A DNA stretch of 64,000 nucleotides from Myxococcales bacterium (lineage in GTDB: Bacteria; Myxococcota; Kuafuiibacteriia; Kuafuiibacteriales; Kuafuiibacteriaceae): assembly GCA_019634385.1 (NCBI GenBank), contig JAHQVK010000050.1:84072-148071 (forward strand), given 5' to 3'. The notes beneath the pieces are model-generated. The model searched no databases and was not told the DNA's origin. It saw only the letters and a program-made list of their open reading frames with translations. Both the position numbers and the translations under genes were made by a program. Shown here in pieces: positions 1 through 64,000 of the stretch. Positions within the stretch are counted from its first letter, which is position 1. Every line of letters starts with the position of its first letter.

Positions 1-15
1 CAAACTGGGTTCTCC

Positions 16-3000
16 ATGACTGAGGAACGCCCCGCAGTAGTAAGTACGGACCCCATCTCAGTGACCAACCCAGCGCCACGGTTGGAACACAGCGGACATG
101 TCGTTCCCGAAGACACCGAAGAGAAGCTCAGTGGACACACCACCACTCCTAACGCTGATGCAGGCTTCGACGGACAGCAGCCATCCACAAAAAAATCCCC
201 CGCAGCCACGGAACGGGCCAAAGAGGCGGAGAAAAAGCGTCTAATGAAACAACGCGCTGCATCTTTGCGCAAAAAGGCCGTTGCCAAGAAAAAGATGTGG
301 GCGCAAAAAGCGACAGCGGCAAAAAAGCGAGCCGCAGAATTGAGGAAAACAGCAGCGGCAAAAGCTCGGGAAGCCGCCGCAAAGGAAGCTGAAGTCGCAC
401 GGCAAGCTCGAGCCCTCGAAAAAGAGCAAGCCAAAGAGCGTAAAGTCGCCGAGAAATTACGCCTGAAACAGCAGAAGGCCCAGACGGTGACGACAAAGCC
501 GAAGAAGCCTTTAGACAAAGTTGACTTATCTCCGACTCAGGCCACGCCCGAGGACATCTCCGACCAGCAGCCCTACGCTGTATCGCCGGCTTCACCCTCT
601 GAGACCAATCTATCCATAGACAATCTATCCATCGAGAAAGGCACGCCTCTCGATGCGTCAGTGGCCGCTACGTCCTCTAGTTTGTCCGTAGAAACAATCC
701 CGTCTGGTATCCCAGTCCAGAATCAAACCGTACCTGACGCCACGGAAGCCCCTACTGTAGACGCAACCTTACTTAGCCCTACTGAAAAGATCCCTGATCT
801 ACCGGTTGTACCCCCTTTGCCATCCGCACCGGTGGTTGATACGCATGTCAGTCGTGAACCGGTCCCATCCCCATCAACGGCGGATATTATCCCTCCGCTG
901 CCGGTATACACCCCCAAGGCCCCCCCGACCACAAGCACTGATGAGTCATCATCCTGGGCCTCTCCTTTACCACCATCGGCACCAGTGCCTGAACTGCCAC
1001 GAGCACCCGCACCTACCGAGACCAGCCAAGTCTCCCTGCGGAACACTGAGTCAGAGATAGCAGCCTTTACAGCTCAAGCAAAAGACGCCGAGTCACCGGT
1101 GACCCATACTGCCTCGTTCAGTGCCACTGAAGCCGCTGAAACGTTCTCTTTACCGCAGAACTTTCCAGCGAACCCGCCGGCGAGAAAAGAGGAGCTCACA
1201 GTTCAAGCTCCCCCAACCTCTTCCGACACATTCGATAACCCCGGCGATATTCAGGTTACTTCCGAGCCTGGTGATGAGGAGCTGAGAAAAGCCCTCCTCG
1301 CTGAAACCGCCAAGAAAAAGCAAGTTATGCTTACAGAAAAGCAGCTCGCCCGGAAGGACCAGGCCGCACGAGCTGCAAAACTTGCTGCCGCAAAAAAACG
1401 AGCGAAACCAGAAGATGAAAACTCATCCGAGAATGCGATGGCCAATCTGTTGGAGCGCGGTCGTAGCCAGGGTGTTCTAACCCTAGACGACGTCAATCGC
1501 TCCTTACCGTCCGACATGGTCTCTGCTGAGCAGCTAGACGCGGTGATGGACATCTTCACTAAAGAGAATATCGATATCGTCGATTCTGATGGCCTCGACG
1601 ATACGGATGATGAGTCAGCAGTAGCCGCCGCGAAAGCAGCCAAATCCAGCCTTGGGAAAGAAGACTCCAATCGAACGGAAACCCGAGAAGATCTCGACGC
1701 TGCCTACAAAACTAATGACCCCGTGCGGATGTATCTCCGCAAGATGGGTAGCGTAGCTCTATTATCTCGTGAGGATGAGGTCGCAATCGCCAAACGCATC
1801 GAAGCGGGCGAGAAAGAAGTCCTTGATGTTGTTCTTAAATCATCACTTGCCGTCAAGGAAATCCTCACCCTTGGAAAGCGACTCGAGGAAGGTAAAGTCC
1901 GCATCCGAGATGTCGTCAAAGAGGTAGATGAAGAGCATGAAGTCTTCGACGAAGTCGCCGTAACCGAAAAAGTTCGCTCGATCATGGCCAAGATCCAAAT
2001 CCTGGATGAATCCAACGATCGTATCCGTGAAGAACTTTTCGCTGGTCGTAAGAAACTCGCGAAGCCCCGAAAAGATCAACTCAACAAGGAGTTGGAACGT
2101 AACCGCGAAGAGATGGCGACTCTCCTGGAGGAAATGCAGCCCAACAAGCGGCAAATCCAAAAGATCGTAGCAAAACTAAAAGGTCTCATTAAGAAGGTCC
2201 ATCAGACCGAACAAGAAGCCCTCGCCTGGCAAAGCCGTCTCCGAGTACCCATGGTGGAGATTCGCAAGATGCTCCGTGAGGTTCGTGAAGACTCTTCTAA
2301 AGAAAAAGATGTCCAACGAAAACTCCGGCTACAACCGGAAGAGTTCCATGAAATGGAACGTACCGTCCGTGGGGCCATCCGCAAAATTAAGCGTATCGAA
2401 CAAGAGGCCGGCCTTCCACTAGAAGAACTCAAAGTCACGTACAAGCAGATTCAAGTTGGTGAGCGGAAGGCGAAAAAAGCTAAGGGAGAAATGGTCGAGG
2501 CCAATCTTCGCCTAGTCGTATCCATCGCGAAGAAGTACACCAACCGCGGCCTACAATTCTTGGATCTCATTCAGGAAGGCAACATTGGTCTCATGAAAGC
2601 TGTGGATAAGTTTGAGTGGCGGAGAGGATATAAATTCTCTACCTATGCCACTTGGTGGATCCGCCAAGCTATCACCCGAGCTATCGCAGACCAAGCCCGA
2701 ACTATCCGAATTCCAGTGCACATGATCGAAACCATCAACAAATTGATCCGCACGTCTAGATACTTGGTTCAGGAACTTGGTCGGGAACCAACACCAGAGG
2801 AGATAGCCGAGAAAATGGAGCTACCCCTCGATAAAGTGCGCAAGGTCTTGAAGATCGCCAAAGAGCCCATCTCGTTGGAAACCCCCATTGGAGAAGAAGA
2901 AGACTCTCACCTTGGTGATTTCATTGAGGACAAGTCCGCAGTCAGTCCGAGTGAGGCCGTTATTTCGATGAACCTCGCCGAGCAAACGCGACGCGTTCTT

Positions 3001-3198
3001 GCTACCCTAACACCTCGTGAAGAAAAGGTTCTGAGGATGCGTTTTGGCATCGGCGAGAAGTCTGACCATACCCTGGAAGAGGTAGGACAGGACTTTGAAG
3101 TAACCCGTGAGCGTATTCGTCAAATCGAAGCCAAAGCGTTGCGTAAATTGCGACACCCCTCTCGGGCTAAGCGTCTCAAGGCCTTCGTTGAAGGCTGA
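16..3198 (+). CDS. rpoD: Primary sigma factor RpoD (sigma-70) with a very long N-terminal extension
   Basis: This is the housekeeping sigma subunit of RNA polymerase, which recognises -35/-10 promoters. Region 1.1 is seen at about residue 475 ([19 protein letters not shown]), region 1.2 near 568 ([11 protein letters not shown]), and a long charged non-conserved region fills about 590-825. Region 2 follows near 830 ([13 protein letters not shown], then [11 protein letters not shown]), and region 4 begins near 998 ([17 protein letters not shown]) with its helix-turn-helix [13 protein letters not shown]. About 470 residues precede region 1.1: a Lys/Ala-rich basic stretch (about 60-160), then a Pro/Thr/Ser-rich linker. 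Typical family members are about 600-700 residues, so 1060 is unusual. The frame is open to the window edge, so the true start may lie upstream. The sigma assignment is certain; the role of the extension is unknown. Confidence 0.97.
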
Positions 3199-3220
3199 AT
3201 AGTGTTCCATGAGTCGTCCA

Positions 3221-3246
3221 GCACCGCGGGGAAGCTCCCGCGGCGC
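3221..3246. terminator. GC-rich hairpin between convergent rpoD and aminotransferase genes
   Basis: An inverted repeat GCaCCGCGGG / CCCGCGGcGC with a six-base loop lies just after the rpoD stop, between two converging genes. No T-run follows on either strand, so it is a candidate bidirectional terminator rather than a textbook one. Confidence 0.45.
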
Positions 3247-3327
3247 TGACAAACCCCGCAAGCCAGTTGATTGGCCAAACAGCCAATTGTACAAGGTGTT
3301 TTCTTCTCCAAATCCGCTAAATAATCA

Positions 3328-4491
3328 TTAGATATCCGCTGGTATTTTTCGGTGGGAGAGAAACCGCGCAAGCCGAGACATTCCTTCGGCGGCCGAGCTT
3401 GGCCCAGCCGCATATGACAACCGCCAAAACCAGTCCCCGGTATCTATTCCAAACGCTACCCCCGGAACCACTGCCACATCCTCCTCCGCCAACAGATCAA
3501 GAGCAAGACTGAGGGTGGTAATACCCCTCTTCTTACTCAGCCACGGACGAACATCCACCGTGGCATAGAAAGCACCATCTCCAACCCGCAGTGTGGCCTG
3601 CGGTGGAAGGTCCGATGCTCGATCCATTAGTGCTTGTCGAGCTTCGGCATAAAATGGCTTGTGCGCAGTCAGACGCTCTGGTTCTGCTAGGATCTCCAGA
3701 GCCATTAATTGAGACAGGCGCGGCGCACAAGTCACCATCAGCTGGTTTGCCAGAACTAATTTTGGCATGACCGCCTGCGGACCACACACGTATCCCAACC
3801 GAAATCCAGTCAGCGCGCAACTTTTGGACAATCCAGACACTATAAAGATGGCTGAACTTAGCTCTGACGGCAATTGAGCCCGCTCGCCACTATAGACCAG
3901 GTCGCGGTAAATTTCATCGCTCAAAAAACTCCAGCCTCGCGCTTCGGCCAGTATCAGAGCTCGTTCAGTTGAGGCCGTTGTAGGAACCGCCCCAAAAGGA
4001 TTGGAGGGAGCATTCCAAATAAGCATCCGAGTCTTGGCTGTTCCCAAAGCCTCAAGAGCATCCACATTCGGCCCAAACCCTTCAGTCTCAACTAGCGGAT
4101 ATGGAACCGCGACCCCTCCCAGAAACTGAACAATCCCTCGATAGGCCGGATACCCTGGCTCCGGAATCAGAACTTCATCACCAGGTTCGATCACACAACT
4201 GAGAGTCAGGTAGACCGCCTGTTCACTCCCCACCGTCACGACTACTGATTGCGGACTTTGCAGCTCATGATGGCGTGCGATCGCTTCCCGAAGTCCAAGG
4301 AGGCCAGCATTCTCGGTGTAGCCCGGTGGACCCTCCCAATAGCGCTGAAGCGCTCGCTCCAAGACCTCAGGATCGGGCGTATGGCTGGGCTGCCCCAACG
4401 TAAGGTCTAGAGTGTCCGGACCTCGTCGCTGGCTCATCTGCCGGATGATCGACGGCTTGAGATCTGCTGCTCTCGAATGGATAAACTCCAT
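3328..4491 (-). CDS. PLP-dependent class I/II aminotransferase, candidate DapC
   Basis: This is a fold-type I aminotransferase of the aspartate aminotransferase superfamily. The PLP lysine lies in SGLSKSCALTGFRLGY near residue 226, preceded by the NAPSNPFG motif that contacts the cofactor and by SDEIYRDLVY. The length of about 387 residues is normal. The track starts at a TTG; an ATG three codons in (MEFIHSRAADLK) is the better start. dapD lies directly upstream on the same strand, about 100 bp away. The neighbourhood therefore suggests N-succinyl-diaminopimelate aminotransferase (DapC) in lysine and peptidoglycan synthesis. That substrate is inferred from context only; a general aspartate or alanine aminotransferase is the alternative. 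Confidence 0.88.
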   Translation of the reverse strand: MEFIHSRAADLKPSIIRQMSQRRGPDTLDLTLGQPSHTPDPEVLERALQRYWEGPPGYTENAGLLGLREAIARHHELQSPQSVVVTVGSEQAVYLTLSCVIEPGDEVLIPEPGYPAYRGIVQFLGGVAVPYPLVETEGFGPNVDALEALGTAKTRMLIWNAPSNPFGAVPTTASTERALILAEARGWSFLSDEIYRDLVYSGERAQLPSELSSAIFIVSGLSKSCALTGFRLGYVCGPQAVMPKLVLANQLMVTCAPRLSQLMALEILAEPERLTAHKPFYAEARQALMDRASDLPPQATLRVGDGAFYATVDVRPWLSKKRGITTLSLALDLLAEEDVAVVPGVAFGIDTGDWFWRLSYAAGPSSAAEGMSRLARFLSHRKIPADI

Positions 4492-4591
4492 AGACACCAA
4501 GGTCTACTGAGACCGCATTGGCGTCGAGAGGCTTGCACCACAAAACTAGCTGGCTGGTGAAACTGATGTCAGGATGCACTAGGATGAACGG

Positions 4592-5443
4592 TTAGCGCAG
4601 CGCTTCTTCCAAGGCTGTACTCGCATCAGTTTTGTTATCTCGATACTTCACAATCAGAGGCGTTGCGATTTGGAGGCCATTAGCTTCACCAAACGGCTGC
4701 TTTACGGGTCGAGAACCCGGCACCACAACCGCGCACGGTGGAATCTCGAGGGGCACTTCAGAGGTCCCTGCCAGTACTCGCTCATTTACAACATCATACA
4801 CCTTTGTAGAGCCATTCAGGAGTACACCTGTCCCCAACACCGCCCGCTCCCGCACGATGACCCCTTCATACACACCACAATTACCGCCCACCATTACATC
4901 ATCTTCGATGATAACCGGTAGACTACCGATTGGTTCAAGAACCCCACCAACCTGTACTCCCGCTGATAGATGCACGCGTTCACCCACCTGGGCGCATGAG
5001 CCTACTAATACATGACTATCAACCAAGGTGCCTTTACCTACATAGGCACCAAGGTTGATGTACGAGGGCGGCATAACAATGACCCCTTCATCAACAAAGG
5101 CTCCATCACGAATGGCTGAGCCGCCTGGTACCAAACGCACCTTATTGGTGAGATGTAAGGCACGCCGTGTCGGCAAGGTATGTTTGTCGAAAAAGTTGGT
5201 CCCGGCATACCCCTCCGTTTCCATGAGTTGTCCCAGCCTGAAACCCGCTAATATTGATCTTTTAAACCATTCATTAACCCGCCACTGCCCCTTCGCGTCT
5301 CGCTCTGCGCAGCGAATCAAACCAAGATTAATGAACTCGCGAAACTCTGCAAATAGAACACGATCTTCAGGTTGAAGATCGCTGGTCCCTTTAGCGCCAA
5401 GTTGCTCTAAGTCATATATGAGATTCTGAACCGGTCGCGACAT
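4592..5443 (-). CDS. dapD: 2,3,4,5-tetrahydropyridine-2,6-dicarboxylate N-succinyltransferase
   Basis: DapD succinylates tetrahydrodipicolinate with succinyl-CoA in the succinylase branch of lysine/meso-DAP synthesis and acts as a cytoplasmic trimer. The 283-residue length matches the family. The N-terminal helical domain includes DKHTLPTRRALHLTNKVRLVPGG-like sequence. It is followed by left-handed beta-helix hexapeptide repeats (VIVMPPSYINLGAYVGKGT, VGSCAQVGERVHLSAG, IIEDDVMVGGNCGVYEG) and the terminal SRPVKQPFGEANGL segment. It begins MSRPVQNLIYDLEQLG. The aminotransferase for the next but one pathway step seems to follow downstream, so the two probably form a short operon. Confidence 0.95.
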   Translation of the reverse strand: MSRPVQNLIYDLEQLGAKGTSDLQPEDRVLFAEFREFINLGLIRCAERDAKGQWRVNEWFKRSILAGFRLGQLMETEGYAGTNFFDKHTLPTRRALHLTNKVRLVPGGSAIRDGAFVDEGVIVMPPSYINLGAYVGKGTLVDSHVLVGSCAQVGERVHLSAGVQVGGVLEPIGSLPVIIEDDVMVGGNCGVYEGVIVRERAVLGTGVLLNGSTKVYDVVNERVLAGTSEVPLEIPPCAVVVPGSRPVKQPFGEANGLQIATPLIVKYRDNKTDASTALEEALR

Positions 5444-5474
5444 GCGAATCGGATAAGATTAACGGGACAATGCG

Positions 5475-8400
5475 TCAACCGGACACTGCTCTCAGCGGCC
5501 TTTGCTTAACTTTCGGACGCCAGACGACGAATGTATCCAATTTCTGTGGATCTAGCCATTTGCGGGTCGCGTCGCTATCCGTTGCTTCCACATAGCTACT
5601 CAGAACCTCCAGCAACCGAGTTCGATCTTCGGGACCTAGGTCATGCATTTCCAACGACTCCCGGTTGACATACAGGGCCTGGGACCTCCCTAAGAAGAGC
5701 TGTCCACCGGTCATCCCTGCGCCAACGTTACTAGAAACGGCTCCCAGAATCACTACTGTGCCACCGGTCATGTACTCACACGCATGAAGACCAGTGCCTT
5801 CGACCACCGCCAATGCCCCACTGTTTCGTACCGCGAAACGATCGCCGGCCATCCCCTGGACAAACAATGTACCGCCGGTAGCCCCGTACAGTGCGGCATT
5901 GCCGATAATCGCATTCTCTCCCGGTGCGAAACTAACACTAGGATGCGGACGAACAATAATTCTCCCGCCAGACAAGGACTTGGCAACAGAATCATTCGCT
6001 TCCCCGATCAGGGTGGCATCAATGCCTTCGCCAACAAAGGCTCCAAAGCCTTGTCCTGCGCTCCCTACAAATCGAAGGCGAATCAAACCAAAGCTCAGAC
6101 CAGCCCCCCTGTTCTCACCTTCAGGCACTAGACGAGCCACACTCGCGGACTCACTCCGAAACGCCTCCATGTGTGCGTCATGTTGGCGACTGGCTATCTC
6201 ACCCGCTAGAGTACTCAGTACTGCTCGCTCGTGACTTCGAATCGGATACTCTAGCTCAACCGGCATTCCGCTATCTAACGCAGATAAGCTGTCGTCGACG
6301 ATACGACGGTTGAGCGAAGAGATATCCTCCTGAAGTAGGTTGCCTCTGAACCCTCTCGGGTGCGGTCGGCTGGACCGAAGCAAACCTAAATCCAAGCCCC
6401 GACTCTCCACCTTGTCACGATATTTTTCAGCAACTTCGAGGAATTCAGCTCGACCCACCACCTCATCTAGGTGAGTAGCCCCCACTCGCATCAACTGCCG
6501 CCGAACGTCCTCAGCCAGATAGTGAAGAAAAGTCTCCACCATTTCCGGGGTACCCCTATATTTCTTCTTAAACCGTGGATCATGAGTCGCTATGCCGCGC
6601 GGACAAGTATTTTTCTGGCAGATCCGAGCCATAATACAGCCCTCAGCAATCAGTAGGATTTTGCCAAAACCAAACTGTTCAGCACCCAACATTGCCGCCA
6701 CCACAATATCAAAGCCAGTCTGAAGCCCCCCATCCACTCGCAAAATAGCATTCTCTCGAAGCTCCTGTTCGATGAGAGTCTGATGCACTTCCGCCAGGCC
6801 CAGCTCCCAGGGCAGACCAGCGTGCTTCATAGAAGACAATGATGCCGCGCCCGTGCCTCCATCTCCTCCGGAGATCTGCACAATGTCCGCCCCAGCTTTC
6901 ACCACTCCAGCGGCTATCGTCCCAATGTTAGCCCCAGCCACGAGTTTGACCGATACCGGCGTGTTGGGCTTCAGTTGCTTCAACTCGTAGATGAGTTCGC
7001 GAAGATCTTCGATAGAATAAATATCGTGAAGAGGCGGAGGAGATATCAGCGTAGTGCCCGGTAGACAGTTACGCGCCTTTGCAATGGACTCATCCACCTT
7101 CATGGACATCAGCTGCCCACCTTCGCCAGGTTTAGCACCCTGAGCAATTTTGATTTCGAGTTCCTGGCCTGAAATTAGGAAACGAGCCGAAACTCCAAAC
7201 CGACCGGAGGCTACCTGACGAGAAGTCGCATGAATCCCATGACTCCAATAGAAAGGATTCTCACCTCCCTCACCGGAACCACTCCGTCCCCCTACTCTTC
7301 GCATCGCAATGAATAGATCGCGTTGAGATTCAGCACTAATGGCTCCAAAAGACATCGCACCAGATCCAAACCGACGAAGAATCTCAGCCCTAGGTTGAAC
7401 ATCCTCAAGACTAGGATGCTTAGGGGACTCTTTCAGTTCGAACAGGTGGCGCAGACTCACCGGTTTGGAAGAATCCGCTTCTCGGATGTATTGTTCGTAA
7501 GCCGTCCAACGAGGAAACCCGTCATGCGGGAGATCGATGAAATCATGCACTCGTTTTGACAACCGGGCAGTCATCGCATGCTGCTCACCCTCCGTGCCCT
7601 TTCGGTGCTCCCTCAACTGAAAAGTATCTAAGAGATCCCGTTGACCGCTTTCATAGGCATCCACACGTTGAAGAATTTGTTCACCAATGCCTCCTAACGA
7701 CAAACCTGCGACCGGACTCGGTGTTCCATCAAAATACTTGGATATAACTTCCGAACCTAGACCAATAGCAGTAAACAATCTTGAGTCTTGATAACCCAAA
7801 ACGGTGCTAATCCCCATCTTACTCATCACCTTACGCAGCCCTTCTTCAAAGGCCTTACGGAGATTGTCGCGCCGAGTTTCGATATCTATATCTCTCAGAT
7901 GAATACTATTGTGGGTTTGCGCCAACTCAAACGCTCGATATGGGCATACAGCTGATGCACCAAAGCCCACCAGAGCGGCCATATGATGAGTTGTACGAGC
8001 ATCAGCAGTGTCAATGACGATCGAAGCTTCTAGCCGGAGACCCCATGCATCTAACACTGTGATCGCCGCGCGAAGCGCCAGTAAACTCGGGATCGGAGGC
8101 CGGCTTGGTTTCGCCAAACGATCGGTCAGTATGACGATCGAGCACCCCCCACGAATGGCCGCTAATACTTTCTCTGATAGATCCTCAAGGGCTTCTTCCA
8201 GTCCTCGAGCTCCGCGCACCTTAGCAAAAGTAGCACTAACCTCTACACTCTCGAAGTTACGATCACCTTCAGCATCTTTTTCCGCTGCCTGCCTCACCCA
8301 CGCCATCTCCTCCAAGGTAAGGATCGGCGATTGTAAGGCGATAGCCGGTAGGGGCGGAATAAGGGTTTTCGGTTCAAACACATTGGGCTTGCGACCAAGA

Positions 8401-9932
8401 GTTGTCCGTAAGTCCGTCATCGCCCGCTCTCGAAGATGATCCACGGGCGGATTCGTAACTTGTGCAAAGGTTTGGTAGAAATAGTCGAAAAAACTTCTTG
8501 GTTGATCCGACAGTATCGCCGGGCGCGCAGTATCACCCATCGAACCAATGGGCTCTTTACCGGTAACCATCATCGGTACCAGCACTTCACTCATTTCTTC
8601 TTTGGTGTACCCAAAGAGTGCTTGTTCATCGGCATGATGCCGCTGATCCGCCACCGACAGCGATCCAACCGGATGTAAGCGAGGGTCAAAATGGGCCCCC
8701 GCATTTTCTAGCGACTCGGATGGATCATTAAACCGAACCTCGCCCGTCTCCAGGACAACATGCGCACCCGAGCCTCCTCGGAGGGCACCCTTGCTCAAAA
8801 TCTGGGCTTCATCGAGACCAAAAACACCCGCTTCCGAGGCTAGATAGAACGCGTCTTTCGTCAACGCCCATCTTCCGGGACGAAAGCCATTCCGATCCAA
8901 TCGAGCTCCAACCACTTCGCCGTCGGAGAAAGCAACAAAGGCCGGACCATCCCATGGCTCAACAGCTCGACTCCAAAATTCATAGAATCCGCTCTCCTTC
9001 CGGCCGGCTGGAGGCATCATAATGGCCAAGGCTTCCGACAAGTGAGGGATAGAGCTACGAAAGCGGAGCGCTTCCACCATCTCATTGAGACTGCCTGAGT
9101 CAGAGATTCCCACGTGAGTCATCAGTTCCCCTGGAGGTAAGCCCAGAGCCTGCTCACGAGAGTGGGAGTTCGCACGATTACACGCGATGGTGTTGATCTC
9201 GCCGTTGTGAGCCACCAAGCGAAACGGCTGGGCTTTATCCCAGTTGGTGGCTGTATTCGTCGAGAATCGCCGATGAAATAACGAAAAACGGGTTTTGAAT
9301 CGACTGTCTTTGAGGTCTGGATAAAAATCTTCCAGCCGCTCAGAGGTCACCAAAGCCTTATAGACAATGGTGCGGGTCGACATAGACGACGTCACCACGC
9401 CATTGCTCAACCCCATACGGCGCAATAGCGTTAAATAAGTTTGATGGGCATAGTACAACCGAGTTTGAAACGAACGCTCCGTGCGGCAAAATGGTGGCCG
9501 TTTGATCACCACCTGCCCGATCGATGGTAACGTTGCACGGGCCATTCGGCCTAGCACCGAAGTGTCAACCGGGACTTCGCGAAACTCCAACACTGGCATC
9601 CCAGAATCGCTGAGAACCCGTTCAAAAGTTTCAAGTACCGCCTTCCGATGATCAGCGGGCAAACGCAATAACAGCGTAGCCACCGCCACCGAACCGGCTT
9701 CGTACCCCAACATCTCAAAAGGGATATCGGTCATGATACCGCTGCCATCACTGGTCAAGCGGTCAGCCTGATTGCCTCCCCGATGTTCTACTTTACAGAG
9801 ACCATTCAAGCCCTGCTTTAAGTATTCGTTTCGGGGCTCCAACATAGTTGTCGCAACAAATCCAACCCCACAGGCTGCCTTTTCAGAACCACGGAGGGTT
9901 CGAATCAACGAATACGCTCGTAAATCGCTCAT
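5475..9932 (-). CDS. gltB: Glutamate synthase large subunit
   Basis: GltB takes the amide nitrogen of glutamine and transfers it to 2-oxoglutarate to form two glutamates. At 1485 residues it has the full family length. A class II amidotransferase domain starts at Cys22 (KAACGVGF), which implies removal of a short propeptide. The central FMN/ferredoxin-type synthase barrel carries GEGGENPFYWSHGIH and the loop AQGAKPGEGGQL. Cysteines in CIMARICQKNTCPRGIAT match the 3Fe-4S ligands. The C-terminal GXGXG beta-helix contains NAALYGATGGTLFVQGMAGDR. No gltD small subunit lies next to it; the downstream gene is dapD. A hairpin sits in the leader just before the start. Confidence 0.97.
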   Translation of the reverse strand: MSDLRAYSLIRTLRGSEKAACGVGFVATTMLEPRNEYLKQGLNGLCKVEHRGGNQADRLTSDGSGIMTDIPFEMLGYEAGSVAVATLLLRLPADHRKAVLETFERVLSDSGMPVLEFREVPVDTSVLGRMARATLPSIGQVVIKRPPFCRTERSFQTRLYYAHQTYLTLLRRMGLSNGVVTSSMSTRTIVYKALVTSERLEDFYPDLKDSRFKTRFSLFHRRFSTNTATNWDKAQPFRLVAHNGEINTIACNRANSHSREQALGLPPGELMTHVGISDSGSLNEMVEALRFRSSIPHLSEALAIMMPPAGRKESGFYEFWSRAVEPWDGPAFVAFSDGEVVGARLDRNGFRPGRWALTKDAFYLASEAGVFGLDEAQILSKGALRGGSGAHVVLETGEVRFNDPSESLENAGAHFDPRLHPVGSLSVADQRHHADEQALFGYTKEEMSEVLVPMMVTGKEPIGSMGDTARPAILSDQPRSFFDYFYQTFAQVTNPPVDHLRERAMTDLRTTLGRKPNVFEPKTLIPPLPAIALQSPILTLEEMAWVRQAAEKDAEGDRNFESVEVSATFAKVRGARGLEEALEDLSEKVLAAIRGGCSIVILTDRLAKPSRPPIPSLLALRAAITVLDAWGLRLEASIVIDTADARTTHHMAALVGFGASAVCPYRAFELAQTHNSIHLRDIDIETRRDNLRKAFEEGLRKVMSKMGISTVLGYQDSRLFTAIGLGSEVISKYFDGTPSPVAGLSLGGIGEQILQRVDAYESGQRDLLDTFQLREHRKGTEGEQHAMTARLSKRVHDFIDLPHDGFPRWTAYEQYIREADSSKPVSLRHLFELKESPKHPSLEDVQPRAEILRRFGSGAMSFGAISAESQRDLFIAMRRVGGRSGSGEGGENPFYWSHGIHATSRQVASGRFGVSARFLISGQELEIKIAQGAKPGEGGQLMSMKVDESIAKARNCLPGTTLISPPPLHDIYSIEDLRELIYELKQLKPNTPVSVKLVAGANIGTIAAGVVKAGADIVQISGGDGGTGAASLSSMKHAGLPWELGLAEVHQTLIEQELRENAILRVDGGLQTGFDIVVAAMLGAEQFGFGKILLIAEGCIMARICQKNTCPRGIATHDPRFKKKYRGTPEMVETFLHYLAEDVRRQLMRVGATHLDEVVGRAEFLEVAEKYRDKVESRGLDLGLLRSSRPHPRGFRGNLLQEDISSLNRRIVDDSLSALDSGMPVELEYPIRSHERAVLSTLAGEIASRQHDAHMEAFRSESASVARLVPEGENRGAGLSFGLIRLRFVGSAGQGFGAFVGEGIDATLIGEANDSVAKSLSGGRIIVRPHPSVSFAPGENAIIGNAALYGATGGTLFVQGMAGDRFAVRNSGALAVVEGTGLHACEYMTGGTVVILGAVSSNVGAGMTGGQLFLGRSQALYVNRESLEMHDLGPEDRTRLLEVLSSYVEATDSDATRKWLDPQKLDTFVVWRPKVKQRPLRAVSG

Positions 9933-9950
9933 GACATCGACTTCTTGGTA

Positions 9951-9970
9951 TCGAGGGCTATCGCCCTCGA
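9951..9970 (-). promoter_or_regulatory. Hairpin between the cyclophilin gene and gltB
   Basis: A perfect 8-bp inverted repeat TCGAGGGC / GCCCTCGA with a 4-base loop lies between the cyclophilin stop and the gltB start, ending about 18 bp before gltB. It could terminate the upstream gene or structure the gltB leader. No T-run follows it, so neither role is shown. Confidence 0.4.
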
Positions 9971-9989
9971 ACGGTTAGTGGGATGGAAT

Positions 9990-10559
9990 TCAGCGAACAA
10001 TCTCGATACGCTGAATGACACACTCCTCAATTGGTTGGTCTCCAGCGCCGGTTCGAGTCTGTTCGATTTTCTTCACAACCTCCATCCCTGAAATGACTTG
10101 GCCAAACACCGTATGACGATCGTCCAAATGAGGCGTAGGCACGGTGGTGATAAAAAACTGGCTCCCGTTGGTCTTAGGACCCCGGTTAGCCATCGAAAGT
10201 ATCCCTGGCTTATCATGCTTGAGAGCACTGTTGAACTCATCCTCAAATTCATAGCCAGGCCCACCTCGGCCCGTTCCAGTCGGGTCCCCTCCTTGCAACA
10301 TAAACCCGCTAATTACACGGTGAAAAATGACGTTGCTATAAAGGGGGCCTTCCCCTGGTGAACCATCGCTACGCTTCCACGGGATGGTGCCTTCCGACAA
10401 GCCCACAAAGTTCCCGACAGTCTTAGGTGTATGCTGGCTAAATAGCTCTACCTCAATCACGCCGTGATTGGTGTGAATCTTCGCGCCCGCTACATCAGAC
10501 ACATCAGGGAAAGTCGGTGTTACCGCCATGCCGCCATGCGTAGCGCGCATCGCTCGCAA
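9990..10559 (-). CDS. Cyclophilin-type peptidyl-prolyl cis-trans isomerase
   Basis: The protein catalyses cis-trans isomerisation at proline peptide bonds during folding. The cyclophilin core is clear: VIFHRVISGFMLQGGDPTGTG with the active-site FHR arginine, then NGSQFFITTVPTPHLDDRHTVFGQVISGM. No signal peptide or membrane segment is visible, so it is probably cytoplasmic (PpiB-like). The track start MRAMRATHGG lacks typical family sequence; the ATG at MAVTPTFPD, ten codons in, is an equal or better candidate and would give about 179 residues. It is divergent from mfd, with about 65 bp between the starts, and lies immediately upstream of gltB on the same strand. Confidence 0.93.
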   Translation of the reverse strand: MRAMRATHGGMAVTPTFPDVSDVAGAKIHTNHGVIEVELFSQHTPKTVGNFVGLSEGTIPWKRSDGSPGEGPLYSNVIFHRVISGFMLQGGDPTGTGRGGPGYEFEDEFNSALKHDKPGILSMANRGPKTNGSQFFITTVPTPHLDDRHTVFGQVISGMEVVKKIEQTRTGAGDQPIEECVIQRIEIVR

Positions 10560-10625
10560 AATCTAGGGCACTTCGCTCCCCCTTCCACTCTTGCCGGAGG
10601 ATGCACAACCAGGTAGCCCAACTCG

Positions 10626-13600
10626 GTGACGCTTGCCCAGCGACTGTTCAAGCAATTCGAAGAGCATACAGGTCAAGAACTCGTTCTTCCAGGCCTGGAA
10701 AACCCGGTTCGGGCATTAATTGCGGGAGAGCTCATTTACCGAGGGGATTTACCTATTCTGATCGGTAAAAACGCCGAGGACGCAGAAAATCTGCATCAAG
10801 ATCTCTGCTTTATGCTGGGCATAGAACCCGCCCGAGCTGCTGACCGAGGGATCCTGTTTATCGGCTCAGACGAAAAAGGCCCTTATGAGGAATACTCGCC
10901 AGATGCCCGAGCAGTCATGGAGCGCATCAATGCACTCTACCGCTTGCAAGCTGACCGCTCATCGCTCACCGCCGCTGTGCTGACTCCTCAGTCACTCGTT
11001 CGAAAGCATATCCCCCCGGCCTTTTTAAGCCAGTGCAGTGAATATCTAATCGTCGGTGAAGAGATTGATCGGCAGCACCTTCTGGAGCAACTAACTCTAA
11101 GTGGATATAATCCGGTTAGTTCTGTTGAAGACCCCGGCACCTTTAGTGTCCGCGGTGGAATCGTTGATATCTTCTCACCACATCTATCACACCCAATCCG
11201 GGTCGACTTGTTCGGGGATGAGATAGAGTCACTGCATCTATTTGAACCATCTACCCATCGAAACATCCTCAAGCTCGAAGATGCTCTTATCTTGCCAGCT
11301 CGTGAGATCGCTTTCGAAATAGCCAGGACCAAGCACGCTCGTCAGGCAATCGAAAACATCATTGAAACACTGAATGTTCCAAGCCGGAAGGTCAACGCGA
11401 TCCTCAATGATATCGACAATCATATCCACTTTTTTGGAATAGAAACGCTGCTTCCTCTCTTTCATCCCCAGGGTCTGGTGGGGCTAGATGCCTACCTACC
11501 CCATGGTGAAGATGTGGTTGTCATCACCAGTAGTCAAGAAGCGCTCACAACTCTAAACGAAGATACATGGGTAGAGACTGAACTCGCATACCAACGCGCC
11601 ATTGCCCAACACCAAATAGTTTTGCCTCCTGAGGCTCACTTAACCACCGTTGAAACTACTCTTACCGCAATACAGCGTCGTGGGCGGCAACTCTACACGC
11701 CCGATGTACACGTCCAGACCAACGTTCCCTCACTCAGGCTTAATGTCGACCGTGTAGACGATCTCCGTGGAGAAATTCTACGAGCCACACGCACTCGAAG
11801 CGAAGGGGAAGAGGATGTGTTGCTGCCTCTCACCAAAAGGCTCAAAAAGTGGCATAAAGATGGTCTTACGACCTTCATCGTATGTCAGACCAGAGGCCAG
11901 GCTGAGCGCTTAAAAGAGATAACAGAAGGTCGTGATGTAACTATTCGGCTGCACGGTGAGCCTTTCTCGATCGAAGCGTGGCAGACCGCCCCGGACCCCC
12001 ACGCAGCATTTCGCAACAGAGCCACGAGCCTTAAAGATCGCCATGTCCACGCCTGGATTGTGCTAGGAGAGCTATCTTCCGGTTTTGCGCTACCATCCAG
12101 CGGGCTAGCTTTTCTTTCAGAAGAGCAAATTTTTGGCGCACGTATTAGGCGTCGACGGACCCGTCGACCGGCAGCCGGAGAGTTTGTCTCCGATCTCGCC
12201 GATCTCTGCGATGGAGACTACGTTGTCCATGCCGACTTCGGCGTTGGTCAGTACAAAGGCCTCACCAAGCTCATCATTGATGGTATTCAAGAAGATTATC
12301 TACTTCTGGAATATAAAGGCCAGGAGAAACTATATCTCCCCGTCCATCGTCTGCGACTAATACAAAAATATGTAGGATCCCAGGAGGGTAGAGCTCCGGC
12401 CCTCGATAAGTTAGGTGGTACCACTTGGACTAAAACCAAACAAAAGGTAAAAGACCATCTCCTTAAGATGGCTGCTGAGTTGTTGCGTCTTTATGCTCAG
12501 CGCCAAACCATCGAGGGTTATGCATTTCCCCCACCCGACGAGAGCTTTCGCCAATTTGAGGCAGAGTTTGAACACGAACCCACTCCCGACCAAGCCAAAG
12601 CCGTCGAAGACGTAGTCCGTGACTTACAAAAGCCGTCTCCCATGGATCGAGTTATCTGCGGAGATGTTGGTTACGGAAAGACCGAGGTTGCCATGCGCGC
12701 CACAATGATGGCGGTAGTAGCTGGAAGACAAACGGCCATCCTCGTACCAACCACGGTGCTTGCCGCCCAACATTTCCAAGTATTCTCAAAACGATTCGAA
12801 AATTTTGGTGTCAACCTTGGAGTTGTATCCCGGTTTCAAACCAGAGAAGAGATCAAGAACACGCTCGCCAAGTTAAAAGACGGACTCATCGACATTGTTG
12901 TGGGTACGCACCGACTTATTGGAAAAGATGTGAGCTTTAAGAAGCTCGGCTTGCTCGTCATCGATGAAGAACATCGGTTTGGAGTCTCTCACAAGGAACG
13001 ACTTAAGAAGTATCGGTCATCGGTTCACGTTCTTTCTATGTCCGCCACTCCAATCCCCCGTACGCTCCATATGGGATTTATGGGGGTGCGAGACATGTCG
13101 ATGATCGCAACTCCTCCTGAGGACCGACTAGCAGTCACTACCGAAGTACAGCGCTTCTCTGAGGAAGTCATTCGAGAGACCATCGTCCGTGAAATCCGTA
13201 GAGGTGGGCAGGCTTTTGTGGTGCATAACCGAGTGGCCTCTATTGACGCCTTTGCTCGTATGCTCGAACGAACAATTCCGGAGGCTCGAATTGCAGTAGG
13301 TCATGGGCAGATGGATCAAGAGAGGCTCGAGCAAATCATGGTGGACTTCATGAATAAAAACTATAATGTACTGTTGGCCACAACCATCATTGAGTCCGGA
13401 ATAGATATACCTAGCGCCAATACCATGATCGTCAATCGAGCGGATCTCATGGGCTTAGCTCAACTCTACCAACTCAAAGGAAGAGTCGGAAGAAGCAGAA
13501 CTCGTGGTTTTTGCTATTTTCTCATTCCATCAGGAAATCTCACCCCAAAGGCTCGTAGACGTATCGCTGTGTTGCAACGATTCACCGAGCTTGGAGCGGG

Positions 13601-14234
13601 ATTCAAAGTAGCCTCTAAAGATATGGAGATTCGTGGTGCGGGAAATCTATTAGGAAAGCAGCAGTCAGGTAACATTACAAAGGTTGGCTTCGACATGTAC
13701 CAAGCACTTCTTCAAGAAGCCATCTCAGAACTCAAAGGTCGTTCCCCCGCCGATCTTCGACCTGAACCAGAAATTCGTTTGCCAGTAACCTCACTTATTC
13801 CCGATAACTATATTGAAGATCCAGGAGAACGTCTAAATCTTTATCGAAGATTCAACAATACAACCTCCGACACGGAGGCTTATGATACACTTCAAGAAAT
13901 AAGCGATCTGTACGGAAAAGCACCGCCCGAGGTAGAAAACCTGGCCCATCTAATGCTTATCAAGCAGAATTGCTCTCAGCTATCCATCACCAATCTAGAG
14001 TACGCAAAGCCGACAAAGTCGATGGGACCACGCCTGGTTCTGCATTTTGACGAAAGGTTTGCGCCAAGTTCTGCCAAATGTTTGAGCTATGTACAAAAAT
14101 CTCCTCAGCAACGTCGTCTAATTCCTGAGGGCCGTTTGATGCTACTTCTGGAACCAAGTGAGGATCAGCGAGACATTTTGAACCAAACTCAGAAGCTACT
14201 CACAGACTTACATAGTACCCTCAAACGAGAGTAA
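10626..14234 (+). CDS. mfd: Transcription-repair coupling factor Mfd
   Basis: Mfd displaces RNA polymerase stalled at DNA lesions and recruits UvrA for nucleotide excision repair. The 1202-residue product has the UvrB-like N-terminal modules, then the RNA polymerase-interacting CarD-like domain (GDYVVHADFGVGQYKGL...LEYKGQEKLYLPV). The RecG-like translocase follows, with Walker A GDVGYGKTEVA near residue 680 and the DEEH box near 780. The helicase motifs TIIESGIDIPSANT and QLKGRVGRS and the C-terminal TRCF domain complete it. The start is GTG (GTG ACG CTT GCC); no closer ATG fits the conserved N-terminus. One copy of the dispersed cloverleaf repeat begins about 24 bp after the stop. Confidence 0.97.
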   Translation: MTLAQRLFKQFEEHTGQELVLPGLENPVRALIAGELIYRGDLPILIGKNAEDAENLHQDLCFMLGIEPARAADRGILFIGSDEKGPYEEYSPDARAVMERINALYRLQADRSSLTAAVLTPQSLVRKHIPPAFLSQCSEYLIVGEEIDRQHLLEQLTLSGYNPVSSVEDPGTFSVRGGIVDIFSPHLSHPIRVDLFGDEIESLHLFEPSTHRNILKLEDALILPAREIAFEIARTKHARQAIENIIETLNVPSRKVNAILNDIDNHIHFFGIETLLPLFHPQGLVGLDAYLPHGEDVVVITSSQEALTTLNEDTWVETELAYQRAIAQHQIVLPPEAHLTTVETTLTAIQRRGRQLYTPDVHVQTNVPSLRLNVDRVDDLRGEILRATRTRSEGEEDVLLPLTKRLKKWHKDGLTTFIVCQTRGQAERLKEITEGRDVTIRLHGEPFSIEAWQTAPDPHAAFRNRATSLKDRHVHAWIVLGELSSGFALPSSGLAFLSEEQIFGARIRRRRTRRPAAGEFVSDLADLCDGDYVVHADFGVGQYKGLTKLIIDGIQEDYLLLEYKGQEKLYLPVHRLRLIQKYVGSQEGRAPALDKLGGTTWTKTKQKVKDHLLKMAAELLRLYAQRQTIEGYAFPPPDESFRQFEAEFEHEPTPDQAKAVEDVVRDLQKPSPMDRVICGDVGYGKTEVAMRATMMAVVAGRQTAILVPTTVLAAQHFQVFSKRFENFGVNLGVVSRFQTREEIKNTLAKLKDGLIDIVVGTHRLIGKDVSFKKLGLLVIDEEHRFGVSHKERLKKYRSSVHVLSMSATPIPRTLHMGFMGVRDMSMIATPPEDRLAVTTEVQRFSEEVIRETIVREIRRGGQAFVVHNRVASIDAFARMLERTIPEARIAVGHGQMDQERLEQIMVDFMNKNYNVLLATTIIESGIDIPSANTMIVNRADLMGLAQLYQLKGRVGRSRTRGFCYFLIPSGNLTPKARRRIAVLQRFTELGAGFKVASKDMEIRGAGNLLGKQQSGNITKVGFDMYQALLQEAISELKGRSPADLRPEPEIRLPVTSLIPDNYIEDPGERLNLYRRFNNTTSDTEAYDTLQEISDLYGKAPPEVENLAHLMLIKQNCSQLSITNLEYAKPTKSMGPRLVLHFDERFAPSSAKCLSYVQKSPQQRRLIPEGRLMLLLEPSEDQRDILNQTQKLLTDLHSTLKRE

Positions 14235-14257
14235 AGCTCCGCGGTACAGCCTTCGTG

Positions 14258-14372
14258 TAAAGCAGATATCCTTTGGGTTGAACCCAAGTTCCTGCTTCTA
14301 CTCCGGGCTATGCCCCGCTGCGCGACCACTTGGTGATTCTTACTGAATCAATTCAAGGGGGCTTTGCTATAT
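14258..14372 (+). repeat. Cloverleaf-like dispersed repeat (family 1), copy A
   Basis: The copy starts TAAAGCAG and ends TTTGCTATA. Inside are the family's three hairpins: TTTGGGTTGAACCCAA, then CCGGGCTATGCCCCG, then a long stem whose top is GATTCTTACTGAATC. It lies between the converging mfd and PEGA genes, with its right end two bases from the PEGA stop codon. Confidence 0.9.
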
Positions 14373-15782
14373 CTATCGACTATGGTCCAAGGCGGCCCGA
14401 AAAGCTTCTACCTGAGCTTCGGTGTCAATCAGTAGCTGCTCTGCCTCTGCCAGTTGGTGGGTGGCTCTATCCACTGCCGCTTCTGCACGTGCCCGAGCCC
14501 CAAATAAGACGTTACGATCCTTTAAACTCTCCTCAAGCTCTGTCTCCACCTCTACCAATCTGGTGCGCGCCTGAGCAGCGGCCCGTTTGGCAGTGACATA
14601 CCGCCGTTCTAGACGTCGAGCCTCGGCGCGTTCAGTCTTGGATAGTTTTAGATCACTTAGCCGTTGCTCTTTGAAGTCGAATCGCAGATGAAGGTTTCGC
14701 GAAAATCTAAGACGACGGACTATGGACCGGTATCCAGGTTTCTCGAGACGAAGTCTAGCTCGATCACCCTGCGGCATTTTTACGTCATAAAGCGGCGTTT
14801 GGCCCACATAACGTTCTCCCAAAAATGCACTTGCGCTATCGGGAACCGTCTCAACATTCAAATGTACAGCTGGTTGTAAAGAAATCGGTTCGAGCACCTG
14901 AAGCCACTCTTCCCCTATTTCGACAACTCTCTCCGCGGCAATATGGTTGTCCAATTCCACTTGAATGTGTACTCGAGCCCCCACCATGAGCTGTGGGACA
15001 TCAATGGGAGTCTTTCCTGCGACACTCTGCCCATTGATACGCACTCGAGCACCTCGGGGCTCAGTCATTACTCGAATGGTACGTACGGGAGTCAATGAGA
15101 AAAAGATCGTCTCGGCCTGAGCAGTCTGTATTTCTATAGTTCTATCTACGGGTTCAGTAATGTATCCATTTCTACGGACAGATACAGTAAGAATAGTTCC
15201 AGGCTCATATTCCATCAATGGCGATGGTGTGATCAAATCTATATCTTCTCCGTTTATACTTATGATCCCACCGCTAGGCTCACTCATGATTGAGATCAAG
15301 CCTGGGGTAGATACTAGCGATGGTTGCATCAAGAAAAATAGCATACCCATGCCCAATACACAGACTCCACCCAGAATAACCGCAAGGCGGCGCCTAGCGC
15401 TTAACAATACCCATCCGCGATCTGAATCCTCAGGTGTAAATAATTCCATGGGCAGCGTCATCGATATCGCTTGCCCGTCATTCGGGCGAGAGCGATTTGC
15501 TCGAGGAGCCGTTGAGGTAATGGATGGCAATTTCAACAACGGTGCGGAACCGACCCGAGATCGGGAACTCAGAGTAGTATTATGAACTTGCTCAATATTC
15601 CGGCCGCTTTTGGGAGACAAAAACAGCGAACTATCATCCCTGGGAAACTCCAGGGCATCCCCCCAAGAACCATGACCAAGCTCGTCTTTAGCATGCTTCC
15701 GGCTAATAGGAGTCACTGTGCGACGGCCATCTCCGGTTAACACACCCTCTGGCTGGTCTTCACCTGATTTTCGGGACACCAC
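14373..15782 (-). CDS. Membrane-anchored protein with three PEGA-like domains and a C-terminal coiled coil
   Basis: A hydrophilic N-terminal segment is followed by one transmembrane helix (RRRLAVILGGVCVLGMGMLF). Three PEGA-like repeats follow, each starting with a strand such as ISIMSEPSGGIISINGE, IRVMTEPRGARVRINGQ and LNVETVPDSASAFLGER. The last roughly 100 residues are an Ala/Glu/Arg-rich coiled coil. PEGA domains are common in cell-surface and kinase-linked proteins of Myxococcota; an envelope scaffold role is inference. The track extends the ORF to 16124, but that part is antisense to the dehydrogenase gene. I chose GTG at 15782 because TTAGGT precedes it at a suitable distance. A TTG at 15821 or the ATG at 15461 are alternatives. 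Confidence 0.8.
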   Translation of the reverse strand: MVSRKSGEDQPEGVLTGDGRRTVTPISRKHAKDELGHGSWGDALEFPRDDSSLFLSPKSGRNIEQVHNTTLSSRSRVGSAPLLKLPSITSTAPRANRSRPNDGQAISMTLPMELFTPEDSDRGWVLLSARRRLAVILGGVCVLGMGMLFFLMQPSLVSTPGLISIMSEPSGGIISINGEDIDLITPSPLMEYEPGTILTVSVRRNGYITEPVDRTIEIQTAQAETIFFSLTPVRTIRVMTEPRGARVRINGQSVAGKTPIDVPQLMVGARVHIQVELDNHIAAERVVEIGEEWLQVLEPISLQPAVHLNVETVPDSASAFLGERYVGQTPLYDVKMPQGDRARLRLEKPGYRSIVRRLRFSRNLHLRFDFKEQRLSDLKLSKTERAEARRLERRYVTAKRAAAQARTRLVEVETELEESLKDRNVLFGARARAEAAVDRATHQLAEAEQLLIDTEAQVEAFRAALDHSR

Positions 15783-15870
15783 AGAATTACCTAACCGCGG
15801 CAGCACCAATAGGTCTACCAAGCTATTGCAAGGCTTGACGCCACCACGAGCAACAAGGGAACTCCAATTG

Positions 15871-16893
15871 ATGGACGATGTCTTTGCGCTCCTCGCCGAA
15901 ACGGATGTGGAGCGATGTATGCTGTTGACCGATACAGCGAGTGGCCTACAAGCCATTTTGGTCCTCGACGATTTAACCCTTGGGCCGGCAGCCGGGGGGG
16001 TGCGCACCGCCAAGTACCCCAATTTTGCGAGCGCTCTTCGGGAAGCCCAGCAACTGGCTCGGGCCATGACCCACAAGTGTGCTCTCGCAGACATAGGCGC
16101 AGGCGGCGGCAAAATTGTGGTCATCGACCATGATGCCCTAATACGCGAAGCCGCCTTTGAGGCCCTAGGAAGCCACCTCGAAAATCTCGAGGGCCTTTTT
16201 CGTACCTCTGGGGACTACGGGACCACCCAACGAGATCTTCGAGCCATGGCACGAAAGACTCGATACGTTCAGTCCGATGGTGAGCATCTCGTCGCCTCAG
16301 TGGGTCAAAGCGTCCTTAGGTGCATCGAAGCCATTCAACAATTTCGGGGGGCGCCAGCTCGCGTTGATGGACTCAAGGTCGCAATTCAGGGTTGTGGTTC
16401 AGTCGGCGCATCCGTTGCCCGTGCTCTTGCCAGCCAGGGCGCAAACCTGATCGTCAGTGACATCAATAAAGAACGGGCGAAGGCTGTGGCTACCGAATCG
16501 GGGGCCACAATAGTTGATCCGGAAGATATTATTCACATCGAAGCTGATGTCTTAGCCCCTTGCGCTATCGGTGGGTGGCTCAACGAAAATATTGCTGAGG
16601 AGTTAGCAGCCCGCGCGGTTTGTGGACCCGCTAACAATGTCCTTACCAACGTCGCAGCTGCAGAGCGTCTTCAGGCTCGAGGCATCATCCACGTACCCGA
16701 CGCTATAAGCTCTGCAGGTGCGGTCATTGAGGGGATCGGGCGCGCCGTGATGGGACTACCGGATCGGACACCGCTCATCGACCACCTCGGACGCACCGCC
16801 CTGACGGTTCTCCGAAACGCCAGGGAAAAGGGAATCACACCCTACGAAGCCGCGGAGGCTCTAGCTCAGGCTCGTCTGGCCCTGGCGCGCTGA
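15871..16893 (+). CDS. Leu/Glu/Phe/Val-type NAD-dependent amino-acid dehydrogenase
   Basis: This enzyme oxidatively deaminates a branched-chain or aromatic amino acid to its 2-oxo acid, or runs in reverse. The substrate-binding lysine is in MTHKCALA and the catalytic lysine in GAGGGKIVV. TSGDYGTT is followed by the Rossmann motif VAIQGCGSVGASVARAL and the CGPANNVL loop. This pattern matches leucine/valine/phenylalanine dehydrogenases rather than GdhA, and the 340-residue length fits. The track start at 15718 is too early; ATG at 15871 (MDDVFALLAETDVERCM) fits the family. Exact substrate preference cannot be read from sequence. It converges on the PLP decarboxylase gene across a strong hairpin. 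Confidence 0.9.
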   Translation: MDDVFALLAETDVERCMLLTDTASGLQAILVLDDLTLGPAAGGVRTAKYPNFASALREAQQLARAMTHKCALADIGAGGGKIVVIDHDALIREAAFEALGSHLENLEGLFRTSGDYGTTQRDLRAMARKTRYVQSDGEHLVASVGQSVLRCIEAIQQFRGAPARVDGLKVAIQGCGSVGASVARALASQGANLIVSDINKERAKAVATESGATIVDPEDIIHIEADVLAPCAIGGWLNENIAEELAARAVCGPANNVLTNVAAAERLQARGIIHVPDAISSAGAVIEGIGRAVMGLPDRTPLIDHLGRTALTVLRNAREKGITPYEAAEALAQARLALAR

Positions 16894-16897
16894 GCAC

Positions 16898-16930
16898 GAG
16901 GCAGCTCACTGGTTCGCAGTGAGCTGCCTC
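16898..16930. terminator. Perfect 14-bp hairpin shared by two converging gene ends
   Basis: GAGGCAGCTCACTG and CAGTGAGCTGCCTC form a perfect stem around a five-base loop. The stem begins five bases after the dehydrogenase stop and contains the stop codon of the opposing PLP decarboxylase. It is a likely bidirectional terminator, although no T-run follows on either side. Confidence 0.7.
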
Positions 16931-18450
16931 CCAAGATGATCAATAATATTCAAGGTCTTCGCTAAGTCTGTTTCCGTGACTTCGGGGTTCATGATCAACA
17001 ACCGAAAAAAATTTGGCAGTTCATCCAAGGGTTGATAACCGAGCATCGTACTGCCTTCCCGCTGCATCGCATCCTTAATAAGCGGTGTAAGGGCATGCAA
17101 GCGGGCGTACTGTCCTCGCGTTAAAGCATCATACCTCAACGGGCGAAGCTCTTGAGGAACCCACCAAAACCCTACATTGGCAAACGTTCTTGGATGGGCA
17201 AGGGTGAACGAGGGATGAGCATGAATCATGTGTTCGAATTGCTCCGCTAAAGTTACAGCTCGTTCGATACGCTCCTTAAACCACATCTCTCCCCGGAGTT
17301 TCCAGGTTAACCACAGCTTGAGCCCATCCGAGCGACGCCCACACATCAACGTAAGGTCCCCCAGATCCACCTCAGAATGATTCTTGTCGGATTGAAATAT
17401 ATAGTTGGCCTGCGTAGCAAAGGCGTCTCGAAGTAAAGACGAACCTTGGATAAGTAACACCGAGCATTGCTGGGTGATCCCCATCATCTTATGAGGATTC
17501 CACGACAAGGATTGAGCCCGCGAGGAGCCGTCCATAAGCCTTCGGAGTTTATCCGAAAACAATACTGTGCCTCCATAACACGCATCTACATGCATCCACA
17601 TACCTTCAGCGGTAGCGAGATCGGCAATGTCTTGTATGGGATCAAACCCTCCAGTCACCGTGGTTCCAGCGGTTGCGTTCACAAAGAATGGCACGAGACC
17701 GGCATTCCGACTTGCCTGAATCGCAGCCTTGAGCTCGCTAAGGAGCATGCTTCCACGCGTATCACACGGAACTTTATAGACGTTCTCACGCCCTAGACCG
17801 AGCATGACCGCCGCTTTTTCTATCGAATAGTGACTATGCACTGAGGTAAAGATGGCCAAGGGACACGGTGCATACATGCCCTTTCTTAATGTTTCCGGTC
17901 TACACCAGGTTCGTGCAATATGTATTGCCCAAAGGTTTGAGGTCGCCCCCCCGGGAGTAAACAAACCGTGTGCACCAGGTTGAAGCTGGGGACCATCTTC
18001 CGGCTCTGACATTCCCGACAGCTGTGACATCCGTGCCAAGAGCTCATTTTCCATCAGCGTAAATACCGGTGCCATCTCGTACGTCGCAGCGGTGGTATTA
18101 AGTAGCGTAGTCAACCAATCCCCGAGGATGGCTACCGGATCCGCACCGGCCCAATTTTGATTAAAAAAGCGCGGATGAGAGGCATTCACCGCATACTTTA
18201 GGACTGTCTCCAACGCCTGTAACATAAGCTCAGCCGGTCGTCCGGCCTCCCCTTTTCGGATGGGCAGTTCTACATGCTCAGAGAAAATTGCGTGGAGATC
18301 ACTAGGTGAAGCATAGCGAACCACCGGCTCATTTTGTGTCCGTCCCTCCACTAAGAGGGCGGCAAGGCGTTGACTGGCTATTTCCAACCAGCGTCGGACT
18401 TCCGGATCATCTCGATAAGCACCCAAGGACGGAGGCAACACAGAATTCAT
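16906..18450 (-). CDS. PLP-dependent amino-acid decarboxylase (group II, glutamate/cysteine-sulfinate type)
   Basis: This is a pyridoxal-phosphate decarboxylase of the glutamate/aspartate/aromatic amino-acid family. The PLP lysine is in SLSWNPHKMMG, and the aspartate that contacts the pyridine ring lies in MWMHVDACYGG. GLFTPGGATSNLWAI and ATAGTTVTGGFDPI are further family signatures. The track start is a GTG at 18465. ATG at 18450 (MNSVLPPSLGAYRD) has GGAG five bases upstream and is preferred, giving about 514 residues. It is the last gene of the GH3-membrane protein-RND cluster, 39 bp after the RND gene. Its substrate is unknown; the context suggests it could supply an amine to a lipid or amide product. 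Confidence 0.88.
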   Translation of the reverse strand: MNSVLPPSLGAYRDDPEVRRWLEIASQRLAALLVEGRTQNEPVVRYASPSDLHAIFSEHVELPIRKGEAGRPAELMLQALETVLKYAVNASHPRFFNQNWAGADPVAILGDWLTTLLNTTAATYEMAPVFTLMENELLARMSQLSGMSEPEDGPQLQPGAHGLFTPGGATSNLWAIHIARTWCRPETLRKGMYAPCPLAIFTSVHSHYSIEKAAVMLGLGRENVYKVPCDTRGSMLLSELKAAIQASRNAGLVPFFVNATAGTTVTGGFDPIQDIADLATAEGMWMHVDACYGGTVLFSDKLRRLMDGSSRAQSLSWNPHKMMGITQQCSVLLIQGSSLLRDAFATQANYIFQSDKNHSEVDLGDLTLMCGRRSDGLKLWLTWKLRGEMWFKERIERAVTLAEQFEHMIHAHPSFTLAHPRTFANVGFWWVPQELRPLRYDALTRGQYARLHALTPLIKDAMQREGSTMLGYQPLDELPNFFRLLIMNPEVTETDLAKTLNIIDHLGRQLTANQ

Positions 18451-18489
18451 GATAACTCCGGCCACGGAACAACGCGCAGTGTCGCGAAA

Positions 18490-20994
18490 CTAGCGACCAG
18501 CCTTAAGCAACAAAAGGGCAGGAAGTGTTAGTACGCCGGCACACACACAAGTCACTTCGCTGATCGCCATGGCCGCACCGAAAGAATTGAGCGCACTATT
18601 TGTCGAGGTATACAAGGAAATATAACCAATGATGGTGGTTAGACTACAGAGCACAACTGCTCCTCCCGTACCATCAACCGCCGCTTGTATCGCAGCCCAC
18701 CGATTTTCACCGTACCGCCGCCGTTCGTCCACATAACGACGCATCACGTTGACACCATAGTCAACGCCATTGCCGAATGTAATTGGAAACGCAACGAAGT
18801 TTAGAAAGTTAAGTTTAATACCCCCTAATGCCATAAAAGCACCCATCCAGAGAATACCAAGCAGCAGTGTACCTAGGGTAAATAGACGCTCACCCCATCG
18901 CCTAAAGGTTAGCACTAGCAAAAAGATAGTTGCCGTAAGAGCAGCCCCCACGGCCAATGGCCCATCCACCCAAATTGCCTGAAGCAAATCCGCAAAAACA
19001 GGAGGTTGTCCAGCGATCGCAGGACGCTCGCCGTTCAACAACCGCACTGAGCGCACCGCGTCGGCCCACTCTACAAGATATTTCCCATCCCAATTGTTTC
19101 GGCCTGGATAATGCTCAACAAAAATAATCTTTCCCAAGGTCCCGTCCGTCTCAGCGAAGTACTGAGCGATTGACCCCGGAAGATCTTTGGGCGTGAGAGT
19201 TTTGAGCTCATCAGGCAATCGGTTGTCCTCGAGCCGTTTTTTGTCCTCCGCTTCAGCATGCTTCGCCAACTTCGGCACTATTTCCTGAATCTCCTCTAGG
19301 ATTTCCAGCTTGTCTTCCTGTTCCTCAGGCAAAAGATCCCACACCGTACGTACCGCTCCAAACGCTGTACTCGATGTTTCGCTTCGGTACCGATCGAGTT
19401 GATTGGTCACAAAAGGTACATCCGCCACGCTGGGGACCAGTATGGCTATCGCAGAACCGGTGGTAGTCTCATCCACAATTTCGGACTGGCGATCGTTCAC
19501 CCACTGGGTCCTGCTCCCGACCGGACGACGCGATTGAAGGTTCCGAAAGTCGTATTCCATGGGATTGGACCGAATCGCAAAACCTACCACCACGAGACTC
19601 ACAGCAGCGAGCAACATAGAGACTAATACTGTGAGCCTCGGGCTCTTTGCGATCAGCCCAGAGAAAAATCTCCCGTAGCTGAAGCCACGGATCTCAGCGG
19701 AACTTCCGTGCTCTTGGTCGACCAGCGCTTGAGGTCTCAGCCTCTCGAAAACAACCACCAGCGAGGGCAACAGCGTATAGGCGGTCAGCCAGCACAACAC
19801 CATTCCTACTCCGCCGATAATGCCAAAATCTCTAAAACCCCGAAAATCGGTCATCACCAACGACACATATGCCAACCCAGCAGCAGTACTCGCCGTAAGC
19901 GTTGCCGCCCAGGTAAGCCAATGTGTCTCTTGTAGTGCCGCCATCTGTCCTTTTCCTTGACGGCGTAGCTCAAAGTATCTCGCCAACCAAATAATATTAG
20001 GATTGATACCATTGCCAAGCACAATACTTGAGAGAAAGGCGCTGGAGGCATTTAAATAGTCTACAGTCAGTTCTGCGACCGCAAATGTAATCAACAAAGG
20101 GGGAACCATAGATAGTCCCAACACAATCAATGCTAATACTTGCCCAAAGAAAACATACAGAATAACCAGCACCATAACCACAGTTATCACCGTTGCCCAA
20201 ATAACCGCTTGAGTCAGTGCTTGTTGCTCTTCGTGGATATCCATGAGTTCTCCACCAAAGAACACATGCAAGCCATCTTTGACATGTGACTCTTCAAGCT
20301 CAGCGCTTTCCGCCCGGAGAGCCGAAAGGAGCCGATCAACTTCAGCTGTCTCTCCGCCTTTAATAGTAGTCCGCACAAAAAAGACCACAAGCGGCAGCTC
20401 GGGATGCTCAAAGTATCCACCTGGAAACTGTGCTACCTTGTCCCGCGCCTCTGCCGCTTTTGCATCCAGTCGGTTCATCACCGCTGCTGGGTCAGGAGGA
20501 ACACCATCATCATCGCTGAGATCCACGTACAGTGGGTTTGCACGCCCTAATTCGTAAGAAAGACGATCGGAGAGAACATCTCGGACTTCTTCAAGATCTT
20601 CAAGATTGGCGTACAAATGGCGATGCTTTTCAACAAACTGTGTGAACTCGCTAACATTCCAGTCGACCGAACTGATACTCGCCAGAGGATGGGTTGCCAA
20701 CCTTTGAGCGAACTCATAGACCGCCGCACGAGCTATGGTATTCGTGTTCGCTTCAACCGCTATCGTTAAGGTCGCCTGACGACCGAACCGCTCCTGAATC
20801 TCATTGAGATCTTGAACGCTCGGCTTGTTCTCCGGCAGCAAAGCGGTGAAGTCACCATTGAGGCTCAGTTCCAAGACTAACGGGATCGCAAGTAACCCCA
20901 TAGTGAAAGCCGCGCATACTATACGGAGTGGGTGGGAAATCTGTGCATCAACCAGGCGACTCCATACGCCGCGGAGGCTCAACTCCATTCGCAT
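18490..20994 (-). CDS. RND/MMPL-superfamily exporter
   Basis: This is an inner-membrane transporter of the RND superfamily with two homologous halves. Each has one N-terminal helix, a large periplasmic loop and a cluster of helices (for example VITVVMVLVILYVFFGQVLALIVLGLSMVPPLLI). It resembles the HpnN/MMPL-type lipid exporters in size and in the early motif FTALLPENKPSVQDLNEIQ. A second half starts near residue 420 after a charged linker. Within the second helix cluster FGNGVDYGVNVMRRYVDERR is a typical signature. The track start at 21087 runs into the upstream gene. ATG at 20994 (MRMELSLRG), with GGAG shortly upstream and only 4 bp after the preceding stop, is the likely start. Substrate is unknown; neighbours suggest a lipid or acylated compound. 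Confidence 0.9.
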   Translation of the reverse strand: MRMELSLRGVWSRLVDAQISHPLRIVCAAFTMGLLAIPLVLELSLNGDFTALLPENKPSVQDLNEIQERFGRQATLTIAVEANTNTIARAAVYEFAQRLATHPLASISSVDWNVSEFTQFVEKHRHLYANLEDLEEVRDVLSDRLSYELGRANPLYVDLSDDDGVPPDPAAVMNRLDAKAAEARDKVAQFPGGYFEHPELPLVVFFVRTTIKGGETAEVDRLLSALRAESAELEESHVKDGLHVFFGGELMDIHEEQQALTQAVIWATVITVVMVLVILYVFFGQVLALIVLGLSMVPPLLITFAVAELTVDYLNASSAFLSSIVLGNGINPNIIWLARYFELRRQGKGQMAALQETHWLTWAATLTASTAAGLAYVSLVMTDFRGFRDFGIIGGVGMVLCWLTAYTLLPSLVVVFERLRPQALVDQEHGSSAEIRGFSYGRFFSGLIAKSPRLTVLVSMLLAAVSLVVVGFAIRSNPMEYDFRNLQSRRPVGSRTQWVNDRQSEIVDETTTGSAIAILVPSVADVPFVTNQLDRYRSETSSTAFGAVRTVWDLLPEEQEDKLEILEEIQEIVPKLAKHAEAEDKKRLEDNRLPDELKTLTPKDLPGSIAQYFAETDGTLGKIIFVEHYPGRNNWDGKYLVEWADAVRSVRLLNGERPAIAGQPPVFADLLQAIWVDGPLAVGAALTATIFLLVLTFRRWGERLFTLGTLLLGILWMGAFMALGGIKLNFLNFVAFPITFGNGVDYGVNVMRRYVDERRRYGENRWAAIQAAVDGTGGAVVLCSLTTIIGYISLYTSTNSALNSFGAAMAISEVTCVCAGVLTLPALLLLKAGR

Positions 20995-20998
20995 GCTC

Positions 20999-22009
20999 TT
21001 AATCTCCTTCGGCGAGAGTAGAAATTTTCTGCTCTTCGGCTTCTGATCGCCCTCCGCCCGTCCCCGAGAGCAACGCCATTGCAGCAATGGTATATTGGGT
21101 GAGTCGGGCCACTAATGCGATGGCGATCGCGCGAGCAAAATCGTCTGAAAGCCCCAGGACTGGTGCAAAAACTCTGTAAAAAGTTTCAGTGATACCAACC
21201 GCATTCGGGACCATTTCTCCCATACCCGCCCCCACCAAATGGATACCTTGGGCGACAAAAGCGGACGGCACGGTCAGCTGACCACCAATTGCGAGAAGAA
21301 TTATCCCGTACTGTAGCGCTTGAATAATTCTTCCCAAAGATGTCCACCACAAAGCCCAACCGGGCCACATACGCGCAGGCTGAGCCGCATCCAAAGCCTC
21401 GGCATAAGGCTGAACAAAGGGCAACCATCGAGCCAATTTCGCTCCGAGTGCCGAACGTGAGGAGAGAAACAACATACCGGTCCCCAGAGCCCCAGTAGCA
21501 AGGCCGTTCAGAACCAGTAACCAGGCCAGGCTATGAAAAACCCCCACCCCTGAAACAACAGCAATCCAGCACGGGACCGAGATCACGGTATTTGCGAGGA
21601 GGGTTACGCCTTGTAGTTGGGCAGCAGCAGTCGCCGCATGAAGCCCGACGTACCGAGATAACTGAGCCGCCCTCATGACTTCCCCACCGGCACGTCCGGC
21701 CGGCAAGAGAACCATCACTCCGTAAGCGACCGTAGCGCTCCGTATCCACACCCTCCAAGGTATTCGTTCTCCGCCGTGCTCTCTGAGCAAAAACCGCAGA
21801 CCAACCGCATCCATAGAGATCCAAGCCACTTCAAGAAGGAATATCAGGGGAAGCCACGGCGCAGCCCGTACCATCACTTCGAGCACCTGCTCTGGCCCAG
21901 ACTCACGAATCAAGAAAACTACCGCGATTGCTCCGAACCCAAGGAGCAACCAGCGACCATACTTTTGGAGAAGACTAACCAGTCTACCCCGTGCCCCAGG
22001 ATAGGACAT
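20999..22009 (-). CDS. UPF0104/AglD-like integral membrane protein (LPG-synthase flippase-domain family)
   Basis: The 336-residue protein has about seven to eight hydrophobic segments and belongs by appearance to the lysylphosphatidylglycerol synthase transmembrane-domain (UPF0104) family. Typical motifs are LLPAGRAGGEVMRAAQL near residue 100 and MGEMVPNAVGITETFYRVFAPVLGL near 260. Family members include lipid flippase domains and membrane proteins of glycan or lipid pathways; the exact role of this one is unknown. It is tightly packed between the GH3 gene (5 bp gap) and the RND gene (4 bp gap), so the three are probably translated from one message. Confidence 0.85.
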   Translation of the reverse strand: MSYPGARGRLVSLLQKYGRWLLLGFGAIAVVFLIRESGPEQVLEVMVRAAPWLPLIFLLEVAWISMDAVGLRFLLREHGGERIPWRVWIRSATVAYGVMVLLPAGRAGGEVMRAAQLSRYVGLHAATAAAQLQGVTLLANTVISVPCWIAVVSGVGVFHSLAWLLVLNGLATGALGTGMLFLSSRSALGAKLARWLPFVQPYAEALDAAQPARMWPGWALWWTSLGRIIQALQYGIILLAIGGQLTVPSAFVAQGIHLVGAGMGEMVPNAVGITETFYRVFAPVLGLSDDFARAIAIALVARLTQYTIAAMALLSGTGGGRSEAEEQKISTLAEGD

Positions 22010-22014
22010 CAGGC

Positions 22015-23661
22015 TTAAGCAACCGTCCCACGGAGTGACCGAAGGAGGTCACGCCCGGCATCATCTACGATCCGCGGAAACTTCGTCTGGACGCTAGTGC
22101 GACCAGATTCACGCATAAAACGTTCAACGGAGCCGCGAGGTAGGACGATCAGTTCCGGCGGCAGAATGGCCGCGTCCTTCGAGCGGTGTTCACGGTAGAC
22201 ACGATTTTCCACACAGAGACCCTCGTCGAACGCACGAGCAAAGGCAGCTGGATCCGGTGGAACATCACTTTCAAACTCAGCAAACAACAAATAACGCGAC
22301 TTTGCTGTCCCTTCGACTCCAACATCTGCACCCGCCGCATAATCCACGGTCGTAACTGCAAACTGCCCAAGCGCATGATCCATAGCTCGTTGAACTTCCA
22401 CATGGGTGGTCAATTCTTGGGTCGTGCTCAAGCACCCAGACAAGCGTCCGGCAAACTCGATTCGAGGGGGAGAAACGCTCGGGAACCGCACAATATCACC
22501 GAGTTTATAGGAATAGAGTCCCGAACACGTGGACACCAAGATCGCGTAGTTGACCCCCGGTTGGACATCCCAAAGGGGCAACCGAGTGGGCCGGGGCGCA
22601 TCCAATTCATCAACGGGGACAAACTCAAAGAATACTCCACGGTCAGGAATCATCAACATCCCAGGCTGACCCGAGTGGTCCGAAACCGCAAGCAGACCAC
22701 CCTCTGTGGCGTTATAGGTATCCACAAGGACCAAGTCTTCGCGACCGACCCGTTCTCGTATCACCGGAAGATATGGCTCTGCAGCGACCCCGCCACCTAT
22801 CAAAAATCTAAGATTTGGCCACAAATCCGAAACATTCCGTACCCGGCGGCCCCGGCGATAAGCCACCTCTAGGAGTTTATCGAACAGCAACGAAAACCAG
22901 CAGGTTGTCCCCGTAATCGTACGCACATCGTAGTCGAGATATTGCTCAGCGATCATCGTCAGTTTTTTGTCATAGTCTGACTCCAGCTGCGCCGGACCGT
23001 GAGGAATGTACAAAGGCCGAGCCAGCATAGGCACCTTCGTAAACATCAACGCTGGGTTGCACGTCACCTTGACCGCCCCCTGGTCCTTCATAGTCGTGGG
23101 GGGCAACAGACCCAAGGTATAACCCGTGGCAAAACGATCATCTTTGGCCCAAAACAGATAACGAAATAGCGCATCCGTTCCCATAGCCCGCTGATATCTA
23201 ATCTGGCGTTCAGTTATAGGTAGAAACTTTGATCGTCCCTGATTGGAACTTCCTGATGAGTTGCCAAAGTATGGCACAAACTCGGGCACCAATAGATTTT
23301 TCTCTCCGGCCATCATTCGCTCAATAGCGGGGAAAAAACTATCGTAGTCACCGATCGGCACCCTGTCCGTCCAGTCAGAATAGGTCCTTATTTCACGAAA
23401 ACCATGAAGGCGACCAAACTCTGTGCCAGCTGCATGACGCGCCAATCGCCGCATCTGCCCAAGCTGGGTGGTCTGAATTTGCTCAAGCGCCCGGTCCCAC
23501 GCCGGAATTCGTATCCGAGCCGCCGCAAGCAGTCCCTGTGCAACCCATTTGGGATAAGGGGATGGCTTGACAAAACGGACTGACGTTGATAGCGGGGGCC
23601 GCCTGATGCTGGACGTGGCGCTGTACGAAACCATCTTCGGCCGTCGCTTAGCCTTCGCCAC
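22015..23661 (-). CDS. GH3-family acyl-acid amido synthetase/adenylase
   Basis: The protein matches the GH3 auxin-responsive promoter family, members of the ANL adenylating superfamily that in plants activate carboxylic acids as acyl-AMP and join them to amino acids. Visible signatures are the phosphate-binding loop YFGNSSGSSNQGRSKF, YNATEGGLLAV for nucleotide binding and YSYKLGDIVRF near the hinge. The 548-residue length is normal for bacterial members. The start is GTG at 23661; ATG at 23634 (MVSYSATSS) is possible. It heads a tight run with a UPF0104 membrane protein and an RND exporter, with a PLP decarboxylase at the end. An acid-activating and exporting pathway is a reasonable inference, but no product is known. 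Confidence 0.88.
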   Translation of the reverse strand: MAKAKRRPKMVSYSATSSIRRPPLSTSVRFVKPSPYPKWVAQGLLAAARIRIPAWDRALEQIQTTQLGQMRRLARHAAGTEFGRLHGFREIRTYSDWTDRVPIGDYDSFFPAIERMMAGEKNLLVPEFVPYFGNSSGSSNQGRSKFLPITERQIRYQRAMGTDALFRYLFWAKDDRFATGYTLGLLPPTTMKDQGAVKVTCNPALMFTKVPMLARPLYIPHGPAQLESDYDKKLTMIAEQYLDYDVRTITGTTCWFSLLFDKLLEVAYRRGRRVRNVSDLWPNLRFLIGGGVAAEPYLPVIRERVGREDLVLVDTYNATEGGLLAVSDHSGQPGMLMIPDRGVFFEFVPVDELDAPRPTRLPLWDVQPGVNYAILVSTCSGLYSYKLGDIVRFPSVSPPRIEFAGRLSGCLSTTQELTTHVEVQRAMDHALGQFAVTTVDYAAGADVGVEGTAKSRYLLFAEFESDVPPDPAAFARAFDEGLCVENRVYREHRSKDAAILPPELIVLPRGSVERFMRESGRTSVQTKFPRIVDDAGRDLLRSLRGTVA

Positions 23662-23706
23662 GTTAGATGGCTAGCGTTTTTCGCGTGCTGTGCGCGGCTT
23701 CAAGGA

Positions 23707-24009
23707 TTAAAACCCATTTACCATCAGGGTTCGAATCAGGTGACCCACACCACTGAGCCCCACGATCACCAGCATAGGCGATACGTCCAATCCCCCCAAC
23801 GACTCAGGAGAAATAAGCGCGCGAAGCGGCCTACACAGCGGTTCGGTCAGCGCGTGGGTGATGTTCCGAGGGAAAGCCTCTGCGTTTGGGACTACCCACG
23901 AAAGGATAACCTCCATCACCATCACCATACTCAACACTCGCAACAGTAAGAGTACAAACTCCATAGCTACCATCTCGGCACTATACCTCGTTAGCCAAAC
24001 AACCGCCAT
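23707..24009 (-). CDS. YggT-family membrane protein
   Basis: This small protein (100 residues) has two hydrophobic segments separated by a conserved loop. The first is LLLLRVLSMVMVMEVILSW; the loop ALTEPLCRPLRALISP is the YggT signature; the second is SPMLVIVGLSGVGHLI. YggT proteins are inner-membrane proteins linked to osmotic shock tolerance and found near division or SepF-type genes in other bacteria. Here it precedes the GH3 gene by 45 bp on the same strand. ATG at 24009 is used; a later methionine (MEFVLLLL) is possible. Confidence 0.85.
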   Translation of the reverse strand: MAVVWLTRYSAEMVAMEFVLLLLRVLSMVMVMEVILSWVVPNAEAFPRNITHALTEPLCRPLRALISPESLGGLDVSPMLVIVGLSGVGHLIRTLMVNGF

Positions 24010-24242
24010 CTATTCGACATAAACTGAGGACATGTCTTCATCACCGGCCCTTGTCTCCTACCCTGTCCCTGATTCAAACGAATATCCGACTGCTTACTTA
24101 CAAGAGCCCCCCTCGTGAATCGAGTGGCGCAACACAAACAAACGGCGAAACGGGTCGCTGAACTCGACTAGGAACTATTACGAAGGCCTGCAGTGCCTGA
24201 ATGTTCGGCTGCGTCCTCTAGGCTCGGTTCGCTTTCCCATAT

Positions 24243-26591
24243 TCAGCACGGTAACGCGGGGGTTTGCAGTGCGGTATCGAGGACTTCCGCCATGGTATCA
24301 ACCAAGACCACCTCAAGGTCATTCCTGACGTCGTCAGGAACATCTGCCAAGTCAGGCTCATTAGCCCTCGGGAGAATTACTCGCTTGAGCCCACGCGCGT
24401 GCGCAGCAAGGACCTTAGACTTAATCCCTCCCACTGCTAACACCCGACCTCGAAGGGATACTTCTCCGGTCATCGCCAAATCTGAGGCAACGGGACGTCC
24501 CGACAACAACGAAGCCAGGGCGGTGAACATTGTAACCCCTGCCGACGGACCATCTTTTGGGGTCGCACCAGCGGGAACGTGGACATGAACATCCCGGTGT
24601 TCAGCCACATCGGGGGGTATCTCCAGATTCACCGCATTCGATAGTACGTAGGTTAGAGCTGCATGTGCAGACTCTTTCATCACCTCCCCTAGTTGGCCCG
24701 TAAGTCGAAGCTTTCCGTTGCCGGGCAAGTCTGAAGCTTCGACGTATAGAATGTCACCACCGGTGGGAGTCCAGGCTAGGCCGGTGGCAATCCCTGGTCT
24801 AGCGAGACCTTCATGCCCTTCGGATCGAAAACGGCGGCGCCCAATGTATGCTTCAAGGAGCTCCGACTCAATCCTCATCGCTGATATCAATTCACCCTTC
24901 GCCTTTTTCACCGCAGCGGCCCGGAATATTTTACCCACCGTCCGCTGTAATTGACGAACACCTGCCTCTCGGGTCCACCCGGCAATAACGGCGTCTAGGG
25001 TATCATCCGATATTTCGACATCTGTTACGTCGACCCCCGCATTGCGAGCCAGTTTAGGAAGTACATAAGTTCGAGCGATCACTCGCTTCTCCAATTGTGT
25101 ATACCCCTCCACTTCCACCACTTCCATCCGGTCCAACAACGCGGCCGGAATGGTTGATAGATCATTAGCAGTAGCAATAAATAGCGCCTTCGAAAGGTCG
25201 AAAGGTACTTCGAGATAGTGGTCGGTAAACGCGTGGTTTTGCTCCGGATCCAACACCTCTAATAATGCTGCAGACGGATCTCCATGATACCCGCTGCCAA
25301 GTTTATCAACCTCATCGAGCAGAATAATGGGATCTCGTACTTGTTGCCTACGTAAGCCTGCAACCACCCGTCCTGGCCGAGCACCCACATAAGTGCGCCG
25401 ATGACCACGGATCTCTGCCTCGTCCCGGAGTCCACCAAGCGCAATCCTCACCAGTTTCCGACCAGTTGCCGCAGCGATCGCTTCTGCAATCGAGGTTTTA
25501 CCAACCCCTGGCGGCCCCACGAGTAAAAGAACATCCGCACGCCCCTCCCCGTCTAAGGTCCGTACTGCAAGGTGTTGCACCACCTGCTTTTTTACTTCCG
25601 CAAGACCAAAATGGCTTTCGCCAAGCTTTGCCTCCACCTCAAGCAAACTGGCTTGCCCCACCGAGGACCGCTCCCAAGGAAGATCGGAAATCCATTCCAA
25701 CCAATCGATAGATACCGTTCGCTCCGCACTCCCTTGGGGCACACGACGCACTCGTTTGAGCTCTCGATCAACACTTCTACGAACCGGCGGAGGCAGAGGT
25801 TGGTCAGCAAGCTTCGTGGTGAGGAGCTCGATCTCATCTTCTTCCCCTTCCCCAAGTTCTTGCTGGATGGCCTCCATCTGTTTGCGTAGGATAGCTTTGC
25901 GCTCTACTCCCCGAACATCGTTGGATACTCGCTCTTGGATGTTCTTTTGAGCGTCCAGTATCTCTTCCATCACTACCAACTGAGCCAGTACCTTTTCGAC
26001 TCGAACCTTCGGCTCCGTCGTCAGCAGAATGTCGCGTTTCCACTCAGCGGGAGCTTCCATAACTGCAGCCACCACATCCGCGAGCTCATGCGGATGATCG
26101 AGGATCTGGATCAAGTGTCGTATATGACCAGGCACCTGAGCCTTTTCCGCCACTCGCTCAACAGACGTCTGCAACTCTCGTTGCAAAGCTAGCCACTCAA
26201 CATCCTCGCTCCATACCTCATCTACGGGTACCCACCTAACCTGAAGAAAGGGTGTCTCTTGCGTTATCTCCTCTATCCGCACCCTTGCTTTACCTTCGAA
26301 AACTTGGGCTCGACGCCCAGGCTCGGTGACTAAGGGCTCTCCAACTTTGGCAAGAATCCCGATGGTCAGGAGACGATCAGGAACAACAACTTCATCAGTA
26401 TCAGTTTGAATGGCTACGATCAGCCATCCATCATGCTCTGCCGCGGCTTCTAGCGCAGCAAGGGACACCGCTCGAGCTACGTTAAACGGCGCCCCAACTC
26501 CAGGCAGCAACATCCCCTGCCGAAGAGGTACAACCGGCAACTCCGATGAGATCGTGTCCGGAATATCTAGTTCCTGGGAATACTTGGCCAC
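24243..26591 (-). CDS. lon: ATP-dependent protease La
   Basis: Lon degrades misfolded and regulatory proteins in the cytoplasm as a hexamer. The 782-residue protein has the N-terminal substrate-binding domain beginning LPVVPLRQGMLLPG. The AAA+ module carries Walker A GPPGVGKTS near residue 358 and Walker B ILLDEVDKLG. In the C-terminal protease domain the Ser-Lys dyad is visible as PKDGPSAGVTMF (Ser about 681) and GGIKSKVLAA (Lys about 724). The start is GTG, with GGAGG five bases upstream. A candidate promoter lies 40-70 bp upstream. Confidence 0.97.
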   Translation of the reverse strand: MAKYSQELDIPDTISSELPVVPLRQGMLLPGVGAPFNVARAVSLAALEAAAEHDGWLIVAIQTDTDEVVVPDRLLTIGILAKVGEPLVTEPGRRAQVFEGKARVRIEEITQETPFLQVRWVPVDEVWSEDVEWLALQRELQTSVERVAEKAQVPGHIRHLIQILDHPHELADVVAAVMEAPAEWKRDILLTTEPKVRVEKVLAQLVVMEEILDAQKNIQERVSNDVRGVERKAILRKQMEAIQQELGEGEEDEIELLTTKLADQPLPPPVRRSVDRELKRVRRVPQGSAERTVSIDWLEWISDLPWERSSVGQASLLEVEAKLGESHFGLAEVKKQVVQHLAVRTLDGEGRADVLLLVGPPGVGKTSIAEAIAAATGRKLVRIALGGLRDEAEIRGHRRTYVGARPGRVVAGLRRQQVRDPIILLDEVDKLGSGYHGDPSAALLEVLDPEQNHAFTDHYLEVPFDLSKALFIATANDLSTIPAALLDRMEVVEVEGYTQLEKRVIARTYVLPKLARNAGVDVTDVEISDDTLDAVIAGWTREAGVRQLQRTVGKIFRAAAVKKAKGELISAMRIESELLEAYIGRRRFRSEGHEGLARPGIATGLAWTPTGGDILYVEASDLPGNGKLRLTGQLGEVMKESAHAALTYVLSNAVNLEIPPDVAEHRDVHVHVPAGATPKDGPSAGVTMFTALASLLSGRPVASDLAMTGEVSLRGRVLAVGGIKSKVLAAHARGLKRVILPRANEPDLADVPDDVRNDLEVVLVDTMAEVLDTALQTPALPC

Positions 26592-26629
26592 ATCGCCTCC
26601 ATCCGCAGGTACAAACCCGCGGTGGAGGA

Positions 26630-26658
26630 ACGCTAGGCACCCAAGGTACCGGGGTCAA
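26630..26658 (-). promoter_or_regulatory. Candidate sigma-70 promoter for lon
   Basis: On the minus strand TTGACC is followed after 17 bp by TAGCGT, about 40 bp before the lon start codon. The -35 box is good and the -10 box is weak. No heat-shock consensus was recognised. Confidence 0.4.
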
Positions 26659-26719
26659 ATAGGCTGCCTCTAAGGACACACCTTCACCATTGAGAAGGGT
26701 CCTTACTCAGGCTCCGGTA

Positions 26720-26833
26720 TACTGCAGAAATCACTTGGGTTGAACCCAAGTTCCTGCTGCTACGCCGGGCTATGCCCCGCTGCGCGACCACTTGGTGATT
26801 CTTACAGAATCGCTTCAAGTGGTCTTTGCTGTA
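26720..26833 (+). repeat. Cloverleaf-like dispersed repeat (family 1), copy B
   Basis: The copy starts TACTGCAG and ends TTTGCTGTA. It has hairpin 1 CTTGGGTTGAACCCAAG, hairpin 2 CCGGGCTATGCCCCG and the GACCACTTG...CAAGTGGTC stem topped by GATTCTTACAGAATC. It sits between the 3' end of the rhomboid-like gene and the lon upstream region. Confidence 0.92.
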
Positions 26834-26863
26834 GAGGGTGTATTTGCTGACTCTGGCCACTGA

Positions 26864-28813
26864 TTATGGCAGCCGAAACGCATCAGATATGTACATCCAT
26901 AACTTGGAAGATGCTTTGCCAGGAACTACGAACGACGGCCTAATATTAACTTCGTCCGGCAGTTTCATCGAAGGCCGCACCACATCAACCGCCATGGTGG
27001 ACGTTGTAGTGGTCGGCAATACCGGGAAACGCAACAGCCCAACCAGCTTGGTTTCTTCTTCTTCCGCAACAGCCCAGACCGAACCATACAAAATATAAGG
27101 CTTATCCAGAGAATGAGGGACCGTCAGTGTCAACACTGATGAGGCCACATCCAGCTCTGCAGAGATACCTTCGATGGGTTTCAGCAATGCTGCCGCCACC
27201 TCTGGGTCTTCGTCCGGAATGTCCACAAGAAACTTGGCGAACTGGGAGGCATAGAATAAATTACGGGGTTCTACCTCTAGAACCCGTTGCTGTAACTGAA
27301 TAGCCTCCTCATGACGCCCCACACGAAATAGGGTTGCTGCTAAAACAGAGCGGTACTCTCGGCGGGCTGAAGCGCGTGTCTCGAGGCCTACCGCTCGTTC
27401 CGCGGCCTCAACGGCCAGCTGCTCTCGGTCATTCACCACTTCTTCAGTGGACAGAGCGATCCCCATCGCATAGCGACTCAGGACCTCTGGATTGTGCATG
27501 TGGGCTACCACAATACGCTCAAAGGCCAATCCTCGGCCCTTAAGGTCCTCAAGCGCCCACGCACCCGCGCCCACATGAAGACTTAGCAGCACAAGGGAGA
27601 CCGCACTTATCCACCGAGGACTATGGACCAACGGCAACTCCGGATCGCGGTCCGTAACCATAGCCGCCACCCCCGCACCAGTAAGAAGGCCAAACAAGAC
27701 CCCTGGGATGGAAATGCCATACACCGACAAGCGGTAATCAGAGACCAATCCCCAGATAGCCCCCACCAGTGAAAATCCATGGATCGACAGAACGATCAAT
27801 GACAGCAAAATAAGCCACATCCACCACTGACGATTGAGGCGAAAACCCATCGGCATCCGTCGGTGATAGCGTTGAGCCGTAAATGCGAGGGTGCCGATAA
27901 GTCCGGCCACCGGGATAACTGCCCCGGCGTGCATCGGCGAACCTGGGTAGTATGCCGCCATCAATCCCCCCACTAACGACGAACCAAGGATCGAAAGAGC
28001 GGCCGTGCCATGACCAAGCAAACGCTCCACAAGCGAACCAAGGATAAACACTCCGGGTATCACAAGTAGCGGCTGAAGCTGCCAAGTGTGATGCACCCAA
28101 TTCGCGGTTAGGGCCAGGTACGGGCCCGCAGCATCCACGAGCTCTGGGGACACAGCTCCCAACGAAGCAACATCCAGCACTCCAACCAAGCACCCAGTTG
28201 TCACCAGATACACATGGATACTGACCAGGACGGCTACCACAGCCCACGTAACAACAGGTAAGCGCGCAAAAGCAAAACCGCAACGATGTGCTTGGTGGTC
28301 CAGCATATCCAATCGTCGGTGCCCATCGGCCGCTTCTTCAACAATACGACGCCGAATCGACTCAACCAGCCGCTCGGGATCACCGGAACGAAACAGATGT
28401 AGGGGAAAGACAAAATCTCGATCTTCGGTGGCAATAAATACAAAACCAGAGAGAGGTTGGCGGTGAACAAAGAGCCCGTGGATGTGGCGAAAACGCACCG
28501 CCAAAAGCGTTGTGTCCGCAAACGGAATGTGGACTCGGTCTGGCAATACCTCAATAGACATCGGCAACCGACGACGCCCCGACGTTGCAAAAACGCCGGA
28601 GAGAAAGGTCACAAACGTCGTAAGAAGCAGCAACCGGACTAGACCGTCTTGAGCCAACAACGAGTTGGCGTTCAAAATAGCCACCAACCCCACCGCAGTG
28701 ACAATGCTTACATAAAACCGAAAGCCAAACACCGGCGGGACCCGCAACGAATAACGTTCTGTCTGGTCGGAGTCCGACGAGCGGTGATGATTGATAGGTG
28801 GGTCTTCGCTCAT
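26864..28813 (-). CDS. Rhomboid-fold membrane protein lacking the catalytic dyad, with TPR-like C-terminal region
   Basis: The 649-residue protein has two N-terminal helices, a cytoplasmic stretch, then a rhomboid-like bundle of about six helices. LTANWVHHTWQLQPLLVIPGVFILG matches the rhomboid segment that normally reads F.H....H...N. Where active rhomboids carry GASG, this one reads GAVIPVAGLIG near residue 299, so the serine is replaced. The region that usually supplies the histidine reads SIPGVLFGLLTG near 369. Both catalytic positions therefore seem lost. A TPR-like segment follows (AATLFRVGRHEEAIQLQQRVLEVEPRN), then a globular C-terminal domain of unknown type. It is probably a membrane scaffold or iRhom-like adaptor; that is inference. 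Confidence 0.8.
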   Translation of the reverse strand: MSEDPPINHHRSSDSDQTERYSLRVPPVFGFRFYVSIVTAVGLVAILNANSLLAQDGLVRLLLLTTFVTFLSGVFATSGRRRLPMSIEVLPDRVHIPFADTTLLAVRFRHIHGLFVHRQPLSGFVFIATEDRDFVFPLHLFRSGDPERLVESIRRRIVEEAADGHRRLDMLDHQAHRCGFAFARLPVVTWAVVAVLVSIHVYLVTTGCLVGVLDVASLGAVSPELVDAAGPYLALTANWVHHTWQLQPLLVIPGVFILGSLVERLLGHGTAALSILGSSLVGGLMAAYYPGSPMHAGAVIPVAGLIGTLAFTAQRYHRRMPMGFRLNRQWWMWLILLSLIVLSIHGFSLVGAIWGLVSDYRLSVYGISIPGVLFGLLTGAGVAAMVTDRDPELPLVHSPRWISAVSLVLLSLHVGAGAWALEDLKGRGLAFERIVVAHMHNPEVLSRYAMGIALSTEEVVNDREQLAVEAAERAVGLETRASARREYRSVLAATLFRVGRHEEAIQLQQRVLEVEPRNLFYASQFAKFLVDIPDEDPEVAAALLKPIEGISAELDVASSVLTLTVPHSLDKPYILYGSVWAVAEEEETKLVGLLRFPVLPTTTTSTMAVDVVRPSMKLPDEVNIRPSFVVPGKASSKLWMYISDAFRLP

Positions 28814-28871
28814 AAGATCAATGAGACATTAGTCGTCCCCAATTCGGTTGGCAGCTTCTATCCGCTCCTAC

Positions 28872-30209
28872 TCACTCGAGCCGCACTTCTCGCCATGTTC
28901 CACGCAGCCACAAATTTGCAAGAATGAACGATTGTAGCACCCTATAGGCAATTTGAGCTAACCAAAGTGTCAGCAGACTTGCACTACATACCATTCCCAA
29001 CCAGTAGGCAAGCGGCAAAAATAGACACCACTGCAACACCAAAGAGACCCGTAAAACGAGTCCAGGGGAGCCTGTTCCTGCCAAAGCATTCTGAAATACG
29101 AGGCCCATCACCTCAAAGGGAATACCCAAACAATAGCAGCGAAGTAGGGTCACCCCAAGAGCGCGAGTCAATGGATCCTTAATGAAGAAGCCTACGATAA
29201 CATCGGCATAAGCAATTAAGGCCGGTGCCACGACGAGCAACATCCCCATCGCCACACCGGCCACTTCAACCCCCCAGCGCGTGGCCTCCTCAAGCTCCTT
29301 CCGTCCTAAGGCTTGACCTGCCAACGTTCCTGCTGCCTGCCCAAAAGCCAACCCAGGAAGTACAACAATGAGCGTCAAGTTATTGATGACGTGAGTCGCA
29401 GCAGCTTCGCGAGTACCCAGTTGGGTGATGATCCAAAAAAATGTCGCCAGCCCGAGAGAGAAGCTGACCTTATGAACACATGACGGCACCAGCAACCGAA
29501 GCAGGGTAAGTAACGTTGAGCCCTTGGGAACCACGAGCACCATTTCATCGGGAGCCACCCAGCGAAACCGTAGGACTATGTAGGCTATAGAACCGATGTA
29601 GGTCGCAATACAGCTCGCAAGTCCGGCACCAAAGGTTCCCATCGGCGGGAATCCCAACCATCCGTAAATAAAGACACCATTAAGGCAAATATTGGAGACG
29701 TGCGTCAGTAATATCGTATTCAGATAGATTGTGGGCTTGCCGATGGCATTCCAATATCCACGAAAGGCAAAGTTTACGCCCATGGCAGCGATGCATGGAC
29801 CACGAGCCCGGAAATAAGCAGAGCCCAGTTGAGCCACTTCTTCATCAGGGCTCAGCACAGCAAAGATATCTCCGGCAGACATCACCATCATGGCCCCCAT
29901 GGGTAAACCCCAAGAAAGCGCAATCAGTACCGCTCCATTAAGAGGCTCGGCCAGGTCTCGACTTCGCCCCTGCCCCCATCGACGAGCGACCATAGACTGT
30001 ACACCAGACGACAAACCAATTCCGCTTGACGAAGCCACAAAAAAGACCAGCGCCCCTAATCCTACGGCAGCTAAGGCCGAGTCTCCCAAGCTCCCGACCA
30101 TCGCTGTATCCACCACATTCAAGATATTTTGCGATATGACAGCACCTACGATCGGCAACCCCAAAGATAGAATGGTGGATAAGCGCTGAACCCATGTTTG
30201 CCTGCGCAT
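28872..30209 (-). CDS. MATE-family multidrug/toxin efflux transporter
   Basis: This is a twelve-helix cation-coupled efflux pump of the MATE family. The N-terminal segment LGLPIVGAVISQNILNVVDTAMVGSLGDSALAAVG contains the conserved Pro, the NVVDTAMVG signature and the first family repeat. A second copy of the fold begins near LVPSCVHKVSFSLGLATFF. The track start at 30365 overlaps the divergent response-regulator gene. ATG at 30209 (MRRQTWVQRLS) gives 445 residues, normal for the family. Substrates cannot be told from sequence. It lies just upstream of the rhomboid-like gene on the same strand, with a 58-bp gap. Confidence 0.92.
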   Translation of the reverse strand: MRRQTWVQRLSTILSLGLPIVGAVISQNILNVVDTAMVGSLGDSALAAVGLGALVFFVASSSGIGLSSGVQSMVARRWGQGRSRDLAEPLNGAVLIALSWGLPMGAMMVMSAGDIFAVLSPDEEVAQLGSAYFRARGPCIAAMGVNFAFRGYWNAIGKPTIYLNTILLTHVSNICLNGVFIYGWLGFPPMGTFGAGLASCIATYIGSIAYIVLRFRWVAPDEMVLVVPKGSTLLTLLRLLVPSCVHKVSFSLGLATFFWIITQLGTREAAATHVINNLTLIVVLPGLAFGQAAGTLAGQALGRKELEEATRWGVEVAGVAMGMLLVVAPALIAYADVIVGFFIKDPLTRALGVTLLRCYCLGIPFEVMGLVFQNALAGTGSPGLVLRVSLVLQWCLFLPLAYWLGMVCSASLLTLWLAQIAYRVLQSFILANLWLRGTWREVRLE

Positions 30210-30322
30210 CACCCGTTGATTACCTCCGCCACTATCGTCCACAAGGGTGCGTACTAGATATTTCCCGCAGGCGCTTGCACGTAACACCCAAGACGTCCAC
30301 TCTATTGAGCGAAGGCCGCAAA

Positions 30323-30739
30323 ATGTCGTTGATTTCCCACGAGTCAAATCCGTCACAACCACCACTACGCATTCTGGTAGTTGATGACGACGACGCAGTT
30401 CGTGGGGTCATTAAACGAGTGCTGGAACGCCTAGGACATCAAGTTGAAGCTTGCGCTTCCGCATCTGAAGCCGAAGCTCGGTGTAATTGCTCCACCGACG
30501 TGGCCATGATCGATCTTCACCTAGGGGACAATGGCGAAGATGGCTGGGCCGTTCTCGAGAGGTGTAAGCTCCGTTACCCAAAAACCTGTTTCATACTCAC
30601 ATCTGGTGCTCGACCGGATCTGCCCCACCCCGCACATGGTGGCCCGCTTTTCCTTCGTAAACCATTCTCCCGGGCCGAATTGGTCAATCTACTCGAAACA
30701 GTACGCGCCAAACTTGCCAACCAAACCTCCCTATTATAG
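30323..30739 (+). CDS. Stand-alone response-regulator receiver domain protein
   Basis: The 138-residue protein is a single CheY-like receiver domain. The acidic pocket is VVDDDDA near residues 18-24, the phospho-accepting Asp is in AMIDLHLG near 64, and the switch residues are the Ser in ILTSGA and the Lys in FLRKPFS. No output domain follows, so it must act through protein contacts. No histidine kinase is adjacent. The track starts at 30194, but ATG at 30323 (MSLISHESNPSQ) is preferred because the receiver fold begins shortly after it. The gene is divergent from the MATE transporter. Confidence 0.88.
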   Translation: MSLISHESNPSQPPLRILVVDDDDAVRGVIKRVLERLGHQVEACASASEAEARCNCSTDVAMIDLHLGDNGEDGWAVLERCKLRYPKTCFILTSGARPDLPHPAHGGPLFLRKPFSRAELVNLLETVRAKLANQTSLL

Positions 30740-30894
30740 GGCCCCTGTAATCAGTCGTCGGCCGCGGGCCTATTTGAAACCAGCGAGACGGCTTCACCAA
30801 CCTACCCTCACCGCGCTCAGTCCCCCTCGTTAGCACTGCGTTATCCAGTGGAAGTAGCCTGACGCGGGCGCCAACCTGATATAAGACAACACCA

Positions 30895-31905
30895 ATGCGC
30901 ACGTTGCGAGCAACTTTGGTGTTGCTCTTCCTAGCGGTCAGCGGGGCTGCGGGGGGGTACATATGGTTCGATAGTGCTCTTCACGCCGCCGGGCCTGGAG
31001 GTAAAGCTCGACTGATAGAGATCCCCCAAGGCGCCTCCAAAACTCGGGTCGCGAAGATTCTCGTCGACCAAGGTCTCGTGCAGCACCCTTGGGCCTTGGA
31101 ACTCTGGTTACGCATTCATGCCGATCTTCCATCCCCAAAGGCGGGACGACATCTCATTGACCCTCAAATGCCGTTCCCCCGAGTCTTCCAGACTCTCGCA
31201 AACACGCCCATAACCGAGGATCTGTCCATCACTTTGGTTGAAGGATGGCGTTTGAGTGAAGCCGATGAGTTTCTTGCTCAAAAAGAGTTAATCGAGCCCG
31301 GTGAGTACCTCGAAGCCGCGTCTAACGCATCAGCATATACCATTGGCTTTCCTACCGAGGGCTCAACGCTGGCTGGCTATCTCCTCCCGGATACATACCG
31401 AGTACGCCCTGGAAAGCTGAAGGTGGGCAGCCTAATCCAGCGTCAGCTTGATGCATTCGCCCAACGTTTTTACATTCCCCACCAAGCAGAGATTCAAAAG
31501 AGCGGCAGACGTTTGCGTGTCTTAGTGATCATGGCCTCACTCCTAGAACGGGAAGAACCCAAACCAGAAGTACGCCCCTTGGTCGCGGGCGTACTCTATA
31601 ACCGCCTCGATGCCCACAACCCCCTAGGCGTTGACGCTACCAGCCGGTACACCCTGGCCAACTGGAACGATCGCAAATCATTCTTACGTAAACTGCGAGA
31701 TCCTACCGATCCCTGGAATACCCGTCTTAAAGCCGGTCTCCCTCCCGGCCCAATCGGTGCTCCTAGTTTGAGTAGTCTCGTCTCCGCCCTACACCCTAAG
31801 CGCACGAAGAACTGGTATTACCTACACGATAAGCAGCAGAGGATTCATTTCTCCCGAACTGCCGCAGAACATGAGGCTAAGAGAAAAAAGTACAACGTGT
31901 GGTAG
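30895..31905 (+). CDS. mltG: Endolytic murein transglycosylase MltG
   Basis: MltG cleaves nascent glycan strands in the periplasm and is thought to set where peptidoglycan synthesis stops. The protein has one N-terminal membrane anchor (ATLVLLFLAVSGAAGGYIWF) and a LysM-like segment (IEIPQGASKTRVAKILVDQGLV). The YceG domain contains the catalytic Glu in MASLLEREEPKPEVRP near residue 218. It is followed by AGVLYNRLDAHNPLGVDATSRYTL and GLPPGPIGAPSLSSL. The 336-residue length is normal. The 3' end overlaps the start region of the next ORF, pointing to a short operon with the DUF885 gene. Confidence 0.95.
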   Translation: MRTLRATLVLLFLAVSGAAGGYIWFDSALHAAGPGGKARLIEIPQGASKTRVAKILVDQGLVQHPWALELWLRIHADLPSPKAGRHLIDPQMPFPRVFQTLANTPITEDLSITLVEGWRLSEADEFLAQKELIEPGEYLEAASNASAYTIGFPTEGSTLAGYLLPDTYRVRPGKLKVGSLIQRQLDAFAQRFYIPHQAEIQKSGRRLRVLVIMASLLEREEPKPEVRPLVAGVLYNRLDAHNPLGVDATSRYTLANWNDRKSFLRKLRDPTDPWNTRLKAGLPPGPIGAPSLSSLVSALHPKRTKNWYYLHDKQQRIHFSRTAAEHEAKRKKYNVW

Positions 31906-31913
31906 TAGGAAAC

Positions 31914-33827
31914 ATGCGATGGCCAATCATACCTCTCATGGTCGGTCTTTTGGGTTGCCCTCTTGCTGCTCAATCCCCTCTGGTTGATCACAATAAAAAG
32001 CCTAATCTTCTTCCGACCTCTTCCCCTCAGACCCCCACGAACCCATCTGGCACCTTGCCCGTTAGAACAAGCACGTCAATACAATGGGGTCCCTCATTCG
32101 TACAGACCGCCGCCGGTACCACCGAAAACGTGGAACTGAAGCTACTTCTCACCGAGCACTGGCGTCACAAATTAGAGAATTACCCTTTGTTTGCGACCCA
32201 AGTCGGGTTTCGAATGCTTGACGACCAACTTACAGACAACCGAATGGCCGGTCATATCCAGCGTAGAGACGCTACCAAACATTTCTTAGATCAAGCTCTG
32301 GGCATTCAGTCTTCCTCCCTCAACACCACAGACACCACCACTCTCTCGCTCCTGATCGAGTCGCTTCATTCCGATGTAGCTACTTTTGACTGTCAATTCT
32401 TCACTTGGCTGGTTGCAGCTCGGGGCAACCCAGTTACCACTTGGAACTATCTTCCTGAGCTGCACTCAATAACACAAGCTATTGACTTCAAAAGACTTAT
32501 CAAAAGATATAAGGGTATATCTTTATCTATTGATAACGAAGTTGCCAACCTCAAGTTAGGTGCCGAAAGAGGCCTACTAGCCACCGCGGAATCCACTCGC
32601 CGCGTCATTAAGATGGTTACCGACCAGCTCAATGAACCTTTGCAACAATGGCCACTAATGAAACCAACTTTGGTAGCTACTCCTCAAGATGCCCCGGAAT
32701 CCTTTGATAAAAGTCGAGCACAACTAGCGGACATCGTGCGCACCCAAATACGCCCAGCACTCCTGAGATACCAACAGTTTTTGGCAACCCAGATCCTCCC
32801 TCGAGCCCGTCCTGATACTGAGGTAGGTATCGGATCTCTCCCGGGCGGTAAACAGTGTTACCAGCATCTTATTCGACGCTATACTTCCCTGCCCCTCAGT
32901 GCCAAAATCATTCATGAAACTGGGTTAAAAGAGATAGACCGTATCGACAATGCGATGCGTCAACTCGGCAGAAAACTCTTTGGTATCAAAAACCGGCAAC
33001 AGATCCTCAAACATCTACGCACCCATCCCAGCCTCTATTTCACCACCGAAGAAGAGATTGAGACCAAAGCCAAGCAAGCCCTAGCCCGCGCTAGCCAAAC
33101 AATACCCAAGTATTTTGGTATACTCCCCCAAGAGAAGTGTATCGTCAGACGTGTGCCTAAATATGAAGCACCATACACTACCATCGCGTACTACCGACCA
33201 CCCACGCCAGGAATCAAACCTGGTGAGTACTTTATAAATGTGTACCAGCCTAAAACTCGTCCGCGCTATGAAGCGGAGGCTCTTGCCTTTCATGAGTCTA
33301 TTCCAGGGCATCATCTCCAGATCGCCATCAGCTACGAGCGGCCGGCACTTCCAGCTTTTCGAAAGTACATCAATGCCACTGTATTTGTAGAGGGTTGGGC
33401 ACTCTATACCGAGCAACTTGCGGATGAGATGGGCCTCTATTCTGGGGATCTCGACCGAATGGGTATGTATTCGTATGAAGCCTGGCGAGCGGCGAGACTA
33501 GTGGTTGACACTGGTATACACGCGTTCGGATGGAGTCGAGCCCAAGCAAAACAATTCATGACCGAGCACACCGCCCTAGCTGCTAACAACATTGACAACG
33601 AAATCGACCGATATATAAACAGTCCTGGCCAGGCTCTCGCTTACAAAACCGGCCAGATGGAAATATCTCGTCTACGCAAAATGGCGGAGACGAAGCTTGG
33701 CAAGAATTTCCATCTATCCCGCTTTCATGATGCAGTTCTGGAAAACGGTGCGGTATCTCTTTCCGTACTCCGCAAGCAAATAGACCGATGGGTGAAAGCC
33801 TCAAAGAAAGAACAAATGCCTCAATGA
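31914..33827 (+). CDS. DUF885-family metallopeptidase-like secreted protein
   Basis: The protein belongs to the DUF885 family, proteins with a zinc-peptidase-like HExxxGH motif. Here it reads FHESIPGHHLQIA near residue 460, with a distal FVEGWALYTEQLADEMG that supplies the expected third ligand. The N-terminus MRWPIIPLMVGLLGCPLAAQS is a signal peptide; LLGC could be a lipobox, while AAQS could equally be a type I cleavage site. The product is therefore periplasmic or membrane-anchored. I chose ATG at 31914 over the GTG five codons earlier. The stop overlaps the next gene's start (ATGA). Substrates are unknown. Confidence 0.88.
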   Translation: MRWPIIPLMVGLLGCPLAAQSPLVDHNKKPNLLPTSSPQTPTNPSGTLPVRTSTSIQWGPSFVQTAAGTTENVELKLLLTEHWRHKLENYPLFATQVGFRMLDDQLTDNRMAGHIQRRDATKHFLDQALGIQSSSLNTTDTTTLSLLIESLHSDVATFDCQFFTWLVAARGNPVTTWNYLPELHSITQAIDFKRLIKRYKGISLSIDNEVANLKLGAERGLLATAESTRRVIKMVTDQLNEPLQQWPLMKPTLVATPQDAPESFDKSRAQLADIVRTQIRPALLRYQQFLATQILPRARPDTEVGIGSLPGGKQCYQHLIRRYTSLPLSAKIIHETGLKEIDRIDNAMRQLGRKLFGIKNRQQILKHLRTHPSLYFTTEEEIETKAKQALARASQTIPKYFGILPQEKCIVRRVPKYEAPYTTIAYYRPPTPGIKPGEYFINVYQPKTRPRYEAEALAFHESIPGHHLQIAISYERPALPAFRKYINATVFVEGWALYTEQLADEMGLYSGDLDRMGMYSYEAWRAARLVVDTGIHAFGWSRAQAKQFMTEHTALAANNIDNEIDRYINSPGQALAYKTGQMEISRLRKMAETKLGKNFHLSRFHDAVLENGAVSLSVLRKQIDRWVKASKKEQMPQ

Positions 33828-34423
33828 CTTATCCCGCCCTCCCATGGCACCGTGAGCTTGCAACACACCCACTTCAGTTGGAGCTACGACCAGTTGCCTC
33901 CCGGGATGTCTCCGGTCTTCTTATCCTGGACCAGGTACTCGCAGAGGAGGACATGACGTCCGCAGATGGTATTGAATCGGTACCAAGGAACGAGGCAGAA
34001 ATGCGTATCAAGCTCACACCTTGGTGGCAACACTCGTCCTCAATCGACAAAGGTATCTATCTGGTGGTTGCGGTCTCAGTTCCTTCGGGAACCATTCCGA
34101 TACTAGCAAGTGGAGAGCTACATCGCTTACCTGTAGCCAAAATGCGCCATGTAGGCGTTCTCTCGGTGGGTGTTCATCCTGAGTTTCGTCGCCGTGGTCT
34201 AGGACAAGCCATTGTCGAAGGACTCATTAGTTGGGCCGAAGCCCACAATATAACTCGCATAGAGCTCTATGTTCGTCAGGACAACCACGCGGCCCGAGCA
34301 CTATACACCAAGCTTGGCTTCACCTTAGAGGGACAGCGTCATCACTCGATTCAATTGCCTAATGGCACCCTGATGGATGACCTTATTATGGCTCGAGTAA
34401 GCTCCCTAGTCGCAAGCAGGTAA
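33824..34423 (+). CDS. GNAT-family N-acetyltransferase
   Basis: This is a single-domain acetyl-CoA-dependent acyltransferase. The acetyl-CoA loop is VGVHPEFRRRGLGQAIVEGLI, followed by ITRIELYVRQDNHAARALYTKLGFTLEGQ, the typical motif B end with N and Y/LGF. It resembles RimI- or RimJ-type enzymes. The acceptor, protein or small molecule, cannot be read. The ATG at 33824 overlaps the TGA of the DUF885 gene by ATGA, indicating translational coupling, and is preferred to the track start at 33788. The 199-residue length is normal. Confidence 0.88.
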   Translation: MTYPALPWHRELATHPLQLELRPVASRDVSGLLILDQVLAEEDMTSADGIESVPRNEAEMRIKLTPWWQHSSSIDKGIYLVVAVSVPSGTIPILASGELHRLPVAKMRHVGVLSVGVHPEFRRRGLGQAIVEGLISWAEAHNITRIELYVRQDNHAARALYTKLGFTLEGQRHHSIQLPNGTLMDDLIMARVSSLVASR

Positions 34424-34436
34424 ATAATTATCGACG

Positions 34437-36569
34437 CTACAATGCCACAGAAGCATCATCAACCGGAGATGAAGCCCCCTTCGTAGTTGCTTCGGCCGGA
34501 AGCTGTGGCTGAGATACTTCCAGTGGCAGCGACCTCTCTCGCCCCTCTGAAGCCCCCTTTTTCGGTGAAGGCTTCGGTGGTGTACTGATCTTTGGCAACA
34601 CTGGAACTTTCCGCCGAACTAAGCTGGGTTTGACCATCGAATTAGACCGAGTTGAGGGATTAACACGAACTCGAGATACATTTCGGTGCCACCGACGCAA
34701 TACAGACTTCTTGGTTTGCTCAGTACCCAGCAAAATAAGACGCATCTGGAGATCTCGGTCAGGTACCACCTCGTCAATATAATCAAGATAGCCGTCAATA
34801 GATAAGGTCAACCCCAGAGGATAAGCCGATCGCTCAACATCTACAACGATCGGCGTTTGCCCCCTAGGCAAACCATCCAAGACAACATGAGCCCCACGGG
34901 GAACAGTATCCAGCTTTAGGGCCACCGTAGAACGAATAGACGCTGCCTCGAACTCCGGTTCCGCCAAAAGAATTTTTTGTTCCTGGGTGACCGATAGCTT
35001 CTCATTGTCAGAAAGCCCCACAATCAGACTCACCAAAAGCACTAATATACCCGCCACCCATAAGTAACCTCGGTAGTGATTGTGGAGCAGCGCGGAGAGC
35101 TCAGCCCCCAAAAAAGAAGACGGAACAGAGCAAATCATCGGGCCTGAATCACGGCGGTCAGGAGCCAATGATGAAGAACCAGCTCCTACTGTGGCCTCGT
35201 GCCGTAAGCTAGCAGCTCGTGGTGGCTTCGATAAGCAACGAGGCTCAGCACAGTCAGAAAATTGCGGCACTTCCTGAATAAGCGGCTGTGCAATTGGATG
35301 TGATGGCTCAATCACCTCAGCGATCGATACCGATTGCTCAGGCGTCTGTTCAAATGCCTCATCCCTAAGAGTTGCCATAGAGGAGGATGAACTCACCAAA
35401 CTAGGTGAGCTTAGGGGCGCTCGACTATCTGCATCTTCCCCTCGGAGATACGACCCGTTGCTTACCTCGCCGAGGATGGTTGGGCCATCTACATTCTCAA
35501 AGGGTAGTGCGTAACCAACCTCCGCACCCTCATCCTCCACCACTTCCACTTCGAAGGATGAATCCAAATCGGATGCGGGAAGAGAGGTCACCTCCTCTCC
35601 CTTCCTAATTTTGGTGAGGAGGAGATGCTTTTCTTCGATCCTATCCGCAAACAAACGCCGCATGACCTTCCCCAAACTAACTTCGGGAAGTTTCTCTCCG
35701 TTCAGCTCTCTAGCTAAGACCAGCAGATCTCTGCGCATTTCTAGTGCAGTCTGGTATCGTTCTGCAGGCGATTTAGCCAGTGCACGTAGACAAATACGCT
35801 CAAGGGCTTGTGGATACTCTGGAATACTCGCGACGGGAGATGGAGCAATATCATGGCATATCGCCTGAAGAGTAAGCATGTCACTCTTCCGTTTAAAAAG
35901 TCGACGACAAGTACTTAGCTCATATAAAACAATACCCAAGGAGAATATATCCGAACGACGATCAACCGGGCGCCCCATACATTGCTCCGGTGACATATAA
36001 GCGTACTTCCCCTTAACCTGACCGACCTCCGTATGGGATTCACGGTCAGCTGAGACTGCAATGCCAAAATCAAGTATTTTTACGCAACCATCATAGGTAA
36101 TAAACACATTTGCCGGACTCACATCCCGGTGGACTAAATTCTTAGATACCCCGGTCCGGTCTTTGGCTTCGTGTGCGGCATGAAGACCAGCAGCTACCTC
36201 CGCAATCAGATAAGCGCACAGGCCAAACTTGAGTATTCGCTGACTACCTGCAAGTCGCCTAGCCAAACTTGAGGTATTCTCACCCTCAAGATACTCCATA
36301 GCAATGTAGAGTTCACCCTGATCGAGTCCGAAGTCTTGGACTTGAACAACGTTCTGATGATGAACACCAGCAATCAACCGCGCTTCATCACGAAACATCC
36401 TTACAAAACGCTGTTCACGAGCAAGGTGGGGCAGTATCCGCTTTATCACTACTGGGCGTTCGAATTGCCCTGGACCGTGCAAGCGAGCCAGCAGGATTTC
36501 AGCCATCCCACCGCTGCCGAGTAGACCTAAAATCTCATAGCGCCCTATATATTCGGGAAGACTTGTCAC
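34437..36569 (-). CDS. Ser/Thr protein kinase with transmembrane helix and PEGA domain
   Basis: This is a eukaryotic-type (Hanks) kinase. The glycine loop is LLGSGGMAEILLAR and the ATP lysine is in VVIKRILP. The catalytic loop is VHRDVSPANVFI near residue 145, followed by the DFG motif ILDFGIA and YMSPEQ. A Ser/Glu-rich linker of about 170 residues follows the kinase, then one membrane helix (YLWVAGILVLLVSLIVGL) near 505. An extracytoplasmic PEGA domain follows (LKLDTVPRGAHVVLDGLPRG). A basic Pro/Lys-rich tail ends the protein. The kinase therefore faces the cytoplasm with its sensor in the periplasm. PknB-like kinases with PEGA domains are common in Myxococcota. A perfect palindrome lies 17 bp upstream. 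Confidence 0.95.
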   Translation of the reverse strand: MTSLPEYIGRYEILGLLGSGGMAEILLARLHGPGQFERPVVIKRILPHLAREQRFVRMFRDEARLIAGVHHQNVVQVQDFGLDQGELYIAMEYLEGENTSSLARRLAGSQRILKFGLCAYLIAEVAAGLHAAHEAKDRTGVSKNLVHRDVSPANVFITYDGCVKILDFGIAVSADRESHTEVGQVKGKYAYMSPEQCMGRPVDRRSDIFSLGIVLYELSTCRRLFKRKSDMLTLQAICHDIAPSPVASIPEYPQALERICLRALAKSPAERYQTALEMRRDLLVLARELNGEKLPEVSLGKVMRRLFADRIEEKHLLLTKIRKGEEVTSLPASDLDSSFEVEVVEDEGAEVGYALPFENVDGPTILGEVSNGSYLRGEDADSRAPLSSPSLVSSSSSMATLRDEAFEQTPEQSVSIAEVIEPSHPIAQPLIQEVPQFSDCAEPRCLSKPPRAASLRHEATVGAGSSSLAPDRRDSGPMICSVPSSFLGAELSALLHNHYRGYLWVAGILVLLVSLIVGLSDNEKLSVTQEQKILLAEPEFEAASIRSTVALKLDTVPRGAHVVLDGLPRGQTPIVVDVERSAYPLGLTLSIDGYLDYIDEVVPDRDLQMRLILLGTEQTKKSVLRRWHRNVSRVRVNPSTRSNSMVKPSLVRRKVPVLPKISTPPKPSPKKGASEGRERSLPLEVSQPQLPAEATTKGASSPVDDASVAL

Positions 36570-36585
36570 TGTGGCCCCTGTAGAA

Positions 36586-36601
36586 GGAGACGCGCGTCTC
36601 C
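36586..36601. promoter_or_regulatory. Perfect 16-bp palindrome upstream of the kinase gene
   Basis: GGAGACGCGCGTCTCC is a perfect palindrome 17 bp before the kinase start codon. The position suits an operator or leader hairpin. The rest of the 360-bp gap to galE holds no ORF I can support. The galE side has a candidate promoter. Confidence 0.35.
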
Positions 36602-36876
36602 GTGATCTAGCCTAAACCTAGCATACGCGCAGCTACTCATCTCATCTGGAAAAGACAGTGCCATCTACCTCTACATCAGGCCGAAGCTTCCGCTCCCTTG
36701 CCCGTGCAGCATTGTATGCCTACGCAATTTTCTCGTCCAGTCGGTCAGCCTAGTCAAAGACTCCTTATTTTGGATGATGTTAGCCTCGTTTTAGGTCGGT
36801 ACAGAAGTACGCATACAATGCGTCCAAAAAATCGATACTAAACGGACGGATCATCCTTTGCTATCTGTAGTTTGGC

Positions 36877-36904
36877 TTAACTCGACCCCTCAAAACCCTA
36901 TAAG
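36877..36904 (+). promoter_or_regulatory. Candidate promoter for galE
   Basis: TTAACT and TATAAG are separated by 16 bp and end about 27 bp before the galE ATG. The -10 box is good and the -35 box is weak. Confidence 0.35.
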
Positions 36905-36930
36905 AGTGTAGTCATCATCGAGTATTCATC

Positions 36931-37953
36931 ATGCTAAACACCATTCTAGTGACCGGCGGGGCCGGATATATAGGCTCGCATACAACGCTTTGCTTATTGG
37001 AGAAAGGTTACGAAGTTGTTGTCATTGACAACCTTGCAAACGCTTCAAAAGAGAGTCTGAAGCGAGTTGAAAAGCTGACCGGCAAAAAACTCACATTTTT
37101 TGAGGTCGATCTCCTCCACGAAACAGACATACATAAGGTCTTATCGTGCCATCCCAACATTCGGCAGGTGATCCATTTTGCGGGCCTAAAAGCCGTGGGA
37201 GAGTCAACGGATGATCCGCTGAGATACTACCATAATAACCTCACCGGCACACTCCATCTTTTGAGAGCCCTTGAAAGTACGAACATCCGACAAATGGTCT
37301 TTAGCTCGAGCGCCACCGTTTATGGTTATCCAACGACTATTCCAGTAAATGAGCACGCGCCAATTCAACCCACAAATCCCTACGGTCATACCAAAGCCAT
37401 GATCGAGCAGATCATACTGGATACCATTGCAGCATACAACTGGGGAGTGGTGATCCTTCGGTACTTTAATCCGGTAGGCGCACATGCTAGTGGCGAAATT
37501 GGGGAAGACCCAGCGTATCCGAATAACCTACTCCCTTACATCACCCAAGTTGCTGCCGGTGTTAGGGAAAAGGTCACCATTTTTGGAGATGATTATCCAA
37601 CCCCCGACGGCTCCGGGGTCCGCGACTATATTCACGTGGTTGACCTTGCTCATGCCCACATTGCGGCGCTGGGTGCCCTAGACAAGCAACCTACCGGCGC
37701 CCAACTATATAATGTGGGTACCGGCAAGGGATACTCCGTCAAAGAAGTGCTCGAAGCCACCCAAGCGGTAGTCGACCGCCCCATCCCCGTTGAAGTAGGT
37801 CCTCGACGAGCTGGAGATGTGGCTGAATTAACCTCAGATCCTAGCAGAGCGCACGCAGCATTGGGCTGGAATGCCAAACACGACCTCAAGGAAATGGTTC
37901 GCTCAGCTTGGCACTGGCAATCCAAAAATCCTCACGGATACCGGAAGCAGTAG
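36931..37953 (+). CDS. galE: UDP-glucose 4-epimerase
   Basis: GalE interconverts UDP-glucose and UDP-galactose, supplying galactosyl units for surface glycans. The NAD-binding motif is VTGGAGYIGSHTT at the N-terminus, and the catalytic Ser/Tyr/Lys set is seen in FSSSATVYG and the YGHTK motif (Tyr about 151, Lys about 155). NLLPYITQVAAG and VRDYIHVVDLA are further GalE signatures. The 340-residue length matches the family. It is followed by ssrA on the same strand and could serve the glycosyltransferase operon 4 kb away, which is inference. Confidence 0.95.
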   Translation: MLNTILVTGGAGYIGSHTTLCLLEKGYEVVVIDNLANASKESLKRVEKLTGKKLTFFEVDLLHETDIHKVLSCHPNIRQVIHFAGLKAVGESTDDPLRYYHNNLTGTLHLLRALESTNIRQMVFSSSATVYGYPTTIPVNEHAPIQPTNPYGHTKAMIEQIILDTIAAYNWGVVILRYFNPVGAHASGEIGEDPAYPNNLLPYITQVAAGVREKVTIFGDDYPTPDGSGVRDYIHVVDLAHAHIAALGALDKQPTGAQLYNVGTGKGYSVKEVLEATQAVVDRPIPVEVGPRRAGDVAELTSDPSRAHAALGWNAKHDLKEMVRSAWHWQSKNPHGYRKQ

Positions 37954-38065
37954 AGAACATTATGGTAAAAACAGTAATTAAATCATTTATTCATCAATAA
38001 CCTATTTTAGGCTGACCTATCTTCCCTCAGCAGGCAGAGAAAACGGCTGGCTTTCCGCAATTAAC

Positions 38066-38093
38066 TTGACGCCACCCGTATAGGCCCTAGTCT
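38066..38093 (+). promoter_or_regulatory. Candidate ssrA promoter
   Basis: TTGACG and TAGTCT are spaced by 16 bp and end about 11 bp before the mature 5' end of the tmRNA. The -35 box is strong. The segment CCCTAGTCTAGGG around the -10 box is also palindromic. Confidence 0.45.
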
Positions 38094-38104
38094 AGGGCTC
38101 CTTA

Positions 38105-38480
38105 GGGGCCGACCTGGTTTCGACGGGGGTTGTGCACTTTAGGACGCGTGTCCGGCAACCGTGCTCGCCGGTCAAACGGTACGGAAACTTCAAGTGCCAA
38201 CGACGAGCCTTCGCTCGCTATGGCTGCCTAGTCTAGCTCACATAGAGTTCAACTAGGCCGTGTGTATTGGTGACCCTGCCTCTGGTCCCACTGCAGGCGA
38301 AAACGAAGGGGGCTAGCGCTTGATCATTGCTCGGCGGATCAGGGGCGAATAAAAAGTTGAGCTCGGTCATTAAGGGTGTGTCCGCGAGCCGTTATTGATT
38401 CAAATAGATTCGTGAGACTACACACGTAGGGTCCTCTGGGAATCTTCTTTCGGACGTGGGTTCGATTCCCACCGGCTCCA
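38105..38480 (+). ncRNA. ssrA: Transfer-messenger RNA (tmRNA)
   Basis: tmRNA rescues stalled ribosomes by acting first as alanyl-tRNA and then as a short mRNA. The 5' end GGGGCCGACCTGGTTTCGAC and the 3' end GTTCGATTCCCACCGGCTCC are the conserved tRNA-like parts and pair as an acceptor stem; the CCA is encoded. The tag reading frame runs from the GCC resume codon at 38196 to TAG at 38231 and encodes ANDEPSLAMAA. The Ala-Ala end is the usual degradation signal. The 376-nt length fits a one-piece tmRNA. Its 3' end borders a region of decayed and mobile sequence, in keeping with ssrA as an integration target. Confidence 0.97.
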
Positions 38481-38648
38481 TCTCAAATCTACCGTCATCT
38501 CGCACGCCTGGCGACGGGCGTGCCGATGACTGTGTCAGAAACCCGCTGCTGGACAAGCTGTCACAGGCACGGGCCCTCATCAAAGCGGGCCTGACCGAGC
38601 GAGCAACGGCGGTGCTGGAGGATTTGATTCGCAGCATAGGTGGGAGCC

Positions 38649-39712
38649 ATGACGGAGGTACCAGCCAGTAAAGACAACATTTTCAGAGTTCTGAGTGTTG
38701 ATGGCGGAGGCTACCTCGGTCTCGCCTCTGGCGCTCGCCAACGGTAGAACCGGAGACGAAATCGTAAAACTCTACGAGACCCTCGGAGAACAGGTCTTCA
38801 AGGGCCAATTACTAGGGTAGGGAATGCTGGCGTTTTCCGAGCCAGATACACCAACGAGAAGCTCAAAGAGGCTCTCGTTGAAGAATTTGGCGACCAAACG
38901 CTCGATGGTCTCAAGACGAAGGGGAAGAACGTCCTGGTTCCAGCATTCAATGTAACAACGGGGCGTCCGCGAATCTTCAAGACGGATCACTCCTCCAACC
39001 TCAGCGCCGATGGAGACTTCAAGCTTGTGGACGTAGCACTCGCAAGCACTACGGCCCCCACATTCTTTCCTGTGGTCGAAGTCGAGAACTCCCGAACAAA
39101 CACCAAAGAACTCTTCTGCGATGGAGGCGTCGCCGCCAATCATCCGGCACTACTGGGGTTCGCGGAGGCGCTTGCCGAGCTCAAGATCTCAGCTCACAAG
39201 ATCCGCCTGCTCTCTGTCTCAACTCCGAGAGAAACGCTCGCAGACCCCGCCGCAAAGTCGGAGACGCTCGACCGAGGACTGACTGAGTGGGGGCCAAACT
39301 TGCTTCCATCTTCATGGACTCCAATTCAGACCTAGCTAACGAATTGATGAAGCGCCTGGTCACTGGTCTAGGACCAAAATACGTCCGAGTAGCACTACCC
39401 AACGACGAACGATTCAAGATGGACACCGTCACTGACGACTCCACCCGCGTCCTGAAGAATGTGGGCGGAACATTTACGATGGACGGGGAACGCCGCAAAG
39501 AAGTGGCTCAAATAATCCTTTAGGGCGCCGAGGTTGCCGCGATGGCTGACGTTCAAAAGTTCTTCGAAGAGTGCACGCAAAGATTCGCGTTGACTACGCG
39601 GCGTCCGAAAACGTGCGTTCGAGCCGAGATTCCGTGCCCGAAAAGATTCGCGCTTCGCTCAAGAAGACCAGCCAAAGTAGTTCGTACAGCAAAGACCGAG
39701 GCAAGGACTTAG
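38649..39712 (+). pseudogene. Decayed patatin-like phospholipase (CapV-like)
   Basis: The remnant starts MTEVPASKDNIFRVLSVDGGGYLGLA, the patatin oxyanion-hole motif, but hits a TAG after 32 codons. The segment that should hold the GxSxG nucleophile is missing, and sequence resumes in another frame at GRTGDEIVKLYETLGEQVF. Another frame shift leads to RYTNEKLKEALVEEFGDQTL, NVTTGRPRIFKT and ALASTTAPTFFPVVEV, then the FCDGGVAANHP motif that carries the catalytic Asp. A further shift near 39330 continues as LANELMKRLVTGLGPKYVRVALP. An in-frame TAG at 39521 precedes GAEVAAMADVQKFF. The layout resembles CBASS-type phospholipase effectors, but no cyclase gene is nearby. The last codons lie in a truncated family 1 repeat. 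It follows ssrA by about 170 bp. Confidence 0.8.
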
Positions 39713-39738
39713 GTTCAACCCAAGGGATTTCTGCTATA
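39685..39738 (-). repeat. Internally deleted copy of the family 1 repeat (copy C)
   Basis: Both ends are present (TACAGCAAAGACC at the left; TTCAACCCAAGGGATTTCTGCTATA at the right), but hairpins 2 and 3 are missing. It is inverted relative to most copies and overlaps the end of the patatin remnant. Confidence 0.75.
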
Positions 39739-39766
39739 TACTGATTTGATCATCGACTTAAGGATA

Positions 39767-39879
39767 TATAGCAAAGACCACTTGAGTTGATTCTCTAAGA
39801 ATCAACCAGGGGTCGCGCAGCGGGTATAACCCCGCGGAGAAGCTGGAACTTGGGTTCAACCCAAGGGATTTCTGCTGTG
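39767..39879 (-). repeat. Cloverleaf-like dispersed repeat (family 1), copy D
   Basis: This is a full copy in inverted orientation, from TATAGCAAAGACCACTTGAG to GGGATTTCTGCTGTG. Hairpin 2 reads GCGGGTATAACCCCGC here, so it still pairs although its bases differ from the consensus. It lies 28 bp from the deleted copy C. Confidence 0.9.
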
Positions 39880-40717
39880 GTCCGAAATAGAGGAAACATG
39901 GATCTCGCCCTTAAAGCAGGCGTTCCCAGAAAAACGGCTCTCGGGAAGCCAGAATTGAGGCCAATCGAAAACAAGCGTGTCCGCTATGTATGGCCGCTTG
40001 AGCTAAGTCGTAGGTATTTTACATTAAGTACTAAGCAAAAGACTAAAGTTGTGTCAGTGTGTAGGATACGACGTAGTCGGTGCTCGTAAATGCCGACTTC
40101 AGCGCTCTCTAGATGAAAGACAAAGAACGCAGAGATAGTCAAAAATTCCTTGCTTGATTACGGTAGGAACGAGCCTTAGCATTTTAGTTTCTGGAATCCT
40201 GATGAGCATGATCTATCAATATTGCCAGTTCTCTTCAGTCGGGATATGTTTGTACGGAAACGTCCTGAATCCGGATCAAACCAGCGGCCAGGTTCCGGCT
40301 TCTTGCATTTGTGCTGGTTCCGACGACAGAAAACTCTGAACTTCTTCTTCTCTTACCCAAGAATGCAATAGGTTCCTTTTTGTAGGGCTTAAATCGCCTG
40401 CGACTAATGCACCGTTGCTGCGCTGTGTCCGATTCCAAACTCTCGCTAATTCAGATTCTGGAATCACGCTTCTATCAAAGAAGATAGCCACATGGAACGG
40501 CGTAATCTCTCTTTTCTGCAGTCTAAGCAACGTATTGTCATCGTCCTCTACCCAGCAACCTGAGAAGTCTCCGCGGCGGCATTGCTCCTCAAATACGCCA
40601 GCAGAACGTGTGGTTCCCGGTTCCCCAACCTAGCGACGTTCTTTCGAAGATCTTCGCCAAGTTTCTCAACTCTCCGATACATTGCCCACTCATATCAATC
40701 GACTACCTATCCACCAT
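39880..40717. other. Stretch without a supported gene (accessory region)
   Basis: No gene is convincing here. A plus-strand ORF at 39895-40089 (MDLALKAGVPRKTALGK) resembles nothing I know. On the minus strand one frame is open from 40629 to 40276 without an ATG. It reads FEEQCRRGDFSGCWVEDDD and later HVAIFFDRSVIPESELARVW, which looks coding-like but is not recognised. It may be a fragment of a lost gene. The segment lies between two family 1 repeats. Confidence 0.4.
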
Positions 40718-40828
40718 ACAGCAGAAACTACTTGGGTTGAACCAAATTCCTGCTTCTACGCCGGGCTATACTCCGCTGCGCGCCCCCTAGGTAATTCTTA
40801 CTGAATCACCTAGGGGGCTTTGCTATAT
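40718..40828 (+). repeat. Cloverleaf-like dispersed repeat (family 1), copy E with an altered but paired stem
   Basis: The copy runs from TACAGCAGAAACTACTTGGG to GCTTTGCTATA. Its third stem reads GCCCCCTAGGTAATTC / GAATCACCTAGGGGGC, almost fully paired although half of the stem differs from the consensus GACCACTTG...CAAGTGGTC. Confidence 0.92.
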
Positions 40829-41073
40829 GTCCATATTTCAACACACTGGCTGAAAAAGGGATACTGCACATCTTCATCGCTAGAATTGTGCTCAGGACAT
40901 AGGTCTCGCGATGTCCATCGAAATCATTTGCTGATCATCACAATCATTTGCCGATTGACTTTAAGCCTAAAGCAAAAGACATGCGCAGAATGATTGCGCG
41001 GCTTTGTAATAAGTTCTGGCAAGAATTTGTCTCTGTAACAAGCACGATCCTTCATCTACGCAGACCGGTCCAG

Positions 41074-41676
41074 ATGTCTCATATCGTGATTGCCACAACC
41101 TTCGTAGCTTCGACACCAAGCATCAGCTTGGCGCAGCCGGATACGAATGAGCCACAGGAGAACATGATACAGGAGACTCCATCCAACATCCCAAACGAGA
41201 ACCCGCCGGATTTGTTTTTGAGTGACAGCCCTGATCCCCATCGAGCTTTCCAAGTTTCCGGACTCCTCGACATCGGCTCCTACGGCGCGTTCATGTTCGG
41301 GGCTGGTTCTATAGTTTCGGTACCCGTCGTAAAGGGCGGCTTCATCCCGGGCATCAATGAAGCATTCTACGTTGAAGGTGGCCTAAAACTCGCTGGCGTT
41401 TTCTTTTCCAACACTTTTTCTTCCTTCACACAAGTGCTCTTGAATCCCATGGTTGGTGCACGCTGGGACTTTTACTTTACCGAGACTCTCTCGGCCTACC
41501 CTCTTATCCGAACCGGCGGCATCATCTCCCTTGAAAACGGTGGTGGAGGATTCTATTTCGCGACTGGAATTGGCGGGCACTGGCGCTTCTCGGATCCGGT
41601 CAGCCTAAGGTCCGAGTTGATTGGTGGCTCAAGCTCCGGAGTCGCCCTCAGCATCGGAGTCTCCTTCAATTTCTAG
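41074..41676 (+). CDS. Secreted beta-barrel-like protein of unknown function
   Basis: The product is probably exported: MSHIVIATTFVASTPSISLAQ is a plausible signal peptide, followed by a Pro/Asn/Glu-rich linker. The remaining roughly 150 residues alternate Gly and aromatic strands (FQVSGLLDIGSYGAFMFGAG, MVGARWDFYFTETLSAYPLI, GGFYFATGIGGHWRF) and end in SIGVSFNF. A terminal Phe is typical of outer-membrane beta-barrels. The track start is a TTG at 40948; ATG at 40981 or 41074 are alternatives, and I prefer 41074 because of the signal peptide. No specific family was recognised. It stands alone, upstream of the glycosyltransferase operon. Confidence 0.65.
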   Translation: MSHIVIATTFVASTPSISLAQPDTNEPQENMIQETPSNIPNENPPDLFLSDSPDPHRAFQVSGLLDIGSYGAFMFGAGSIVSVPVVKGGFIPGINEAFYVEGGLKLAGVFFSNTFSSFTQVLLNPMVGARWDFYFTETLSAYPLIRTGGIISLENGGGGFYFATGIGGHWRFSDPVSLRSELIGGSSSGVALSIGVSFNF

Positions 41677-41942
41677 CCCGCCGATCGCTCAATCACTGCC
41701 TCACGATTTTCCCGCCTCCCGAAACACAGCAACAGCACATCTCCAAGCCCGTTTGTTGTACAAAGACAGTTACTTTTAGACCATCCCTCGTCACACATGA
41801 AGCGGTTGTATCCCGCACAATCGTACCCGAATAACGCTCTGACTGACCACCATCCTGTGACTCGGTTATGGACGGGCTCAAGTGCTCACAGCACAATAGA
41901 TAAGATTGACTCCCTCCACCTATCCTGGCACCGGCTGAAGGG

Positions 41943-43220
41943 GTGCGGATCTTCCGAAGTCCCTGGATTCTGCTTGGTGCTGCGGTTATCACCGCATTCG
42001 TGCAAGTGGCCCTGGGACCAAGTCTTGCGCCTGACAGTCAGGGATACATAGACGACTCCCCGATACGCCCTCCGTTGTACCCTGCGTTCATTAAAGGGTG
42101 CCAATGGCTAGGGGGCGATTATGGTCTCCATCTAGTCGTGGTCTTACAGATCGCTTGGGCACTGTGGGGAGTGGGGCACTTCGTTCGTAAGCTGCACATC
42201 GACAGTCTGTATACCCCCCAGGCTGGCTTGAGCGCGTTGGTCTTGTGGGTCCCGATATGGACATATGGCAGCCGAATTCTGCCTGAAATGCTAGCGTATG
42301 GAGGCTATCTTTTTACGTTGAGTGCCCTACAGCAACTTCTTAGTCACCCTAGCTTGAACAACGGCGTCCGCCTCACACTGTGGACATGTCTCACTCAGGC
42401 CATCCGGCCAGCGTATTTATTTTTTTGGCCCATCCCCTTCTTTGCTTGGGGTGCTATCTACCTACTGGCTCGTCGACCTCTACGAGCAACCATTCTTTGT
42501 GGTTTCATGACGCTGACAATAATGCTGAGCAGTCTCGGTCTACAGACCACCATTAAACACCTCCAAGGTAGTGCGTCGGTATCTGGGCTAGGCCACCAAC
42601 TCCTGAGCGTTCAACTTTACTTAGTAGATACTCATACTCTGGGTACCTCTCCATCACCAAACGAGGTAGATGAGTTCGCGCTCCATATCAGCCAGCAGCT
42701 ACGTGAGCGCTCCCAGCTTCAACAAGTCACCAGCCAGTCAAAATCTAACCCTCACCTCTTCGAACCATATTTTCAAGAAATGTCTCAACTCACTATTCGT
42801 GCCTACGCGAACATGCACCAGCTCTCATCCGATGACAACGTAGATCTTGTAGCCTTTAATGTTTTAGCCCGTAAGCTCGCCCTTCGCATCATAACGCATA
42901 ATCCTCTTCGTTTCACTCGGCACCTCGCCAAAGAACTATTCCGAGCTGAGCGCTATTTTGCCGTGCTTGTTGTCCTCCTCTTCATGCTCTGGGGTCTTCA
43001 AGCAGCACAAAGTAGACAAGCGTTTGACATCTATCGATGGCTCGTGGTCACCAGCGGCCTCGCGAACTACGCGGTGGCTCTCATGGTCGAACCACTTATC
43101 ACTCGATATGTGTATCCGACCGATGCGTCTATAATCGCGATACTATTTGTCGTTAGATCTAGCTCCATTCGTAACAATGACAAGACACGTACCCAGGACA
43201 TTCCATATGAACACCAATGA
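41943..43220 (+). CDS. Polytopic membrane protein, GT39/ArnT-like glycosyltransferase candidate
   Basis: The 425-residue protein begins at a GTG and has about nine hydrophobic segments. An early periplasmic-type loop PDSQGYIDDSPIRPPLYPAFI resembles the first loop of dolichyl-phosphate-mannose-type (GT-C) glycosyltransferases, where an acidic residue is catalytic. The family link is weak otherwise. The stop lies inside the next gene's coding start (14-bp overlap), so it is the first gene of a three-gene operon with a GT2 and a GT4 enzyme. Its likely job is transfer of a lipid-linked sugar at the membrane; that is inference. Confidence 0.65.
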   Translation: MRIFRSPWILLGAAVITAFVQVALGPSLAPDSQGYIDDSPIRPPLYPAFIKGCQWLGGDYGLHLVVVLQIAWALWGVGHFVRKLHIDSLYTPQAGLSALVLWVPIWTYGSRILPEMLAYGGYLFTLSALQQLLSHPSLNNGVRLTLWTCLTQAIRPAYLFFWPIPFFAWGAIYLLARRPLRATILCGFMTLTIMLSSLGLQTTIKHLQGSASVSGLGHQLLSVQLYLVDTHTLGTSPSPNEVDEFALHISQQLRERSQLQQVTSQSKSNPHLFEPYFQEMSQLTIRAYANMHQLSSDDNVDLVAFNVLARKLALRIITHNPLRFTRHLAKELFRAERYFAVLVVLLFMLWGLQAAQSRQAFDIYRWLVVTSGLANYAVALMVEPLITRYVYPTDASIIAILFVVRSSSIRNNDKTRTQDIPYEHQ

Positions 43221-44391
43221 CAATATGGCAAGCACAACCCCCGAGGTTAGTGTGGTTATGCCGTGCCTAAACGAAGAGAAAACCGTAGGTATATGCATTA
43301 CCAAAACTCAAGCCATCTTTGAGCAGCTGGCATGTACCTATGAAATCATTGTGGCTGACAATGGATCAACTGATAATTCAACATCTATCGCTGCACGGAT
43401 GGGTGCCCGAGTGATTCATGCGCCCAAACGTGGATATGGTCATGCATACATTGCGGGAATTTCAGCATCCAGCGGTCAATATATTGTGATGGGAGATGCT
43501 GATGACAGCTATGACTTTGGTGAAATACCGCGCTTTCTTGAAAAACTGCGTCACGGTGCTGATCTCGTCATGGGCTCTCGGTTTCGCGGAGAAATCAAAA
43601 CTGGAGCTATGCCTTGGCTACATCGCTATTTTGGCAACCCCGTCCTCAGCCGTCTCCTGAATCTTCTATTCAAGGCTGGCGTGACTGATGCCCACTGTGG
43701 GCTGAGAGCACTCACCAAAGAGACATGGACCCGACTTCAGCTTCGAACTGGCGGAATGGAATTTGCCTCAGAGATGGTCATCCGCGCCGCCCAGGAGCAA
43801 CTTAGCATCCGCGAGGTCCCGGTCACCCTGCACCCCGACGGACGAGACCGCCCTCCACACTTACGTAGTTTCCGCGACGGCTGGCGTCACCTACGTTTCA
43901 TGCTCCTGTACAGCCCCAATTGGTTATTCTGGGTCCCTGCCCTCTTTCCGGCCATCATCGGTGCACTACTTGTTGGTCTGCTGCCTTTTGTCCATATTAA
44001 CCTATTCCACCATCGATTCAGCTATCACTTCTCTTTACTAGGCTCCACTTTCCTATTGGTCAGCTTTCAACTCGTACAGCTGGGTTTTTTTGCTAAAGTT
44101 ATTTTTGTTGGCGCTGGACTGGGCGAGAATGCCTGGGGAAGATGGGGCTTAGAACGCGCGCGAATCGGTAGACTCCTTCTTATGAGTGGGAGCTTGATCA
44201 GCATAGGTCTTGGTGCCAATATCAAGGTTCTTCTTGATTGGATCACAAACGATTTCGGCGCTGTCGATCGATATACAACCTCCTTGGTAGTCCTCGCATC
44301 CACCCTGCTTCTCCTCGGCGTGCATCTACTGTTTGGTACATTTTTTCTTGGTGTTCTACGGGGATCAAGGACCGGACGTTGGTCCGACTGA
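43207..44391 (+). CDS. GT2-family glycosyltransferase with C-terminal membrane helices (DPM1/DpgS-like)
   Basis: A GT-A glycosyltransferase domain opens the protein: VSVVMPCLNEEKTVG, IIVADNGSTDNS, then MGDADDSYDFGEIP, where DAD is the metal-binding motif. FRGEIKTGAMPWLHRYFGNPVLSRLLN is typical of polyprenyl-phosphate glucosyl/mannosyl transferases. Four hydrophobic segments follow from about residue 240. ATG at 43207 is preferred to the track start at 43147 because the domain begins right after it. The gene overlaps its upstream neighbour by 14 bp, and its TGA overlaps the next ATG by one base. It probably makes a polyprenyl-phosphate sugar for the GT-C candidate upstream. Confidence 0.9.
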   Translation: MNTNDNMASTTPEVSVVMPCLNEEKTVGICITKTQAIFEQLACTYEIIVADNGSTDNSTSIAARMGARVIHAPKRGYGHAYIAGISASSGQYIVMGDADDSYDFGEIPRFLEKLRHGADLVMGSRFRGEIKTGAMPWLHRYFGNPVLSRLLNLLFKAGVTDAHCGLRALTKETWTRLQLRTGGMEFASEMVIRAAQEQLSIREVPVTLHPDGRDRPPHLRSFRDGWRHLRFMLLYSPNWLFWVPALFPAIIGALLVGLLPFVHINLFHHRFSYHFSLLGSTFLLVSFQLVQLGFFAKVIFVGAGLGENAWGRWGLERARIGRLLLMSGSLISIGLGANIKVLLDWITNDFGAVDRYTTSLVVLASTLLLLGVHLLFGTFFLGVLRGSRTGRWSD

Positions 44392-45527
44392 TGAGATCAA
44401 CAACCCCCTTGCGCGTCTTAGAAGTCACTCACTATATGCCCCCTCACGTTGGCGGTATTGAGTTCGTCACTGAATCACTGGTCCACGGTCTCCGAGATCT
44501 CGGTCATACTGTCCGCTGGGTGGCATCCGCCACCCCCTCTCAAGCCGGGATAGATGGTGATTGTATTCGAGTTCCGGCCATGAACATTCTAGAAGAGACT
44601 ATTGGACTCCCCTATCCTTTTTGGGCTCCAAATGGAGTAACACAACTCTATCGAGAAGTAGAGCTAGCCGACGTGGTGCACATTCACGACTGTCTGTACC
44701 TAGGTTCTATAGTCGCCACCTGCGCCGCCAAAGCGACCCAAACCCCCATAGTTCTCACCCAGCACGTAGGCGAGGTTCCCTTCGGTCCGGTCTTGGATCC
44801 TATACAGAGGATCGCCTATCAAACCATCGGTAAGCAGATCATTCAAAGGGTAGATCATCGAGTAACATGTAGCCATCACGTGGCTCAATACTTTTATGAC
44901 TTAGGCCTAAGATCTTCATTCAGTATCATCCCCAACGCCGTCGATACCAGTCGGTTTGCAGCACTTTCTGTCGCCTCCCGAACCCAACTTCGTAGAAGAT
45001 GGGGCATCCCCAACCATCAACCCGTCCTACTAACCGTCGGCCGATTGGTTCCTAAGAAGGCGCTTCGTACAACCTTAGCCACCCTCCGACTACTCCGGCA
45101 TTTAGACCCCGTATTGTTTGTTGTGGGAGATGGCCCCGAAGCTCACCTTCTCCAACATCAGCCCAACGTAACCCACCAGCCATACATACCGGCAGCAGAA
45201 ATGGCTGATGTCTATCGCTGCGCTGACGTATTTATCCTCCCCTCTCAGGGGGAAGGTTTGCCTCTCAGTGTGCAAGAAGCATTGCTCAGTGGTTTACCGG
45301 CAGTTGTCTCGGATGACGCCGCTTTTCGCCGCAATTTACAAGACTGCCCCGCAGTTCATTTTGCCTCCTCCCCAGAGAATCTCGCAACTGCGACTATTCG
45401 AGCTCTTCAACACCCAGTCTCCGGCCAAAAGTGGGCCCAGCAGCGGTGGCATACCACGCGGTTTGTGGAAGAGTACGCAACTCTCCTACAAAGCATAGTC
45501 CGGGCCGAAGCTAGGGCGTGTCTTTAA
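44391..45527 (+). CDS. GT4-family glycosyltransferase
   Basis: The protein is a GT-B retaining glycosyltransferase. The N-terminal acceptor domain starts RVLEVTHYMPPHVGGIEFVTESL, with the glycine loop of the family. The donor domain contains LLTVGRLVPKKALRTTLATLRLL and the E-x7-E region in LPSQGEGLPLSVQEALLSGLPAV. The ATG at 44391 overlaps the GT2 stop (TGATG), so the track start at 44238 is rejected. The last codons and the TAA stop (RACL) are provided by the left inverted end of the 192-bp palindromic element, so the native C-terminus was probably replaced by that insertion. Confidence 0.9.
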   Translation: MRSTTPLRVLEVTHYMPPHVGGIEFVTESLVHGLRDLGHTVRWVASATPSQAGIDGDCIRVPAMNILEETIGLPYPFWAPNGVTQLYREVELADVVHIHDCLYLGSIVATCAAKATQTPIVLTQHVGEVPFGPVLDPIQRIAYQTIGKQIIQRVDHRVTCSHHVAQYFYDLGLRSSFSIIPNAVDTSRFAALSVASRTQLRRRWGIPNHQPVLLTVGRLVPKKALRTTLATLRLLRHLDPVLFVVGDGPEAHLLQHQPNVTHQPYIPAAEMADVYRCADVFILPSQGEGLPLSVQEALLSGLPAVVSDDAAFRRNLQDCPAVHFASSPENLATATIRALQHPVSGQKWAQQRWHTTRFVEEYATLLQSIVRAEARACL

Positions 45528-45702
45528 CCTCCGGACCGCGTTCGGACTTGTATCCCACACTTTGTGAGGGGTCGGTGGCTGCGCCACCCTTTCGGGCCCC
45601 TCGGCCCGGTACATCCCGTACCCTCCCTTCGAGACCTACCCCTCACACACGCGGGATACGGCTTCATCTCCACGGCCAGAAGAGAGTAAAGACACGCCCT
45701 AG
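45511..45702. mobile_element. 192-bp palindromic MITE-like element (family 2) with perfect 16-bp inverted ends
   Basis: The left end CTAGGGCGTGTCTTTA is the exact reverse complement of the right end TAAAGACACGCCCTAG. Inside, GTATCCC and GTGAGGGGT recur inverted on the far side, so the whole element can fold back on itself. Smaller hairpins (GGTGGCTGCGCCACC) sit in the centre. The CTAG at each edge may be a 4-bp target duplication of IS5-like type. It encodes no protein. A half copy occurs near 50.2 kb and a degraded end near 53.06 kb. Confidence 0.8.
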
Positions 45703-45736
45703 TGAACCCTGCCCCACTCCTCACCCCAGCAATCAA

Positions 45737-45850
45737 TACAGCAAAGACCACTTGATTTGATTCTCTAAGAATCAACAAGTGATCGCGCAGAGGGGCATTG
45801 CCAAGCAGAGAAGCTGGAACTTGGGTTCTACCCAAGGGATTTCTGCTGTA
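45737..45850 (-). repeat. Cloverleaf-like dispersed repeat (family 1), copy F
   Basis: This is a full inverted copy, from TACAGCAAAGACCACTTG to GGGATTTCTGCTGTA. The terminal arms TACAGCA / TGCTGTA pair exactly. It sits 34 bp after the palindromic family 2 element. Confidence 0.92.
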
Positions 45851-45929
45851 TAGAACCATGACGGGATTTCGCGTTGCGGCAAATTTATCACGTACTGGAT
45901 GAGCCAAGCTGGAACCTCGGACCATCGCC

Positions 45930-46784
45930 GTGTACAGCGATGCGGTGCCTAGCATTCGCTCCATCTTAAACCTATGTATACTCTATCCCATCGTTGCTTG
46001 TAGTGGGTGCCAATCTCCTATAGCCGACCTCACTTACACACAAGGGACCGTCAATCGCTCTCCCGATGGTAATAGCGCCCAAGCAGCTACGGCTGGTGAG
46101 ACGCTTACCGCCCAAGAATGGCTCGTCACCCAAGAAGAGAGTCGAGCTACCGTGTCTCTACGAGCGTCACAAGCCATTGTTGAACTCGAACCTAATTCGG
46201 TGCTGGTCCTGCCATCTGACACCGCGCCTATGAGTCTCCAGGCCGGTCAGGCCAACATCACCGCAGCACTAGTAGACGTAGAACTTAGCGGTACTCACCT
46301 TAGCGTAGAGGGTGTAGCTACTATCCGTCGGGGTAGGAACGGAAACGTTGAGGTCGAAGTGACCAAAGGCCAAATGGTTGTGAACGAAGCCTCCGAAAAA
46401 CAGCACCTCGATCTGGGTACATATATCAGAAAGCCCGGAGGCACTTTCGAAAGTCCAGAGCCGGAACCAGAGCCGGATTCACTAGCTGAAGCCTCACCCA
46501 CACCTGAACTGTTTAGCTTAGTGGAAGTGACTTCCGAAACTCTCACGTGGAGAAAATCGGCCAGACTCACCGGGCCTCACACTGGGCTCTCAGTTGAAGT
46601 CCTTGCTCCTCCAAGATGCGGTAAAAACGGCAAGATCTCGCTGATGAAAAAGAGAAAACCCACCGTCACTGGTCTTTCTTCTCTCCGAATCCACTTGCCC
46701 ACAGGTACCCATCGATTTCTCGCTCGCTGTCGCTTTGGACGCACCCGCATGCAGCTCACGATCGTAGCATCAGAGTCGACCTAG
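45930..46784 (+). CDS. FecR-like secreted lipoprotein
   Basis: The protein starts at a GTG and has an N-terminal signal region with a possible lipobox, LYPIVACSGC. It then shows a FecR-type beta-rich domain: AGETLTAQEWLVTQEESRATVSL, ASQAIVELEPNSVLVLPS and GQMVVNEASEKQHLDLGTYIRK. A Pro/Glu linker (PEPEPEP) follows near residue 175, then a second beta domain with several Cys. Stand-alone FecR-domain lipoproteins of this kind are frequent in Myxococcota and are not classical iron regulators. No sigma factor or TonB receptor is adjacent, so the function is unknown. Confidence 0.7.
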   Translation: MYSDAVPSIRSILNLCILYPIVACSGCQSPIADLTYTQGTVNRSPDGNSAQAATAGETLTAQEWLVTQEESRATVSLRASQAIVELEPNSVLVLPSDTAPMSLQAGQANITAALVDVELSGTHLSVEGVATIRRGRNGNVEVEVTKGQMVVNEASEKQHLDLGTYIRKPGGTFESPEPEPEPDSLAEASPTPELFSLVEVTSETLTWRKSARLTGPHTGLSVEVLAPPRCGKNGKISLMKKRKPTVTGLSSLRIHLPTGTHRFLARCRFGRTRMQLTIVASEST

Positions 46785-46947
46785 TCTGAGGTCAACAGAG
46801 CACAAACCCACCTACATCTTTCGTAACCGCTAGCCAGAGTGAACCTCCATAGACGTGGATAACTCCGGAGCTGCTGACGTGAGACTCAACTTTCAAGATT
46901 TAACTTCTCGGGCACTTCAAGTGGATCAGCATAGCTCACAGCATTCA

Positions 46948-47060
46948 TACAGCAGAAATCACTTGGGTTGAAGCCAAGTTCCTGCTTCTACGCCGGGCTA
47001 TACCCCGCTGCACGACCACTGGTTGATTCTTACAGAATCAACCAGTGGTCGTTGCTGCAA
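46948..47060 (+). repeat. Cloverleaf-like dispersed repeat (family 1), copy G with a perfect 16-bp third stem
   Basis: The copy runs from TACAGCAG to TTGCTGCA, between the converging FecR-like and AlkC genes. Its third stem GACCACTGGTTGATTC / GAATCAACCAGTGGTC pairs without a mismatch, through changes on both arms relative to the consensus. Confidence 0.93.
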
Positions 47061-47152
47061 TACTTGAAATATCATTTTATTAACTATTCAGACCCTCATC
47101 GAAAGCGTAAGCTTCTGCTCAGCAAGAGATCTTCCCCGAGTTAACTACACGC

Positions 47153-48433
47153 TTACGCCACCAGTTCAAAGGCTCGGTTTGCTTGGGCTTGGCCATTGAC
47201 AACCAATTCCACATAGTGAGTGCCGGGATACAAAACTCGGGTTGTCATTGGTCTTATTGGCACTCGTTTGGTGAACTCCAACTGTTCCCCGGCAGAAAAC
47301 GTAGCGTCTTTGACAACATATATTTTGGTCGAATAAGTCCCGTTGGACCTCAGGTAATAGAGGCGCAGCCCGATGGTTAACCGTTGAGATGCTTTTGAAA
47401 AGATTCGCGAGTACCATACTAAGGCGCCCCCCACTTCCACCTGCTCTGTAACATCCACTGCCATCAAACGATATTTGGGCGAAGCTGAATACCCAAGCAA
47501 GGCCAAAGCCGTCTTATCCCCTTTCTTAAGTAATGTTCGTAGCGCGTGCTTGCTCATCCACCTCAATTCTTGTTTGTCCTGGATATCTGCTCTAAACCAT
47601 CGCTTGAGGGTCTTCACAACCAGCTGTGGCTCCATTTTTGATATATCATTCAGGCTATTGGCCACCGATCGGGTCACAAAACGACTGGGATCCCCGTGGA
47701 GTTGGTCAAGGAGCTGCACAATATCTTTACTTGGAAGAACCACCCGCTCAGCCCAAGGTAAATAAGGACGGGTACCTTCGGAAGCCCATCGCCGCACGTG
47801 GTAGTGACTATCTTGCGTACAATTCAGGAGAAATCGATACGTCTCTTCAGGAAACTGAAGAAGAAACGGCCGAACAGCGAACTCTGAACTAAACCGTTTG
47901 GTGGCCTCCCGCAGAAATACAAATGATCTTTCAAGCCGAGTTGATTCACAACCATATCGAGCAACATACATCCCCGGCACAACCCAAATAAACTGACCAA
48001 AGTCGTCATCCCGCAAGTCAGGATTTAAAGCTGGGGGCAAAGCTGAGTACAATATATCTAAATTTTCATTAAAGCCACCAGGGAGATATATATCCAACTT
48101 ATCCACCAACCAATGTATTCGCTGTTTGAGCTCCAACCCAGGAAAGGCTTGGCGCGCCTTGCGTTCCATTTGGCCTGTATTGAACGGTGCATAGACCCTC
48201 TTAAGACTCGCAGTCAGAATCCGAACCTTTTCTTGGTTAAACAACTCATCTTTTAGTGAGAATCCCGTCTCTGCCTGTATTTTGGCCATTGCAACTAACT
48301 TTCTATCCGCCGGCGAGTTTTTCACTGTAAACAACTTAGGATCCAAATCCTGAATTTCTAGCCGCTTGTCGAAATTATCCAGATATTTAATTCCTGAATT
48401 GATGACCTTCCAATCTGGTGATGCCCGCTCCAA
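47153..48433 (-). CDS. AlkC-type DNA alkylation repair glycosylase with C-terminal Ig-like domain
   Basis: The protein is of the AlkC HEAT-repeat DNA glycosylase family, which removes cationic alkylated bases such as 3-methyladenine. Family sequence begins at FSLKDELFNQEKV near residue 57. It continues with GLELKQRIHWLVDKL and the signature HYHVRRWASEGTRPYLPWA, which lines the DNA-binding face. HEAT repeats follow (RSVANSLNDISKMEP), and the last roughly 90 residues form an Ig-like fold (VTEQVEVGGALVWYSRIF) known from AlkC. The TTG at 48433 has no clear ribosome site; ATG at 48289 (MAKIQAETGFS) is an alternative that matches family length better. It is divergent from the SLC13 transporter. Confidence 0.88.
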   Translation of the reverse strand: MERASPDWKVINSGIKYLDNFDKRLEIQDLDPKLFTVKNSPADRKLVAMAKIQAETGFSLKDELFNQEKVRILTASLKRVYAPFNTGQMERKARQAFPGLELKQRIHWLVDKLDIYLPGGFNENLDILYSALPPALNPDLRDDDFGQFIWVVPGMYVARYGCESTRLERSFVFLREATKRFSSEFAVRPFLLQFPEETYRFLLNCTQDSHYHVRRWASEGTRPYLPWAERVVLPSKDIVQLLDQLHGDPSRFVTRSVANSLNDISKMEPQLVVKTLKRWFRADIQDKQELRWMSKHALRTLLKKGDKTALALLGYSASPKYRLMAVDVTEQVEVGGALVWYSRIFSKASQRLTIGLRLYYLRSNGTYSTKIYVVKDATFSAGEQLEFTKRVPIRPMTTRVLYPGTHYVELVVNGQAQANRAFELVA

Positions 48434-48472
48434 AACATATCAGCTTACTCGACCAAGATCATCAAGTGCAGT

Positions 48473-49861
48473 ATGCTCCCCTACAGCATCATGATTAGCT
48501 CCTTCAAACTCGTATGGGCTCTAGCGGTCACGATCGGTTTGATAACAATGGGTGAAGGTCATCTGTGGCAGAGCCTACTAGGCCTCACTCCCGCTGCTGG
48601 TATTGCATTATCGATTCTTGGACTTGCAGCCATCGCCTGGATCTGGGAGATCATTCCTCTATTTGTCACTAGTTTACTGGTTCTGATATTAAATGTAGTG
48701 TGGTTGCTACCCGAGCTCAACAACAGCGGTCTTGAGCTCACCTCATCAGCATTCACTGCCCCTTTCTTTTCGGACGTTATCCTCCTTTTTTTGGGGGGCT
48801 TTGTCCTATCCTCTTCATTTGCTCGGTACGGACTAGACGAACGTCTTGCCCACGTTGTGCTAGCTCGTACCGGTCGCAATCCGGCCATAGCTATAGCCAG
48901 CCTGATGGGCACCACCGCGTTCCTTTCCATGTGGATGAGCAATACTGCTACCACCGCCATGATGCTGAGTCTAGCTGGGCCAGTACTAGCGCGGGCCAAG
49001 CAATTTCGGCACTTCCAGCGAGCAGTTATTCTAGGAATTCCATTTGCGGCCAATCTCGGCGGGCTTGGTACCCCCATCGGTACCCCTCCCAATGCTATAG
49101 CTCTTCAATACTTGAGAGACGTGCAGGGTCATGAATTCTCTTTTCCCACCTGGATGCTCATGGTCTTCCCAAGCATGATCGCACTCCTCATTCTAGTCTG
49201 GTTGGTACTCCTACGAATCCATCGAGGACACACCCCGCCACTAACCTTTGAGCCGATCAAGGTCCAACCTCTTTCGATGGAACAATGGATGATAATTGGC
49301 ATTGCGTTGGTGACCATCGTCGGGTGGCTCACCGGTCCGCTGCACGGCATACCCACCGGCATGGTCGCTTTACTACCAGTCGTACTTAACTACGGTACTA
49401 AGTTATTAGATCCTCAGTCTTTCCGAAAATTACCGTGGGATGTACTCATTCTCGCCGGGGGTGGTATGTCACTCGGCGTTGCTGTTTCTACATCGGGACT
49501 GGCTTCAAACATCGTATCGCTAGTACCCGCACAAGCTCCGTTTATGGCAATTGCGGCTGCGTTCGCTATCATCGCAAGCGCTCTAAGTACGTTCATAAGC
49601 AACACCGCGACCGCAAACTTACTCATTCCCGTCGCTATGGGACTGCCTGAGTCTATTAGACCACCCATCATATGTGTCATAGCACTCGCCTGCTCGGTCA
49701 GCATGGCCCTCCCGATAACAACGCCTCCGAATGCTATGGCTTTTGGGTCTGGACATATTCGGGTCGTAGACATGATGATCCCCGGTACTATCATCACCGG
49801 AGCTGGAGTGTTGGCTGCGATACTGAGTCTCTTTTGGTGGCAGGCATTGGGGATTTTTTAG
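48473..49861 (+). CDS. SLC13/DASS-family anion (dicarboxylate/sulfate) transporter
   Basis: The 462-residue protein has about eleven hydrophobic segments and two copies of the SNT motif, the Na+/substrate-binding signature of the divalent anion:Na+ symporter family: MWMSNTATTAMML and TFISNTATANLLIP. Each is associated with a PNA motif (GTPIGTPPNAIAL and ITTPPNAMAFGSG). It imports a dicarboxylate, citrate or sulfate; the substrate cannot be decided. The stop is 8 bp before the ATG of a small zinc-ribbon gene with a strong ribosome site, so the two are co-transcribed. Confidence 0.92.
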   Translation: MLPYSIMISSFKLVWALAVTIGLITMGEGHLWQSLLGLTPAAGIALSILGLAAIAWIWEIIPLFVTSLLVLILNVVWLLPELNNSGLELTSSAFTAPFFSDVILLFLGGFVLSSSFARYGLDERLAHVVLARTGRNPAIAIASLMGTTAFLSMWMSNTATTAMMLSLAGPVLARAKQFRHFQRAVILGIPFAANLGGLGTPIGTPPNAIALQYLRDVQGHEFSFPTWMLMVFPSMIALLILVWLVLLRIHRGHTPPLTFEPIKVQPLSMEQWMIIGIALVTIVGWLTGPLHGIPTGMVALLPVVLNYGTKLLDPQSFRKLPWDVLILAGGGMSLGVAVSTSGLASNIVSLVPAQAPFMAIAAAFAIIASALSTFISNTATANLLIPVAMGLPESIRPPIICVIALACSVSMALPITTPPNAMAFGSGHIRVVDMMIPGTIITGAGVLAAILSLFWWQALGIF

Positions 49862-49869
49862 GAGAGAAT

Positions 49870-50175
49870 ATGGAAGTTCACCGCCAAAAGTGCCAAAATT
49901 GCGAGAGTCTTGAGCACAATAACCTCATTGTCCGCCAGCCAGGAAAGCCGCAGACTATCCTTGTCCGATGTGCAAAATGCCAAGATCTCGTGGCCGCTTA
50001 CCAGTTAGATACATACTACCACCATGGGAAAGGTTTTGAATCCTGGCTCGCCAATCTAAAAGCTCATCGCGAAAGCGGACGCGATTTAATGAAAGAGTTT
50101 CAGGAGACCCAGCAGCGTAACCTCAAACTCTACAAAGACGTGCTGGAAACTCTTCATAGTGAAGGCAAAGACTAA
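49870..50175 (+). CDS. Small zinc-ribbon protein, coupled to the SLC13 transporter
   Basis: The 101-residue protein has two CxxC knuckles (KCQNCESLEHNN and VRCAKCQDLVAAY) with a short loop between, which suggests one zinc ribbon. A charged helical C-terminal part follows (KEFQETQQRNLKLYKDVLETL). ATG at 49870 is preceded by AGGAGAG at ideal spacing and is preferred to the track start at 49672, which runs antiparallel to nothing and overlaps the transporter. Function is unknown; partnership with the transporter is inferred from spacing. Its TAA stop lies at the first unit of a 21-bp tandem repeat derived from element family 2. Confidence 0.75.
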   Translation: MEVHRQKCQNCESLEHNNLIVRQPGKPQTILVRCAKCQDLVAAYQLDTYYHHGKGFESWLANLKAHRESGRDLMKEFQETQQRNLKLYKDVLETLHSEGKD

Positions 50176-50314
50176 GGCGTGGCTTTAAGCTCCAGGGGCG
50201 TGGCTTTAAGCTCCAGGGGCGTGGCTTTACACTCCGGACCTCGTTCTGACTTGTTTCCACATTTGTGAGGGTTCGGTGGTTTCGCCCTTTCGGGCCCTCG
50301 GTCCAGTACATCCC
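50172..50314. repeat. Half copy of family 2 preceded by 21-bp tandem repeats of its end
   Basis: The unit GGCGTGGCTTTAAGCTCCAGG occurs twice from 50176 and a third, altered unit leads into sequence like the left half of the 192-bp element (CTCCGGACCTCGTTCTGACTT, GGGCCCTCGGTCCAGTACATC). The right half is absent. The sequence joins a fragment of the family 1 repeat directly. Confidence 0.75.
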
Positions 50315-50351
50315 GATTCTTACAGAATCCATTCAAGCGGTCTTTGCTATA
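50315..50351 (+). repeat. Right-end fragment of the family 1 repeat (copy H)
   Basis: GATTCTTACAGAATCCATTC and AAGCGGTCTTTGCTATA match the last 37 bp of the family. The rest is missing, and family 2 sequence abuts the break. Confidence 0.8.
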
Positions 50352-50481
50352 CGTTGGGTGAAAGTAGTTTGATTGATATCGGTATCGATAAAATTGGTCA
50401 TATCTAGCTCACTAACCGATTAGAAATATAATTTTACTAAGAAATGTGTCGTATTCTTAGGAGGATTTCAATTTTTCTACA

Positions 50482-50553
50482 GCCTGAACGTCTTACTCAG
50501 CGGAAAAGGGAGCGCAGCGAGTCTTGCTCTGTTGGAGTACTTTGTTATATGGC
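50482..50553 (-). other. Candidate integron attC-like recombination site
   Basis: A 72-bp imperfect inverted repeat has ends GCCTGAAC and GTTATATGGC (GCC/GGC and AAC/GTT pair) and inner arms TACTC / GAGTA, followed by a GC-rich centre. Its outer end lies 3 bp from the stop of the AT-rich PD40 gene on the minus strand, as expected for a gene-cassette attC. The core triplets deviate from the GTTRRRY consensus and no integrase is in the window. Confidence 0.3.
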
Positions 50554-50556
50554 TTA

Positions 50557-51585
50557 CTATTTGGACCTGAGGGCTTCGATAACTTGTGCATCTACCCAAT
50601 ATATATCTCCCCTGTCACCGCCAAAATTTCTATGAAATAAAAAATACTTTTCATCTGGTGACACACTTCCATATGCTTCTGAGAATTCTGTATTTATCTT
50701 GTCTCCTAAGTTAATGGTAGCACCCCATGAACCATCTCGCTGTCGAAAACTAATATAAAGATCAGCACCACCATATCCGCTTTCTCTTTGATCATCCCAG
50801 ATCAAATAGGATTCATCCGGAGCGATGAAAGGGTGGGCGTTCCACTTTCCTATGTCAATGTTCAATGTTCTCGGTTTTTCACGTTTACCGTTTACTAATC
50901 TTGAATAACGAATAGGTGTTTTTTCAGTCACCTCATCAAAATAGTAGGTTCCTTTAGATGAAACCGTAAGGCGCATGATCTGGATATCTTTGAATGGAGC
51001 GCCAAGATTTTTCACCTCTGACCAGCCAGAGTTGGTTCGCTCTCTATATTTTTTTCCCAAATGCAAAACCTTACCGTCAAGAGAAATAAACGGTTGCCCC
51101 GCTTCGGGTGCTACAACTGATTCGATCAATCGATTATCTTTGTAACGAATGACAACCAATGTGTTTTTTCTATATTTCCCTCCCCTTCTTCGGAAATAGA
51201 ACTCCTTTAAATCTGGTGTAAAGGCAGCTTCTGCTTCCCTATGCTCTGTTTGACAGCCTGTTGATTTGGCCATGTGTGTAGCTGTCGAGCCAGGCTTTTC
51301 GTGAAACGCTCTGACGACGAGGCGAGCGTACCAGCCGGTACGTGACCGAGGAGAGACTTTTCGTGGTCAGAACGTTTCACGCAAAGACCGGCCGACAGAT
51401 GCGTGCAGGGCTAGATCAACAGGCTGTTGAATAACATCCGGAGCAAATAGTTCGGGTATTAGACCTGGTGGCTTTTGCCCGAAATAGGGGCCTTCTAAGA
51501 CTGGAAATTTATCTTGGCCATAACTTTTGCTGCTGATAACCAGAACAGAAAACAGCAGCATAATTGAATTACGAATATACCTCAC
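50557..51585 (-). pseudogene. Secreted PD40/TolB-like beta-propeller gene split by a 173-bp insertion
   Basis: The N-terminal part starts at GTG 51585 with AAGGAT upstream and a signal peptide (MRYIRNSIMLLFSVLVISSKSYGQ), then FPVLEGPYFGQKPPGLIPELFAPDVIQ. The C-terminal part resumes TEHREAEAAFTPDLKEFYFRR and shows PD40 repeats such as GKWNAHPFIAPDESYLIWDD and SEAYGSVSPDEKYFLFHRN. Removing the insertion and one copy of its 4-bp duplication joins the two in frame as DVIQ-TEHRE. The two ORFs are thus one broken gene. Its base composition is clearly richer in A and T than the neighbours, a sign of transfer. The original function is unknown. Confidence 0.85.
51254..51426. mobile_element. 173-bp MITE-like insertion (family 3) with TTGA target duplication
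   Basis: The ends CAGCCTGTTGAT and ATCAACAGGCTG are exact inverted repeats and similarity continues for several bases. TTGA flanks both sides (51250-51253 and 51427-51430). Inside, CGTGAAACGCTCTGACGACGA is repeated inverted with two mismatches, so the element folds as a long hairpin. It encodes no protein. It interrupts the PD40 propeller gene. Confidence 0.88.
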
Positions 51586-51738
51586 AATTTATCCTTATTT
51601 TAAAATCGACAAATAACTTAACTTTACTGTGATTGAACCATTTTTCAGTTTAAGCAAACCGAATGTAAAACACCTGACGTCCTTATAACTTTTAGATTAT
51701 TGTATTCTGACGGCAATAAACAATTTATTAAGCACATA

Positions 51739-51851
51739 TACAGCAGAAATCACTTGGGTTGAACCCAAGTTCCTGCTTCTACGCCGGGCTATGCCCCGCT
51801 GCGCGACCACTTTTTGATGCTTACAGAAGCAATTCAAGAGGTCTTTGCTGT
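51739..51851 (+). repeat. Cloverleaf-like dispersed repeat (family 1), copy I
   Basis: The copy runs from TACAGCAGAAATCACTTGGG to GTCTTTGCTGT. Hairpins 1 and 2 are at consensus. The tip of hairpin 3 is changed to GATGCTTACAGAAGC, which can still pair as GCTT/AAGC. Confidence 0.9.
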
Positions 51852-51908
51852 CACGTTGGTATAAAAGGCGACGCGTCAGCGGCGTCCAGCGTAACGCAGT
51901 GAAGCGAT

Positions 51909-51928
51909 TCTTAACGCCCTGGTTAAGA
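51909..51928. terminator. Hairpin downstream of the ccmH-like gene
   Basis: TCTTAAC and GTTAAGA pair perfectly around a six-base loop, about 70 bp beyond the stop of the minus-strand ccmH-like gene. No T-run is present. A role as terminator is only possible. Confidence 0.3.
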
Positions 51929-52000
51929 TGGCGATACCTTGATTTGTGAGCGCCCTGGTCGTTCAAAGCCCGCGCAGCTCAGCTTCTGACTGTAAGCATC

Positions 52001-52486
52001 TCAATTGTTCAAAGCCAACAGCTCAACTTCCAGTTGACGGCGAGCATGAGATGGAGAAGGGGTTAGCAGTTCCTCCTCGTCCGTGGGCGTTGATTGCCTA
52101 CGCACAAAGAAGACCAATCCCACGAGCAATATTGCAGCGCCGCATGCCCCCGCGGCAAGACTGCGCGACAAGAACATAGACCGAGGATAGGTCTCCATAT
52201 CAAAATGAGGCACCCGAGCTTGAAGATGCCTTCGGATGTCATCCGCTGACATATCATCTGCCACCCAAGTGCGTATTTCTTTGCGCCATTCAGCGGCTTT
52301 CCTGCTCGTGCAGCTGGTGAGGGTCCGGCCGGGACAAAATGGGCTCCAGATAGTGGTCGCGATGGCGTTGGCTTCACGCAATTGGTCGGCAGTCAGATGG
52401 TGATCTTCCGCCCAGCCATCTACCGAAACCACCGTGAATAGTATGACCCATGCGAAGACTTTTAGGCGTTGGCCATAGGTATGCAT
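52001..52486 (-). CDS. CcmH/NrfF-like cytochrome c biogenesis protein (orphan)
   Basis: The 161-residue protein has an N-terminal signal peptide (LKVFAWVILFTVVSVDGWA) and a periplasmic domain. The motif SPFCPGRTLTSCTSRKAAEWRKEIRTWV resembles the variant CPGxxLxxC form of CcmH rather than the classical LRCxxCQ. One helix follows (AAGACGAAILLVGLVFFVRR), then a short cytoplasmic tail. CcmH proteins reduce or hold apocytochrome c before heme attachment. No other ccm gene is in the window. A 45-bp imperfect duplication of its 3' coding end lies just downstream (GTTCAAAGCC at 51960 and 52008), which may trace an earlier, longer end. Confidence 0.72.
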   Translation of the reverse strand: MHTYGQRLKVFAWVILFTVVSVDGWAEDHHLTADQLREANAIATTIWSPFCPGRTLTSCTSRKAAEWRKEIRTWVADDMSADDIRRHLQARVPHFDMETYPRSMFLSRSLAAGACGAAILLVGLVFFVRRQSTPTDEEELLTPSPSHARRQLEVELLALNN

Positions 52487-52809
52487 GGACAGACCATACG
52501 CGTATACACCGAGGTATAAAGAACCAGATTGCCGCCGCGTATAATCCCGATGTGCGTTCTGTGAGGGTCACACCATTGTCGCCGCATCACATAAAACTTA
52601 CATCAATAAGCACCAAGTTGGCATAAAAATCATGTTAGAACTTATCCTTAAAGACAGTTTAAAGACAGGCACTAAGGTGATTTTTTTGACGGTCGAATGG
52701 CACAAGAAGGTGGGCTCGTCTTGACGGGTTCGTTGTTGTCGGAGAATCCGTGGGTTTTCGGCTAGTTCGTTGGGTAGATGGACGGGCTTCACCCAGTGGA
52801 GGGGATATA
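52487..52809. other. Intergenic stretch upstream of the ccmH-like gene
   Basis: About 320 bp without a gene I can support. A 64-codon minus-strand ORF (52598-52792, MKPVHLPNELAENPRIL) resembles nothing known and is probably chance or a fragment. The stretch ends at copy J of the family 1 repeat. Confidence 0.4.
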
Positions 52810-52924
52810 TACAGCAGAAATCACTTGGGTTGAACCCAAGTTCCTACTTCTACGCCGGGCTATGCCCCCGCTGAGCGACCACTTGGTGATTCTTACAGAA
52901 TCAATTCAAGTGGTCGCTGCTGTA
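52810..52924 (+). repeat. Cloverleaf-like dispersed repeat (family 1), copy J
   Basis: The copy runs from TACAGCAGAAATCACTTGGG to GGTCGCTGCTGTA. Its ends TACAGCAG and CTGCTGTA pair over eight bases because of a TTT to GCT change near the right end. Confidence 0.92.
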
Positions 52925-52925
52925 T

Positions 52926-53049
52926 CGTGAGGTCTTGGTCATAGTACCCTTTCGCTTTGGATAGGTCCTCTTTGTTTCTCCAAGCTATGCCCAGGTTATT
53001 GTAGGTTCTGGCTACGGAGGGATGTTCATCGCCAAGGGTCTTGCGCGTG
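52926..53049 (-). pseudogene. Fragment of a kinesin-light-chain-type TPR protein gene
   Basis: Translation of the minus strand gives TRKTLGDEHPSVARTYNNLG followed by IAWRNKEDLSKAKGYYDQDL, one clear TPR of the NB-ARC/kinesin-light-chain type. No start or continuation exists. It is cut on one side by copy J of family 1 and on the other by a family 2-like end. It is a fossil of a longer repeat gene. Confidence 0.75.
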
Positions 53050-53054
53050 GTAGC

Positions 53055-53180
53055 CTAGGGCCTGTCTTTAACGTAGAGGACAACTTGTGACTCATCCCTG
53101 ATTCAACTGAAAATCCGGTAACCTGCAGTCAGCTATGCTCAGCCTCACACGATTGATAGAGTCTAGCTAAAGACTCACCC
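53055..53180. repeat. Degraded family 2-like element
   Basis: The left end CTAGGGCCTGTCTTTAA matches the 192-bp element's end with one change. A possible right end TAAAGACTCACCC lies about 110 bp on and fits the complement at roughly ten of thirteen bases. The centre does not match. From here to 53350 I see no gene. Confidence 0.4.
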
Positions 53181-53359
53181 GAGATGTGACGCGGTCAAAG
53201 TCAATGACTCAGCAGCCAAGCACCACCAGAACAAAAAGTCCCGTCGCGAATTGCACCCATCGAGTGTACTATGCGCTCATACAAAGTAGGCTACCGTAAT
53301 GAGTTCCGTCAGAAAGTTGTGCAAGACGGTGAACCAAGGTAGCCACCAGTGTGGTGGCC

Positions 53360-54931
53360 ATGGACAGCCCATCCCAAGTCCTAGTGATCGGCATTACATT
53401 CTTGTCGATACAATACTCACCTATGCGTCCTGGTGCCGCCCAGTCTCTCGAAAGGGTCACGGTGATTCGGGAGGCCATGACCCCCAAGTCTGTGGGACAC
53501 AACGGACAGGGATTATTCTTTGTCCAAAATATGATGTACCGGCACTCGATCGACGTATACGACCGGGCTTTCAACCTCGTTCGCCGTATTAAGGACAACG
53601 TCGTTCTCTCCAAGTTCGGTTACAAAGACGTTTCGGGGCAGTACAAAGGGAGCCCCGTGGAGGTCGCCTTCAGCCGCAACGGGCAATGGGCATGGGTCAG
53701 CAACTACGCCATGCAAGGGCGAGGTTTTGACCACCCAGGCATCGATAAATGCAAAGATGACCGGGCCTACGATCACAGCTTCGTCTACCAGATCAATACC
53801 AGAACCTTTAGGATCACGGACGCGATCGCAGTAGGGAGCGTACCTAAATATTTGACGGTCACCCCAAACGACCGGTACCTCTTGGTTAGCAATTGGTGTA
53901 GTGACACCCTATCGGTCGTATCCACTCGCCGAAACGAACAGATTCAACAGATTCAGGTAGGCAAACATCCGCGGGGCATTGTTGTATCACCGGATAGCCG
54001 TACGGCCTACGTTGCGCTGATGGGCGCAGGCCGCATTGCCCAAGTTGATCTGAAACACGGGACCGTAGATCACTTTCCGGCAGGAGGCCCCACCCCCCGG
54101 CACCTACAAATATCACCTGATGGACACGCCCTATACGTTTCGCTCAGCCAGCCAGGGAAAGTGATCCGGATAGATCTTCGAAGCCGTCGTGTGACAAACC
54201 TAGTTCGTAGCGGCGCTGTCACCCGGGGGATGGCGCTAAGTCCCGATGGTAAGTACCTGTACGCCGCAAACTATCGAGACAATTCTCTGACAAAAATCTA
54301 CGTTCCAACATTTCAGGTCATGGAACGTAGCCCAACCCCAGCGAAACCCATTGGGCTAACGATCGACGAAGACACTGGATATATCTGGGTTGCCTGCTAC
54401 AGCGGAAGCTTAGCCATATACAAAGACCACCGCCAACCACCTAGGCCTCGGTTTCTAGATGATGAGACATACGGAGACTCACTCCACGCAGACGCCTCTT
54501 CGCATCGGGAAGAAACCGGCAGGCCACACCAGTCAGCAGAAGATGAGCTCCCCCGTCATCCAACCTACCCATGGTTGATGGCTCAAGGTCCCTTCCGGGA
54601 GCAGGAACCAATGTCTGAGCCGCCATCAGTGGCACAAAGAGATCCCAACAGTGGTCGTCTACCGTCACTCTCGGACGAGTACGGACTAGAAAAGCCGATC
54701 AACGGGAACGGCTCGTACATCATCATCGCTAGTTTTCGTCTGCAAAAATACGCCAAACGGTATGCCGAACAACTAAAGGACCGCGGCTATCGGGCCGGTA
54801 TCTTAGAATCTCGAAAGCACTTCTTCCGAGTCTATGTTGGCTACACGCCATCGCGGGAAGAAGCCCTCCAGCAGCTACCTCGACTCCGCTCAAGACTCAA
54901 CCGATCCGCTTGGGTGTATACGAAACAGTAA
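53360..54931 (+). CDS. Secreted YVTN-type beta-propeller protein with C-terminal SPOR domain
   Basis: The protein has a signal-peptide-like start (MDSPSQVLVIGITFLSIQYS). Seven-blade YVTN/YncE-type repeats follow (VGSVPKYLTVTPNDRYLLVSNW, KHPRGIVVSPDSRTAYVALMG, TPRHLQISPDGHALYVSLS, TRGMALSPDGKYLYAANY). A hydrophilic Pro/Glu linker of about 90 residues leads to a terminal SPOR domain (YIIIASFRLQKYAKRYAEQLK, then FRVYVGYTPSREEALQQL). SPOR domains bind denuded peptidoglycan glycan strands, so the propeller may be held at the septum or cell wall. ATG at 53360 is preferred over the GTG at 53351. It converges on tyrA with a 6-bp gap. Confidence 0.85.
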   Translation: MDSPSQVLVIGITFLSIQYSPMRPGAAQSLERVTVIREAMTPKSVGHNGQGLFFVQNMMYRHSIDVYDRAFNLVRRIKDNVVLSKFGYKDVSGQYKGSPVEVAFSRNGQWAWVSNYAMQGRGFDHPGIDKCKDDRAYDHSFVYQINTRTFRITDAIAVGSVPKYLTVTPNDRYLLVSNWCSDTLSVVSTRRNEQIQQIQVGKHPRGIVVSPDSRTAYVALMGAGRIAQVDLKHGTVDHFPAGGPTPRHLQISPDGHALYVSLSQPGKVIRIDLRSRRVTNLVRSGAVTRGMALSPDGKYLYAANYRDNSLTKIYVPTFQVMERSPTPAKPIGLTIDEDTGYIWVACYSGSLAIYKDHRQPPRPRFLDDETYGDSLHADASSHREETGRPHQSAEDELPRHPTYPWLMAQGPFREQEPMSEPPSVAQRDPNSGRLPSLSDEYGLEKPINGNGSYIIIASFRLQKYAKRYAEQLKDRGYRAGILESRKHFFRVYVGYTPSREEALQQLPRLRSRLNRSAWVYTKQ

Positions 54932-54937
54932 TTATCG

Positions 54938-56077
54938 CTACACCTGAGCATCATTGGCCTTGCTCAACATCGTCCGACTCTCAGCCAAGAACCGCTCCGC
55001 ATATTCGCCAAACCAAGTACGAACGCTCTCAAAAGCTTGGACAAAACCCTGCCGGTCCTCGTTTTCAAGGAGGGTGAGGACCTTGATTAAACGCTCTGCA
55101 AATCGCTGAATCATTTCCGTATTTCGAGGAGAAGAGAGAATAATATCCGCGTACAACTCCGGATCTTGCGCAAACAACCTCCCGACCATCATCAGTTCCA
55201 ACCGATAAATAGGGGAGCTCAGGGCCATCAATAATTTAAGATCCGGGTTTTCTTCAGACAGATGAACCCCATAAGCGAAGGAAGTAAAGTGCCGCAGAGC
55301 CTGAATAAGGGCCATTTGCTCATCATGTTTCGCGGCCGGTACTTCGTGGGCTCGAGCCCCCCAAATGCTCATTTGCTCAACCAGCCACCGGCAAGCTTCC
55401 GGTTGACGACCGTAACAATACGCCACCAGTTGCTTAGCCAGCGACGGCACATCTGGTCCAAACATAGGGTGAAGACCCACAACCGGTCCAGGATGCGCAG
55501 TGAGCATCGCCTGAATGGGCTGGGTTTTGATCGAGGTGACATCCGCCAACACGCAGTCCGGCGGGAGGGGTGGTAGCTGAGCAATCACAGCCTCTGTCAC
55601 CCGGATGGGGACGGTGATGATCACCAAGCCAGCGTCCGAAACTATAGCTTTCGCCTCTGCCCAATCATCCTCCCCGAGGATCTTAACTTCGTAGCCCGAA
55701 CGCTTAAACAGACCGGCGAAAAGCTGTCCCAAGCGGCCATATCCACCCACCAAGACCACCGATCCCAAGTCCGGGCGCAAGCACTTAAAACCAGCGTCAT
55801 GTTCGCTAGCATAAGACTCTCGGATGACCCGACGAAGAACATCTTCAATGCAATCTGGCGACAAGCCGCGCGCCTGAGCCTCTTGCCGGCGTTTCGCTAT
55901 CAACTCCGCTTCTCGACCCGGAACGTAAATGGGCAGGCCCAATCGTTCCTTCACTCGACCGACCTCAGCTACGCGCTCCAGCCGCTGAGCTAGGAGATCT
56001 ACCAGTTGTTGGTCGATTTCATCTATTTGATCTCGGAGAGGCCGAAGCTCATCTGCCACCGCTACTCTTTGAGACAA
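54938..56077 (-). CDS. tyrA: Bifunctional chorismate mutase/prephenate dehydrogenase (T-protein)
   Basis: The protein makes prephenate from chorismate and then oxidises it to 4-hydroxyphenylpyruvate for tyrosine. The N-terminal AroQ mutase domain (LRDQIDEIDQQLVDLLAQRL, VKERLGLPIYVPGREAEL) covers about 95 residues. The dehydrogenase domain starts with VVLVGGYGRLGQLFAGLFKRSGY and contains the active-site His in VGLHPMFGPDVPSLAKQ. The length of 379 is close to the E. coli TyrA at 373. This fusion is characteristic of enteric and related Gammaproteobacteria, so its presence in a Myxococcota-like genome suggests transfer; that is inference. Confidence 0.95.
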   Translation of the reverse strand: MSQRVAVADELRPLRDQIDEIDQQLVDLLAQRLERVAEVGRVKERLGLPIYVPGREAELIAKRRQEAQARGLSPDCIEDVLRRVIRESYASEHDAGFKCLRPDLGSVVLVGGYGRLGQLFAGLFKRSGYEVKILGEDDWAEAKAIVSDAGLVIITVPIRVTEAVIAQLPPLPPDCVLADVTSIKTQPIQAMLTAHPGPVVGLHPMFGPDVPSLAKQLVAYCYGRQPEACRWLVEQMSIWGARAHEVPAAKHDEQMALIQALRHFTSFAYGVHLSEENPDLKLLMALSSPIYRLELMMVGRLFAQDPELYADIILSSPRNTEMIQRFAERLIKVLTLLENEDRQGFVQAFESVRTWFGEYAERFLAESRTMLSKANDAQV

Positions 56078-56226
56078 CCGAAGGAGAAAGAAAAGACCAG
56101 ATAGTGTCCCCGTGTCGTCTACGACGATTTCTTCATAGTACCTAGAAGCTCAACATCAAAAAACTGAGCTTCATACGGAACTATACAATGAGCAAAGCTG
56201 GCACATTCTTCGCTTAGATAAGCAGC

Positions 56227-58548
56227 ATGAACACATCTTTTAGATGGGTGGCTGCCGCGAGTCTCATCATGAGCGCCTGTGGTGCTGATGACCCCACGCT
56301 CGAGGACTCCACGCCCGGTCCCCAAGATCCCGAGGTGATCACCTCAACCGCGCTACTTACGTTCGACTCGTGCCAAGACCTCGAAACATATCTGCAAGAT
56401 ACGGCCATTGCCGAGATGACGCAAAGGATCGAGGCATCCGCAGATAGCTACGGAATAGCTAACGGCGGCGGGGTACCTATATTTGACGATGTGGAGGCAC
56501 CTGAAGCCGATTCTGGTCCTGAGGAACCAATATCTCCACCAAGCAGCGGCGATTCCGATCGAAATGCCAGTCCCGAGGACTTCACCGACACCAACACCCA
56601 AGTGGCTGGTGTCGACGAGCCAGACTTTGTCAAGACCGACGGGGTCAACACATTCGTTCTAACCGGCCAAACACTCCTTCAGGTAAGAAGTTGGCCACCC
56701 AGCGAGCTTGAACTACAAAACTCGATCACCATCCCTGGTTGGCCCAGAGAAATGTTCTTGGATGAGGAAGGTCGGGTGCTAGTTCTGTCTGTGGTTTGGC
56801 CAGAGTTCAGCGAACCGGGAATCGAACCGGGAATCGAACCGCAGCCAATACTATGTGGTCCTAGGGGCTGCGGCTGTGGCCCTTGGGGCTGCGGCGGTCA
56901 GTTACCTTACACCCAACTCACAATCGTAAGCACTAACGATGGTCTTAACATCGAGGAGAGTCACCAGTTTCCGGGCCAATATAACGCCGCTCGACGCATT
57001 GGAGATATTTCTCGGCTAGTGCTCAACCAAGAGATCAGATTTCCTTCAAACGTGGATTATTGGTTGCCCCACCTCCCTCCGAGCTTGCAAGGCACCCCTG
57101 AAGCTGAGGCTCTTTGGGCGCGACTGATCGAAGAAAACACCAAAAAGATCCAAGAACACCCATTTGATGCCTGGTTCCCGCCCGGCACCTTCCCCGAAGA
57201 CCCCACAAACGCAGAGTTGGAAGAACTTTGCCAAGGCTTCCATCGTCCAACCGCTCCCACACCGTTGGGTTTGATGTCAGTCGCGACGATCAATGTGTCA
57301 ACCACCCCTGCTACCATCAATATGACTTCCGTTTTAGCCCCGGTTGGCCAAATCTACGCATCTGCCGAGAGCCTCTATGTCACGTACACCGAATGGTTTT
57401 GGAGTAGCCCAGCTAATGAAGATACTATCAAGTCTGCGGTTCATAAGTTTGATATTCAAGATGAGAATGGGACCCAGTATATCGGCTCGGGAACTTTTCC
57501 CGGTCGTATTCTGAACCAGTTTTCCATGGACGAATACGACGACCATTTCCGCGTAGCAACTACCCGTGAAACGTGGTTAGAGGACGATGACGGTCGATTG
57601 AGACCGACCCAAAGCAATGGGCTCAGTATCTTGAAAGAAGAAGAAGACGGAACACTTATGACCGTGGGTGAGCTTGAAGGTCTCGCTCCCAACGAGCGTA
57701 TCACTTCCGCCCGATTCATTGGCCCTCGAGGATTCGTAGTGACCTTCCGTAACATCGATCCCCTATTCACCATCGATCTATCCGACCCCACCGATCCTAA
57801 AGTCGTTGGTGAGCTAAAAATCCCCGGTTTCTCAACGTACTTGCACCCACTTGATGAAGATCATCTATTAGCCCTCGGCGAAGACTTCCCAGAACCGGAT
57901 GAGAATGGGAACCTAAACTGGTCGGAGCGATCACTTAAAATATCTATCTTTGATGTCAGTGACTTTAGTAACCCCACCGAGAAGTATATCCATCGACTGG
58001 GTAGCGTCTCCAGTAGCAGCGAGGCATTGTGGAACCACAAAGCCTTTAATTACTTCGCCGCTAACAAGACTCTAGCTATCCCCTTCACCGACTATCGTAA
58101 CAGATGGGGAGGCGGGGACCGGCCGAGCATCGACGAACCTATCCAAGACGATGAACCAGATCCCGACCCAAGCATAGGAGATGAGGAACCAGGAGATGAG
58201 GGACCAGGAGATGAGGAACCAGAGCCCTCCGATCCCGATCCCGTGCCTCCACCTCCGGAAAATGTTGATATCTGGTCTCGATTCGTGAGTGAAGTTCGAG
58301 TCTTCACCATTGATGTAGATGAAGGCATTCAACCCGCAGGAGCTCTATCCATGAGCGATATATTTGCCCAGCGCGGTCAGGCTGATTGGAGCTATATATA
58401 TTCCCCAGAAGTCCGCCGAAGCATCATGGCAGACGAATATATATACGGTATCACCGATGCAGGTATTAGAGTTGCATCCCTTGCTGATCCCTCGATTCCA
58501 ATCGCCACGGTGGTCTTCAGTGATGAAGCAACACCAGAAGAAGAGTAA
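56227..58548 (+). CDS. Beta-propeller-domain lipoprotein (secreted, acidic repeat region)
   Basis: The N-terminus MNTSFRWVAAASLIMSAC has a lipobox, so it is an outer- or inner-membrane lipoprotein. The sequence TNTQVAGVDEPDFVKTDG is a hallmark of the secreted C-terminal beta-propeller family (PF09826). The propeller then covers most of the protein (WPREMFLDEEGRVLVLSVVW, MDEYDDHFRVATTRETW, FGNPxx-like strands). Two odd inserts are visible: a Gly/Cys-rich stretch CGPRGCGCGPWGCGG with a duplicated GIEPGIEP before it, and an acidic tract DEEPGDEGPGDEEPEPSDPD near residue 645. Function is unknown; it is divergent from tyrA. Confidence 0.82.
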   Translation: MNTSFRWVAAASLIMSACGADDPTLEDSTPGPQDPEVITSTALLTFDSCQDLETYLQDTAIAEMTQRIEASADSYGIANGGGVPIFDDVEAPEADSGPEEPISPPSSGDSDRNASPEDFTDTNTQVAGVDEPDFVKTDGVNTFVLTGQTLLQVRSWPPSELELQNSITIPGWPREMFLDEEGRVLVLSVVWPEFSEPGIEPGIEPQPILCGPRGCGCGPWGCGGQLPYTQLTIVSTNDGLNIEESHQFPGQYNAARRIGDISRLVLNQEIRFPSNVDYWLPHLPPSLQGTPEAEALWARLIEENTKKIQEHPFDAWFPPGTFPEDPTNAELEELCQGFHRPTAPTPLGLMSVATINVSTTPATINMTSVLAPVGQIYASAESLYVTYTEWFWSSPANEDTIKSAVHKFDIQDENGTQYIGSGTFPGRILNQFSMDEYDDHFRVATTRETWLEDDDGRLRPTQSNGLSILKEEEDGTLMTVGELEGLAPNERITSARFIGPRGFVVTFRNIDPLFTIDLSDPTDPKVVGELKIPGFSTYLHPLDEDHLLALGEDFPEPDENGNLNWSERSLKISIFDVSDFSNPTEKYIHRLGSVSSSSEALWNHKAFNYFAANKTLAIPFTDYRNRWGGGDRPSIDEPIQDDEPDPDPSIGDEEPGDEGPGDEEPEPSDPDPVPPPPENVDIWSRFVSEVRVFTIDVDEGIQPAGALSMSDIFAQRGQADWSYIYSPEVRRSIMADEYIYGITDAGIRVASLADPSIPIATVVFSDEATPEEE

Positions 58549-58556
58549 CTATCTCC

Positions 58557-59597
58557 TCACTGCTTTCCGTGATTAGCGACGGTTGCGGGCAAACTAAACC
58601 CGGAGGCCTGTTCTTTCAAGGCCTCTGGGTGGGCCCGGAAGTGTTCTCGAACAACCTCTGCTAGTGCCCGTTTTTCCTGTTCCCCAACTACCGCGGGGCG
58701 AGTATTCGGAAGAGCCGCCACCAACTGATCAAGCAAACGAACCTGTGGTTCAACCAAACGCGACCGCCAAGACATCAGAAGCTCCCGGTCCACGGCTCTA
58801 GGCAAAGACCCCAGAATTCCTACGTCGTTTTGATCGTGTACCAGCAAACCAGAAGTTGTGCCTCGGTCTAACATTAATACCTGAAAGAAATATACGGTAT
58901 GGTACCCGAGTTGCTCTAAGATAGCTTCTTCCGTCACCGGAAGTCTCCGATCTAAACACCGTCGAAGAATAGTAAGATACGCATCTATTGCTGCTCGCCC
59001 AATAGATTCAGCGAGGGTGTAGTCTTGAATAAATTCTCCGGAATTGAGTCCTTCTAGATAGAAATGATTCACTCCCCGGTGACGCTCCAAGGCAGGAATA
59101 TAAAAATACTTATCCCCCTGGAGAGTCCCTTCCTCATACCAAGCACCCGAGGCCTTTTGGATCTCTTCAGCAAACCACGCGGTATCCTCCGGTCTCGGTA
59201 TGGACGGATTCAGATCAGCCATAATGCGCCAATACCCCGCTTCATCACGTATTTCCGTGTAGCTTACGTGGATATGTACCGAGGGGAGACGGGGAGGGAC
59301 CGGATGAATGATGGTAGATAAAGCAGTCGCAGACTTCAGCCGCTTATCTGGGAGATCATCATAGTGCACCTGAGACACATTAACGGAAGCGCGCCCATAC
59401 AACTGGGTGTCCGCGATACATGCCCGATGCCCCCCTCCATGTTGGCCTTCATCTCGAAGCCAAGTGTGATTTTGTAAAGCAATTCTCTCTCCAAAATCAG
59501 CACTTAGACCTTCCAGTCCCAACACAAAACGCAACTTTAGCGCTTCAACCAACCGGAGGCTGTCAACAGCTCGAGTAGAACTTGCTGGTACCATCAT
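58557..59597 (-). CDS. Divergent oxygen-dependent coproporphyrinogen III oxidase-like protein
   Basis: The 346-residue protein resembles HemF. It has a GGG loop followed by a family segment (GQHGGGHRACIADTQLYGRA), NVSQVHYDDLP, the conserved HIHVSYTEIR, FYIPALERHRGVNHFYLEGL and the C-terminal VLMLDRGTTSGLLVH. It differs from canonical HemF at several positions (no ASP, no YVEFN string), so it is a distant branch. HemF oxidatively decarboxylates coproporphyrinogen in heme synthesis using oxygen. Genome-level presence of hemN is unknown, so the exact role is uncertain. It converges on the propeller lipoprotein with an 8-bp gap. Confidence 0.68.
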   Translation of the reverse strand: MMVPASSTRAVDSLRLVEALKLRFVLGLEGLSADFGERIALQNHTWLRDEGQHGGGHRACIADTQLYGRASVNVSQVHYDDLPDKRLKSATALSTIIHPVPPRLPSVHIHVSYTEIRDEAGYWRIMADLNPSIPRPEDTAWFAEEIQKASGAWYEEGTLQGDKYFYIPALERHRGVNHFYLEGLNSGEFIQDYTLAESIGRAAIDAYLTILRRCLDRRLPVTEEAILEQLGYHTVYFFQVLMLDRGTTSGLLVHDQNDVGILGSLPRAVDRELLMSWRSRLVEPQVRLLDQLVAALPNTRPAVVGEQEKRALAEVVREHFRAHPEALKEQASGFSLPATVANHGKQ

Positions 59598-59684
59598 TGC
59601 GCAAAGCGTACACGAAATGTGGAGCCTTCGCCGACTAGACTGTCAGAACCCAAAAGAACCCTCGTTCAACAATGAGGGACGCTA

Positions 59685-59797
59685 TACAGCAGAAATCACT
59701 TGGGTTGACCCAAGTTCCGGCTTCTACGCCGGGCTATGCCCCGCTGCGCGACCACTTGTTGATTCTTATAGAATCAATTCAAGTGGTCTCTGCTATA
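59685..59797 (+). repeat. Cloverleaf-like dispersed repeat (family 1), copy K, supplying the pyrC stop codon
   Basis: The copy runs from TACAGCAGAAATCACTTGGG to GGTCTCTGCTATA. The right end TATAGCA, read on the minus strand, contains the TAG that stops pyrC. The internal hairpin 1 is slightly shortened (TTGGGTTGACCCAA). Confidence 0.92.
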
Positions 59798-60851
59798 TAC
59801 GCTCCGCTCGCCAATGTAGCCCATCTTCAGGATAGAACGGGAGAATCTCTACCCCCGGTGCAACCAACACTCGCTCCGGGACTTCAACCGGACGCGATTG
59901 GCGAGATAAGCGGATGCGACCCAAATTTACGGGAAGACCATAAAAAGCTTGTCCACGGTGGGAGGCAAATGCTCCAAACTGCTTGAGGGCCCCTTCTTCG
60001 TCAAAGACTTGAGCATACAGAGCAAGAGCTAACGGAGCGGTGTATAGGCCCGCACAGCAATGTGAGGCTTCTTTTGCAGAAATAGGGTGAGGCGCACTGT
60101 CCGTGCCCAAAAACAAGCGGGGATGCCCGGAACGTATTGCTCGACGAAGAGCTCGTTTGTGCTCCATACGCTTCAATACTGGCAGACAGTAGTGATGAGG
60201 ACGCAGACCCCCTCTAAACATATCGTTACGGTCCAGTAACAGGTGATGCGCGGTTAGCGTACCCCCCACCGTTTCCGGCCCATCCAGCACAAATTGAACC
60301 CCTTCTTCGGTCGTGATGTGCTCCAGCACCACACGAAGTTGCGGATGCCGACGAACCAGCGGAATAAGTACGTCTTTAATGAAGACCTTCTCTCGATCAA
60401 AAACATCAATATCCGGTCCGAGCTTCTCACCGTGTATCAACAGCGGCAGTCCCATATCTGCCATTGCGTCAAGAACTGGATCCAGAGCGGCAACATCTGT
60501 CACCCCGTGAGCGGAGTTGGTGGTGGCATGAGCCGGATACAGTTTGATGCCAAACACCACATCAGAGGCCCCAGCCCGCTTCACCTCAGCGACAGTCATC
60601 TGATCGGTAAGATAGAGGGTCATCAGAGGGACAAAAGAATTGTTCGCGGGAAGAGCCCGAACGATGCGCTCTCGATATGCAAAAGCCTGAGCCACTGTCA
60701 CAACCGGCGAAGCCAGGTTGGGCATAACTATTGCCCGGCCAAACCAACGGGCTGATTCCGCAACCACCGCTCGCAATAGCTCCCCATCTCTCAGATGAAG
60801 ATGAAAATCGTCCGGAACCGGGATATCCAATTGGTCCGTCACTCGCTGCAC
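59793..60851 (-). CDS. pyrC: Dihydroorotase (E. coli-type, homodimeric)
   Basis: PyrC closes carbamoyl aspartate to dihydroorotate in pyrimidine synthesis. The zinc-binding HxH motif is DDFHLHLRDGE near residue 20, the carbamylated lysine is in VFGIKLYPAHATT near 103, and VLEHITTEEG gives further metal ligands. FLGTDSAPH contains the catalytic Asp. The 352-residue length matches class II dihydroorotases. The last codons ERI and the TAG stop fall at the edge of repeat copy K, so the C-terminus abuts the insertion; loss of a few residues would not show. Confidence 0.95.
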   Translation of the reverse strand: MQRVTDQLDIPVPDDFHLHLRDGELLRAVVAESARWFGRAIVMPNLASPVVTVAQAFAYRERIVRALPANNSFVPLMTLYLTDQMTVAEVKRAGASDVVFGIKLYPAHATTNSAHGVTDVAALDPVLDAMADMGLPLLIHGEKLGPDIDVFDREKVFIKDVLIPLVRRHPQLRVVLEHITTEEGVQFVLDGPETVGGTLTAHHLLLDRNDMFRGGLRPHHYCLPVLKRMEHKRALRRAIRSGHPRLFLGTDSAPHPISAKEASHCCAGLYTAPLALALYAQVFDEEGALKQFGAFASHRGQAFYGLPVNLGRIRLSRQSRPVEVPERVLVAPGVEILPFYPEDGLHWRAERI

Positions 60852-60984
60852 GTGAGCTCACTGTCAGGAAAAGCTCAACCGGTATACGTGCCTTGATCGC
60901 CTATAATACGGATAGGATAACACGGCTGGTCCAAGACCACCGGTTCATGGCTGTTAACCAAAGCTCAAATTTTGTGCATTTATT

Positions 60985-62172
60985 CTACCTAGAACGACTT
61001 CTACCTGCGCGCGAGTGGGACCGACGACCTCGGCCCGACGACCCCCGTGAACGGCCTTGACCAGCACGAATCCCAGTCTTCGGTCCTTTGGGCTTGGCCC
61101 CTGATTGTGCCCTCGAACGCATGAAAAACGCCGGTTGGGGCCCGCGAGCTACGATTCTCGGATCAAGCCAAGCAGCGATGGTGACTTCATCTCGGTTATG
61201 AAACAACTGGCGCTTTCGGATCCCCTGCCAACCAGCTTCCCGCAGAACAGAGACCACAGACTGCACCATTTCCGCCTTCTTCTTCATGGGCAGCTTGATA
61301 TTCACAATCATCTGCCGAGCCCACCCTCTGCGCCCCCATTTCGCCAAAAGCTGGGCCACCTCCAACGGGCGCCAGGCCATATCGCAAAGCAGCCAATCCA
61401 TGGTCGAATCTGGCGCATAGGTAAACGCACTCTCCTGGAGATGGGAAAACTGCTTCGGCGAAAACCGCACCTTCATCTTGGCCGGATCAATCGCCAGCAC
61501 ATGAGCTCCGCGACCTATGGCCACCTGGGTCCATCCGCCGGGGGCTGCCCCCAAGTCCACGCAGTTATCCCCCTTCTCGGGGCCGATCCCCAGCCAGATT
61601 GTGGCCTCTTCCAATTTGAGTCCCGAGCGCGAAACAGCATCTTCTGGCCGCCGAAGGCTTGGTTTACCACCAGGATACACCGACGGAACCGCGGCCACCG
61701 GCGTGACGCCCACCAACACCGCATTTTCGTCCGCTACCCAGATCTGAGCAAGCAGCTGAGCTTCGTCTGGTCCGTATTCTTGAGCACGAAGTGCAGGCAC
61801 CAACCGAACCCGAACCGCAGCGGGCAGTACTTCCCCCAAAGCTTGAGCAAGTCCTCGTCGTGGGTCATGCGGGTCGCGGCCATCTGCGGCAACAACCTGC
61901 AGACACCACCGAAGGTGAGACTTGGCGGCGGGTTGATGAGCACTGAGTGCCTTTGTCACTACATCCGCGATCTCCTCTGGACCACCGCTTTCGAGCACAG
62001 CATCGAGCAACATCGCTTGGCGGGCAAACGCAAGGTCCGCATAAGTAGCATCTGGTAAACGTGGTCGTTGGTCGGACGAGACCAACCCTTCGGCCATAAT
62101 CTCCGCTTCAGAGTTCAGTTCGTCCACCAGGTCGCTCTCGCTCCCAGAGCGGGTCAAGAAAGCCCATGACAT
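60985..62172 (-). CDS. rlmM: 23S rRNA C2498 2'-O-ribose methyltransferase RlmM
   Basis: RlmM methylates a cytidine in the peptidyl-transferase centre of 23S rRNA using SAM. The N-terminal THUMP-like half is followed by a Rossmann-type methyltransferase with the SAM loop CVDLGAAPGGWTQVAIGRGA. MDWLLCDMAWRPLEVA and VNIKLPMKKKAEMV hold the D-K catalytic residues. The tail is unusual: about 30 residues of Arg/Ser/Gly-rich sequence (RSRGSSGRGRRSHSRAGRSRSR) not present in the E. coli enzyme; it may aid RNA binding. ATG at 62172 (MSWAFLTRSGSES) is preferred over the track start at 62259. It is divergent from the DUF2868 gene. Confidence 0.9.
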   Translation of the reverse strand: MSWAFLTRSGSESDLVDELNSEAEIMAEGLVSSDQRPRLPDATYADLAFARQAMLLDAVLESGGPEEIADVVTKALSAHQPAAKSHLRWCLQVVAADGRDPHDPRRGLAQALGEVLPAAVRVRLVPALRAQEYGPDEAQLLAQIWVADENAVLVGVTPVAAVPSVYPGGKPSLRRPEDAVSRSGLKLEEATIWLGIGPEKGDNCVDLGAAPGGWTQVAIGRGAHVLAIDPAKMKVRFSPKQFSHLQESAFTYAPDSTMDWLLCDMAWRPLEVAQLLAKWGRRGWARQMIVNIKLPMKKKAEMVQSVVSVLREAGWQGIRKRQLFHNRDEVTIAAWLDPRIVARGPQPAFFMRSRAQSGAKPKGPKTGIRAGQGRSRGSSGRGRRSHSRAGRSRSR

Positions 62173-62406
62173 TGACTTGGTCGCTACTCCTGCGGGGCCA
62201 ACCGGCCAACGGTTTTGTGACGAGATAGATTTGACCGATAAGGTGACGTATCGAATCAAAGAAGAGCATGGTAGAGGCCATCACCGGCCTTCGGCATGTG
62301 TGCAGGAGACAGTGGTCACAATGGGGAGGTTTAAGGTGCGACATTCGGGCATATCTACGTCGTTGATACGTAGCCCAAAGGCAGTGCAGAGAAGGAAGAG
62401 CGAAGC

Positions 62407-63942
62407 ATGCAGCACCTCTCGGAAGTGATCGACTTCGAAGTCCTCATGGAGCGGGACGCAGACCGAGCTGCACAAGATGGCAATACCGCGCTCATTATCC
62501 GAGATCGGGCACTCGGAGAACAACTACCGCAAGGCTCCCCACTTACCCGGCTAAGATATTGGCTCGAAAACCGACGCCGAGTGGAAATCGACTTACCTGG
62601 CGAATCAGCGGCCAATCTGATTTCGCTACTTGGCTGGGCCCTACTGATCTTAGGCGCGCTCGCGGGCGCAAGTTGCGGTGCCGCCCTACTGGCTTACGAC
62701 GGCAAGTCACCGATCAACGTCATGGCGTGGCTGCTCTATGTGGCTGGTATACCCTTTGTTTTTGCTCTTTTCCTTATCCTTGGCCTCATGATGCCAAGGA
62801 GGTTCCTCTCTCGAGCAGGACCGGTTCAAGCCCTCCTTGGGACGTTGATCCAACCGTTGCTCCGTCGGTTGCCAGGAGGCATCCGTTGGACCCAAAGCGT
62901 CTTTGGGCGAAGCTCCGGTATTGAACGCTGGCTCCTTGTTGGACTAACCCAGGTGTTTACGATCGGCTTTCTCTTCGCAGCGATCATTACATTGCTCGTG
63001 AAGGTGGTGATCACTGATCTCGCCTTTTCATGGAGCACCACCCTGCACCTCCGCAACGAGCAGGTCGCTAAGGTCGTCCAGGTGGTCTCGTCCCCATGGA
63101 AAGGAATGGTTCCGCTCGCAGTCCCCGACGCTCGCGCGATCGAACAGAGCAATTACAACCGATACATTGACGACTTCACCCCCAACGCTCCGGGGGACAA
63201 TGCCATCCAGTCATCGATAACCCATCGATCATACCGTCGGCGAAGCAGCGTCGATCCGGTGACCAGCACAAGGTGGTGGATGTTTTGCGCAGCAGCCGTA
63301 GTCTGCTACGGGCTTATCCCCCGATTCATCCTCCTGTTGCTGTCCATGTGGTGCTGGCAACGAACACTCGCCAAATGGCCGGATCTAAAGCGAGCAGATG
63401 TAAGCAGTTTAATGCAGCGCCTCAACAACACCCATCCGGAGGGTGTCTTTACGCCCCGAAGGACCTCCGATATTGTTGAGCCCTACTCTACTCCGGATCC
63501 GCCGGTCCCGTCCGCAAAGATCACACCCGTCTCCGCGGAAGAGCCTTCAGGGGCAGACACTGCCGAAGCACAGCACCAGCAACCGCCCCTACTCACCGTG
63601 GTCTGGGGCTCAGCGGCTGCAGATCGCCAGGCCGCTGCTGCCGCTCTCATGCCTCCACCGCAAGAAGTGATGTCCGCGGGTGCCGATCTCGACCTAAGCG
63701 CGGAACGCAAGGTCCTCGAACATGCCGCAAATCAGCAACAATCTGTGCAAGTTTTGATTCCCCTTACTGAGCCACCCGTTGAAGACGTACTCAGTTTTCT
63801 TCGAGAGTTGGTTGCAGTGGCACCAGCCGTAGATATTGTGCCCATTGAGCGCCGAGAAAATACCTGGCATCACGCCACTATCGACAATCTCTGGACCCGC
63901 GCGTTGGCACGCGTTCAAGGTGTTGGAGTTCGTCAACCATGA
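62407..63942 (+). CDS. DUF2868-family membrane protein
   Basis: The 511-residue protein matches the DUF2868 family, which is typically paired with a DUF3482 GTPase. It opens with a soluble helical region (LSEVIDFEVLMERDADRAAQ), has two helices around residues 72-130, and two more around 175-205 and 285-320 (WWMFCAAAVVCYGLIPRFILLLLSMW). The C-terminal half is a soluble region. Its stop overlaps the start of the next gene (ATGA), so the two are translationally coupled. Function of the family is not established; a role in membrane stress or GTPase anchoring is inference. Confidence 0.88.
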   Translation: MQHLSEVIDFEVLMERDADRAAQDGNTALIIRDRALGEQLPQGSPLTRLRYWLENRRRVEIDLPGESAANLISLLGWALLILGALAGASCGAALLAYDGKSPINVMAWLLYVAGIPFVFALFLILGLMMPRRFLSRAGPVQALLGTLIQPLLRRLPGGIRWTQSVFGRSSGIERWLLVGLTQVFTIGFLFAAIITLLVKVVITDLAFSWSTTLHLRNEQVAKVVQVVSSPWKGMVPLAVPDARAIEQSNYNRYIDDFTPNAPGDNAIQSSITHRSYRRRSSVDPVTSTRWWMFCAAAVVCYGLIPRFILLLLSMWCWQRTLAKWPDLKRADVSSLMQRLNNTHPEGVFTPRRTSDIVEPYSTPDPPVPSAKITPVSAEEPSGADTAEAQHQQPPLLTVVWGSAAADRQAAAAALMPPPQEVMSAGADLDLSAERKVLEHAANQQQSVQVLIPLTEPPVEDVLSFLRELVAVAPAVDIVPIERRENTWHHATIDNLWTRALARVQGVGVRQP

Positions 63943-64000
63943 AGTCCTCTGAACGCTCAGCCCCCGCCCTCGCCGTAGTGGGATGTGTCAACATGGGGAA
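63939..64000 (+). CDS. GTPase of the DUF3482 type, cut by the window end
   Basis: Only the first 20 codons are present. They read MKSSERSAPALAVVGCVNMG and lead into a P-loop (GCVNMGK), as in Era/EngA-type GTPases of the DUF3482 family. The ATG overlaps the DUF2868 stop codon. Pairing of these two families is the basis of the call. Confidence 0.7.
   Translation, partial: MKSSERSAPALAVVGCVNMG

Follow-up and report, generated by a model that had tools for sequence, protein, structure and literature searches.

The locus studied here raises the question of whether a few closely packed genes form a complete pathway for making and exporting a lipid. On the minus strand of the window, by which we mean the whole 64,000-nucleotide stretch analyzed, a GH3-family gene is followed by two putative transport genes and a PLP decarboxylase gene. 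According to a sequence-only reading, the GH3 enzyme could activate an acid, the decarboxylase could make an amine, and the two transport proteins could move the resulting amide or acyl lipid.

Organization of the gene cluster

The GH3 acyl-amido synthetase-like gene (22015-23661, minus strand, 548 aa; Pfam GH3, GH3_M and GH3_C) lies 5 nt from the gene of a UPF0104/LPG_synthase_TM (flippase-like) membrane protein (20999-22009, minus strand, 336 aa; PF03706), which in turn is separated by 4 nt from the gene of an RND/MMPL-type exporter related to HpnN (18490-20994, minus strand, 834 aa from ATG 20994; MMPL). Next on the same strand is a group II PLP decarboxylase of the GAD/CSAD/GADL1 type (16906 to 18450 or 18465, 514-519 aa; PF00282). 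The gap between the RND and decarboxylase genes is 24 nt if translation starts at GTG 18465 and 39 nt if it starts at ATG 18450, the latter having the better ribosome-binding sequence (GGAG upstream). The spacing of 4-5 nt, the gene order and the protein families given in the sequence-only reading were all confirmed. We found neither a consensus promoter nor a terminator-like site in the RND-decarboxylase gap, and promoter and terminator counts across the region were not above those of shuffled sequences. The absence of such sites from the gap favored a single unit, whereas the lack of co-occurrence of the decarboxylase with these genes elsewhere did not. The base composition of the cluster genes equaled that of adjacent genes and therefore gave no sign of a recent insertion.

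A YGGT membrane protein gene (23707-24009, minus strand, 100 aa; PF02325, 53.7 bits) sits 45 nt upstream of the GH3 gene, inside the range originally noted, which extends to 24009. It is possibly the first gene of the GH3 transcript; there is no evidence for its functional linkage to the cluster. At the other end, the 3' end of the decarboxylase gene (16906) faces a convergent amino-acid dehydrogenase gene (15718-16893). This plus-strand gene of the Glu/Leu dehydrogenase family overlaps the 5' end of a minus-strand PEGA-domain ORF (14373-16124), and the PEGA gene itself probably starts farther downstream than the 5' end of the long ORF.

The GH3 enzyme

All three domains of the GH3 protein (98.8, 64.4 and 60.8 bits for the N-terminal, central and C-terminal domain, respectively) scored above the Pfam cut-off of 23.6. 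Its AlphaFold model (pLDDT 84.7, pTM 0.80) best matched plant GH3.6, GH3.11 and GH3.5 in the PDB (TM 0.71-0.78; GH3.6, 0.77), and all three nucleotide-binding motifs were kept (SSGSSNQGRSK, TYNATEGG and SGLYSYKLGD), the first exceeding its counterpart in plant GH3s and OlsH by one residue. Plant GH3 enzymes join hormones or benzoates to amino acids; the window protein shares the fold (TM up to 0.77-0.78) and the nucleotide-binding motifs of such members as JAR1, GH3.6 and GH3.12, but only about 20% identity. Judged by modeled fold and motifs, it is a genuine acyl-amido synthetase-type protein for which amide formation is predicted, and the sequence-only reading was supported in this respect.

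The nearest curated family was OlsH (lyso-ornithine lipid synthetase), whose NCBIfam cut-off of 620 bits was not reached (272.6 bits), and by sequence the window GH3 is a distant OlsH relative. In vitro, OlsH converts ornithine and fatty acid into N-acyl-ornithine in the presence of ATP and Mg, and the lipid is lost when the gene is deleted (PMC12493201). The planctomycete OlsH/OlsI pathway resembles the locus in that a bacterial GH3 enzyme leads to a fatty amide precursor of a membrane lipid (PMC12493201), the gene is located within a lipid operon and the nucleotide motifs of GH3 are kept. On the other hand, the window GH3 is far under the equivalog cut-off, and its hinge loop (the region of JAR1 residues 427-434) reads TQEL, compared with F-G-x-H in all 34 OlsH-like sequences compared. 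It also lacks an adjacent OlsI or OlsG gene, being linked instead to UPF0104, RND, decarboxylase and YGGT genes. Assignment of the enzyme to ornithine-lipid synthesis was dropped on the basis of score, hinge loop and neighbors.

A related gene cluster in other members of the phylum

We compared the locus with 195 genomes of the phylum and inspected the neighborhoods of the nine closest GH3 genes (47-53% identity). The class of the source organism comprised four genomes, all of one family, and the other three had either distant GH3s only or none. Conservation of the four-gene order, which the sequence-only reading proposed as a check, was not observed: the order was absent around the close GH3s in the 195 genomes as well as at 42 GH3 loci on genome contigs, most of which came from other phyla, and the decarboxylase was found beside no other GH3 examined. 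What did recur in relatives was the association of GH3 with the transport genes, whereas membership of the decarboxylase rests on its position in one genome.

An inositol-phosphate synthase (MIPS) gene came after GH3 in eight of the nine loci; seven of them continued with a DegT aminotransferase gene, and the eighth contig ended before that point. In the ninth locus (G172), a more divergent DegT gene adjoined GH3 without MIPS, and a UPF0104 gene was located about 5 kb away. The longest arrangement, GH3, MIPS, DegT, UPF0104, inositol monophosphatase (IMPase) and RND, was present in G181 and G133, with junctions that were overlaps (4 nt at several) or gaps of at most 96 nt. G168 had GH3-MIPS-DegT-UPF0104 followed by aldo/keto reductase and GMC oxidoreductase genes, and G167 had GH3-MIPS-DegT with UPF0104 starting at the contig end; the neighborhoods of G135 and G193 also ended at contig ends. 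The GH3-MIPS-DegT-UPF0104(-IMPase-RND) loci in the phylum lie at L175:1913-10325, L177:8720-17144, L176:8800-16382 and L174:1-4259. Linkage of UPF0104 to GH3 can hardly be due to chance, since the window query found 10 UPF0104 matches in about 320 Mb of the relatives (about one per 32 Mb), so that about 0.004 would be expected in the roughly 128 kb of GH3 flanks, where the same query found three.

Phylogenetic analysis placed the window GH3 as sister to the GH3s of these clusters (support 100; 98 for the cluster group itself). Eight of the nine cluster GH3s were included, G046 having no separate row. The window and cluster sequences branched apart from OlsH-like sequences of planctomycetes, Bacteroidota and Alphaproteobacteria, and shared the YNATEGG motif and the TQEL hinge loop. 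Thus, the relatives' loci and the window have sister GH3s together with UPF0104 and RND genes in a head-to-tail unit, but the relatives contain MIPS, aminotransferase and phosphatase genes where the window has the decarboxylase only. Neither MIPS nor DegT is present beside the window GH3, and no MIPS orthologue was found in the source genome (best match, 1.8e-5).

The relatives' MIPS resembled inositol-3-phosphate synthases, and their DegT matched inosose aminotransferases among other sugar aminotransferases; these resemblances make an aminocyclitol the likely product. We regard GH3-MIPS-DegT-UPF0104(-IMPase-RND), on the similarity of its proteins, as a candidate pathway for N-acyl aminocyclitol lipids. 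No description of a GH3-inositol-aminotransferase lipid cluster was found in the literature searched. Because enzymes expected to make another amine are encoded between the GH3 and transport genes in relatives, the general idea of an amine lipid gained unexpected support. The gene unit is real, and the amide-lipid proposal is plausible and gains strength from the relatives. The part of that proposal sustained by comparison is the GH3-transport linkage; a decarboxylase as the conserved source of the amine is not.

The transport proteins

The UPF0104 protein matched PF03706 at 48.5 bits (cut-off 33.4) but scored only 36.4 of the 195.65 bits needed for the HpnL model TIGR03476. Similarly, the RND protein matched MMPL at 105.9 bits (cut-off 20.5) and stayed below the cut-offs of two HpnN NCBIfam/TIGRFAM models (234.2 of 751.85 and 150.4 of 1100 bits); the only solved structures found to be related to it by sequence were HpnN-type chains. 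HpnL- and HpnN-type proteins are thought to flip or move hopanoids across or out of the inner membrane. The RND protein is thus closest to the HpnN type and the UPF0104 protein weakly HpnL-like, both types being found in lipid contexts, although both window proteins fall under the curated cut-offs. Among the genes of the cluster, we identified no hopanoid gene, no O-acyltransferase and no periplasmic partner component.

Neither transport protein appeared to be confined to GH3 loci. A fixed partner for the RND protein was considered and rejected: its best relatives in the phylum adjoin Kelch-repeat, aminotransferase/PAP2, FHA or HEAT genes, and because of these varied neighbors the protein type is not GH3-specific. 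In family f18, the relatives of UPF0104 adjoin PutA rather than GH3. The UPF0104 tree neither proved nor rejected common descent of the GH3-linked copies (p-AU 0.223), and branch support in the RND tree did not settle the position of the window copy relative to the cluster copies of the relatives. Both trees are too weak for orthology, and the association may therefore have been inherited or put together more than once.

The decarboxylase and its likely substrate

The decarboxylase (PF00282, 281 bits) was most similar to human GAD67 (375.6 bits), CSAD (373.9 bits) and GADL1, the three spanning 375.6 to 348.1 bits, and its match to the DABA decarboxylase model (195.9 bits) was far weaker. The HPRFFNQ, NPHK (catalytic Lys) and NFFR (substrate-binding Arg) motifs of this group were conserved. 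At the specificity position it has Trp, aligned to Phe of CSAD and Ser of GAD; CSAD and GADL1 have Phe and Tyr, respectively, in place of the GAD Ser, and these residues narrow the pocket (PMC7367687). The window enzyme thus has an aromatic residue as in CSAD and GADL1, but differs from these enzymes in being bacterial, in following a lipid gene set and in carrying Trp rather than Phe or Tyr. From this one residue, we predict that Trp shrinks the pocket in favor of a small acidic substrate (aspartate or cysteine sulfinate) over glutamate, and conversion of aspartate to beta-alanine would be the likeliest reaction. Other homologues were of little help: those on plasmids (26-31% identity) were uninformative, and searches of the cluster-bearing genomes G046 and G032 returned matches of 29-31% only.

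In the source genome (G000, 93% complete), no match to PanD (PF02261) was found by a search that was positive in eight of 14 control genomes, whereas PanC was present (1.3e-91). Beta-alanine in this organism should thus come from another enzyme, unless PanD is encoded in the portion that the assembly lacks. Cysteine dioxygenase (PF05995) was not found in the genome either.

Possible functions of the cluster

The explanation that we tentatively prefer, though we would put it at somewhat less than even, is that the cluster makes an N-acyl amine lipid with an unproven headgroup and moves it to the envelope, the decarboxylase supplying the amine in this genome. GH3 would activate a fatty acid with ATP and couple it to a small amine at the amino group. 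UPF0104 and RND would then flip the resulting N-acyl amide and transport it either through the inner membrane or out of it, by analogy with HpnL and HpnN. The amine would be provided in the source genome by the adjacent GAD/CSAD/GADL1-type decarboxylase, most likely as beta-alanine from aspartate, and in relatives by inositol-phosphate synthase, DegT aminotransferase and inositol monophosphatase as an aminocyclitol. The main argument for the decarboxylase as a replacement amine source is that a MIPS orthologue is absent here while a decarboxylase lies in the unit. Its role is weakened because no second genome has the decarboxylase in place, and also because no PanD was found whereas PanC is present.

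These last two genes point to CoA, for which beta-alanine would be an equally direct use of the decarboxylase; the enzyme may serve CoA synthesis instead or also. It is possible, although we consider it doubtful, that the decarboxylase is simply the cell's aspartate 1-decarboxylase for pantothenate/CoA, located downstream by accident, and that GH3-UPF0104-RND forms a lipid unit of its own that obtains its amine from another source. PanP is a PLP enzyme able to stand in for PanD and thus offers a precedent, yet the decarboxylase is far under the cut-off of the PanP model TIGR03799 (140.1 of 606.1 bits). An active site of the CSAD/GADL1 kind would suit aspartate (PMC7367687), and the unconserved linkage to GH3 also fits a role in CoA synthesis; what speaks against it is that the gene follows RND on the same strand across a short gap in which no terminator or promoter was found, and that PanD may be encoded in the 7% of the genome that the assembly lacks.

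Direct formation of an N-acyl amino acid such as N-acyl-ornithine, as by OlsH and without any decarboxylation, is unlikely. It draws on OlsH being the nearest curated family and, among the related bacterial enzymes found, the only one whose activity has been tested (PMC12493201), but the score is less than half of the cut-off, the hinge loop and missing OlsI/OlsG neighbors differ as described above, and the sister GH3s are accompanied by enzymes that should yield an aminocyclitol. Less probable still is a route through hypotaurine or taurine, formed from cysteine sulfinate or cysteate, to lipids of the N-acyl-taurine type: despite the strong similarity to cysteine sulfinic acid decarboxylase and the aromatic specificity residue, this route was lowered because cysteine dioxygenase was not found, although cysteate could arise by another route.

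Bacterial GH3 proteins are widespread, and OlsH was the one tested bacterial GH3 lipid function found in the literature searched. Extending our preferred reading of an N-acyl amine lipid beyond this genome, the GH3-flippase-RND core might represent a hitherto undescribed family of N-acyl amine lipids in the envelope with an exchangeable headgroup module: aminocyclitol (MIPS, DegT and phosphatase) in most members and a decarboxylase-made amine, e.g. beta-alanine, here. We hold this broader proposal to be conceivable but rather less than probable. If true, there is a second clade of GH3 enzymes that produces amide lipids of a different kind and has transport genes dedicated to them, the exchange of amine-making genes between relatives offers a direct test of how GH3 amine specificity evolved, and N-acyl aminocyclitols and lipids of the N-acyl beta-alanine type are the compounds to look for by mass spectrometry.

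A further form of the GH3-MIPS-DegT arrangement was observed in small genomes (about 1.8 Mb) of one family, where it is accompanied by an AAA-type kinase-like gene (L074:6416-12337 and L075:5608-12793); immediately upstream of one of these two loci are Rieske oxygenase and carnitine acyltransferase-like genes.
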